The notes under the pieces: generated by a model | Told to the model about the DNA's origin: nothing | Database searches by the model: none | The model's input: only the letters and a program-made list of their open reading frames with translations | Translations under genes and position numbers: made by a program | NCBI RefSeq assembly: GCF_026914185.1 | Contig: NC_070561.1 | Span: 7,626,001-7,690,000, forward strand | Reading direction: 5' to 3' | Length of the DNA: 64,000 nt | DNA from: Puccinia triticina | Lineage: Eukaryota > Basidiomycota > Pucciniomycetes > Pucciniales > Pucciniaceae | Shown: in pieces, positions 1 to 64,000 of the stretch | Position numbering within the stretch: the first letter of the stretch is position 1 | Layout: each line of letters starts with the position of its first letter

Positions 1-10500: not shown

Positions 10501-13146
10501 TCTGCTTTTGGGGCTAGCAGGATAAGGAGGTCTTCTGAGGAGAGGAGGATAGGGTCTCTCAGTTGTCAACTTGATATGAACTTCATGACCCTTAATGGCA
10601 CCAAGGGGCTGGTTGGTGTTGGAGAAGGCTAGGTTGTTATTGTAGAGGACTTCAAACAGCTTCTCCTTTTGCTCAATGGTCAGCTTATTACTGAACTTGG
10701 CTTCACAGAGTTCTTCTGTAATAAATTTCTGCAGTTGAGGATGGGACTTCTTTACAGCAGAAATTTCATTGGAAGGGCTCATTTTCTCCAGATGATGAGA
10801 CTTAAAGCTGAATTTCTTCCTCTTGTTCTCATTTCCAATGGTAAAGAATCTCTCTTTGCTGTTTGTGATGTCAAAGCCATAAAGAGACATGTAATCATTC
10901 CCAAGGATAAGATAGTTAATTCTTGCATTTTTCATGACTACAAATTCTGCTAGAATTCTAATGGAACCTTTAGTGTGAGGAAAAATCAAAGCCATTTCTA
11001 TTATGCCCATTGGCTGTAATTGGTCACTACAGCTGTGAAATTTAGCATGGTTGATTGGCATGAGCTTGTTTTCCCATTCTGGTAATATAGAATCTAGCAG
11101 TTTGTTGCTGATGATTGAGCAAGAAGCTCCACTATCAAGAAGGCATGAGTGTTCTCTGGATTCAATTAGGACAGTAGTAAGGTTTGCTTTTCCAGTAAGA
11201 TGAGCTTTTCCTCTATCAGGTTTACATTTCATCAGTCTAGCATCCTCTATGTGGGAAGACTGGCAGGATTTGTCCCAGGTCTGAGGTTGATGAGTTTCAG
11301 CTTGAATTTCAGCAATGGAGAAGTCTTGGTTTATCTCACATTCTACAGCATGTGTTCCAAAATCAAAATCAACTAAGGGATCATAATTGGCACCATTCCC
11401 ATTGTCCATGGCAAGAATCATGTGGTTGGTTCTATGATTCTCTTCCTCTTCATCCAGTTCTGATTCAGACTTATGTGGTTCACCTTGATCATCTTCATTG
11501 TCACTCTTGGGATCATCATCATCCTCCATTCCTACATTATTAATTCTTTTCTTCTTCTTGGGGCATTCCCTGGAGAAGTGGCCAGTTTGTTTGCAGAAAT
11601 GACACATAAGTTTTTCTTTCTCAGGGGCAGAGACATAATTCTTTTTGGCAGAGGAGTCGGATGGCTTATCAGCTTTCTCAGGGGCAGAATTGTTTCTCCA
11701 TTGGGATCTGTTAGGAGGGTTATAATTGTTTGTCACAGGCTTGTTCCTTTTCATGACTCTGTCTATGACTTCTTCAGCAATTATGACCATATCCTCAAAA
11801 CTCATTTCAGTAGCATCTCTTTTGTATCTGCTTTTAATAGCATGTTCAAGGTTTGGAGGGCATTGCTTCAAGATTTTCTCACAAATAAGATACTCACTGA
11901 GTTCAGGTTGATAAGCCTTCAGTCTTTCTCTCTGATTACCAAACCATTTGTGGATTTTCCTTCCATCATAGGCAAAGTGATCATTCTCAAATTCTTGTTG
12001 CATTTTCCATTTCCAGTTCTCAGTGCCAAACTTGTTTCTAATGGCATTCTTCCACCAAGCCCAAGATTTGTTTCCATACTGGTCTCTGATGCCTAGGTAC
12101 CAATTCCTGGCAGTGTCAGTCAACAAGATTGTTAATCTACTGATTATCATATTATCCAGCATCAAGTAGTCTCTGACCAGGATATCAGTGTTTTTAATCC
12201 AAAGTTCATGATTGTAAGGCAATTCTCCAGAGAATTTCTCCCAGTCTCCATTCTTGGGGATACCTTTCCACAATTCTTTCCTCATTTCAAAGTCTATTGC
12301 TCCATGATCAATATAGGGGAATTCTTCTTGTGCATTTGCATCAGTAGCATTGCTAGTAGGTCTAGAGAAGTTATCCCTGGATGGTCTTTGAGGTTCAGGA
12401 GTAGGAATAGGTGGAGGGGCTCTGTGTTCTTGCTGTTGTTCATGATGAACATTCTGAAAAGGGTTATTGTACAAGAGATGTGGGGGCTGTTCTCTATCCT
12501 TTTGGGTCATTAATGAATCTAATCTGGAACTCACAGAATTTATCCCAGAAGATATATCACTGAATCTTCTCTTGGATTGTTCAAACCTGTTGTGTTCATT
12601 GACATGAAGATCATTAATCTGATTTCCAATGGATGAAAGGTTGTGATCCAGTTTCTCTTCAAGCCCTTTCAAATTCTGGCCAATGTTGTCCATGTTGGAA
12701 TGGCATTGTGATTCATTCACCAGAATCAAATCTTGGATAGTCTCGAATTTCTCATCCATGTGTTTTTTCATTTGTTCTAACATATTGTTGCTCACATTGG
12801 ATTTCTCTCTGGCACTTTCTCCTGTATTATTCAGGATTTGGTCTAGTAAGAATGGGATGAATTCACTTTTAAAGAGATCAAGAATGGAATCATTTAATAC
12901 TTCTTTAAAGTTGCTAACACAAGATTCAAGAAGTGTACCAGGAATGGTTTCAACAGTGCCAGACAATTCAGATAGAAATTTAGAGAACAATACTTGTAGC
13001 TTTTCTTCTAGAAACAAGGGGCCATTTCTTGACATTTCATTGTTAAGATTGTTGAGGAAAAATTCTCTATTGGAAGGGTCAGAGAGATTATCAATGTCTA
13101 AACTAAGACCTAAAGGAGAATCACTACTTAATGAACTTTTAGGCAA
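7600..13146 (-). CDS. Gag-pol polyprotein with chromodomain (Ty3/gypsy chromovirus)
   Basis: One uninterrupted 1,848-codon frame. Residues 1-500 are gag, with a coiled-coil-like N-terminus. A CCHC zinc knuckle ([14 protein letters not shown]) lies near 513. The aspartic protease motif L-L-D-S-G-A-S is near 668. The RT catalytic Y-I-D-D is near 1,025, and the RNase H motif Y-V-D-S-S is near 1,168. The integrase has its HHCC finger near 1,405-1,447 and D/D/E residues (N-M-D-W, I-S-D-R-D, A-E-R-M) near 1,477, 1,538 and 1,574. The C-terminal ~50 residues (R-Y-K-G, D-E-W-L-L-E) form a chromodomain, which in this group targets integration to histone marks. All key residues are present. The frame has no ATG at its 5' end: it opens directly after the TAA at 13150-13152, and the first Met is codon 38 (13035). 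Readthrough, reinitiation or splicing must supply the start. Confidence 0.95.
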
Positions 13147-13154
13147 GGATTACA

Positions 13155-14728
13155 CTAATATGGGCCTCTCCCTCTGGCTCTCCCTCGACCGTAACCTCTC
13201 CTCACTCCTCGTGTGGCTCTCATGAGATATTCTCCTATCTGGAGAACCCGCTGGGTGTCGTCCCGTTGGTGTCTCCAGTTCCTCCCTGATCCTCTCCAAT
13301 TGCCTTGAGGATGGGGCTGGCTGTGGTCTGCGTACCCTTGCTGCGTGGGAGGATAGTGGTGTTGATTGTACTCGCCAGGATGCTGGTGCGTGTTGGGGCG
13401 GAATAACTGAACCACCTCTCGCGGTATAGAAGCTGGCGGAGGTCTCACTTGGAGCTGCTGTTGCGGTAGAGGGGGTGGCGGTGGCGGTGGCAATTGATGG
13501 CTGCGGTAAACTGGAGCCTCTGGGCGCAGTGGTTGTTGTGGCGGCGGCGGCGGCGGCGCTTGAGTTCCTGGATTGGATTGAGGGGTAGGACCCTGGTACC
13601 CAGCCTCTCGAGTCCTGTGCTGGAAGTTCGTGGGCTCTGGAGTTGGTGTAGCTATCATGGGCTGGTGGTTGGAGTGCGGAATCAAAGCTAGGGACGGATT
13701 GTTCTACGGATGGGGGGCGGCCGTAATCTGAGGCTGATTGTTGTTGCCTTGATTGTAAATGAGGCGCTCTACGTTGTTCAATTCCATCCGGGGAATCCAT
13801 TCTTGGCAGAGACGGATAGTTTCCTCTCTCCCAACTATGTCTTCTATCATATCCTGGCTCGTGGCCGCCTGGGATAGGATCATTTTCATAGTCCTCAGGT
13901 TCTGCGCCTCCCGCGCTCGGACGAAAAGGTCGAATTGGTCGTTGAAAAGATTCACTAGTCCTGAGATCTCTGGATCTTCCGGTATGAGCTCCATCGGGCC
14001 TGAAGAATCTGTTGGATGGGGGTTCTGAATGGGCGGAAGCAGGGCTAGATTCGGTGGCGCCTCCGGTCGTAAACCCTCTGGGTTGGTAGGCAGGGAGTTC
14101 ATCTGAGTGCCTGCTGATATCATCGGTTCTCTCTCTACTGGGCGCGGCACTGGTGTCGACCTGTTGGATGCGAGGGCCAGGGACGTCTCTCTTGGGTTGT
14201 ACAATGCCGGCGGTATTCCGGTATCCGGAGGCAGCGGCTCCTCTTGAGGGAAATTGAGGAAATCCTCTCCCAGCGGTGGTAGCGCCGATTCTAGCTCTTC
14301 GAAGCCGCTCTTCTGCGGCGGGGCTGAGTTGGTAGCGGAGCTGTTGTTCTGCGGAGAGGTTTCGGCCATTCCTAAGATGAGGAGGCATAATGTATTAGAT
14401 TTTGTTGAAGAAAATGGGAAGGAGGCAGGGTTTGAGTACCTGTAGTTTGGGATTTAGCGGAAATCCTTTTACTTTTACGTGTGGTAGAAGAGGATTTCTT
14501 CTTGGAATCCTTTGCGCAAGTTTTCGCAGGTGGTTCAGAGGTCCAGTCAGATATCTTGACGGGAGCTATGGTTTTTCTACGGCGAGTTTTCGGAGCTTTA
14601 GCTGTAGCTATAGGAGTCCACAAGGTACTACTGATAAGGTTGCCGTTACGCGGATTTGCTACTATCCTGTCGTCGTAGTTTTCTTCTTCTGTGCTAGTCT
14701 GCGCTGTCACGAATTTTTTTACGGTCAA
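13155..14728 (-). CDS. ORF1 of the gypsy element, spliced, with one in-frame TAG
   Basis: A 68-nt intron (14439-14372; GTACTC donor, CTAAT branch, TTAG acceptor) joins a basic exon (14728-14440) in frame to a long exon (14371-13155). The long exon has a helical block around L-V-N-L-F-N-D-Q-F-D-L-F, a proline-rich stretch, and an Arg/Gly tail (R-G-Y-G-R-G-R-A-R-G-R-G). That suggests a nucleic-acid-binding gag accessory. A TAG at 13704-13706 splits the long exon into 221- and 176-codon halves, so it is either a nonsense mutation or a readthrough codon. The true 5' end is unresolved: the first exon has no ATG, and a further exon at 14744-14938 could join through a weak intron. The overlapping frame 14388-13150 is also fully open. 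Confidence 0.6.
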
Positions 14729-15128
14729 CTGCGGTAATTATAGTTAAGAAGAAGGAGAATCTTTTGAGCGCACTCCGTTTTTCGCTATCTCTTCTTGATC
14801 CGAAGATATAGAGGGTTCTGGGGAGGATAAGTCCGACGAAGGGATAAATAGCTGCGCGGAGGAGTCGCAATTCTGCACTTTCACGAGTACACAGGACGTG
14901 AAAATTTTTTTCAAGGGTTCAGTTAGGGAATTTATCAATATAAGAGCAGTTTGGAATAATTTTTGAAGAATTTTAGCGTTAGTATGATATGTAGAAAAAA
15001 AATTTAAAGTGATTTTTTCGAATTTTTAAGAGTTTTTTGTTTGATTTAGTCAGGATGATAAGTCCTTTGGCTTTATAGCAGTCTAGAATTATGAAAAGGT
15101 GAGTAATTTTCCCGATGAGGCCCCCAAT

Positions 15129-16045
15129 TGTGAGCCTGAGTCTCTTTAGTGACAGCAGGACACAAGAAAGATAGGGGGAATAATTGGATTTCTTTGGATA
15201 AAGAAAATACAATTATGAGAGAGAGAGAAACTGAGCAGGATTAAGTTGAGCAGATATTCAAGGTTATTATAGTGGGAATGCACGTCCACTGGCAATGCCA
15301 CCTCTTCAGAAGAGTGCTGCCAAGCTGAGCTAGAGAGTGCTACAGCCTCCTCTCACCAAGGAAACGTGGAGGGTCTCTGGATTAGATAAATTTAATCCAG
15401 CCACAATTTTTTAGCTTCCTTCTGGATAGTCAAGGTTCTTAAAGGGAAACCTAAGGGACAGCCCTTTAATAAAGATAAGGCAAAGGCCAGCAGTTATGGA
15501 GGGACAGCCCTGTGATCAAGAGAAGGCAAAGGCCAGCAGAAAGAACAGATCAAGCAAGACACAGAGTTGTACCTCTGAGATAAACAAGGTTCAGTGAAAA
15601 AGGTTACTTACTGTCAATATCCTAGGCGCCTGTGACGGTAGGTATACTGGGAGTGTTGTAAACTCTTTGGTGGTGATCCTGGGGTTATCTGGGGTGTGGT
15701 TCTGGTGTGCTGAAGTCTGTAGATCCACCTCAGGCAAGGGGGATCCTGACTACGAAAATTTTCACAGTTTGCTTATGTAATTTACATATGTACATGTGGT
15801 TTGGCGCGCCTGGTAGCGCTGACACGTCACAACTGCGCAAGCGCGCCACAACTCAATAACTCAGGGAAGGAGTATAGTTACAATGAATTGATAAGTTGTA
15901 ACTAGGGTTAAAATTGCATGAGGAAACAGAATATGAAGTCAAAACAAGGTTATCTCTTAAGATGAAAAAGATATAAAGTAATTTATATGTAACAAAGGTA
16001 GAACAGTCAGCTTTTAGGTCAGCTGTGATGACTCTAAGGCTGACA
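15129..16045 (-). repeat. 5' LTR of the gypsy element (917 bp)
   Basis: Matches 6631-7561 almost base for base, with a shorter GA-repeat near 15217-15230. It is the promoter-bearing LTR for the minus-strand genes. Confidence 0.95.
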
Positions 16046-16339
16046 TTCATGAACGTTTTGCTCCCCAGACCATCTTAAACTTGTTTTCCCAAGACATTGA
16101 AATAGCTCTGAGGGATCATAAATTTTAACCAGCAGTAGTAATCAAGACTTTCATGTCATATATTCTTCATGTGAAAAAATGTTTAACAATTTTGTGCCAC
16201 CAAGATTTGAGATACAAGGAGTACACAGTGGGTGTAGTAGGAAAATGACTACTATCATATGCCTCAGCAGGTACGCAATTGGACATTTCAACTCACCTGG
16301 TTCCCCCAATTTCAATGAGACATTTGGAGCACACTGCAG

Positions 16340-16460
16340 CCACACTCCTATTACGTAGTGTGCTTTTGGACACTCCTATTATGGAGTGTGATTTGGAAAC
16401 TCTTATTATGGATTGTGCTTTGGCACACTCGTATTACAGAGTGTGCTTTGGCACACACCA
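16340..16460. repeat. Four ~28-bp tandem inverted-repeat units
   Basis: Four consecutive units of the form A-C-A-C-T-C-(C/T/G)-T-A-T-T-A-(C/T)-(G/A)-(T/G/A)-A-G-T-G-T-G-C-T-T-T-G-G. Each is a small stem (ACACTC/GAGTGT) with a TATTA loop. The sequence is unrelated to the 3.2 kb array, but the architecture is the same. 16460-16850 holds a small hairpin (about 16622-16662) and no gene. Confidence 0.7.
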
Positions 16461-16849
16461 GTAAAATTTACTAAAATTTAGGGAATCAATTTCTCACAGT
16501 TTCAAAATGTAAAATGCAGGATTGAATGTATCACAAAAAATGATTAAAGAACAGATAAAAGAATGTGAATAGCACTGCTAGCGCTGATGGCAACAATGGA
16601 GGCCCTGTAGTTTCAAGGGGTGCCTGTTAGCAGTAGCAGGCAATCACTGCCTGCTAACAGAAAACCAACATTTGTAGTTCAGATCTGTTACGCTGCGCTG
16701 AACTACTGAATAAATGTAGCATAGCGGCCCACAGTTGATGTACTGCAGTCAAGCGGCTCAATGTCCGTAGTCACCCTGAAGCACTGGGTTATGCCCCCCT
16801 GGAAACACAGGTCAAGCAGAGGACGCAGGCCCAAGGTCAATCATGTGTC

Positions 16850-17674
16850 TTCCAACACAGGTGGATCAAGATTTCAAGATTTTAGATCACTCATCAGAAA
16901 ATCCTCAAGAGAAGAATTATCCAGCCTCTCAAGACCCTTCAGCCTGATCAAGATCCCTCAAGATTCAGTGTCATGTGGGTTTTGTTTTGTTTCTTCTGTC
17001 TTGTTTTTTTTTTTTTAGATTCTTTATTATTTGATTGTGTGTTTCTATTCTTCCTTATTCTCATTGATGTTGCTTTATCTTTGATTGTTGTGGTGTTTTC
17101 TTCTCTTTCTTCTTTTTTCCTATTTTCCTGTTTGATGTTTGTAGTTAGGGATGTGATGACATGTCCTGTGACATGTCACTCCCCAGAGTCCAAGTTCGAG
17201 CTTGAACTTGGAGGATGGGGCGGCATGGGACTTGCTCTGATCCACAAGAAATTCCATCATCTTTCTGATCCGCTGGCAGTATCCCCAGAACTTTCCTGAT
17301 CCTTGGCCAAGTGGCCCGTATCCCTATCATCTTGATCATCACCAGCAGTATCCCCGCACCAGGAAAAAACAATGATAACTTGCCTACAAGTGACATGAGA
17401 AAGTCCAAAGGCCCTTTTTTACTTTGCTATGTCACTTGCAGACAAGTGATGATTGTTTTTTCCTGGTGCCGTCATCTTTTCCTGATTCTTCTCTCATCTT
17501 TTCATCCACCAAACCCGCCGACAGTATTCCATCCCCGTTGTCTCTGAAAAATCCACCCCCAACGCTATCACTTTTCAATCCACTTCTCATTTCCCAGACC
17601 ACCCACAAGGGCAGCTCAACAGCACCTATCCCCTCAACGCTCTGCCTACTGCCTGGCATGGTAGGAGTTCCACA
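16850..17674 (+). mobile_element. LTR-type repeat family, copy A (3' internal end + LTR)
   Basis: A TCAAGA-rich stretch (16865-16970), a long pyrimidine tract (16975-17130) and T-A-G-T-T-A-G-G-G-A lead into a candidate LTR at 17152-17674, starting TGTGATGACATG and ending GAGTTCCACA. Copies B (34281-34910, minus) and C (53335-54260, minus) have the same order of blocks. I read it as the 3' end of a Ty1/copia-like element with its LTR. A 114-bp MITE sits inside. Confidence 0.6.
17356..17469. mobile_element. 114-bp MITE nested in LTR copy A
   Basis: Terminal inverted repeats begin GCACCAGGAAAAAACAAT and are mirrored by ATTGTTTTTTCCTGGTGC; the arms extend about 45 bp with a few mismatches. Copies B and C of the host LTR lack it. 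A shorter relative is at 33388-33469. Confidence 0.7.
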
Positions 17675-18030
17675 CCGTGCCCTAGCTGGCCCCTCACAGC
17701 CCCTTGGTCCCAATCATACAGAAATTCTTTTTCTGAATCCTGCCCTCCTGGAGAAAATGCAAGCAGCATCTCTATCCGTTTCTGAGGACCTGGAGTTCTC
17801 TAGATACACCCTCTCCCAGACACCATCTCCATCAGCTACCAAACCGGACCAGGAGATCCAATACTCTACCAACTCTCTCTCCAGCTCCTCGTCTCCATCC
17901 ATTTCTGAGGAGTACATACACTCTCTCCCGCATACCATCTCCACCACCAAACCGGACCAGGAGATGCATTGCAGCAATGTTCTGTCTGGCTCCTCATCTC
18001 CATACATTTTGTAAAATACACATCATCTGA
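17675..18030 (+). other. Tandem-duplicated Ser/Pro-rich frame, not convincing as a gene
   Basis: A plus-strand frame that starts inside the LTR (17424) runs open to 18014. Two ~110-bp copies each contain A-C-C-A-A-A-C-C-G-G-A-C-C-A-G-G-A-G-A-T and encode T-K-P-D-Q-E. There is no independent start, splice site or domain. It may be the 3' remnant of a gene cut by the repeat. Confidence 0.25.
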
Positions 18031-18090
18031 TTGCATTTCAAATATCAAGCTATAAACACACTATCTTCTGTAAAACCATACAAAATTATT

Positions 18091-21000
18091 TTATTCAGGG
18101 TCTGGCTTGGGTTTAGGCTCTGGAGAGGGCTTGGGGTCTGGAGATGGTTTAGGCCCTGGAGAGGGCTTGGGGTCGGGTTTGCGGTCTGGAGATGGTTTAG
18201 GCCCTGGAGAGGGCTTGGGGTTGGGTTTGGGGTCTGGAGATGGTTTAGGCCCTGGAGAGGGCTTGGGGTCGGGTTTGGGGTCTGGAGATGGTTTAGGCCC
18301 TGGAGAGGGCTTGGGGTCGGGTTTGCGGTCTGGAGATGGTTTAGGCCCTGGAGAGGGCTTGGGGTCGGGTTTGGGGTCTGGAGATGGTTTAGGCCCTGGA
18401 GAGGGCTTGGGGTCGGGTTTGGGGTCTGGAGATGGCTTAGGCCCTGGAGAGGGCTTGGGGTTGGGTTTGGGGTCTGGAGATGGTTTAGGGTCTGGCTTGG
18501 GCTCACCTGCCGGTAGTGGCTTTTCAGGAGTTGGTTTGGGTTTGATGTCTTGAACAGGTGTCTTTGGGATTTCTTGCAGTTTAAGTGAGCTTGTCAGATC
18601 ATTTGGATTGGGAAGGGGCTTAACTGGGAGCTTGATTGATTTTTGCACATCAGTTGGGGGTGTTTTTGGCAGGGGTAACTCTTGAAGTGTCACTGGCAGC
18701 GTTTTGGGTGGTGTTTTAGGTGGTGTTTTTGGAATTGGTACCCCTTGAAGCTTGACTGTTTTGGGCAGTGTTTTAGGTAATTCTTGCAGTGTCACTGGTG
18801 GGGTTTTAGGGGGGGTTTTAGGTGGTGTTTTAGGTATTGGGAACTCTAGCAGTGTCACTGCTGTTGTCTTAGGTGGTGTTTTAGGAAGTGGTAAATCTTG
18901 AAGCTTGACTGTTTTGGGTGGTGTTTTAGGCAGCTCTTGCAGTTTCACTGGTGGTGTTTGTGGAAGGTTTGCTGGGGGCTTCAAGTCAGCTGGCTTTATG
19001 GGTTGGGTGGGAGCTCCCACAGGCGGAAATCGTGAGGAAAGCAAGATCCCACTGGAAAAAGCCTCAATTGGTCTTCCATTAGGAGTGACTGTTACTGTTG
19101 GCATACGTTTGAAGGCCCCGCTGGTTATTCGGTCAGTAACTTGGAATGTTGCTTGATTCTGAGCCAATCTCATTGTAATTGTTTCAGAAAATCCAAATCT
19201 CATCCCATTATCTACATTGACAAAAGACCTCACAGGGACTATTGGGGTTGGATTTGGGACGGGGATCTGAAGGTGAAATTGGAAATCAGTGGGAAAATAT
19301 TGGAAGAATGCAATCAAAATGAACATACACCCATCCTCTTTGCTGCAATCCATAAGCTTTGTGTTTGTCGCATTGAGAACATGTCAGTATTAACAGGAGG
19401 GATTCCAATGAGACGGTTTGATAGCCCAGGGATGTTGTTTAAAAGTGTTCTTCCTGATCCTCTTTCAGAGAATTCAAATGTATTTCCTCCAAACTGAATT
19501 TTCTCTGATATGCGAGTTGGGTTCCCATTTCTATCAAATCGCTCAGTGATTTTTGCACTGAAGTCTCCTATCTGGAGTCTCTCAGTGAAGCTCCCCAATC
19601 TTCCATTTGAGCGAATTCTTTCTGTGATGGTATCACTAAATGTTGTTCCCCCCATCTGGCCAGTGATAGACTGTTGAAATCTGTTTGGTCGTCCATTCTG
19701 ATCAAATTTGCCACCTATTTGAATTCTGTTACCAGCCGCGTCTTTACCTATAACCATAACCGTTTCGGTTTGGATGAAACTCTGGGGAATCTGGAAGGGA
19801 AAATTGACTCAGAATTGTATTGAAAAAATTTAAAATTTAAATACACATACCCCACTCTGTTTGGCTACAGCAATTAACTGCATGCATCCTGTTGCAAAAG
19901 GGTTGACTATTGACATTCTGATTGTTGTTGTTGTTTTACGTCTCCTTCTTCCAGGCGCAGGTAAGTCAGACAGTATGGGCTGAAGAATCATGGCATTAGA
20001 TCGCAAGGTGAATTGGAGCTTGAAATTTATTTTCACTTACAAAATTCTGATATTTGTTTTGAAACAAAACATTTGAAAAAAATATGGTCAAATAAGGTAA
20101 AGAACAAGTAAAGCTGGAAGAACTGTTCTTACCGCCTGGTTCTAATTTGTTCAAACAAAGACAAACCAAAAGTTAGTACAAAAAGATAAAACTCAGGAGC
20201 TTTGTATCAAACAAAGCAGTTGATCGGAACAAGTTTTAATAATCTTACTTTCACCAAAAGAAAAAAACTTACGTTTACCTTGAAAGTCCAAGGGGGAAAT
20301 AACATTCAAAGTTAGTTTTTAACTCAAAGTGCTTTCTTTGTGTATACTGCAAAAATCCTCACATTTTATTCCAGAATAAATTATGAGTTGGAGAGAGACA
20401 ATTCAGAAATATGTTGGATGAAACATGATGAGAACAAATCTTACAAGGAATGGATTCTAAAGATGCAGAAATGATCAGTACTGTCAAGATAAATAGAGGA
20501 ACTTGAAAAATACTCACAGTGTTGTTTGGCTAAGTGATGATTTGTTAAAATCAAATCAGCCACGCATACTGAAAGCAATCTTCCTACTGAGAAATAACTT
20601 ACACCTGGCTGTATCATATAAATTCATGGTTAATCAGTACTTCTCTATCTATTCATTTTATTTAAAATTCTTGACTTACATTAGGGGGGGGCTATGGGTG
20701 TGTGGCATGGTAATTTAGCTGTCAGCAAAAATTTGATAGCTCAAATCATATGACGGGTATCTTACAAGATTCTAAAGCCCCAATTTTATTTCCATTGAGT
20801 GGAATGTCAGAATTTTCTCTTGTTTCATTCAGATATAGAGTATATGAAGACCTACCCCAGTTGTATCCTGTTTTAGAGGAGAGCTCATTTCAGTAAAAGC
20901 TTATCATGGACGTTTGGTAGAAATTCTCACAATTGGATTGGGAGTTGGGTTTCCCCCTGTTGGATTTGGAACTCCACCTCCTGGTGTGGGGGTAGCGCTT

Positions 21001-22061
21001 CCCAAATTATCAGCTGCACCCAGCGAGGCTGCAGTGGGATTTGGTTTGGTACTCCCAGGGTCAGTAAGAGGATTCAAGGTAGTGTTTCCAGTAGGATTTG
21101 TCCCCAAAGCATCAGTTGAAGCTGGGCCACCAGTAATTGGGATAGGGTTTGGAGTTGCCAGATCAGCGGTACCCAAAGCAGCAGCACCTGCTGCAGGATT
21201 TACGCCCACAGGTGAGGTGATACCACCCCCGGGGTTTGGAGCTCCCAAGTTATCAGTTGAACCCAAAGCTGTTCCTGCTGGATTAGTTCCTCCAGGGGTC
21301 AGAGCATTGCTTCCCGGGGTTATCCCAGTGTTTGTAGCACCCCCAAGTGACACGGTTGAATCCAATGTTGCACCACCAGTACCAATACCCAATGATGTAT
21401 TCCCACCAATACTGGCCTTGAAACCATTTTGACCCATGGAAATTCAGAAATCAGCTGGGTCCATTTCATTTTTGAAGGTTATTTTTGAAAGAAAAAGCTT
21501 ACATCAAGCTGTGGGTCAAGGAAATGAACAAATCAATTTCAAGTCAATTCTTTCTTGATGATTTCAAGATAAAAAGACATGTGAACTTACAGTTGCCTGT
21601 ATCAATCAAGAAAAGATAAATTTGAACCAAAGACCTTCCTTTCATAAGCTTCAAGTTAAATTTTGTTTGATCTGAAATTACTCACAGCAGTTGGTGGCGG
21701 TTGTGTGGCTGGTTGTGGTGGTGGTAATGGTTGAGGCTGGGGTTCCACGGCTGGTTGTGGCTGCGGAACAGGCTGGGGGTCCACGGCTGGTTGTGGTTGT
21801 GGTAATGTTTGTGGCTGCGGAGGTTGCAGGGCAGCCTGGGGTTGCGGGGCCATCTGGGGTTGTGGGGCAGGAAGGGGCTGAGAAAGAAGGCTTGGATCAC
21901 CTCCTCCTACAGGATTTATAGTCTGGGTTGAGGAATTAACATCAATTTTTGTTGTACGTGTAAGGTCAGCACCAGTTTGAGTAGTCTGAGATGGAAGAAT
22001 AAGATCAGCTGGTTGTGATCACACTTGCAGGACACAATTTGAGAATGAGTCATACCGCTTT

Positions 22062-22093
<32 letters not shown>

Positions 22094-23823
22094 GCTGCTG
22101 ATGTTTTTTTTGTGCAGGAGATTCAATATACCAGTTATAAATTACAGAGGAATCAGATCTCAAGCTATTTTGGATGTGAGTTTTGAGAGAAAACGGCCTT
22201 ACATTCCCTCTGTCCTCTCTGAGGGTGACAATAGTGGTGGTATCCTTACCAACAGCTGTTCTGCCTAAATTCTGGAGACACAGAGAAACAAGACTGGAGA
22301 TGAGAAACTGAAAGATATCTTTTGAGTTGATTGCTTACCACTGGTGTAGGGTTTATCTTTTATATTTGGAGGAAAAACGCAGTAAGTCTCTGTTGCAGAG
22401 TGATGACAAAATAGTTCTGGACCAACCTTTGGTTGAGGCTAAAATTTGCAGCAAGTCATTGATCAGCTTTCCAAAGAATATAAAGCAATTTATATCACAG
22501 GCTTACAGTTTTCTGGGATTCAATCAGTTTGATGAAAGATGAGGGAATTGTCAGGATCAAAAAACTCCAAGATACAATGTTTGCAACCACAATATAGACT
22601 CACATTGCCCTGTGTACATGCATTCGCAGAGGAAAAAGGTTAGTGTTTCTTCTTTGTGATATTTTGAAAGGAAGATGTTAAGAATCATACCACAATTGTT
22701 GTCTTGAAGTGATTTTTGCCGTGGGGAGATCAGCTTCAATGTTCTTTGACTTGTATGATGTGAGGCATGAACTTACAGTATTAGTGATCTGTGGCGGAAA
22801 AAAAAAATCATTATCAAGTAGTCGGACTGAAGGAATAACCTCAATATGAGCACGTACATTCAGCTAACAGCACATCAGACCAGTTTTAAAAGAAATTCAG
22901 AAATTGTTATAGGTCATTTCCGGTGGGAGACTGATGAACTTACTGTCACAATCTTGAAAAAAAGTAACAGGTTGGTCAGCCTTAAGTTCACATAGTGCAA
23001 GTTTAACAGATTACTCACAAGCTCCTCCTCCTCCTCTTGCAACTGGGTTACTATAATGTCGGAGAGTTTTGCTGGACGTGGAGAAACTTTAGGAATTACG
23101 TTCCGATTTGCTGCAGCCCTCACAATCTCAAAAAAAAAGTACAAAAAGCAGAGCAACATATCAGGCTCTTGCTCACATAGGAGCTCAACAGACTACTCAC
23201 CTCGATTTCGAATTCCTCTTCCTCCTCCTCTGCGAATATAACATTGGGGACTTGCTTCAGAGCTAAAGGAGCTTTGGGAACTACGTTCCGAATGGGGGTG
23301 ATGGGTCCCTTTCCAACTATCGGAGTTAACTTTTGGCCTTTTGGGGGTTTTAGATCTGTGATTAATCTATTAGAATTTTACCATTGAGTTAGCACACCGG
23401 GAAGGACTAAAAAAAGCAGTGAACAACGTACCAAATTCAATCCGAACAAAGGAGGTCCAAGGCATCAAATTTTGAGGGGTAAAACAGTCAGAGCCATGTA
23501 CGCTTGTGGAAAACGGAGTCTGATCCGGCTCGCTCACCTGTACCACGTTGAGGCGACCGTTTGGAAAGCTTGAAAGCAGATGTGACCATGGCTGTCAAGT
23601 CGTTAGCAAAGTGTTCAGGAGCGCGGCTCTCGAAAATGCTGCCAGCCTTCATATGGTTAGAAACATGCGACCCGAGCGCATGGTGATAGTAATTGATAGA
23701 GCCAAACAGTAAGACCATCCAAGCACCGAAAACGAAGAACAGCCAAATCCATCGGCGATTATTCGCTTTCGGCTGGTTTTGTAAGCCTTGGATGCTTATA
23801 CGGAGCTGCGGTTTGGAACTCAT
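18091..23823 (-). CDS. Micro-exon gene: type II membrane/secreted low-complexity protein, ~29 exons
   Basis: Exons, 5' to 3': 23823-23538, 23355-23201, 23126-23019, 22952-22944, 22863-22858, 22788-22777, 22702-22691, 22609-22604, 22512-22507, 22438-22427, 22356-22339, 22271-22203, 22097-22056, 21985-21686, 21596-21591, 21508-21503, 21416-20931, 20867-20856, 20771-20766, 20691-20680, 20608-20603, 20529-20518, 20456-20445, 20278-20273, 20141-20133, 20046-20041, 19979-19851, 19790-19329, 19266-18091. The frame stays open throughout: 3,387 nt, 1,128 residues. Nineteen exons are 6-18 nt, each a multiple of 3 in phase 0. Most introns carry CTGAC/CTGAT/CTAAC branch sites. The N-terminus is short and basic, then one hydrophobic segment (about residues 25-44): a signal anchor. 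Next come Glu-run exons, a poly-Gln exon, a Pro/Gln exon, a Gly/Asn/Pro/Thr exon with L-G-x-x-D-x-L-G repeats, ~23-residue I-T-E-R-x-x-x-N-G repeats, P-K-T-P-P-K-T repeats and a 16-residue Pro/Lys/Asp repeat tail. I recognise no family. The 20278-20273, 22356-22339 and first-intron calls are the weakest. Confidence 0.75.
18128..18500 (-). repeat. 48-bp coding minisatellite (16-residue Pro-rich repeats)
   Basis: About 7.5 copies of a 48-bp unit (GGTCTGGAGATGG, then TTTAGGCCCTGGAGAGG, then GCTTGGGG on the plus strand) encode P-S-P-D-P-K-P-(D/N)-P-K-P-S-P-G-P-K at the C-terminus. Units differ by single bases, so copy number probably varies between strains. Confidence 0.9.
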
Positions 23824-24946
23824 AGGGACTGGAGGAAAGAAGATCCGATCAGATCAGTCATGAAGAAGTTGAATCCATAATGCCCTTAAATTTCACTGAC
23901 TTTCCTGAATCCGTGGAGAACTGGCTTGATTTAAAGTGTTTCTTCTCCCCTTCACAATATATTCCTTGGCGCGTGTACTTTGTAATCACAAGATGCGGAA
24001 GTATTGCTAAATCGATACTGGTGCAAAGGCTGAGTTGATGGCTGGGAAATCGCTAGGATAATTCTGGGATCAAGTCTAACACTTAGTTACAATTTATAAA
24101 GAAAGGTGGGATATTCAAGAGAAACGGCTACAAGGCAAGAATGTGTTGATGGTCCGTTGACAGAGGGTTTTTCATACAAGTGTTAATGATGAGACGGTAT
24201 TTGCAACCAGGTTCCAGAATGAGCTCGACCTTAGCCTAGTATCCAACACACGAGGATTAGGATAGTTACTGTCAAATGGGACCCGGTAGTACGGTGCGAC
24301 TGAGAAGCACCGTCACACGCTGTGCTCATTCGACTTTGTCTTGCGTAATTCCCAATTCATTTATTTCTCTTCCTGAACTCCAGGGAACAATACCGGCCTC
24401 GGTGGTAATTAGTATATCAACCAAGTTGCGGAGATCATTAGTTGAGCGATTTGACCCCGGCGGATGGCTACCGGACGTTGATTACGTGTCTCCAAGAAAC
24501 GAGACACCAGTGCACCAAGCCTAGCTCAACAGAGCCCTTTCATCGAGGGCAGACTGACATTCCGGCCGGGGAATTCCCTCTCAAGAGGAAAGAAACCGGG
24601 TGCGGAGTTTGTCGTCAAACCGCCCCGGGCAACAATTGGACATCAAATACGGTCCCATTCAGGCAAGACAGCCCATCTCCATCCCCCCGTCGGCCCACGG
24701 ACAGCCTCACAGCAGGGGGAATACGTCTCCATCGAGCCGTAGTTATGTAGGCCTGGCACACGGGCCGGCCCGTGCCAGGGCCCTATAGACCGTCCACAGA
24801 CGTCGACTTGCACCCGGCGTGTACTTGGAGCCCCAACGGGGGCTCCGCGTGTCACAAGTCCACCGAGTCCGACAACTGTTGTCGCCCGGCAAGAACATAC
24901 ACTCCACCGCCAGCAACAGCATACACCGTACATTTCAGAGCACAAG
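23824..24946. promoter_or_regulatory. Shared upstream region between divergent genes
   Basis: 1.1 kb between the ATGs of the micro-exon gene (minus) and XAP5 (plus). About 24270-24900 is GC-rich, with small inverted repeats such as GGGCCGGCCCGTGCC near 24762 and GGAGCCCC...GGGGCTCC near 24828-24847. No TATA box stands out for either gene, and no frame here is convincing. Confidence 0.4.
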
Positions 24947-26605
24947 ATGGCCTCATCCACTTCAGAGAAGCACCGCATTGGTAAATCAAGCATCTCAACC
25001 TTTGCTCTCGTATCAGCTGACCTGACACTTCTTTGCAGCGGTGCACGAGAAAAAACGGAAAGAAATGATGGTCAGTCTTGATTCCTCTGCGAACCTCAAG
25101 CCTATCCTAATCGCCAATGGCTCTTCTCTTCGAACCGCTTTGCAGGATGAGTTCGAGCGACAGAAGTCGGAGATGACTCGTGAGACCGACCGCAATCGAA
25201 CTGGGGCGGATCGTTTCGTCGGCAAATCTGACTCGATGGAAGAAAGTTTGAAGATGCAAACCGTCGGTCTAGTCAAGCTAGAAGACTTTCAGCAGAAACG
25301 GCAGGCTCTGGAAGAAGAAAAGATGCGCGAAGCGGCAAGATCCAATGAACTCAAGTCAGTCTCTGAAGGCCAACTACAGAAAAAAATCGGTTGCATAAAG
25401 ATTCCATCTTACATATCTTCTCGGTCGCTTTTTCTAGGGAGGATGAACCCAAAAAGAAGAAGAAAAAGAAGTCCAAGTACAATCTTTCATTCGCTATGGA
25501 CGAGGAGGAGGAAGTGACTGGAGCTACCGATAAAGCTTCCGTAGAGAAACAATGTGAGTGGGATTGGATCTACGCCTCCTCGCCCCCCCCAAAAACATCA
25601 TTGGAAGAGATATCCGAATTCAGCTCTGATTGTCCTATTGTGCAAGTCAACTTCAGCGACGACCTCATCCAAGAAAGGCCAATTTGGGAAAAACCCGGCT
25701 GTCGATACTTCCTTCCTACCGGACCGGGACCGTGAGGAACTTGATCGAAAAGAGCGCGAGGAACTCAGACAGAAATGGCTCAAGATGCAAGAAGCTATCA
25801 AGCAAGAGGATATTGAGATTACATACTCTTATTGGGACGGAACCGGCCATCGGAAAGAGGTGACTGTAGGTACCACCCCTACCAGTTATAATATGAGTAT
25901 TTGATGCTTCTCATTGACCCTTTCATGTCAACGGGATCTTTCGAACCAGTGCAAGAAAGGGGATAGCATCGCGACGTTTCTTGAGAAGGCCAGGACTCAA
26001 TGGCCCGAACTTCGTGGTGTCTCTGTTGCAGATATCCTATATGTCAAAGAAGATCTTATCATCCCTCATGTGAGCACTCTCATCTTCTATCGTCGTTTTA
26101 CACCTCAATCTGAAATCGCGTCTTTCCTTCTTGCTCTTCTCCTTAGCACCACACCTTCTATGACTTCATAGTAAATGTGAGTCGAATACCTGGTTCTCAA
26201 ACTGACAAGCCGATCTTCGTGAGGCTAATCGGATTCCAGTGAATGAAATAAACATTCTTCTCTCCACATATCAACCGAACCTTGCCAAAAAAAAAACAGA
26301 AAGCAAGAGGGAAATCAGGGCCTTTGTTCAACTTTGACGCTCATGATGACGTGCGCCTGGTTGCCGATGCGACGGTGGAGAAGGACGAAAGTCACGCGGG
26401 GAAAGTCGTCACTCGGGCTTGGTACAACCGATCAAAGCATATCTTTCCTGTAAGTGTCTCTGTCTCCCATCAACTTGACTTACTGTGGTCGGTACGGCCT
26501 TCCTCGGATTCCTCTAATTCATCACCGCTTGATTTCTCACAGGCTTCAAGATGGGAGCCGTATGTGCCTGGAAAGGACTATGGTGCTTACAAAATCAAAG
26601 GTTGA
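24947..26605 (+). CDS. XAP5: XAP5/FAM50 family protein
   Basis: Nine exons: 24947-24980, 25039-25070, 25146-25354, 25438-25553, 25657-25865, 25950-26069, 26147-26176, 26300-26449, 26543-26605, giving 320 residues against 339 in human FAM50A. An N-terminal charged coiled coil with V-G-L-V-K-L-E-D-F is followed by a Lys stretch and acidic run, then the conserved XAP5 domain: [72 protein letters not shown] and K-H-I-F-P-A-S-R-W-E-P-Y. The family is nuclear and linked to spliceosome C-complex function and chromatin. All exon joins keep the frame; two donors are GTCAGT. It is divergent from the micro-exon gene. Confidence 0.95.
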
Positions 26606-27307
26606 TTTCAACCTTAGTCCTCAATACAGCTTTGTAACTTCATGGCAAGATTTTCCTTTTCCCATTCATTTCTTTTTTGTAGTCTGTTTGCACGAAAATG
26701 TGAGCCCCTTCTTTCGGGATTCATCCCAGCATTTTTGGATAGGTGATTGTGGAAATATCACTACCATTGCCAACCAACCTGCCTGTGCAACGTACTGCTT
26801 TGTTTCGTGTATTGGTTTAACCAGGAGGTATGTACTCAATGTGATGGGCTGTGACAGCTGTCCTGTTTCTGCTCTTTCAAAGGAGGCAAACTTAGTCAGT
26901 CCTCCCTTTGGACTTGGCAGGCAAGTGCCCCTTGCGCGAAGCGCAATCCTCCAAAGGAGAGACTTTGGAATCACCGGCCAATTTTGGCTTGGAAGCTGAG
27001 GACAACTCCAACCCATTTGGCTGGTGTCAAACTTTAACACCAAACCACAAAAACATCTTGTAGGCCAAATTGCCCGCCGTGGTACCAAATTGAAGCCCTA
27101 GATCTTGCCTTCGAACGTAAATAGGCCACACATGAGCAACTCTCAAGAGCTTGTGAACCTACAAGGAAATCCGCCATAATGGACCCACAGTTACACATGA
27201 CATTTTTGGGGCCAGAAAATGCCATGCAGCTAACCATGGGCTGTTGAGATGGTTTTCTGGCCACTGTAAAAGTTTGGGGGGCTTTGGGCACCCCAATGGG
27301 GAGTAAT
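26606..27307. other. 3' flank of XAP5, no gene
   Basis: No frame is supported by splice sites or motifs. The minus frames at 26666-27088 and 27034-27513 run into the foldback element and show no domain. Confidence 0.5.
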
Positions 27308-28068
27308 AAATTTTCGGACTTATTTTGCACACTGCGAAAAACACTTTGCGCACTGCACAGTGCGCGGATTCCCAAACACTTCGCGCACTGCGGGTAAAAT
27401 ACGCAACTATTTGAAGATTTTTTTTTTGACCAATCAATAGAAAGGATTCCCATTTGGCTCTCTGAATCTTTTGGGAGTTTTTCGAAGCATTCTTCTATGT
27501 TAAAAAAAATCATTAAAACACAGAAGAAATGTAGGATTTGGGCGCCTAAAAAACAAGGTTCTCATAGCCCCAAAATTCCAAACCATTTATTGAGTAATGA
27601 AACATGTAAGAAAAACTACTTAAGAAGTTTTTAGCCACTTTTTGCAAGGATAAAGGTCTGAAAAATGAGGATAATTTAGATGCAATGTGCTAATATGTGG
27701 TGAAGTTTCTTATTTTTCAGACCCGTTTGCTTGCACAAAGTGGCTGAAAAGTTTTGAAGTAGCTTTTCTTACATGTTTCATTACTTAATAAATTATTTGA
27801 AATTTTTGGGCTATGGAACTTTGTTTTTAGGCGCCCAAATCCTACATTTCTTCTGGTTTTTAATAATTTTTTTAAACATAGAAGAATGCTTCGAAAAACT
27901 CCCAAAAAATTCAAAGAGGCCAATGGGAAGCCTGTCTATTGATTGGTCAAGAAAAATATTCAAAAAGTTGCGTAGTTTACCCACAGTGCGCGAAGTGTTT
28001 GGGAATCCGCGCACTGTGCAGTGCGCAAAGTGTTTTTTGCAGTGCGTGAAGTAAGTCCGTAAATTTTC
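27308..28068. mobile_element. ~760-bp foldback element with ~370-bp inverted arms
   Basis: 27308-27680 reads as the reverse complement of about 27700-28068, with perhaps 10-15% mismatch. Shared blocks include GCGCACTGCACAGTGCGCGG, TTCCCAAACACTTCGCGCAC, GACCAATCAATAGA and GGATTTGGGCGCC. The arms almost meet, so the whole unit is one long hairpin. A small relative (GCGCACTGCACAGTGC, then TTTTTTTGCAGTGTGCAAATTAAG) lies at about 43695-43740. No transposase is present. Confidence 0.75.
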
Positions 28069-28129
28069 AAGTATTTATGTCTTTTTTTGGAAAATTATAT
28101 TTCCAACTACATACCTTTCAGCACTTTCC

Positions 28130-28515
28130 ATTTCAACTTCAGCTACGCTAGACGTTAGCATAGAAAAAAGCTATGCTAACTGTTAGTGTAGGTTTTGTCT
28201 ATGCTAAACCTGGAGGAAAAAACTGGGCAGAAACAGCCCAGTTTCGTCCCCGCGCAACTACAGGGATGAAACTGGGCAGAAGTGATAGCCTGGTTTTGTT
28301 TCTGTAGTCACACAAAGACAGGGAAATAACTAGCCACTTGTTTCTACCCGGTTTCTCACGCCCTAGCGTAGCGGGTATTTTATCCCGCTACGCTACTGGC
28401 AGGGAAAAAAACTGTTAGTGGCCAATCCACTACACTAATGGTTAGTGAAGCAGATTTTTTTCTGCGCTAACGCTTTTTTTAACCTTAGCGCAGAAAAAAA
28501 AACTACAGCTTATTT
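28130..28515. repeat. GCTACGC/TTAGCGC word-rich repeat block 1
   Basis: Words such as G-C-T-A-C-G-C-T-A, T-A-G-C-G-T-A-G-C-G-G, G-T-T-A-G-T-G and T-G-C-G-C-T-A-A-C-G-C recur in both orientations with A/T spacers. Also an inverted pair C-T-G-G-G-C-A-G-A-A-A-C-A-G-C-C-C-A-G near 28227. It is the same word family as 39960-40340 and 42732-43667. 28520-29552 contains no gene; a GC-rich patch at 29240-29345 is unexplained. Confidence 0.6.
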
Positions 28516-29552
28516 TACCCATGAAAGTAAATCCCCACCGTTGGGCAAAGCTCAGGAGCTCAAATATGTTTTTTTGTTATCTATGTTGAAATAAATGTGT
28601 GAAAGGATAACTTCATTTGATTTCAGGATTCAGCCCATAAAGTTTGAGCCACCCATATGTAGTATCTGTATGCTAGTAGTGCCTTGTGTATAAGGATCTG
28701 GTCTCTACACTTATTACTGGTAGTCTTATCATAACTATTCTTTGCTAAAATCATGTATATTACTTACTAAAATTCTTCATTGTGAGCGCCTGAGATATCT
28801 CTGTCTTTTCAGTCCCTTGACCCCCTCAACAATAAAATCAAATACTGAAGGAATCAAAAACCAAACCTGAGAATCTATGCAATCAGCAGAAATCGTGTAT
28901 GAGGATGAGGATGGAGTCATGGCACACAATGTGATGACTTGAGTTATTATAACACAGCATGATATGCTGCAGCTGTGGCAGGAAATTTACTTCCAATATT
29001 TTCCGTCATAACGAGAATACTCTCTGGTGGGAACTGTGCACAGCTGAGCTCTTTATTCCAGCAAAATTAAAGGATGAGTGTGCTCAGTTCTACTCAAGCA
29101 CCCCAGATGTGAATGAGCATGCTATATAGTTGCATGGGAGTCACACTGAAATTCCAGCATAAGGTCAGCGTGTTTTACTTCATGCTGCCTGCCAGTTGAC
29201 CAGAAATTCTCTGATTTAATTAAGTCACTCTATTGGAGAGGGGACGCCGTGCTGCAAGGACCCTCGACCTGCTCGGGGGTGCGACTCGAGACGACCTCCG
29301 AAGAGGTCGCCGAAGGAAGTCGCTTCGCTTGCCCGAGGAGGGACTGGGCTAAGTTAGAGAAATTCTGCGGTTTACAAAATGTCAATGTTTGATTTCTAAA
29401 CTTTTGAATAGACGGCCGAAAAAACTAAGAATGTACGTCCAATTACAATGAGACCAGATAAATTACAAAGGTACATGAAAGAATTAATGAATTAAAACTA
29501 CTCGAGCCTCTTCTCGAAGCCGCTCATAACATGGGTTAGACGTATCAAACGC

Positions 29553-31901
29553 CTAGATGGGTAATCCGCCAATGATTCTACAGGCTGAAACGGTACCTGC
29601 ACCGCTGTCTCGGTATTCACGAATATCTAAATTCATTGTCATCAGTAAGGGTCGAAGTCTCGTTGAAAACTGGGGGGAGAGGGCTTTTGTGAGACTCACC
29701 AGGCCGAGTGAGATCGCACACAGGCAAGTTGAAACTGCACTGATCGTCAAATTTTACCGGATCGGTTCTTTTGAACGTGTGCATCAAATCAATCATTAGA
29801 ATAGAGTTATCTTTCCTGAATCCATTCTTATCCTCAGATCATCACGACTTAGAAAAATAATGAACACTACGCACGAATTCCACACGTCAAACTCAAATTT
29901 ACCGCTCTGTTTCTGACAATTCCACGCAGCTTCGGTCAAGGATTTCACGCTAAAGTTATACTTTTCGGTGACCAATTTAGCATTATGAACTTTTTTGATC
30001 ACATGTTTTCCTTTGACTTGAACGATATTCATCATTCTGCCAGAGTCGTCACAACCAAGTTTCAATGCTATTCCATGACCAAAATTTACTTCTTATGACG
30101 AGCTTGGACTAACACGTTGTCAGGTCCGCAATACGAAAGTACCTTATCTCCTCCCCATGCACCATTGGGACCAGCTCCGGTACATGGATCCTGTGAAATG
30201 AAGCTTGCATTAGCTAATTAACCAGGTGGTTGAAATGTCCCGTGCATATACGCACACTTCCACGGGTGATAAAGTAGTTCTAGTTTTTGAAGGTAAAAAC
30301 AGATCAACTTGGCCGTCCTATAGGTGGGACAGCTTGATTGAGCTAAGCGAACCTGTTGCTCCCAAATCGCTGCCAAAAGATGTAACTGGACTGCGACTTT
30401 CATTTCTGACTCTTTATCACCAGCAATATTGTCCAATTTTCCGTGAGCATTTTTACGAGTTTTGGAACGAGACATCAAGAAATTTCCGTCTTTCAGAACG
30501 CCATATATTCCGTTTTCAGTGCTAATACCGGCTTCAATTATCGATTGAGAAAGGTTGGCAATTGCCATTTGGGCCCGGTCTTGGCTCGTCGATAAAGCAT
30601 ACGAAAATGCAGTCCACTGAAGACAGAAGGCGTCAATTTTTGCAACCAAAGGTGATTAGGCATCAGTCAACAATTTTTACTCATCAGACTGCTCGGAAAA
30701 CGTATTTGATGAAACCAGTTCGTAAAATATAAGAGTTCTACCTTGTCATGTTGATTGACGGGGTTTTTCATAATGATGTCATCCATCAGGTTAGAGACCC
30801 CAGCAAAAAGACCGAATTCTCCTTGGACCAACTGGTATAACCATTTAGGGTAGGTAAGAAGACCCTCTGTAGGGATCACTTTTGCCAGAGCTGATGCAAA
30901 GGTCAAAATAGCTTTGATGATCGCCCAGGTATCGGGCAAGTCTGGATAGAAATCGTGAACCTGTCAAATGGGGACTTCAGAACCACATCATTCCTTTGTG
31001 ATTTTTTCAACACCATTGAAACAACTTCAAACTTACCAGTGAAGGAGCAACTCCTGCAGGCGTGAATTGGTCAAATAAGGCAGGTTTCTCGATCAATTGC
31101 AATTTCATCAGGTGTTATATCAACTGATCGTTATCTCTCACCTTGCATCATAGTCATAGCCCATCCAATAGACTGATAAGCTGCGTTCATAAAAGTGTTC
31201 CATTCTTGTGCTGCAACTAATATATACCACTCTTTTCCTCTTACGGGCTGACAAAGCTGATTAAGTGAGTTTTTTTTTTGTGGCATGGTCAGCGTCTCCT
31301 GCCCATTTTTTGCCAATGATTTATTCAACAAGTTACCTGATCCGCATAGCATAGTTTCTCTATTCCACAATCGAAATTCGTCAAGTTGACTTGATTGGCT
31401 AATTGCTTCAAGATGAAAAATGAGGAAAATTAGCTGATTTTCCCCGATTATAACTTGCATCGAGGGATTTTACGACGAAATCAAACCAAAAAAAAAAAAA
31501 TGAATTCATAAACATGCGGCTAGTACCATTAAGTTTACATTCTCGCCATTCCTATAGTCACGTAAAAATTCGTTCATCCCCAACTCCATCCATAACTTGG
31601 GGCTTAGAGGCCGGCTCAGACATTCGTCAAGTAAAACGGAGTCCGTCTCCTTTTGGGGGATACCGGTCGACGCATGATGCGAGGCGAGATATCGATGAGA
31701 GGGTCGAGTTGAAACCGAGGATAGATTATAGAAACTTTGTAGATCGGTTGAGTTCGACAGATTGTCCACCAATCGACCAGGACCATTGGGGATCGAAGCC
31801 GAATGAACAGTCTGAAGCTGATTGGAGATGAGAAGGGCAAGGACGACGAAAGAAAACGAAGATTTGGTTTGCGACAGATGTCCGGTGAAACATGAGAGCA
31901 T
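29553..31901 (-). CDS. Secreted DUF7872-family protein, 11 exons
   Basis: Exons: 31901-31527, 31405-31337, 31256-31142, 31053-31037, 30960-30742, 30616-30353, 30279-30256, 30190-30114, 30036-29875, 29767-29700, 29626-29553; 487 residues. Residues 1-35 form a signal peptide with the hydrophobic core F-S-F-V-V-L-A-L-L-I. Blocks I recall from the rust DUF7872 family appear in order: N-E-F-L-R-D-Y, L-T-N-F-D-C-G-I, L-C-Q-P-V-R-G-K-E-W-Y, L-P-D-T-W-A-I-I-K-A, M-K-N-P-V-N-Q-H-D-K, G-I-Y-G-V-L-K-D-G, G-P-N-G-A-W-G-G-D, E-A-A-W-N-C-Q, L-P-V-C-D-L-T-R-P and a terminal C-R-I-I-G-G-L-P-I. Every splice join restores these motifs, which supports the small exons (17 and 24 nt). Function is unknown; secretion by a plant parasite suggests a role at the host interface. 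A TATA-like box lies about 120 bp upstream. Confidence 0.88.
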
Positions 31902-32016
31902 GGATTTTAGAGCGGGGTCAGCTCAGAGGAAAGAAACATGAAAGTAACATGAAGAAGCACTGCAGAGCTTGACTACCAGCGGGGGGTAGATTGCTTTATT
32001 GCCAACACCATTGTCC

Positions 32017-32024
32017 CATATATA
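32017..32024 (-). promoter_or_regulatory. TATA-like box of the DUF7872-family gene
   Basis: TATATATG on the minus strand, about 120 bp upstream of the ATG at 31901. Position and sequence fit a core promoter. Confidence 0.5.
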
Positions 32025-32099
32025 CTGACAGACAGAAACGTCACTCCGGCAGATCCAGCGGAGTGCACGACTTCCGAGAGTCAGGTAAAACACCAGCTC

Positions 32100-33380
32100 A
32101 GTCCCGGGACCGGCCTGGCTATGGTTATGTAGAGTCGCTAGATTGAAACCGCAATATCGTTATGTCCCTGTACTCGATGACAGGAGCTTCACCCTACTCT
32201 CTCGCCCATGGGCGCAAGAGAAAGTGTACAACTTCGACGAGAGCCTACCGCAGAAACCCACGTGATTGTCACGGATGGCCCTCGGTGGTATGAGGCCCTC
32301 CGCTTATGGTCCACTCGCGCACGTGGGCAACATCAAGTGCGCTCGACGGTGACTTGTCACCCCGTGGGCACCAAGGCCCACGTTGGCTGGTGAAGATTCA
32401 TACCCCGGCCCTCCCCGAACCGGGAACGGGATGGCGGCTCGGGTGTGGATCGAACCCAAGTGCAAGCTGTGGCGCTCCACGTGGGGACCCACGGAGCGCA
32501 CTTGCGGTGTATATCATTGCCCACGTATCCGAATCGTCTCGGCTTCCTACCCCTTCAAACCAAACTGTGTGTCGTTATGGATCCGATCTTTCCCCCGTTT
32601 TTCCCTCCTTCTGAACTCTACACACCGTCCACAGGCCGAACGTGGTCCGATCTGGAGTCTCGAAGGGAAGCCTGGCTCAAATACGATCCTACCTATGATC
32701 TGCCCCCGAGGGTCCGAACGGTCTCGAGACCGCACACTTCGCTCGGTCACAGGCCCACAAGGGCGGGGAGGAGAAAGTCAAGTCCACTGGCGACGGCCGT
32801 CGGCCGATGGAGCGCAGACGGAGCGATACTGGCCCACCATGACCCGCCACCAACACTGACGCAGGCCAACATCCCGGCGGCCCCGGTGGAGGGTCTGAAT
32901 CCACCGCTTCAAAGCCCAGCTACTCGGCCGCACTGCTTACTTGCACCTGGCGCCCATCAGCATCGTCCCCCAGACAAAAGTGGATAGAGTCTGTTGGAAA
33001 TGATATTTTCATTTCATTCATCTGCAAAGAGAAAAAAAAAAAAGAGAGAAAGAAGGATACTGTAAGTTTAATTGGAGCAGCAGGCACAAGTGTCAAGGTG
33101 TGTCAGAAAGGGGATGAGGAAAGAATCCTTCTAACTGCTGCTACTCTAGGCTGAATAGAAAATAGAACTGAAATACAAGGTGCAAAAGTGTGTGACATGT
33201 GAGAGAAATGAAGGCTCAAAACCCACAACATGATGAGAACTCTCAACATCAACAATCTGGATCAATATCCAAAATAAATGGCAAGAACATGCCAGAAAGG
33301 GATATTCACATGAGAAGCCATCCTGAGTACCAAGAAAGCTGGGCCGCCATGCTAATACTAAGCTATTTGGCCAAATTCAA
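32100..33380. other. GC-rich then AT-rich intergenic sequence, no gene called
   Basis: 32200-32990 is GC-rich and has overlapping open frames on both strands, none with a domain, a signal peptide or splice support. A hairpin lies at about 32489-32518 (GCGCTCCACGTGGGG...GGAGCGC). On the minus strand GGTTCGATCC near 32450 resembles a Pol III B box without a partner A box. 33000-33380 is AT-rich and empty. Confidence 0.4.
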
Positions 33381-33387
33381 TTAGCAT

Positions 33388-33469
33388 AGCACCAGGAAAA
33401 ATCATTTGTCACCAGACATCAGGTGACATCAAGCAACAATGACTGTCACTTTGTTCCAGCTCTGGTGCT
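33388..33469. mobile_element. 82-bp MITE related to 17356-17469
   Basis: Begins AGCACCAGGAAAAATCAT and ends CAGCTCTGGTGCT. The interior has TCAGGTGACATC, mirroring the CAAGTGACAT of the 17.4 kb element. About 75 bp further on, GTAGCTCAGTGG (near 33546) is a Pol III A-box-like match with no clear B box. Confidence 0.45.
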
Positions 33470-34080
33470 ACCACAACTAGGCTACAATGGCCCCTTTGTT
33501 TCCTACAGGGGGCTGTCCATGTGGCCAACTGTGCAGCTGGTGGGTAGCTCAGTGGACTTAGGCTGATAGCTGAAATCTGGTACCACAAACCTCCAAGCTT
33601 GACTTGATTCATACTTTCACCCTATTTTCATCCTTTTTTTTAGCTCAATTCTAGATGATACCTGCCTTTTATAGGGATGTTGTTGATCTGAAAGAGGCCC
33701 AGCCTGCAATTTTTAACAACCTTTCATGCACACACATGAGGGAAAAATGAGCAAAGTGAAAACAATGAACACCTTCATGAGCATGTGAATAATATGAATT
33801 TAACCCCAAGAAATCATCCTAATCAACAAACAGTTCAAATTGAATTATGATTTGATTCTGTTCATTGTGTCCTAGTGGTTTCAACTGTGTTCTTGTTAAG
33901 TTCCATTTGACTTCTGCATAACTTATGGATGATTTATGGATGAATTCAAGATCAGTTTCAGACCAGTTGTGGAAAATTTCACAAATGTTTTATTACTTCT
34001 TACACTACCTTCATCAAAGGCATCCAGCACATTTATGTAAAAAGGTTACAGTATGTCACTCTCTGGAGAGTGCATCAGAA

Positions 34081-35105
34081 TCTCCCCTGGTGTTGAGAGG
34101 ACTCAACCCTCTTGATGACCAATCTGACCGGTCATCAAGGGGACTGAACCCTCTTGATGACTGGTATGACTTGTTATGGAGGGGACTCAACCGTCTAAAT
34201 GACCGGTCTGACTGGTCATCAAGCGCACAGCCTCTTGATGACTGGTCAGACCAGTCATCAAGAGGATCCAACTCTCTCAATGTGGAACTCCAATGGTTCT
34301 AGGCCGTAGGCAGTGCTTGGAAGGGATATTGGTGATGAGCCTGCCTTCCTGTGAGGTCCTAGGATGAATGAGATCTGAGAAAAACCAGAGAAAGGGGTTG
34401 AACAACAATGTCAGTGAGACTTTTTGGCAGTTTTGGGGGTTGAGGATCTGGAAAGGGATGCTGATAAGGATCTTGAGGGTTGATAAGGATCTGGAGAGGT
34501 GATGAGGATAAAGATCTGAGAATCTTGATGGTGTATTTTGTGGATCAGAAGATGGCATGGCTCCCTCATCTGAGTTCAAAGTTTGAACTCAGACTCCAGG
34601 AAGTGAACATGTCACAGAAATGTTCATCACATCCCTAACTACAAACAAGCTCTGCACAAAAAAAAAAAAAAGATCAACTACATACACAGAAAAATGAGGA
34701 GAGTAACATATGAGAAGGGGTGCAATGGAGAGAAAGTTGTAACTGAACTGAAGCCTTGTCAAAAAGAATAGAAAGAAAAATCAACAACAATAAACAATAT
34801 CAATCATAACATCTTGAATATTGAGCTTGAGATTTGAGAAAGATAATCTTGAGGGCTTGATCTTTGGTCACTTGAATCTTGAGTCTTCATCTGGATCTTG
34901 AACAGTAGACCGTCTGTACCATTTTCTCACCACATTGATGAACAGTCAGACAGGTCATCAACATGATTCAACACTCTTGATGACCTTTCAGGCAGGTCAT
35001 CAAGAGGATTCAACACTCTTGATGACTGGTTTGTACCAGTCATCAAGCTGGCTGAGTCCATGACCGGTCATTGATATTGTTCAGGCTGGTCATTGAGCCC
35101 TGCCC
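34081..35105. repeat. Palindromic CCGGTC tandem array, split by LTR copy B
   Basis: Units of the type C-C-T-C-T-T-G-A-T-G-A-C-(C/T)-G-G-T-C followed by its reverse complement recur at 34085-34280 and again at 34925-35100. Spacing is 40-60 bp. The block between is LTR copy B with its internal flank, so the array was probably continuous before that insertion. A related array sits inside the element at 51645-52472. Confidence 0.65.
34281..34910 (-). mobile_element. LTR-type repeat family, copy B
   Basis: Candidate LTR 34281-34631 (minus: starts TGTGATGAACAT, ends GAGTTCCACA). It is preceded on the minus strand by T-A-G-T-T-A-G-G-G-A, a purine/pyrimidine tract and a TCAAGA-rich stretch to about 34910. 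Same block order as copy A; shorter and without the nested MITE. Confidence 0.6.
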
Positions 35106-35109
35106 CCAG

Positions 35110-35265
35110 TGGCTGCCCCTTGCCTTCACACCTGCGGGTACCTGACACAGGTACCCAGGTACCCGCCTGCTACCAGGGCGACGGGTACGGGTGCGGGTGT
35201 GGGTGCCTAGAATATGAGTTTTTTGGGCAGGTACCCGCGCCCGCCACGGGTACCCCGGTGTGATC
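35110..35265. repeat. GGTACC/GGGTACGGG minisatellite
   Basis: Degenerate GGGTACC, GGTACCCG and GGGTGCGGGTG words repeat over about 150 bp and end in GGTACCCGCGCCCGCCACGGGTACC, itself self-complementary. 35265-35730 is AT-rich upstream sequence of the next gene. Confidence 0.6.
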
Positions 35266-35730
35266 TCTACTTGGCAGGTTATTTGATTGATTACAAGGCT
35301 TAGCTGCAGTGCAACATGAAAATTTGGTGGACTTAAATGAGGACATATGTTGTATAGGAGTTTATTTCCTTATACAAGTATGTGGTTTCATGTGTTTGAC
35401 TGTACTATTTTTAATACCATAAATTACTGAATCTTGTACATAAACCTCAAGATTGTATGACTTTTATGTTTCATTTCCAGAAAAGGTTTCACTTATCTCA
35501 GACTGACCTCATAATTTTTTCTGGATGAGAATTTTGCCTCATTGCAGTTCTGTGAAAAGTAAATTCTGACTAAAAGAAGGACAATCATTCAATAACCCTT
35601 GGCTTCCCTCCACCAAGCCAATTTTCCCTTCAAAATATTACTTACTAGCTGATTATAAGAAAAACTGGAAGATTTCAACCTACTGAGACACTTTTCTCAC
35701 TACACCCACAGCTTGAAGTACACCATTGCG

Positions 35731-36484
35731 ATGGTTATTTCAAATCCATCTATGTTATTAATTTTTTTACTGATTACAATGATATATGCACTTGATCATT
35801 TTCCAACATGCAAAGATTCCGGACTTATCAAAATGGAGGCAACAGGGAATGAATACCCATGTCCCCACTTAGGCTGCACAGATTATTACTGTGATTCATG
35901 GAGAACCTCTTGCATGAGCTGCAATGCTTTTGAAGAAAAATCACACTCTGGATGCAAAGCCCACGAGTGAGCTTTTCTTTTCTGCTTCTTTCTAGCTGAA
36001 TAGGATTTTTTATTATGATCTCAGGCTGAATATGGTTTTTGTAAAGAATGAACTAATATGTATATATGAAATTATTTTGGTCTCATTTTGCTAGCACGGT
36101 TTGGCAACAATATGACAATCATTCTGATCTTGAAGATGATGATGAAACTAGAAGCTCTGAAAACACACACTGCTCATTTTGTGGAAACTCCCATGGAGGG
36201 AGTGACTCTCATGTGTAATTATTTTCCTTGACTACTTTAGAATCTCAAAAAATATGCATTTGATGATATCTATTTTTTCATAATTGATCTTTTAAAACTT
36301 CACTTTGTTTCATTTTTCTAGCCCAAATTCCAGAACAGAGGTAAATTCTGATCTTGAAGAGGTTCAAGATGGAGAAACCCTCCAAGAACCACCAAGGAAT
36401 CCACATTTTCTCTTATACTTGTTTCTATCAACGTCATTTTACATACTAATTGATAGGTTCACATTTTTTCAGTATTTCAATTAG
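35731..36484 (+). CDS. Small cysteine-rich secreted protein with hydrophobic C-tail, paralogue 1
   Basis: Exons 35731-35966, 36095-36214 and 36322-36484 (phases 2 and 2) give 172 residues. Signal peptide: first ~20 residues with core M-L-L-I-F-L-L-I-T-M-I. The mature N-terminal region has nine cysteines in exon 1 and the block W-R-T-S-C-x-x-C-x-A-F-E-x-K-S. An acidic segment (S-D-L-E-D-D-D) and a C-x-x-C pair follow. The last ~25 residues are strongly hydrophobic (F-L-L-Y-L-F-L-S-T-S-F-Y-I-L) and may anchor the protein. The paralogue at 42000-42696 shares exon structure and these motifs, which confirms the model. The family is unknown to me; effector-like features are inferred. No ATG lies upstream in frame, so 35731 is the start. 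Confidence 0.82.
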
Positions 36485-37320
36485 TCTTTTAATTCTCTTT
36501 CCTCTCAATCTTACCCAAAAGTTTCATATGGAATTCATCCAAAAAGTGCAGCCACTTTTGCTTATACTTGCCATACCAACATTATCTTTCTGCTAACAAA
36601 GCTTGAGGAACCTGTAAAAGTAGAATTTCCATTTGAAGTTGATGTGGCCAGGGTTCTTTGATTCAATGGTTGCCAATTTGATGGATAAATAAGAAGGGAT
36701 CAAACTTTCACATTTGGACAACATAAAAATGGAAGTGGAGATGGCAATTGGGTGGTGTGGTGGCGTGATGTGGCGGGGGTGGGGAAAATGACTGGTGGTG
36801 CGCAGAGACCCAGAGCTTGGGGGCTGTGTATCTAACCAAGGGACCCACAACACCTGTCTACAGATCCAAGGCTGGTGGAGCACACAACTTAAGGCAGCAA
36901 CACACAGAGCTTGAGACCAAGGTTGGACTCAAACTCAGAAGGCCAGTAGGGACTGACTAGTAGTGGCTGGGATTGGGGGAAGCCCTGAAAGTACACCATG
37001 AAAATACTGATGTGAATAGGTGTCAGGTGACATTCATTAAAATATGCTGGAATTCCAGCGGCACTCCAGCATTACTCCCCTTGAATAAAAATGGCCCCTT
37101 TGTCATCATCAGGGGGTTCTACCACCTTTCCATAAGTGTATGGTTGGAGTTAAGGCTGGAGTTAGCTTCACGTCACCTACCACCTAGTCCCCTCAGGTTT
37201 TTCATGGTGATAGGGATTATAATCAGGCGGGCTTGGGCTGGACCAGGTCAGCCCAGGAATTAGCTGCACATGTTGGACCGGGCAAGTTCACCGCAAATAC
37301 GAACCCGGCCCAAACCCATT
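36485..37320. other. No gene seen
   Basis: 3' flank of the secreted-protein gene and low-complexity sequence. The 97-codon frame at 36593-36883 (minus) has no motif, signal or splice support. A GGCTTGGGCTGG-type block near 37228 resembles one near 38075. Confidence 0.45.
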
Positions 37321-37321
37321 T

Positions 37322-37603
37322 CACTGTGAAAAAAAACTCAAGAAACTGCTGCCAGTTGACATGCAATATTACAAAGGCACTATTGCATGTCAACTGGCAG
37401 CTTTTTTGGCTGGGGCCCACCACAGCCCCTGGGCCGCCCAATTCATAAACACTGTGAAAAAAAACTCAAGAAACTGCTGCCAGTTGACATGCAATATTAC
37501 AAAGGCACTATTGCATGTCAACTGGCAGCAGTTTCTTGAGTTTTTTTTCACAGTGTTTATGAATTGGGCGGCCCAGGGGCTGTGGTGGGCCCCAGCCAAA
37601 AAA
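37322..37603. mobile_element. CACTG-ended MITE rearranged into a perfect 95-bp-arm hairpin
   Basis: Arms 37402-37496 and 37509-37603 are perfectly complementary around a 12-nt loop. The inner part is a 104-bp MITE (37452-37555) with ends CACTGTGAAAAAAAACTC and its mirror. An identical 80-bp direct copy of its left part lies at 37322-37401. The outermost left end (37322) is preceded by TTT and the right end (37555) is followed by TTT, which fits a 3-bp target duplication. Confidence 0.85.
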
Positions 37604-38108
37604 AAAAAAACAAGATTTTGAATAGTTGTATTGCCTTTTATTAACTTTTGATATGTTTCTACCTTATAACCAGGGAAGGGAAATTCAAAAACAAATAAAA
37701 GGATTTTAGTTGACTGGCTGGAAGTGAGGGGAGATTCAGGAAAACATAACTTAACAACAACTGACCTATTATCTTGGAGAAGTGCTCCCAAATCTTGCTT
37801 GTGAGTTTTTGCTTCTTTGGTTGGCTCTCTTGTGATTTTCTCTGGCTTATTGGTAATGGAGTCTGACTTTGGGGTACATACATCATTTGTTTTGTTGCCT
37901 TGCAAATTTGGTCCCAGTATGTCAATTTCCTTGCTGTTAGACCCTGCCATGTTGTCAAGAGTTGAGGGTGGCCAGCAAAAAGGTCAAAGTTGGTGGCTGT
38001 ACTGGTACAGGTTAGGGAAAACACCTTGGCAACTTGCCAACTCCTGATCACATATCTGCTTGGGTAGGGATGATAATCAGGAGGGCTTGGGTCACAAAGA
38101 ATGTGCTG

Positions 38109-38148
38109 CAGTTGTACTGTCCAATTACGTAATTGGACAGTACAACTG
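38109..38148. repeat. 40-bp perfect palindrome
   Basis: CAGTTGTACTGTCCAATTAC followed exactly by its reverse complement, with no loop. It may be two fused ends of a small inverted-repeat element, or a palindromic protein-binding site. From 37620 to 38100 a minus frame is open (37659-38207) but shows no domain. Confidence 0.85.
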
Positions 38149-38149
38149 T

Positions 38150-39915
38150 GGTGCTGCAAGTTAAATTGACACCTGTGGGAGCCCACAGGCTGCCAGGGCA
38201 ATCTCAACTCTACCGGTCCAATTGTGCCAGCCGTCAGGTCCCCCGGGTGATATGGGGGAGGCCCAGTGGGCTACCTGCCCTGGCCCAACCAATGGTGCGG
38301 GTCTGTTGGGCCGGGCCAACTTTGGAAAATTCACCAAAATGCCAGCCCAAGCCCACCCGGGTTCAGGCGGCCCGTCAGTGGAGCAGCCCAATTATCATCC
38401 CTACCTGGAAGCCACAATGTGAGTGGAATCCCAATACAGTAGGCTGGGTAGGGGTGTAGAAGCTGTAAGAATTGAGACAACTAAGAGATTTATTTCAAGT
38501 GAGAACTATTCATAGTGAAGATATATATACATGAAAAAAGGCATCATGCCAACAGTGAACAGAATGAGCTATGTCTTGAGAGTGAGATAATATTCACCTA
38601 AGAGCAGGCAAAGTTACTGTGCTTCAAGTTCTGAGCTGAATGGAGTGAAGAAGAAAGATAGCACGAGGCCTGAGGAAGATCTAAGGGGAAGGGATCAGCA
38701 AGAAACAGGAGAATTGCGGATTCTGGAGCGTCAAACATGCATTGAGTCAGCATGTGGCCTGGTTGTTGTGCAACTGAGGTCGAAGGAGAAATACCTCTGT
38801 TTATCTGCACACTCGTCTTGACGGTTATTGGTTATTGAGATGATGGCGGGGAAGTCCTGTTAAGCCTAAAAGGGCAACACCTATGTCAGCTACACTGTGC
38901 CACTAATAAGTGTGGCGAGTGCACATGGTCTAGGTAGCTTACTTGTTGTTTGGTGAACTGATACAAGTGTTGAGGCTGGATGGTGATTCTACAATAGAGC
39001 AAGCTGTTTGGAGTGAGGAATGATTAGTCTGATGCCTCAACTCCCAGCTTGATCAGGTCTCTTAAATACTCACAGGGTTGAGTCTTTGATACCTGAGGCT
39101 GCCCTGACGTTGTTATGTTCTGAGCCCAAGTTCTGCGCCCTTGGGGTCTTGTCGCTTGTTTTGTCTGCTGTAGCGGAGGTGAGACAACTGTTTCAGGAGA
39201 CTGTGGCTTGTGTCTAGAGGGATGAAACAAATTCTTATGTTGCAGTGCATCAAAGCTTGTATCTCCCCTGCGCCTCTTGGCACCTTGCGCAGCAGAATCT
39301 GTATTCCGACAGAAGCTAGGGAGAGAAGAGTTTGAAGGTAGGCAAAGGCAAGTGGTGGAGGCAATGGCTAGCATGAGAGCAGAGCTTGGTGGAGGCATGC
39401 ATGTGAGGAGGAAAGAAGATGTGTGGGATTTTCCCACCACTATTTCATGTTTTATTGCTTTCCTATGGTTTCTTGTTCATGTTTTACATGTTCATGTAGA
39501 AGGCAGAGGTGGAGCGGAGGGGGATCATCTTATCTTCCTTTTCTGGACTTACTTACAGATTCTGGCGGACTTTTTTATAGACTTTGCAGAGGATGTTCTG
39601 GAGTTTTTTTTTTATGGGCTATCACTCATTTATAACTTTAATTTTACTTTTCTATGGTGTCTGCACAGCGGAGATTTTACTTTACTCATGGCAGAGTTTA
39701 TCTTACAGTGCCATTTACTTTATTTTGGCCTCTTTTTTGTGTACCTCTTGCGCCTTATGACTACCTCATGGAGTTCTACAGAACCACTTGACTCACCCGG
39801 CAATCATCATGAAGTAGCAGTGGCCTCTGGACACTTTTCCAGGGTGCCACTCCCAACTTTGCACAGCAGGCTGGCCACCAAGCCATAAAAAACCCGCCCA
39901 AGTATCTAACTTGTC
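38150..39915. other. No gene called
   Basis: 38220-38400 is GC-rich. 38450-39440 has several medium frames on both strands and 39277-39888 (plus) is open for 203 codons. They lack splice support and recognisable motifs, and the hydrophobic runs come from T-rich DNA. A TATATATA stretch lies at 38522. Confidence 0.4.
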
Positions 39916-39916
39916 A

Positions 39917-40377
39917 AAGTCCCTCCCTATGCGGGAGGTTGGAGGTCTCAGTTTGGCTGGTGGAAACGGTGGGCCGCTACGCGTTAGCGTAGCGGCAAAA
40001 AGCGCCTGCCAATTTTGAATAGCGTTAGCGCGCTGTTAGCGCCGCTACGCTGCGCTAACAGCGTGCCAATTCTTTGTTAGCGTTAGCGCGCCGCTACAGT
40101 GGCTAAGCTGCGCTACAGCGCTTTTAGCGGAAAAAATACTGCTAAAAGCGCTGTAGCGCGAGCTCTTTGACGCCCTCTGTGTGTAGCGTTAGCACAATTG
40201 CTCACATATGCGCTAAAGCTACGCTAACAGCTAAATTAGCTGCGCACCCTGTGCGTGTAGCGTTAGCGCGGAGACGGCACAATTCCGCTAACGCTACGCT
40301 AAAAGTTAGCGGAATTCTGCTACGCTACGGTTAGCATAGCTGGCTTACTGGTGGTCCCCTCCTGCAGGGAGGGACTT
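39917..40377. mobile_element. AAGTCCCTCC-ended MITE filled with GTAGCG/TTAGCGC words
   Basis: Ends are AAGTCCCTCCCTATGCGGGA and the mirror of AAGTCCCTCCCTGCAGGAGG. The interior (39960-40340) is almost wholly built of GCTACGC, GTTAGCGC, TAGCGTAGCGG and GCTAACAGC words in both orientations, so it can fold in many ways. Smaller elements with the same termini are at 40969-41036 and 50470-50520. After it, 40380-40490 carries an inverted CCAACCCAA...TTGGGTTGG pair. Confidence 0.65.
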
Positions 40378-40968
40378 AGGCCAACCCAACCCAAAATAGT
40401 ATGACATTGGGTTGAGTTTGGGCAGCATATTACCCGGGCTAAATGTTGGGTTGGGTTTGGGTGCTGTTTTGCAACCCAAACCCAACCCGTTTACACCCTG
40501 AGTGGGGGTTGTGGTGCGTAGGCCACCCACCAAAAAGTGATGGAAATGCAGTCTTTGAATTTTCCAGCCCACATTTTAATGGTGCTGGCCATCTCAGCTA
40601 CCAAAACTTAGAAGCTCATTGATGGCATCAATTTTTAGAGCTGACAACCCCTTCAATCAACCAACCAGACTATTTTTGGTGGATTTTTGAAATGAGTCAA
40701 GGCAAGCTAGAACAACCCTCATCTGGCGCGGTGCTTGAGTCCGGGGACCCGAGCACAGCCTGTTTTTGTTTGGCTTCTGTATCCTTTCGTTCTTGTTTGA
40801 CAAGATGTATCAAAATTCTGAGAAGACATAACAATAGCCAGATGCCAGAGCATCTATCAATACCCGGGACCTCATATGTAGCTCGCACACCGAGCGAGCT
40901 ACAGTCTGTGTAAGCTGAGCCGCCCATTCCCGCGATGGTCTACGCGCCATGGCCCCCACATCAGTCCT

Positions 40969-41036
40969 AAGTCCCTCCCGGTTGGCGGCACTCCGTTCAC
41001 GACTCAGCCCCGCATAGGGGGGACTTTGTTAAGTTA
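40969..41036. mobile_element. 68-bp AAGTCCCTCC-ended mini-element
   Basis: Starts AAGTCCCTCCCGGTTGGCGG and ends CCGCATAGGGGGGACTT. The right end mirrors the left end of the 39.9 kb element (CCTATGCGGG). 41040-41999 has overlapping frames on both strands (41079-41435, 41548-41907 plus; 41497-41913 minus), none of which I can support. Confidence 0.45.
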
Positions 41037-41999
41037 GTCCAAGTATGAGTCGGGCGCGGGCCAATCATCTACCTGCGGGTGGATGCTCGCGCTCCGAGGA
41101 CATGGGGAACTTCACGGTGGCACTCCTACTGCAACCCCATGAAGCTTGCATGGTTACGCATAAGGGATATCCTAGAAGAATGTGTTTCCAAATCAAATTC
41201 AAAACATGACTTGTTAGTTCTTGTTTTCCTCAAGTTGAGGCAATCTTCATCAACAATTCTTTTGCTACAAGTTTACATAGCTGCATACAGAATCTCATCT
41301 TTTCTATTCAATCAAGGATCAGGCAAGCTACGTCCTTATGCAACTTCTTGGCTAAGCTTCATAGCCAGTAGGGAAGTGCAGCATGATTTAGACCTCACAC
41401 TACGCCGTTTAAAACCCTTGGGCTTCAAGCTGTAATTATAAGCCAACTCAAACCTCTTAATATGTACCTGCTCTGAACCACCATTTGGCATGGGTATCAA
41501 CAATTGGTTAGATTATGGTAATATTTCGAGGAAATGAGAAATAAGTTTTGGCAGAACCTAATGTATATATAAGCCGTATCAATGAGGACGATCGGTATCA
41601 GATGACTGGATGTTGGGACGACCCGGTTCCTCTCCGAGCTGCTGCTACATATATGTATACGTACTGTTTGCCCTACAAGGGATTGTTGAACCTTACTGAC
41701 GGTCTGATTTTTGTGCTTCATTTCCAGAAGAGCGAGCCCACCAAGTCCCCTTGCCCTCGTGACTACTGGACAGATAAGCTGTGGGCTGATTCGCAGTGTC
41801 AGGAAACCTCTTGTCTGAATTTGTATTTGTTGGTGGATCGAAGAATTAGGCCAAATATCCAGAACCCTACAAGCAACAACGCCCACCGTTTCTATTTCTT
41901 TCTTTGAACCCAATTTATAAAATCCAATAAACCGTATTTGGAAGCTGTTGAACTACCTGCGTAGAAGTTTTTTTTCTTAACAGCTTGGAAGGCGTGTCA

Positions 42000-42696
42000 A
42001 TGCATATTTCGAAGTCATCCCTTTTGTTACTTTTTTTCCTGAGTAAGATGGCATATGCCCTTGAGCATATTCCACCATGCACCGGGTTCAAGGTCACAGA
42101 AGAGTGGAATTCCATAGGGAAGAAAGCGAGATGTCCCACCTTGGACTGCACAAATGATTACCCCGAGTCCTGGAGGACCTCTTGCTCGGGGTGTGGGGCT
42201 TTTGAAGACAAATCACGCTCGGCATGCAACATTCATGAGTAGGTTGATTTTCGCGCTCAAATTTCATGTGAAATTCCAGAAATGTATGGTTGTCAGAATG
42301 ATTTAAGCTGACTTCTTTGAATTAACCAATTGGTTAAATCTGCAAGCACCAATTGGATAACATATGATTATTCTGATCTCGAAGATGATGATTTCACTCA
42401 ATTGAGCCCCGGCCCGCAGGTGTAAGCTTTTTTTCTCCAATTAACTTGATGCCCTGTGGCCTTTTGATTGTCAGCCTGAAAAAAAAATCAATTTTACTTT
42501 GGTTCATATAATCTTTGTTGTCCCTGATTCTAGAATGGAGCAATTATATTCTGATTCTGACAAGGATGACGAAATTAGGAATCTTGAAAACACTCAGTCG
42601 CCGTTCAGGAACACAGAATTTCTCTTACACTTGTTCCTGTCTACATCATTTTACATCTTTCTTGATAGATTGGCATTTTTAGAGTATTTCAAGTAG
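42000..42696 (+). CDS. Small cysteine-rich secreted protein with hydrophobic C-tail, paralogue 2
   Basis: Exons 42000-42238, 42347-42421 and 42534-42696 (phases 2 and 2, as in paralogue 1) give 158 residues. Signal peptide with core S-S-L-L-L-L-F-F-L then M-A-Y-A. Shared blocks with the 35.7 kb gene: A-L-x-H-x-P-x-C, C-P-x-L-x-C-T, S-W-R-T-S-C-x-x-C-x-A-F-E-x-K-S, S-D-L-E-D-D-D and the hydrophobic tail L-H-L-F-L-S-T-S-F-Y-I-F. Exon 2 is shorter and lacks the C-x-x-C pair of paralogue 1. The cysteine positions are kept while the intervening residues differ a lot, which suggests fast evolution under structural constraint. The in-frame codons upstream include TTG but no ATG. Confidence 0.82.
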
Positions 42697-42731
42697 TATT
42701 TTATTTCCTTTTGCTTCCTTCACCCAACACT

Positions 42732-43667
42732 GCAAGAGCTACGCTTTGCTACGAAAAGCGGCGCTTTTGCATAGCGAAGCAGAAACACGCTACTCTGGAT
42801 CCAGAATAGCGTTAGCGCTAGCGGAAAATTGCTACTTTGAGCGGTAGCGAAGCGCCAGAACCGCTACTGCAGTTTTGGCCTGCTGTGATGTCTTGACGCT
42901 CTCTTCTTTGTTCTCCGGATAAGGGCACTACCCTTATCACTCTTTCCCCTACTCTACTATACGCGGTCTTCTAAAGACTCGCCTAGTTGTCACCATTTAT
43001 TGTCATATTGTTTCCATTTGCGGATTCCAAAGAGTCCGCCCTCTTGTATCTTCTTTTGTTTCACTCGGGCCTTGCCCATCTTGTAGCTAGAGGCCCTCGC
43101 CTATAAATAGAGGCTCCATCCCCCGCCTGGAATGAAGCCTCAGCGCACTTTCAGCTAACTTTCCGTTACAAATCCGAGCTGTCATCACACTGCGCGTAGC
43201 GAAGCGCTTTTTTTTGCCGCTTCGCTACTGTATAGCGCAGCGGAAAAATTGACGCTTTTTGGCGCTTTTTGGCGCTAATAGCGCTTTTTAGCGCCAAAAG
43301 CGTAGCGAACCGGGTCGCTTTTGTGCCAAAAGCGTAGCGGGCATCTCTGCCTTTTGGTGGAAAATGCCAGAAATAGTACACAAACATCAATCCTCCATCA
43401 TTTTATGATGTGCAGTATTGATGTTTGAATGGTGCTATGGTACTGCAGCAAAATCGCTACAGTACCGTTTTTTCCGCTACTATAGCGAGAAGCGTAGCGA
43501 ATTGCCGCTACTCTGCGCTAAAAAAGCGCACTATTTTCTTTAATTTTTTCCCCTTAAAAAATGTAGCAAATAGCGAAGCGCCAAGTCCGCTACAAAAAGC
43601 TTAGCGAAGCAGCGCTAAAACCGCTACGCTTTTGCTACGCTGCCGCTTTTTGTAGCGTAGCTCTTGC
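42732..43667. mobile_element. GCAAGAGCTACGC-ended element built of GTAGCG words, with solo LTR inside
   Basis: Inverted ends GCAAGAGCTACGC; flanking direct repeat CACTG (42728-42732 and 43667-43671) or at least ACT. The interior is dense in TAGCGAAGCG, GCTACGC and AAAGCGTAGCG in both orientations. A 306-bp LTR at 42884-43189 interrupts it. No coding capacity. Confidence 0.65.
42884..43189. mobile_element. Solo LTR (306 bp)
   Basis: Starts TGTGATGTC and ends GCTGTCATCACA, so termini TGTGATG/CATCACA are inverted. It is flanked by CTGC on both sides (42880-42883 and 43190-43193). A TATAAATAGAGG box lies at about 43102-43113, in the promoter position for a plus-strand LTR. The surrounding GTAGCG-word DNA resumes on both sides. 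Confidence 0.75.
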
Positions 43668-43917
43668 ACTGTTGTTGGAACTGTGCCGCGCACTGCACAG
43701 TGCCCAAATATTTTTTTGCAGTGTGCAAATTAAGTCTGTTTATCTTCCCTCACACACCAAAAAGTTTCATATGGAATAATTAAAATTTCAATCATTTGAT
43801 CTCAGATCACAATAATTAATTTCTCTTTCATTCTTCTGGTGTTTTTTTGTTTTTTACTTCTGAAATTGTCTTGGGTCTGAATTACTGGTCTTTGTTTGGA
43901 ATTAAGGATGCCACCCG

Positions 43918-44164
43918 CACTGCAAAAAAAACTGTGTCAACTGTGAGCAGTTGACATGCGGCAACTCTGAGGAAGCTTGTGGTGTTACACCAGCCTTACT
44001 CAAGGTTTAACTCAACCCAAGCTTCAATGCACAGTCACTGTGCACCTTGCACAGTGACTGTGCCAAGAAAGGCACTTCTGCATTCATGTGGAGTTACAAT
44101 GGCAGCTTGGCTTGAGTATCCTGCATGTCAACTGCAAGCAGTTGACCAAGTTATTTTTGCAGTG
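43918..44164. mobile_element. 247-bp MITE, CACTG ends, 3-bp target duplication CCG
   Basis: Left end CACTGCAAAAAAAACT, then GTCAACTG and CAGTTGACATGC; the right end mirrors it with CACTGCAAAAATAACT. CCG precedes (43915-43917) and follows (44165-44167). The subterminal CAGTTGACATGC is shared with the 37.3 kb element. CACTG ends plus a 3-bp duplication fit the CACTA/CMC superfamily. Confidence 0.8.
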
Positions 44165-44363
44165 CCGGCGCATCGGGCTTGGGTAGACCTTGTCCAACAT
44201 CCGAGCCCGGCAAATCCGGAGATGATGATGCTTGTCATGCATACTTTTCTTTTTCTGTGCTGGAGATGGCTGATTAAGTAAGCAGTCCAGCCCACTTGTT
44301 TGGCCAGTGGACAGCAGTCGATGGTCAACAAGCACCCAGCACGAACCATCTCGGATTGAAGCC

Positions 44364-46765
44364 ATGAACGAACCAGCCGAACAACAGCAACTTCACGCAT
44401 TCTGTCTGCCAGAACAAACCATCAACTCACTCCAGTACACCAACAACAACAACTACACCGACCAACCAGAAACAACAGAACCAGAAACAGAAAGAAAAGA
44501 AACAGCCAACGAGAACCTGTCAAGCTTCAGCTGCACGGTCTGTAACACCAGCTTCGACTCAAACGACCTACAGCGAGAACATTTCAGATCAGACTGGCAC
44601 AGATTCAACCTCAAGCTGACCACAGCAGCCAGCCACAAGAAGCCGATCGACCATGCCCGATTCACCAGCATGCTCGAAGACTACCAAGACTCACTCAGCG
44701 GCTCAGACTCATCATCCTCTGACTCAGACTCAGCAGACTCGTCAGACTCAGAACACCAGCGACTAGGCTTCAAGTCATCGAAGAACTTCAAGCAGTCTGC
44801 ATCCACTAGTCTCGAAGATCGCTTCCAAGAGATGCTCTCATCATCAACACAGCCAGACTCATCAGAACCGATCAGACTGCTCTCACCAGCAGCAAGCCCC
44901 CTGCTCTGGTTTACGCTATCAGCCGGCCAAGAGCCTTCTGCTGCCACAGTATCAGAAGAGGAACAGATCGTCCAGCTGGGGTTCTACCGCGCCATCTTCC
45001 CCAACAGCTTCCCACGAGACCGTTCCCTGGCCCCAAACCAGGACGAACTAGGTACCACATACCGAACCGAACTCGCCGCCCTCCAACGCCCATTCCTGCC
45101 CCCCAACTTTTCACCTGATATCACCTCGGAACCCTCGCTGCCGCCAACGTGGACGATCATCATGATCGGGGGCGGACACTTCGCCGCTATGGTCGTCTCT
45201 ACCATCCCCAAACTGAGACATGTAAGCAAAAATAAAGCCCCAGAAATCGAGCCCGTAATCTTGCATCATAAAACATTCCATCGCTATACCAGTTGAGTCT
45301 CTGTTCCAGATCTTCCCCCTTTCTCTCTTTCTTATTAACTGACACCCATACACAAACACACCAAAAAGCCAGAAGAAAGCAAGGCGGGGGGCAAGCAAGT
45401 CACGATGCGGGCGGAAAAGGCGCGGCCAAATCAGCAGGAGCAAGTCTAAGAAGATACAACGAACAAGCACTCTCCCAAGTGAATACCCCTCATCCTCTAC
45501 CATTCCCCTCACAATCGGTGCTGACGATTTTGATGGGCACATAGGATATCCAAGATCTTCTGAAGGCCTGGGACGAGCCCATCAGCCACTCCGATCTCGT
45601 CTTCATTCGCTCTAGCAAATCGAACCTGAAGACGCTCTTCAAGAGTAAAGACGAGACGGGTGGATGTAAACTTACGCGCGGGGATCCGCGGGTCAGGAGC
45701 CTGCCGTTTGTAACAAAGCGTCCTGTCAGCATCTTTCTTTCTTTCCCCTCTTTTTGTGGGATCATAGAAGAGATAATTAATGATGAGGATGTTTGATGAT
45801 AGACATTTAATGAGTTGAAGCGATGTTTCAACGAGCTCACACGTGTCAAGATCTTCAAGACGACGCGCGGCGAGATGAAGATGAAGGAGCAGACGATGCG
45901 GGAGATATATGAGCGAGAGAAAGCGCGACGGGAGCAGCAAGCGGCCAAGAAAGCGGAGCAAGAGGCTCGACAACGCGCTGAGGAGGAGCGGAAGCGGGCG
46001 GAGAGGATGGAGCAGAAGCGGGAGAAGACGGATGCAGAGAAGGCGCAAGAGCTGGAAGATTCGCGCTGGGAGCGGGTGATCGAGATGGTGAAAAAGGGGA
46101 AGCTGGAAGCGCTGCAGGAGTTTGTAGGCAAGCATAGCGAGACGGACTGGTTTGGGCAGCTTCCGGCGCGGGTGACGGGGCGGGCGGAAGTGAGCGGCGG
46201 GGTGGTGAGTCTTTTGCAGCTGGCGTCGATGTCCGACCATCCGGGCCTAGTGGAATGGTTGCTCTCGACCACGACGAGCGACCCGACGATGGTCGCTCCC
46301 GAACGGACGGGCACGTCGAAGGCCCATCTCACGCCCTACGAACTCGCGGCCTCCCGGCTGGTCCGTAACGTCTTCCGGCGCGCTATGGCCACTAACCCCA
46401 CCCAATACGACTGGCTCGCGAAAGCTAAGGTGCCTTCCCCGCTCACCGAGGAGCTCGAGGCGACCCAGAACAGTAAGAATAAGGAGTGGAATAGGAAGCT
46501 TAAGGAAAAGCTTAAGGAACGCGACCGGGTGCGCGCCGAGAACGAGAAGCTTCTGCAGGCCCAGGCCGCCGCCGCTAAACAAGAGGAGACGAAAGCAAGA
46601 GCCCCGAAAGTTTCGTCTGCGACTGCTAATCGCTTGGACGGCGGCTCGGTCGCTCGCAAGTCTAATGTCGTGTCGGCTAATGCGGTGGCGGGGTTGTCGG
46701 AGGAGCAACGGGCCCGTTTGGAACGCGAGCGGAGAGCGCGAGCCGCCGAAGCGCGACTTAGATGA
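44364..46765 (+). CDS. VMS1: Vms1/ANKZF1 peptidyl-tRNA-cleaving ribosome quality control factor
   Basis: Exons 44364-45291, 45369-45478, 45545-45724 and 45803-46765 give 726 residues. A C2H2 finger near 55 (F-S-C-T-V-C-N, H-F-R-S-D-W-H) and an acidic Ser/Asp linker come first. The VLRF1 domain has G-G-G-H-F-A near 268, H-K-T-F-H-R-Y-T near 305 and R-R-K-Q-G-G-G-Q; the last Gln corresponds to the catalytic Gln of yeast Vms1. K-S-A-G-x-x-L-R-R-Y-N-E and S-D-L-V-F-I-R-S follow. Then come a Glu/Arg-rich coiled coil, ankyrin-like sequence (L-L-Q-L-A-S, L-V-E-W-L-L) and, at the extreme C-terminus, R-E-R-R-A-R-A-A-E-A-R, which fits the Cdc48/p97 VIM consensus RX5AAX2R. Vms1 releases nascent chains from stalled 60S subunits by cutting the tRNA. 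The start at 44364 is the first ATG in frame. Confidence 0.95.
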
Positions 46766-47454
46766 CTCACAGCTTCCCTTGTCTTCTGTTCGCTCGCATG
46801 TTTCTGGACATCTTGTCGGTCGTGGAATTGAGTACATGCTTGTAGGAGAGAACCAGTAATAACATTGCATATACCTCATGTGTTCAAAAAATCGGCGCTC
46901 TGCCGCTTGCTCCCTTTTGCATGACTTGAATCAACTTCCTTTTACCCAACTCTATCGGATCCAACCTAACACAGGGCAGCATTAGGTTTGCATCATGAGC
47001 CTTGGTAAGAAGGAGAAGGCCCTGCACCGGCGGGCTTTGAGTCCGAACACTTCAGCCCTGTCTGTTTTCGGAGGTGGATGTGTCGATCACATTTTGCATT
47101 GGTGTGCACCTTTGGGAGGGTTTGGACACTGGGGGGCTATCTCAAGGGGGAAGTGCGCATCAGCAGAGCATGGAGAAAAGTTGTGTTGAAATCATGCTTC
47201 GTGTTATGTGGATTAGTATCCACAGGGCCAACACCCTGCCACTGACATTTCGGACGCTGCACAAGGATCACACAAAACATAGGGAGGATGGCAGGCATCT
47301 GCGGGTGTTATTTACAGATAAATACAGCTATTGGTTACATGCTTAGGTCAAAAAAGGGAGAAAAAAAAAAAAAAAATGATAATAGTTTTTTGGGGCCGAA
47401 GGAAGATGTCAAGGCGACAAGGGTTGGATTGGGCTGAGTTGGCGGAGAGGACTT

Positions 47455-48438
47455 TCATGATTGACGTTTCCAGTTGGAAGAGGAAGAAGCTTTGCTTGCC
47501 GAGGAGCTGTCTGCATGACCATTCCCTTGGGTGTTTGCCTTGTCGCGGGCAGATGCGGCTGAATTTGCGGCTGAATCGCCGGCGCTGGATCCAGAGCCCC
47601 CGGCAGCGGCATTAGCTGAACCTTGAGCGCCCACCGAACCTGCTGGACGTCGACCGTTTGCCTGGGCGCGGGCAGCAGCGTCTGCATTTGCGGCCGAATG
47701 GCCTGTGCCGGGTTGAGTGTTTGCCTTGGCATGAGCAGCGGCGGCTGCGCTTGCGGCCGACTTGCCGTCCCCGCGTCCGGAGCCTCTGGCAGCGGACTTA
47801 GCTGGGCCGTTTGCGCTGGCTGGGCCTGATTCACGTGAACTGTTTGTCCCGGCGCCAACAGCCGCGTCTGCGTTTGGGCCAGAGTTGCGAGGGCCGGGAT
47901 CGGAGCCTTCTTCGGTGAAATCATCTGAGCCGTTGGAGTCGGCCGGAGCTGTTGGACGTGGAGCACTGGCCTTGGCGTGAGCAGCGGCCTCTGCACTTGC
48001 TGCCGAGTTACCAGTGGTGGGACCGGGCTGGCCTTGGCCTCTAGCGGCGGCGGCGGCGGCAGCGTCAGCATGAGCGTTGGCCGCGCTCCCGGCTACTCCT
48101 CCTTCAGCACTGCCGCCAATCATCGGACCCGGAGGGCCACCGGGAACCATGACTGCGCCCATCGGAGGCGGGGGGGCGACGTCAAAAGCACCAACCGGTC
48201 CGGGACCGGGTCCTCCAAGAGCACTCCCAACGAGATCAGTCGCCGCATTGAAACCTGCGCCAGGCCCGGGAACCATGCGTCTGACCATCCGATTCGCACC
48301 CGCTTGTCGGCCGTTCCTGGGGGTGTAAGGGGTGCTTGTCGTCGGTTGAGTATCCTGGCTTAGTGGGGAAGCGGAAACCTCGACGGTCATAACTGAAAGA
48401 CTGATGATCATCATCAAGCTGACGTTCATCTTCAACAT
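47455..48438 (-). CDS. Secreted Ala/Gly/Ser-rich protein, copy 1
   Basis: 327 residues in one exon, starting M-L-K-M-N-V. The first ~24 residues are a signal peptide (M-M-I-I-S-L-S-V-M-T-V, cleavage near A-S-P). The rest is Ala, Gly, Ser and Pro-rich, with repeated A-A-A-H-A-K-A, G-N-S-A-A-S-A and G-G-P-G-P-G-P-V-G blocks. The end is poly-Ser (S-S-S-A-S-K-A-S-S-S-S-N-W). No enzyme motif is visible; a structural, wall or surface role is the likeliest guess. The paralogue at 55398-56060 is ~107 residues shorter through loss of internal repeats. Other frames here are open because of the GC-rich repeats, but only this one has a signal peptide and is conserved in the duplicate. Confidence 0.8.
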   Translation of the reverse strand: MLKMNVSLMMIISLSVMTVEVSASPLSQDTQPTTSTPYTPRNGRQAGANRMVRRMVPGPGAGFNAATDLVGSALGGPGPGPVGAFDVAPPPPMGAVMVPGGPPGPMIGGSAEGGVAGSAANAHADAAAAAAARGQGQPGPTTGNSAASAEAAAHAKASAPRPTAPADSNGSDDFTEEGSDPGPRNSGPNADAAVGAGTNSSRESGPASANGPAKSAARGSGRGDGKSAASAAAAAHAKANTQPGTGHSAANADAAARAQANGRRPAGSVGAQGSANAAAGGSGSSAGDSAANSAASARDKANTQGNGHADSSSASKASSSSNWKRQS

Positions 48439-48654
48439 CTTGGGCTAAAATTTCTGAAGTCGCAGTAGATACTAGTTAGCATGAAGTCAAAAAATGAAAC
48501 GAGAAGTGGATGCAAAAGAAAATGACTAACAAAAGCTGGTTCGAAGAGCGCGGATCTTGTTGCGACTGGTTGGGTGGTATGATAAGATTCACGGAGAATG
48601 ACTGTCAAAGTCAGTGGCCCGCTGGATGTTACAAGCTTGTTTCAAACAAACGGT

Positions 48655-49032
48655 TTAACTTTCAAGTTCCGAGGGTTGATGATAGCACGAAATATACAAG
48701 CTGGATAAGAGTCGGCCGCTAGCGGACGAACAAAAAGATAATAGGCAGGAGAGGGAGAATGGGCTTGAATGTGTACAGGCAGCGGGCTTTGGATGAGGGA
48801 TGAGGATGATAGAGAGGAGGAAAAAGGGGGCGGTTATAAGGCATTCTCCAAGTGCTCTTAGATGCTTGTTGCAGCCGGACGATGATAGCGATGGTGTGGG
48901 AAGATGTTTGTTGTTTGAGAGGCGGACAGGAGCACCGTGAGCGATGAAGTAAAAGTCCAGCGTGAAGGTCGCCAAATGAACCTCTTCATCTTCACGAACC
49001 AGCTCATCCTCTTCGTAAGTAGAAGTGCTCAT
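48655..49032 (-). CDS. Small Glu-rich conserved ORF, copy 1, probably frameshifted
   Basis: The first ~57 residues (M-S-T-S-T-Y-E-E-D-E-L-V-R-E-D-E-E-V-H) match the ORF at 56450-56653 nearly residue for residue. Beyond S-S-G-C-N-K the frame differs because five bases (TTCAG) present in copy 2 are missing here, near 48868. The extra ~65 residues are therefore probably out of frame. I do not recognise the family. It sits ~220 bp upstream of the Ala/Gly-rich gene on the same strand in both copies, so it could be a 5' exon, an upstream ORF or a separate small gene. Confidence 0.5.
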   Translation of the reverse strand: MSTSTYEEDELVREDEEVHLATFTLDFYFIAHGAPVRLSNNKHLPTPSLSSSGCNKHLRALGECLITAPFFLLSIILIPHPKPAACTHSSPFSLSCLLSFCSSASGRLLSSLYISCYHQPSELES

Positions 49033-49544
49033 TAAAAGTTGGTGAGACCACGCCGACCACTCTCACTGGCCCGAACCGGCCTTGCCTTCCCGGGGAAACG
49101 TCGCGACTACACGCTCTCGAGGGAGGGCTTCGGGCCATCCGAACCCGTCAACACAAGATCATCCACCATGCACCGGGTGCGGTTTCATGTGCCCGTTTCC
49201 GAGCTCACCTCCGCCTGCCAAACATTCGTTATTGTTGTTGCCAGATGTGGATTTTGTTTGACTTGAACTCAATTTACAATCTGGCTTTTGTTGGTTTTGA
49301 GAGGAGACACCTGAGTGCGTATTTCATAGTTAATGAAGCTGGGTTTGAATGCAAACAGGGTCGCCGCACATCATGAGCAGACAAGAAAACGGCGCAAGCT
49401 TATGATCACCGGAAGTGTGGTACGTAGTTGTAAGGAGCTACTGGAGACGGATATTGAGAGTCATGGCCACCGGGCCATCTGATCCTGGCGAGCTCACCCT
49501 CTCATGTCTGGCCGACAAAGCGCTCCGCCGGGCCATGGCTGAAT

Positions 49545-49735
49545 AAAGCGGAGCAAGAAATGCGCCAACGGGCCGAGGAACGGAGAGGATGGGACCAAAG
49601 CGGGAGACACCGTAGGTGCAGAAGGAGAAAGAGCTGGAAGGCTCGCTCTGGGAGCGGAAAATGGTTGTGAAAAAAGGGAAGCTGGAAGCGTTGCAGGAGT
49701 GTGTGCCATGGGCAAGCATAGCGAGACGGGCGTGA
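49545..49735 (+). pseudogene. VMS1 exon-4 fragment
   Basis: Matches 45950-46145 of VMS1: A-A-A-G-C-G-G-A-G-C-A-A-G, then C-A-A-C-G, G-G-A-G-A-G-G-A-T-G-G, A-A-G-A-G-C-T-G-G-A-A-G, T-G-G-G-A-G-C-G-G and G-G-G-A-A-G-C-T-G-G-A-A-G-C-G. Small deletions and an in-frame stop break it. It lies just downstream of duplication copy 1, as expected if the duplicated unit included VMS1. Confidence 0.85.
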
Positions 49736-50469
49736 CCTGACTTACAAGCCTCCCGGGACTGGGGTGCGGAGCGAGCTTAATGTACAAAGCCTCTCGAACG
49801 GGGGTCCCAAAGGGACTCTCCGTAGGAGAGGCTTACCTCAACAGTCACCCGCGTGGCCTGAGCACTTTGAGAAAATGAAACATTTTTCACAATTTTTAAG
49901 CTCAAGAGTCATTCAAGCAAAAACCAAGCCCTTCAGAGCAATTCTGAATTGGCAGAGTTATAGCTTTACTTCTTGGGCATCTTTTGCTTGTTTTTTAGAA
50001 AAAATTGATGCAAAATAGCTGGTTGCTTGCAAGTTGCAGTTGGTCTTGTCCTTTCATTTTGTGAAGTAATGTTTGACAGGGGGGGAACCGTTTGGATCAT
50101 CAGACCATGGACCCTCTCATGTTTTTTTGACTTGATGCAGCCAAGTCTGAGTCTTAAATACATAGTACCTGATCATTATAATTGTTAGCTGTCAAAATCG
50201 TGTGATACTTGTTTATTGACATAAGTACCAGATGTGGGATTGAAGATGTCGGATTGTTTACAGTGTAATTTTATTCACAGAATGTTTTTTCAGAAGGGAT
50301 GAAGCTACTTCGGAATTTCAAGCTGGATTCAGTGTTCATGGAATCTTGCGCTTCTAATGGTGCCAACGGCGGGATGTTGTGGGAAGGATTAGTGGAGAAA
50401 TCAGGGGGTGAGATCACCTCCAAGCCATTTGGCTGGTAGCTCTCCCCCTTGTAAGACAGCTTTAGATGC

Positions 50470-50520
50470 AAGTCCCTCCCTCCGGGAGGCCCCCCGAGCG
50501 TAGGTGTGAGGGAGGGACTT
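50470..50520. mobile_element. 51-bp AAGTCCCTCC-ended hairpin
   Basis: AAGTCCCTCCCTCC at the left and GTGAGGGAGGGACTT at the right. Same termini as 39917-40377. 49740-50465 has no gene. Confidence 0.5.
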
Positions 50521-50899
50521 GTGTTAAGTTTGGGTGCAAAGCACCCCAATGAAAAGCATCTCCCATTCCCAATGGGAGGCTTATGAGTTATGTATAGGTA
50601 TTTTTCTGCGTGAGAGCTTCAGCAAATTTATGGCTTTTGGCCAACTTTTTGAATCAAAGTGAAATTACACAGCGCACACTCATTGTGAGTCAGCAAGCTG
50701 AAGTGCAGAGGATAGCTGAGCATCTCAGCTTCAATGTACTCTGCAAATGATAGAAGGTACCCCAGAGGGCAAGTCTTGCCCTTGCCCAGCAGTTGAGGTG
50801 GGTAGGGCTACCATTGCCCTCCAAAGCAAGGGACCGGTGATAAGTCCGGGCGTGACAGGGAGGCCAAAAGTGAGTGGCTGGTGGTTGTAGCTTGTGTCA

Positions 50900-51089
50900 G
50901 GGGGTTTCAAACATGGTGCAGGTCCCAGTTCAGGAACCCCAATTCAGGAAAACAAACTTCCTGCAAAATAAATTTTCAAATTATTTCTGTATGTTTTTTT
51001 GGGTAAAATTGGGTGGGTGTGTTGCAGGTGCCCTGATTTTGTGAATTGGGGGTTCCTGAAACAGGACCTGCACCATGTTTGAAATCCCC
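50900..51089. mobile_element. 190-bp MITE with ~40-bp inverted ends
   Basis: Left end GGGGGTTTCAAACATGGTGC then AGGTCC and TTCAGGAACCCC; the right end is its mirror. A direct repeat of the first ~26 bp follows at 51096-51122, so a second, truncated copy is attached. 51130-51610 contains no supported gene. Confidence 0.75.
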
Positions 51090-51619
51090 TACAAGGGGGT
51101 TTCAAACATGGTGCAGGTCCAAGCTTCCTGGGGCAATTTTGAAGCCCACTACTAATATATGTGTGCACGCTCTATGCTGGTGACAGTTGTAGTACCTAGT
51201 GAAATCTCTCTGAGTCTCAAGCACCTTTGACTCATTTTCAATCCAACCACAACTTGATGGTTGTACAGAATCTATATATACTTAACCTAAGTCCAAGCAA
51301 TCAAGCCTCATTGTTTTTCTACTATCCTGTCCCCGCCATTTCCTGAGACTGCATCTTGTGAGAGAGTCTTACTCCCCTCTCTCTCAAGTGTTCCCAAAGC
51401 TCCTTCTCAGATTTGTCTTTTTTCCTGAAGTCAAATCTCAAAAATATTCAGCCATCCAGGATTGGTGGAATGGATGCTCTCAAACAGGGGTATGTATAGC
51501 AAATACCTTGTTTCTGGCAGGAAGTCAATATTTCTTTGTGTTGGAATATATGCTTCAAGCCCCATTTGAGTGGCCAAGCTATATGATCTAATATCCAAAA
51601 ATCACCAGTAAGACCAACT

Positions 51620-52525
51620 GTGTGTTTAGCTCAGTGGTATAAGACACTGAGGGCATCTCGCTGTTGCTGTGGGCTGCAGCGAAATCATGACGCTGCATAT
51701 CAGAATGCAGCGTCAGCTGCAGCGACATCTGGCTGGCTGATTTGCCTTTGGACAGCCGGCCACCACAGTACATACATAACAACCTCTCAATGACCGGTCC
51801 TTGTGCCGGCCATTGAGAGGATTACACTCCTCTCACTCCTCTCAGTGACCAGCTCATGGACCGGTCATTGGGAGGAGTCCACACTCCTCTTGATGCCAGC
51901 ACACACCGGCGTCAAGAGGAGTACAGACACCTCTTGATGGCCGGCACAACAACCGGTCACCAAGAGGAGTACGCACTCCTCTCAATGGCTGGCCCAAGGC
52001 CCGGTCATTGGGAGGAGTACATACACACTTCCCTCAATGGACGGCACAGACTTGACATTGAGGTGCATGTACTCCTCTTGACGCCGGCCTGTGTTGGCAT
52101 TGAGAGGAGTATGGATTCCTCCTCCCAATGACCGGTCCCTGTGCTGGTCATCGAGAGGAGTGTGGACTCCTCCTCCCAATGACCAGTTGTTATGCTGGTC
52201 ATTGAGAGGAGTGTGGACAACTCTCAACGGCCGGCACAAGGACTCCTCCTGATGGCCGGTCCTTGGGCCAGCCATTGAGAGGAGTGCATACTCCTCTCGG
52301 TGACCAATCATTGTGCTGGCCATCAAGAGGTGCGTTGTGTGTACATACCCCGGTGGCCGGCTGATGGACAGCCGGCCAAGTGTTGCTGCAATACTTGTTG
52401 CGCAGGGTTCGAATCCCCACTGAATTGTCAGATGTTGCTGCGGTCCGCAGTGACATCGAGATGCCCGCAGTGAGAGCAGCTCTCATGAATGGAGAAGGTT
52501 GTGGGTTCAAATCCCACAACACACA
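51620..52525 (+). pseudogene. tRNA-like gene (or SINE head) split by an insertion
   Basis: 51620-51644 plus 52476-52525 join to a 75-nt cloverleaf. The acceptor stem is GTGTGTT/AACACAC (7 of 7). The D stem is GCTC/GAGC with loop AGTGGTATAA. The anticodon stem is GCTCT/GGAGA (weak), and the T arm is GTGGG-TTCAAAT-CCCAC. Discriminator A. Pol III boxes: TAGCTCAGTGG and GGTTCAAATCC. The anticodon position reads TGA, but base 33 is A instead of T and there is no long variable arm, so this is tRNA-derived rather than a working tRNA. Confidence 0.7.
51645..52472. mobile_element. 828-bp CACTG-ended non-autonomous element inside the tRNA-like unit
   Basis: Ends CACTGAGGGCATCTCG and the mirror of CACTGCGGGCATCTCG, with inverted similarity over ~130 bp. 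AGA lies on both sides (51642-51644, 52473-52475) as a 3-bp target duplication. Removing the insert restores the D arm. The interior (51780-52335) is a tandem array of palindromic units CCTCTC(A/G)ATGACCGGTC...GGTCATTGAGAGG and variants. There is no coding capacity. CACTG ends, a 3-bp duplication and subterminal repeats fit CACTA/CMC elements. Confidence 0.82.
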
Positions 52526-53334
52526 ATTCTTTTCACCTGAGTAATTGTTGAAACTACGACTTTGAGTGGATAAGATGAAGCAATATCAAGGCTGAGAAGG
52601 CTCAGGAATGGGGGCAGTCAAGATGACAGGGCTCACCGGATGCGGCTCAGGATGCAGCCCAAAAAATGAAGGATGAGAACCTATGAGAACCAATGATTTG
52701 ATTCACATGTAACTAGCACGGTATAAGTAGACTATGTACATGTGATCAAACTGTGGTTGAGAGAAAATAGGGTTATGAATAAAAAACAGCGCCATAATGA
52801 ATAACACACACAGGAAGACAAGTTACACTTGGAGAGTTGATAAGCCGATAGTGTCAGGGTTCATGACTACAAGATGTCGGTCAGACATACATATCTGAGA
52901 TGCAAACAGGCTATAATGAAGAGGTTCAACAAGAGGGAGAAAACATGGGTAAAGAGGGAACTGGGAATTTGGGATGAGTAAGAGATGCAAGTTCAACAGT
53001 AATTTCAACACTTTGTAATTTAGTTGTTTATGTTTTCTATAATACTTCCAGTAATGCAACAAGTCAATTTAAATCTGGTGTTTAGTTGAATCCAACTGCG
53101 TTCCAATGACTTCAGCTACAAAACATTCATCATAAATTCAGCATCAACTGAGGTTAATTTTCCAGGAGACACCTAGCAGGGTTGCTGGATAGTATTGACC
53201 AGTGGCACTTGCATGCAAGTGCCAAGAAAACTCACCTGGTGTGATGTAGAATGACAGTTGATGGGCGGAACATTTTTACATACTTGGTTTCTTTGTCTTT
53301 GAACCGCTCTTTTTCAATGCAGTTGAAAGAGCGG

Positions 53335-54260
53335 TGTGGAACTCTGACCGGTGCTGGGCCTTTGGCAGTTACTGGAAGGGATGAGTGCGCCTAAACGCTG
53401 CCTTCGCGGTGGTCCAGGTAGATTGAGGATTCTGGGATTTGAGGGAATAGCGTTTTGGGATGGGGATTTTTATGAGAGACGACGGAAGGTTGATTTCCGT
53501 CGGAGGTGGTTTTGATGTTAAGGATCTGAGACAAAGAAAAGCCGGCGAGTTGAGCCAGAGGAAAGTGATCTATAAAAAAAAATTAAAGGGATCTAGAAGA
53601 GGATCGGCGCGGGGCTGAGAGGATGAACTCAGAAGCTCCACGAGTATATCGGCAAACAATTGGATCAATAAACTTTGGATTTGGGATTCTGAGGTCAATG
53701 GATGATCTGAGATAAAATTTTATGGTTCAGAAGAAGTCCATGCCCCCCCGCCCCCATCATCTGAGTTCAAACTGAACTCAGACTCCGGGGACTGCGACAT
53801 GCTGCGGACAAGTCATCATACACCCGCGCGCACAAGCGCGCAACAACAACCAGGAGAAACAGAAGGAAAAGAAAACAAACACAGAAAGAAGGAAAACACA
53901 GTGATAGGAAAAAGAAAAGAACCAAAAGTGAAACAAAACAGAAAAAGAGAAAAGGGAAAAGACAGAAAACACTTAGGGCAGGCAATGACAAACAAGAAAG
54001 AAACAGAAATCAGAAACCAAACAAGGAAAAAAAACCCACAGCAGGTTCTGTGTTAGGACCAAGAAATAGAAGAGGGGGAAAGAAAAGAAAAAAAAGAAAA
54101 AGGGGTTTTGAGGAAGGGAGAGTTGGAGGAATGAGCAGGGATAGAGAGTCTGAATCTTGAGGATCTTGACGCCTTGAGGGGGGGAAATTCTTGATCCTGA
54201 TACGCCTTGATGAGATCTTGAGGTCTTGGTGATCTTGAAGTCCCGCTGGATATCCCTGCG
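53335..54260 (-). mobile_element. LTR-type repeat family, copy C
   Basis: Candidate LTR 53335-53822 (minus: TGTATGATGACTTG to GAGTTCCACA). Internal flank to ~54260: a long purine run on the plus strand (pyrimidine on the minus), then TCAAGAT-rich sequence. Same order as copies A and B. A hairpin (ACCGCTCTTTTTCAATGC with its mirror) abuts the outer end at 53303-53335. 52530-53300 has no gene. Confidence 0.6.
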
Positions 54261-55397
54261 CGCCGCGGCGCACAAGTATGGTCACCACAGCGGGGGTGGA
54301 TTTAGCACTGGGTTTTGCTGGGATTGTTGTTGGAAAGGTGGTGAAAATGATGATTGGTGTTGGTATCAAGGGCAGGGAGTATGTTTGGCAATGGAAATTC
54401 TATGGTGTGGTGTGCTTTGATGGGTAGTTGTTGGGCCGTAGCAAGGTGCTAGATCTGGAGCCCCAGATGGGAATTTTACCGCCCTGCCTTCAACTAGCGC
54501 CCGATTTACCCCCCTCACCCCAAATGGGGGGACGAGTTTTGAGCGCAGCTCTGTAAAATGCCATCACAGCCCGTAGTGGAGATGCTCTTACTTGCTGTTT
54601 GGCTTGCATTTCTGCGAATTTTGTGGATTGTAGAATTTTGTCTGTGTGTGTATGGCTGTGGTGGCAGGGTTGTGCATCTGGTTTGGCGTGGTGACCGGGG
54701 TGGAGTTGCGCATGATCAATCACATATTGCTTGAGACTACTACTACTGCTTCCTTGGAGGAAAGAAACCAGCAATGCCATTTCATCCATCTGTTTCTAAC
54801 GTACTTGGCTCTCTCCCAACCTTCACTTGCTCACATTCCCCTTAACAGCTATATATATATTTTTTCTTCCAAGTGTGTCAGATCCAAACTAACATGGGAT
54901 GTGTGGCCATGTCGGGTGTGCATCTTGTCCCTTCAAGATATGAGTAAGGTTGTGTACACACTGAGGGGCTACATGCGACTCTGGGCCAAAGCACCAGTGA
55001 TGGTGGTGTATGCAATCAAATCAAGTCTCTGTGCTCAAGTCATATTTAGGATTTGGACTTTGGTAAGTCTGACCCAAGTGGGCTGTATGAATCAGCAAAA
55101 AATGGAGGGAAGTTGCGACTTGAAAATCTTGTATTTATGATGGGAGCTGTGGATTGGTGTTTGCAGGGCCAACACACTGGCGCTAAGATTGCGGGCACGT
55201 TTAATACGCTGGACACCGATCAAGAAAATAATGGAGATGACAAGCATCTGATTCTGAGGATTTTATTTACAGATAGATACAGATCTTGTTACATACTTGG
55301 GCAAGGAGAAGGGATGACATGAAAAAGATATAAGGCATACAAGTCCTACCAAAGAAAGATGCTAAGACTGAGAGGATTGGGTGGCACCAGAGAGTTT

Positions 55398-56060
55398 TCA
55401 TGATCGTTGCTCCCAGTTGGAAGAAGAGGAAGATTTGCTGGCCGAGGAGCTGTTTGCATCGACAGCGCCTTGGGTATTTGCCTTGGCGCGGGCATCCGCA
55501 GCTGAACTTGCGGCTGAATCGCCGGCGCTGGGTCCAGAGCTTCCGGCGGCGCCATCAGCTGAACCTTGAGCGTCCACCGAGCCTGTTGGACGTGGGCCGT
55601 TTGCCTGAGCGCGAGCAGCAGCGCCTGCAGTTGCGGCCGAGTTGCCTGTGCTTGGGCCGGGCTGGCCGGGGCCTCGAGCGGCGGTAGCAGCATCAGCGTC
55701 AGCATTGGCATCCGCTCCTCCTCCGATACTGCCAGCGACCATCGGACCCGGAGGGCCACCCGGAACCACGACTGCACCAACCGGAGGCGGGCCAACGAGC
55801 GGGCCAGAAGGACCGATACCGACGGGACCGGGACCGGGTCCACCCAGAGCGGCTCCAACGAGACCTGCAGCCACATTGAGACCTGCGCCGACGCCTGCAC
55901 CAGGCCCGGGGACCATCCGTCTGTCCACTCGATTGCCGCTCGTTCGACGGCCTATGGAAGTAGTGCTGCGTGTATCCTCGTTGAGTGGTGAGGCGAGAAC
56001 TCCAAAGGCCATGATTGCAAAGCCGATTATCACCATCGAGCTAACGTTCATCTTCAACAT
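55398..56060 (-). CDS. Secreted Ala/Gly/Ser-rich protein, copy 2
   Basis: 220 residues from M-L-K-M-N-V at 56060, the start conserved with copy 1; an upstream in-frame ATG at 56093 would add 11 residues but would spoil the signal peptide. Signal peptide core M-V-I-I-G-F-A-I-M-A-F. The mature protein shares R-R-M-V-P-G-P-G-A-G, G-G-P-G-P-G-P-V-G, V-P-G-G-P-P-G-P-M and the poly-Ser/N-W end with copy 1. It lacks about 107 residues of central Ala-rich repeats. No catalytic motif. Confidence 0.8.
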   Translation of the reverse strand: MLKMNVSSMVIIGFAIMAFGVLASPLNEDTRSTTSIGRRTSGNRVDRRMVPGPGAGVGAGLNVAAGLVGAALGGPGPGPVGIGPSGPLVGPPPVGAVVVPGGPPGPMVAGSIGGGADANADADAATAARGPGQPGPSTGNSAATAGAAARAQANGPRPTGSVDAQGSADGAAGSSGPSAGDSAASSAADARAKANTQGAVDANSSSASKSSSSSNWEQRS

Positions 56061-56449
56061 CGTGCTGGAAATATCTGAAATCGTAGCGGACATTGGTTAG
56101 CGAAAAGTCACGAAATGAAACGGGATACGGGTGAACAGCAAAACAAAAGGACTAACAAGAGAATTGTCCACGTAATCTCAGTCTTGTTGCGGCTGCGTGC
56201 GGAATGTACAAATATTTTTGAACAATGACTGTCGAAGTCAGTGTGGTTGAAAAGTTCCGCTGGATACAAGCTTGTTTCTAACAAGCAGGTTAACTTTCAA
56301 AGTTTCAGACGGTGATATACGAGATGGATAAGAGCAGACCGCTAGCGGAGGAACCAGAAGATGGACGAAGGAGGAATGAGGAAGTTGAATGTGTACAGGA
56401 AGCAAGCTTTGGATAGGGGATGAGGGCCTTCAAAGGAAAAAGGAAGCGG

Positions 56450-56653
56450 TTATAAGGCATTCTCCAAGTGCTCTTGGATGCTGAATTTGTTGCAGCCGGA
56501 CGATGATAACGATGGTGTGGGAAGATGTTTGTTGATTGAGAGGCGGACAGGAGCACCGTGTGCGATGAAGTAAAAGTCCAGCGTGAAGGTCGCCAAGTGA
56601 ACCTCTTCATCTTCACGAACCAGCTCATCCTCCTCGTAAGCATAAGTGCTCAT
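56450..56653 (-). CDS. Small Glu-rich conserved ORF, copy 2
   Basis: 67 residues. An acidic N-terminus (Y-E-E-D-E-L-V-R-E-D-E-E) is followed by a hydrophobic strand-like segment (L-A-T-F-T-L-D-F-Y-F-I-A) and P-S-L-S-S-S-G-C-N-K-F-S-I-Q-E-H-L-E-N-A-L. Most differences from copy 1 leave the protein unchanged, which suggests selection on the protein. Family unknown to me. It may be only one exon of a larger gene. Confidence 0.5.
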   Translation of the reverse strand: MSTYAYEEDELVREDEEVHLATFTLDFYFIAHGAPVRLSINKHLPTPSLSSSGCNKFSIQEHLENAL

Positions 56654-57199
56654 CAAAAGCTAGCAAGACCATGCCGACCACCCCTCTAACTGCCCTGAAC
56701 CGGCCTTGCCTTCCCGGGGAAACGTCGCGACTTACGCGTTCTCGGGAGAGCTAGGTGCCAACTTTCCATCCGAACCCATCAACACAAGATCATCCATCAT
56801 GATGGACTGGGTGCGCTTTCGTGTGCCCGCCAGTTCATTACCGAGCTCACCACCGCCCGCTAAACATTCTTTATTGATGTTGCCATCCAGGTGTGGATTT
56901 TGTTCGACTTGAATTTATTAATCTGGCTTTTGTTGGTTTTGAGAGTCGAGACCCGGGTATTCCACAAGTGAATGATTCTGAATCGAGAAAGGGCCGCCGC
57001 CCATGAGCAGCTCAGAAACGAGCTGGCGATAGTTAGAAGGAGCTTCTTGATGCGGATGAGGGTGATGGGCTTCTTGGGCCACCTGGGGCTAGATCACCAA
57101 GGCCAATATGCTGTTCGCTCTCCCCGACGAGATCAAGTCCAATCAAGTGTAGGGGCATATAAAAACAGCCCGAAAGTGTTTCTTTGGGAGGGTTGTCTC

Positions 57200-60100
57200 A
57201 CAACGTATCCAATTTAATTGTGAACGGGCAGCTGCCGACTAATCCTCTCTTCCAGCTTCTCCTTAAAACAGCATGGAGGTGGACGATGAAGATGTTGAAG
57301 GCTGAGCTTACGGCCGGTGGACGAACCGGGGAGCCCTGGCCGTTCACGGGGCCGAGAGGGGTGCTCAGGGGTCTCATGCCAGGCAGGTTGGCTGCCTGCG
57401 ACAAAAGTGACGTCACCCGGCGCAGTGTTTGCTGACCATCCTCAAAGTTTACCCAGGGATCAGGATATCAACTTCGACAGCCCGTTCTGCGGCTGTATCT
57501 TCCCACTGGTTCAACTGCTGGCAGCCTGCAAGCTCCAGGAAAATCATACAGGGCCATCTTCAAGAGCGGTTCCGGCCGAAAGGCACTCCCTGGCTCTTCT
57601 GCAGGCGTCCTCGAACTTGCCTCCTTTTGATCAAGAGGCCTTCTTAGCTGATATTCCTGAAACTGAATGGACGGAAGCACTTGAATTCTACCATGTGACA
57701 GCAAACCGCTGCTGGAACTGTGGTGACAGTTCTCACTACTTGAGAGACTGTCCGACCAGAGCAAGGTTGACACTGGTCTTTTGACGTCAAAGAGGACCCG
57801 GTGCTTTGTCCTATTGCCCTGCGGTTGCGCCTTGGCAACAATTCCAACAGGCACCGTTTTTGCCAATGATCAGCGTGGTGTACCCACCACTGGGGGTTCC
57901 CTTTGGCCAGCAATCATTTCCCGTGGCTCCTCAGCAATTCCAATCTCGTCCTTTCTTCAAACCGCATCAGTACTTTCAGCAAGGACACCAATCCTACCCC
58001 TCCGTTCCCCCGCAGTACCAGCCGCTGGCTCAACGACAGAACTATTGACTGGCCAACAGTTATTGACCCTGATCACAGCAAGCTACCCGCCAATCTCAGT
58101 TTGAACCAAGATCAAGGTCAGACCAACAACGGGGGGGTGGGGCTTCGGCGAAGGAAGCGGAAGTGGCAGGTTTCCCTGATGGCCTCGCTGAGGGAGATTT
58201 TGCGGCATTGACCATGGAGATTGATGTAAGTACTCCCGCCATTCTTGACTCTGGGGCAACCCAAAATCTCACAGGAGATTTAAGACTCCTGCATAACTTT
58301 TGCAAACTCAAAGTTCCAATTGCACTGAATGTAGCAACTGCAGGAGCTGGAGCCACTATATCAGGCGCAGGAGACCTCCTTTTCAGAGGACACGGTGGCG
58401 AGTGAATAGCCGTAAAAACGGTGTTGTACTGTGAGCGAGCGTCGTCTACTCTCATCTCACTAGCCGGGCTCAGAAAGGCTGACTGGTCTTTCGCATATGA
58501 CCAGACAACGGACTGTTTCAATATTTTTGATGTTACAGCTCAACACGTCTTCTGCTGCATGTTTGATTGTGAACAAAACCGGTGGTGTATCCCGTTTCCC
58601 ATGGTTTGGTCGAGTCCCCCAAGCAAATCAAAATCCATTGCTTTGAAGGCTGTTTCAATTGCACCATCTTCAGTCCACATGGTTTCCTCTTCTCCTATGA
58701 ATCATGTTCCCAATTCTTTTTCTCGCACACTGTCATCAGTTTCTCATCTTCCTGATACAAATGTCAATGAATCTCACTTATCCTTGGACGTACCTGCTGA
58801 GATCACTTCCCTAGTGACTGCCCCAATGATCCGTTCATCACACCTTTTGAGAGGATCTATCCCTCTTTGTGGAGGCCGGAATCTCTTACGGAGTCTGAGA
58901 AAGTGTTATTATTCTGGCACCGCATATTTGGGCATGTGAGCCTCAGGAAAATACAGTCTCTGATAAAACAACGTTTGGGTTTTGGACTTCCTTCCGATCT
59001 GCCACCTGGAAAAATTCACTGTCCTATCTGCGCAATCACAAAGAGCACTAGCCTGAATCCTCTAACAAGCACAATGCGCAGTCCTGCTCAACTAGAGATA
59101 CTCTGCACTGATCTAATGGGGCCATTTCCCAAGGAAGCTATTGATGGATCCAAATATCTGCTCACTTTGAGGGATGTTGCATCAGGCTACTCATATGTCA
59201 AAGGTCTAAAGGTTGAATCAGATGCCAATGTGATCCTTATGGAGATTATCCGGAAGCTCGAGAAGCAGACGGGTGATTTTGTTAAGATACTTTGTAGTGA
59301 CAATGGTGGGGAATTTGCAAAAAAGGCTTTCAACACTTTCTTGAAAGAAAAAGGCATTATTGCTGAGCGTTCTCTACCCTATCACCACTATCAGAACAGG
59401 GTGGTGGAGAGATTTAACCGGACTGTTGCAGATATGGGGCGCACTGTCCTTAGTGATAGCCAATTACCGCGCAATTTCTGGGTGTACGCCTTCTTGTGGG
59501 CAAACCATGTATTAAACCGCGTTCCAAACAAGTCTAGCAAAGGGAAGACGCCGTACAAGGCGCTGTTTAATCGGCCACCAAATTTTGACACCTTCAGGAT
59601 TTTTGGTTCAAAAGCATTTATCCATATACCTGTTGAGAAGCGCAATAAGCTTGATGATAGGGCGGCGGAGGCCTACATTGTTGCGCATTTGGAAGCCAGT
59701 AAAGGATGGCTGTTCTATCTACCATTGACAAACACTTTTTTCTCTTCGGCAATGGTGCGGTTTGTAGACAGCATCCCATGCGTCACAATACAGAAGAAGG
59801 CAATTCTAGCTCCGACTAATTCGGACACTTTGGCTAGCTCAATAGCTACAGAGTTTATTGCGCGTCAAATAAGCCTTGGGAACTTTGTCAATGAGATTGA
59901 GTTTGACAACCAGGAGTTTTTGGTTGACGCTATCCTTCAGACGTGCTCCTCTTATGGTGTAGATATTCCAAAGACTTACAAGCAGGCAATGAAGTCGTCA
60001 GAAAAGGCCTATTGGACTAATGCCATCTTGGAGGAGCTATCCAAACTGTTGCAGATGGATGTCTGGGTGTCACAACTCATGCCAGAAGGGAAGATGGGTA

Positions 60101-61590
60101 TTCGCAAAAAAGTCCAGGGCAGATGGGGGTACACCGCGATATAAAGCACGATATGTTGCAAAAGGTTTCCGCCAGGTTGCTGGGCATGACTTCAATGAAA
60201 ATTTTGCTCCAACAGCGACTTTTGTGGCTCTACGGTTGCTCCTGACTATTGTGGCGTGTTTCAATTGGCATGTTCACAGTTTTGATTTTGCTGCACCTTA
60301 TTTAAACTCCCCCATAGACAAAGAAGTCTGGGTCAAGCCTCCAGAGGGAGTTGATCTGCCAGCGGGGCATGCTTTCAAGCTTAAAAAGGCATTGTATGGA
60401 ACACAACAGGCGGCTCGGTGCTGGTGGCTTCACTTACGGGGTATCCTAGACAAACTGGGGTACTCTCCGTCTCAGTATGATAACAGCCTATATATCTTGC
60501 GTCATGAAACTGAGACGGGAGTAATATGGGTCCATGTAGACAATGAGGTTATGACGGCATCCAACAAGAACCTCCTGCAAAAATTGGAGTTAGATCTTAA
60601 GGATGTCCTGAAGATTAAGTGGTCCAATCAATTGGACTCAATTGTTGGTGTAAGTATCCAGCGTGCGCCAGAAGGCTTTGTCCTCTCTCAGCCAAAGCTT
60701 ATCAACGCTTTGCTAGAGGAGGAATGGGATGGGGTTCAAACGGCAAAGACACCACTGCCTCTGAATTTCAACGCAGTCACAGAGGATGGTGATGCCTCTG
60801 GTTCATCAAAATACCTGCACATCCTTGGGATGATGAGCTACCTAGCTGTAGGTACTTGGCCGGACATTGCTTTTTCAGTCAATTACCTAGCGCGTTTTTT
60901 GGCTAAGCCAGGTGCTCAACACTGGAATGGTGTTCAACATCTGGTCAATTATATAGCGGGTAGTGCTGAACAATGTTTATGCCTCTTTCCAGACAGAGAT
61001 CCAAAGGCGCTGAAGACTTACTGCAACACGTCTTGGGGCGGAGAGTTCTCACGATCATCCTACAAGGTCTTGATTCTGTTTCTAGGTTGTCCGGTCTTAT
61101 GGGTAGCCCGCCAACAAACAACTGTTGCAGCTTCTACATGCCATGCAGAATACATGGCGCTTGGAGCTGCGACACAAAACACACTATGGATTTGACACCT
61201 GCTTCAAGATGTCCTGAAGGCTGATTTTGTAGGGAATCTTTACTGTGACAACCAGTTGGCTGTGAGGGTAGGTACAGATGATTCATCTAACAAAAGGACA
61301 CAACACATGGACAGGGATTTTTATATTACTAATGAGGCACTTTACAAGAAACTGACGACTTTGACTTGGGTTCCCACCACAGATCAGAAAGCGGATGTTT
61401 TCACTAAAAGCCTGCCGCCTGAATTGTTTAGGAAGATGAGGAGCCATCTTTTGCGGCCTGGTTGGATTTTTTTTCTTCTCTTTTTTTTATTTTTTTTATC
61501 TCATTGTCTCTTATTTTTTCCTGCTCTATCTTTCAGATGCGTAGACTAGTTTGTATGTAGGGTCTCAAGTCTGGGCGAGGGGGTGGCTGT
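57200..61590 (+). pseudogene. Degenerate Ty1/copia gag-pol
   Basis: Gag end with zinc knuckle C-W-N-C-G-D-S-S-H-Y-L-R-D-C (~57708-57752); protease I-L-D-S-G-A-T (~58240-58260); pre-integrase C-P-I-C; integrase with C-T-D-L-M-G, S-D-N-G-G-E-F and V-V-E-R-F-N-R (~59100-59420); RT (Y-K-A-R-Y-V-A-K-G to H-V-D-N-E, ~60147-60550); RNase H and the usual K-A-D-V-F-T-K-S end (~61390). Broken by frameshifts between gag and protease, near 58,860 and near 60,090, a TGA at ~58403 and a TGA after L-W-I at ~61193. The RT catalytic V-D-D is V-D-N, and RNase H has Y-C-N instead of Y-C-D. The 5' LTR is not seen. A purine-rich G-G-G-C-G-A-G-G-G-G-G-T-G-G then TGTTGTAACCTGACATG near 61588 may mark the 3' LTR. 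Confidence 0.9.
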
Positions 61591-62087
61591 TGTAACCTGA
61601 CATGTCAGGTTACAGTCTGTGACACTCGCCAGCCCTTGAGACCATATTTGAGTCGGGGAACAAGCTGCAGAGCTTTTTCCTCATCCAATATAGCTATTCA
61701 TCCACATCAACCTCCGTCGCGCCTGGTTGGGTGCACCCCTGCGCAAGCGTGCTTTAGAAAGTTCCGCACCGCATCCTCTACATCAAGGAGTCCCCTGCAC
61801 CCGAGAATGAGTCCGTTGTGCAGTTCAAAATTGAGATCAGATGAGTGTGGCTGCTCAGATCCAAGGGCCAACAGCCCGCCGCGGTCAGATTTGTCTTCCT
61901 ACCCCCGCTGGCCATCTCTGTCAATGTGCTAACATTTTGCTTAAAAAAGCCCAAAATGAGCGCGTGTTTTGATTAGCTTCTGAGTCTCTGGATGGATCAT
62001 TTTCCTGGCCCCACTGAAATGAACAAAACAACTTTACAACCTGAGTCGAGTTGATTGACAAGATCATTAGTTAGATGAGGAAGAAAA

Positions 62088-62088
<1 letters not shown>
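61588..62088 (+). mobile_element. Possible 3' LTR or flank of the copia element
   Basis: Begins TGTTGTAACCTGACATG followed by its mirror CATGTCAGGTTACA, right after the purine-rich tract. No matching 5' copy is present in the window, so the outer border cannot be placed. Confidence 0.35.
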
Positions 62089-62119
<31 letters not shown>

Positions 62120-62127
62120 GGTGATGG
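62089..62127. repeat. (GAT)n(GGT)n microsatellite
   Basis: About five GAT units run into about seven GGT units, then GATGG. Confidence 0.9.
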
Positions 62128-62129
62128 AA

Positions 62130-64000
62130 AGGATGGATTTACAGTATCAGTGAGAGGGTCTAATACAAATTTCCGTTTGACAATGCCAATGTGAGGGATT
62201 GTCAGGTTTTCTTGCCGGGCAATGTCAGAGTTGTACAATATGATGTTAATGACAATCAGACGCGAGCCGTTTGCGGCATATTTTTGAGGATCCTGCCTTA
62301 ATCAGCCTCAATTCCTTTGATGAGTATTAAGAGTTTGTGCAGCAATAGTATAATGGATATCTAAAGGGAGACAAATGATCAAATCAGGGTACGCACTCTT
62401 TTTTCACTTTCTCTCGCTCTTAAGGAGATGATATGGATAGACAAACGTTACAAGCCGTGTTGAGGAGCTCAGGTTGGTTGGTGACATACATGGGTTTGGA
62501 TTGATAGACAAAGCTTGAGTCAATTACACGGGTTGAAGGATGGTGGGAGGAGAGGGAGTGGAAGCTCTGCAGCATGTTGTAGATGTTTATTTCAAAGCGG
62601 TGCAAAAGTTGCATTTGGTTTAACGTGAACAGCTTCACTTAAATTTTTGGACAACATTTACTTTTCCAAATGCACTTTTGTAAAAGCAGAGCAAGCCAAA
62701 ACAGACTACCTGTTTGACAGGTGCAATTAAGCGCGGTGGTAACTTGCATATGTGACTATGCAACGAAATTGATTTTCACAAAGAGCATAAGGCAAAGTCC
62801 TGCTCCAATCATGAGTTGCCGCCCCCCAAATGGAAAAGAGCTCCCTATTTGACGAAGGAACTGGTAAGGCCGCTGGGATGTATTGACTGGGACTTTGGGA
62901 GATGTGTTGGCCGAAAGTTAGATGATGATTCCTTTTCCAATGGGTTGCAGACGGGTGTATCCTATTTTGGTGTCAGTAATGGTGAAGTTGGGGTATGGTC
63001 GAGAATGTGAGGGCTTTGTAAAATCTGGAGAATATAAAAATGATGGTTTTGGATTTTGTTTGGCCAGATTTGAAAACGGACTGGTCTCTACTGCTGCTAA
63101 CGGACCCAAGCTTTGCCCTGCTTTTGAAGTAAATTCACATTTCTGATGATGATTTTGGAAATGTGATATACGTAAATGTTGCGCTTTACCATGGTTTTGT
63201 CAAAATGTCTGGACGACTTTTAGCAACCTGCATTTGGAAATGATGGCGCGTTCAGCTGGATATTTGTCTGGCTCCAGGAGGAAAACTTGGGGCGCACCAA
63301 ATATAAAAGGAGCCGGTGAAGGAGGTGTGAGATGGTCAGGCCACTGGGAGGTATTGATTGGCTCTGCCGTAATTGTCGTCCTCCCAGTCAGTGCCTTACA
63401 TTGAAAATCATTAATTACATCAATAACTCCTTTTTTTGCTCAGCTTTCACAGACCCGATCAAGGGGAAATGCTGCACAAAAAAATTAGTTGCCGATGTAA
63501 TTAAGGATTTTTAATTATATTTAATAGCTTTCTCCATTAGTACATTTATTTCACTACATTGTAAATCACTCTCAGACGTGATTTTTCCTATAAAAGGAGG
63601 CCTATCTTGCCCCTTCTTGTTTTCTTTCCCCCTCATGCTTACACTAGTGAATGATAATTGATATTATTCAGCAGACATCACTTCAAAAATTGCCCCCATC
63701 CAACATTGTCTTATAAAGATTGCCCCTTATCAAAAAATTGCCTCACATCTCACCTTGACTTGAAAATCTGACTTATTAATTTAAGTTCAGGAATCTCCCA
63801 GAGTATCCATCATGCCAAAAATCTTCTAAAATGCAACTTACATCAAAATTACATATATATTACAAGGTTTATAAATAGCAATCAGATTTAAATAGCTTGA
63901 ATTCAGGAAGATTGCGCCACACTAAATTAATAGTGTATCTCCTAGAGCTTAATTACAGGAGGGCAGCCCTTCAAGCACCCGTGTATTTTATCATTTCCCG
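62130..64000. other. No gene called; promoter-like and repeat scraps
   Basis: No frame has splice or domain support. A ~29-bp motif recurs at about 62862 and 63332 (TGGT(A/C)AGGCC(G/A)CTGGGA then GTATTGA(C/T)TGG). At 63590-63601 TATAAAAGGAGG is a good TATA box, followed by a C/T-rich stretch; this may be an LTR or a promoter for something beyond the window. Confidence 0.4.

What the first reader, a model, noticed from the sequence alone, without database searches (positions are those of the whole stretch)
18091..23823. A fungal micro-exon gene: nineteen 6-18 nt exons, all in phase 0
Seen: between larger exons lie 19 tiny exons (6, 9, 12 or 18 nt). Each has an AG before and GT after (mostly GTAAGN or GTGAGN), is a multiple of three, and is in phase 0. 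Introns are mostly 60-90 nt and nearly all have CTGAC, CTGAT or CTAAC 10-40 nt before the acceptor. The tiny exons encode 2-6 residues (IVT, LN, ITNT, TTIV, GN, KT, PQPK, INPTPV, AT, LD, DTTG, NL, PPPN, PG, PNNT, NPFL, VN, NQA, NF). The threaded frame stays open for 1,128 codons from a signal-anchor exon to repeat-rich exons. Known: comparable architecture is described for Schistosoma micro-exon genes and aphid bicycle genes, both secreted host-interaction proteins. I know of none in rust fungi. Inference: any micro-exon can be skipped without shifting the frame, so the gene could generate large protein diversity at the cell surface.
Basis: partly seen in the sequence, partly recalled or inferred. 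Interest (0 to 1): 0.92.

Follow-up and report, generated by a model that had tools for sequence, protein, structure and literature searches.

The report
Rust-fungus gene with nineteen micro-exons
A large gene of the wheat leaf rust fungus appears to be spliced together partly from nineteen exons of only 6 to 18 bases, each of which could be left out without shifting the reading frame, an architecture best known from parasitic flatworms and aphids.

Summary
On the minus strand, 23823 to 18091, a 28-exon frame of 1,163 codons (not 1,128) threads 19 micro-exons of 6, 9, 12 or 18 nt. Acceptor-to-donor gaps of 3-18 nt there fall 18/2/1 on lengths 0/1/2 mod 3, against 0.80/0.65/0.67 in shuffles. 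In-frame chains of 8 and 6 were found; elsewhere in the 304 kb scanned none exceeds 2. Branch points and residue composition agree. Assembly size and N50 equal those of Puccinia triticina Pt15 haplotype A. Four stretches of the protein searched there found no second copy. Exon 27 has a 76% identical relative in a JGI metagenome whose similarity stops at the same donor. The micro-exons encode 58 Asn/Thr/Pro-rich residues, 5% of the CDS, in low-complexity linkers behind a signal-anchor-like helix. Best reading: a real gene whose micro-exons are pieces of a disordered, probably extracellular linker, spliced by intron definition and all symmetric, so skipping is harmless. Programmed diversity is possible but not shown: no transcript could be examined. 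Defining features of schistosome MEGs and bicycle genes fail; it looks like a convergent variant. Ten paper searches listed no rust-fungus micro-exon array.

The parts
23538..23823 (-). exon 1: start codon and signal-anchor-like helix (residues 25-43)
   Evidence: hydropathy peak 2.07 for residues 25-43, and stops in the frame upstream of the ATG
23201..23355 (-). exon 2, 155 nt, the only internal exon not a multiple of three
23019..23126 (-). exon 3, ends in an acidic run; a 25-nt stretch is 84% like one in exon 2
22339..22952 (-). micro-exon block 1: exons 4-11 (9, 6, 12, 12, 6, 6, 12, 18 nt), residues 184-210; three N-glycosylation sequons, each formed across a micro-exon junction
22056..22271 (-). 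exon 12, 216 nt, with a Gln tract; alternative GTAAGG donors at 22249 and 22202
21686..21985 (-). exon 13, 300 nt, Pro/Gln-rich
21503..21596 (-). micro-exons 14 and 15 (6 and 6 nt) with the intron between
20931..21416 (-). exon 16, 486 nt, Gly/Thr/Pro-rich
20041..20867 (-). micro-exon block 2: exons 17-25 (12, 6, 12, 6, 12, 12, 6, 9, 6 nt), residues 549-575
19851..19979 (-). exon 26, 129 nt, contains the basic run RRRRK (residues 586-590; possible Kex2-type site)
   Evidence: the Kex2 reading is inference
19329..19790 (-). exon 27, 462 nt, conserved part; 76% identical to P0001; predicted antiparallel beta-meander of eight strands
18091..19266 (-). exon 28, 1,176 nt with stop: a more ordinary first part, then a Pro/Lys-rich tail with a 48-nt tandem repeat (7.6 copies, 18127-18489)

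Best explanation
This is an intact protein-coding gene of Puccinia triticina with 28 exons, of which 19 are micro-exons; no second copy was found. It encodes a type II-anchored or secreted surface protein with a Thr/Asn/Pro/Gln/Gly-rich extended region, a compact beta-rich part conserved in a relative, and a Pro/Lys repeat tail. The short introns would be recognised across the intron (intron definition), so exon size is not limiting; because acceptor and next donor are only 6-18 nt apart they can hardly be occupied at once, so neighbouring introns would be removed one after another. Micro-exons sit in the disordered linker, where adding or losing 2-6 residues is tolerated, and selection has kept only symmetric, stop-free ones, so skipping costs little. 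Shown from sequence: exon chain, frame, composition, branch points, no second copy of four searched stretches, a relative of exon 27. Inferred: that transcripts follow the chain, sequential intron removal, disorder of the linker, surface location, and tolerance as the reason for the array.
For: Length-mod-3 signal 18/2/1 versus about 0.7-0.8 each in shuffles. In-frame chains of 8 and 6 in the two chunks that overlap the gene, against at most 2 in the other 94 and in the 8 strands. CTRAY in 19 of 27 introns versus 4.7 shuffled. Micro-exon residues: 33 of 58 are N, T or P versus 13% in pseudo-micro-exons of the background; log-odds towards the gene's own large exons +34.9 bits versus -21.1 (SD 8.7, maximum 10.9, 20,000 draws) for stop-free background ones. 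Of 25 single skips of exons 3-27, 0 break the frame or make a stop. Exon 27 relative at 76% identity over 93% of the query, similarity ending at the intron 27 donor. No paralogue of the four stretches searched.
Against: No transcript, no second haplotype and no orthologue of the micro-exon stretch could be read. Eight of 27 introns lack CTRAY and five lack YTRAY in the tested range; seven donors are not GTRAG. Lack of stops in the 19 is weak alone: 1,525 of 20,000 background draws are also stop-free. The 131, 166 and 182-nt introns may hide further micro-exons. With a wider donor pattern some 3-kb background stretches approach the gene's count of 19/4/3 (L007 minus 17/8/7, L006 plus 11/3/3; background maximum 17 in phase), though without in-frame chains over 2. 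Over the whole window, both strands, gene included, the strict pattern gives 86/42/61.
Confidence: 0.6

Rival explanations
1. Programmed diversity: micro-exons are alternatively included in many combinations to vary length, sequence and glycosylation of a surface protein exposed to the plant.
For: 19 of 19 symmetric and in phase 0; 25 of 25 single skips keep the frame; the sequons NIT, NTT and NKT are each formed across a micro-exon junction, so skipping a partner would remove or change them; schistosome MEGs show spliced isoforms (passages).
Against: No transcript evidence. Micro-exons are only 58 of 1,163 residues. Symmetry is equally expected if mere tolerance of mis-splicing filters them. 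No paralogue found for four stretches.
Confidence: 0.17
2. The gene is real but the array is partly mis-threaded: some tiny exons are decoys or alternative sites and the main mRNA skips them or uses other boundaries.
For: Donors outside GTRAG after exons 5, 7, 10, 12 and 17 (GTACGT, GTATGA, GTTGGT, GTATGA, GTAGGT); alternative GTAAGG donors in exon 12; introns 3 and 5 are stop-free multiples of three and could be retained in frame.
Against: Composition of the 58 residues fits the gene's large exons far better than background and none has a stop.
Confidence: 0.17
3. Decaying gene or pseudogene whose exons have shrunk; splicing of the array no longer matters.
For: Repeat-rich sequence; no second copy found.
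Against: Open for 1,163 codons over 28 exons; 25 of 26 internal exons symmetric; exon 27 protein 76% identical in a relative.
Confidence: 0.04
4. Chance or codon-phase artefact: AG..GT pairs inside ordinary coding or low-complexity DNA.
For: Other stretches can show a mod-3 excess (L007 minus, L006 plus).
Against: 18 of 21 pairs in phase versus 0.8 expected in phase; 19 of 27 introns carry stops in the running frame; branch points enriched.
Confidence: 0.02

Closest known systems
Schistosoma micro-exon genes (MEGs)
   Same: Many tiny exons, mostly multiples of three (6-81 bp), and an N-terminal membrane-targeting segment (PMC10526429, abstract and passages).
   Different: MEGs are described as composed of short exons with introns of 100 to almost 5,000 bp, in a 35-gene set; here micro-exons are 5% of the CDS, introns are 60-182 nt, and no second copy was found. 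Sequence relation was not tested.
Aphid bicycle genes
   Same: Many small internal exons, almost all in one phase (PMC9168663, passages).
   Different: Bicycle exons are phase 2, about 17 exons per gene on average, in a gene family; here phase 0, 28 exons, one gene found, one cysteine.
Micro-exons in fungi: P450 genes of Phanerochaete chrysosporium, Xlr2 of Trichoderma virens, CYP621A of Fusarium
   Same: Exons down to 6 bp and frequent introns of 45-55 bp (Phanerochaete, PMC1184071, passages); a 20-nt switch exon (PMC11121469, introduction and passages); a 1-nt exon (PMC12940212, passages).
   Different: The passages seen describe micro-exons in enzyme genes or a DNA-binding domain and mention no long runs of consecutive ones; here 19, in blocks of 8, 2 and 9, lie in a low-complexity linker.

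Membership tests
Schistosoma MEG family | coding sequence composed of short exons (3-81 bp) | tested here: not met
   174 of 3,492 coding bases are in exons of 18 nt or less; the other nine exons have 108-1,176 nt
Schistosoma MEG family | short exons mostly multiples of three | tested here: met
   19 of 19
Schistosoma MEG family | long introns (100 to almost 5,000 bp) | tested here: not met
   60-182 nt, median 74
Schistosoma MEG family | N-terminal signal peptide, secreted | tested here: inconclusive
   hydrophobic helix at residues 25-43 after a basic N terminus; anchor or signal not decided
Aphid bicycle gene family | almost all internal exons in phase 2 | tested here: not met
   exons 3-28 start in phase 0
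Aphid bicycle gene family | paired CYC motifs (recalled, from no call) | tested here: not met
   one cysteine in 1,163 residues
Micro-exon gene as an architecture (not a family) | many consecutive in-frame exons under about 30 nt between canonical introns | tested here: met
Micro-exon gene as an architecture (not a family) | exons present in mature transcripts | not testable with these tools
   no transcript data available

The most novel reading that the evidence does not exclude
A rust fungus independently evolved a combinatorial micro-exon gene: blocks of 8, 2 and 9 frame-neutral micro-exons are differentially included to tune length and N-glycosylation of a surface protein, a convergent counterpart of schistosome MEGs outside animals.
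Probability: 0.13. Interest if true: 0.9.

Novelty: new variant of a known kind. Interest (0 to 1): 0.66.

Why it matters
If transcripts confirm it, a fungal spliceosome handles runs of eight or nine consecutive exons of 6-18 nt, a strong natural test of intron-definition splicing. It would show that micro-exon arrays arise outside animals, and that annotation pipelines, for which such small exons are a known difficulty (PMC12940212, passages), may hide similar genes in rust genomes.

Full report
What was examined. The window is C4:7626001-7690000 of an assembly of 122,823,596 bases in 18 contigs. Size, contig number and N50 (7,485,535, the length of contig 8) equal those printed for haplotype A of Puccinia triticina isolate Pt15 (PMC9927501, passages and table seen).

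The gene model. Reading the minus strand from 23823 to 18091, exons were fixed by their splice sites and translated. The chain has 28 exons, 27 introns and 3,492 coding bases with the stop: 1,163 residues. Nineteen exons have 18 nt or fewer: nine of 6, two of 9, seven of 12, one of 18 nt, in blocks of eight (exons 4-11), two (14-15) and nine (17-25). 25 of 26 internal exons are multiples of three. Donors are GTRAG in 20 of 27; acceptors CAG 14, TAG 7, AAG 5, GAG 1. Introns have a median of 74 nt, 24 of 27 between 60 and 91. 19 of 27 introns have at least one stop in the retained frame; introns 3 and 5 are stop-free multiples of three.

Is it more than chance? Every pair of HAG and a GTAAG or GTGAG 3-18 nt later was counted in 23018..20021, minus strand: 18 with length 0 mod 3, 2 and 1 for the others. 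300 dinucleotide shuffles gave 0.80, 0.65 and 0.67, with a maximum of 5 in phase; the other strand gave 1, 0, 2; the whole window on both strands, gene included, 86, 42, 61. Of the 21 pairs, 15 are micro-exons of the model, all in phase; of the other six (three in phase), five end at donors inside exon 12 and one shares the donor of exon 24. With a wider donor pattern and lengths of 3-20 nt, the background (264 kb, both strands, gene left out) gives 521, 478, 515, so there is no strong general phase bias. Yet single 3-kb stretches show an excess: L007 minus 17/8/7 and L006 plus 11/3/3, against 19/4/3 at best in the gene. Four further 10-kb stretches, both strands, give at most 2. The sample is 304 kb of 122.8 Mb, so other such genes elsewhere are not excluded.

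Do the tiny exons look coding? They encode 58 residues, none a stop, which alone is weak evidence (1,525 of 20,000 background draws have none either). But 33 are N, T or P, against 13% in AG..GT pseudo-exons of the same lengths from the background. Scored towards the composition of four large exons of the same gene (12, 13, 16, 26) they reach +34.9 bits; stop-free background draws average -21.1 (SD 8.7), and 0 of 20,000 reach the observed value. A test against the gene's own introns agrees (+36.9 versus -44.9, SD 11.9, 0 of 5,000). CTRAY lies 10-45 nt before the acceptor in 19 of 27 introns; shuffled mean 4.7, maximum 12 in 2,000 rounds. The micro-exons are thus very probably real coding exons, though transcripts alone can prove it.

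Relatives. In the own genome no second copy was found of exons 1-3, parts of 12-13, 27 or the start of 28. Among 5.8 billion predicted proteins exon 27 found one of six candidates, P0001, 150 aa from a JGI metagenome contig of 2,796 bases, 76% identical over 93% of the query. Its similarity ends at the last residue before the intron 27 donor, and both frames then continue VCS, as a GTATGT-type donor would give: the region and this splice site are probably conserved. The contig's DNA, which might hold micro-exons, could not be read.

How it most likely works. Fungal introns this short are normally recognised across the intron (established knowledge, recalled). A 6-nt exon is then no obstacle in itself, but acceptor and next donor are too close to be occupied together, so adjacent introns would be removed in turn. 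In such a system skipping of a tiny exon should be frequent, and only symmetric, stop-free exons in a region indifferent to two to six residues would survive. This explains at once the phase, the position in low-complexity linkers, and the composition. It needs no programme of diversity. The bolder reading, that inclusion is regulated and varies a surface protein, is not excluded; its clearest hint is the three sequons that depend on neighbours being both included. In silico 0 of 25 single skips of exons 3-27 breaks the frame.

Origin. Introns 2 and 3 are the most alike of 276 pairs (z 4.7; the next, I12/I21, 4.3), and exons 2 and 3 share a 25-nt stretch at 84%, which suggests that one unit was duplicated. 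Neighbouring introns in general are no more alike than distant ones, so if the array grew by duplication it is old or erased.

Comparison. Schistosome MEGs (PMC10526429, abstract and passages) and aphid bicycle genes (PMC9168663, passages) share the architecture, but defining features tested here fail (short exons as the bulk of the CDS, long introns; phase 2, cysteine motifs). In fungi, micro-exons have been described in P. chrysosporium P450s (PMC1184071, passages), Trichoderma Xlr2 (PMC11121469, introduction and passages; its abstract says functional micro-exons had not been described in filamentous fungi) and Fusarium CYP621A (PMC12940212, passages); the passages mention no long runs. Ten full-text searches over open-licence PMC papers listed no rust-fungus micro-exon array; 'micro-exon' with 'rust fungi' returned 0 papers. 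Of six broad searches (26 to 4,608 papers) only the first 20 titles were seen, the listing held only Puccinia papers without the micro-exon terms, and subscription journals are mostly missing. A paper on plant micro-exons was seen in passages only (PMC8831610).

Verdict. It is a new variant of a known kind: a fungal gene with micro-exon arrays in a linker.

Noticed in passing
47455-48444 (-) and 55398-56096 (-): Two related Ala/Gly/Pro-rich ORFs (74% over 85 aa) with a signal-peptide-like start by eye, probably a pair of secreted proteins.
   Followed up: partly
44361-45293 (+) and 45803-46765 (+): The first ORF has a VLRF1 release-factor match (E 1.1e-8) and a zinc-finger match below its cut-off; the second has no Pfam match. 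May be two exons of a Vms1/ANKZF1-type gene (recalled).
   Followed up: partly
7600-13149 (-) and 13150-14453 (-): Long open frame with reverse transcriptase, RNase H and integrase domains, Ty3/Gypsy-like by eye, preceded by further ORFs.
   Followed up: no
58801-61195 (+): ORFs that read like Ty1/Copia integrase and reverse transcriptase (by eye).
   Followed up: no
20279-20444, 20142-20272, 23356-23537 (-): The three long introns (166, 131, 182 nt) of the gene may contain further micro-exons with non-standard sites; none was found by eye.
   Followed up: partly
L007, about 1500-6500, minus strand: 3-kb stretches with an excess of in-phase AG..GT pairs (17/8/7), around a tandem repeat at 3646-4101; no in-frame chain over 2.
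   Followed up: partly
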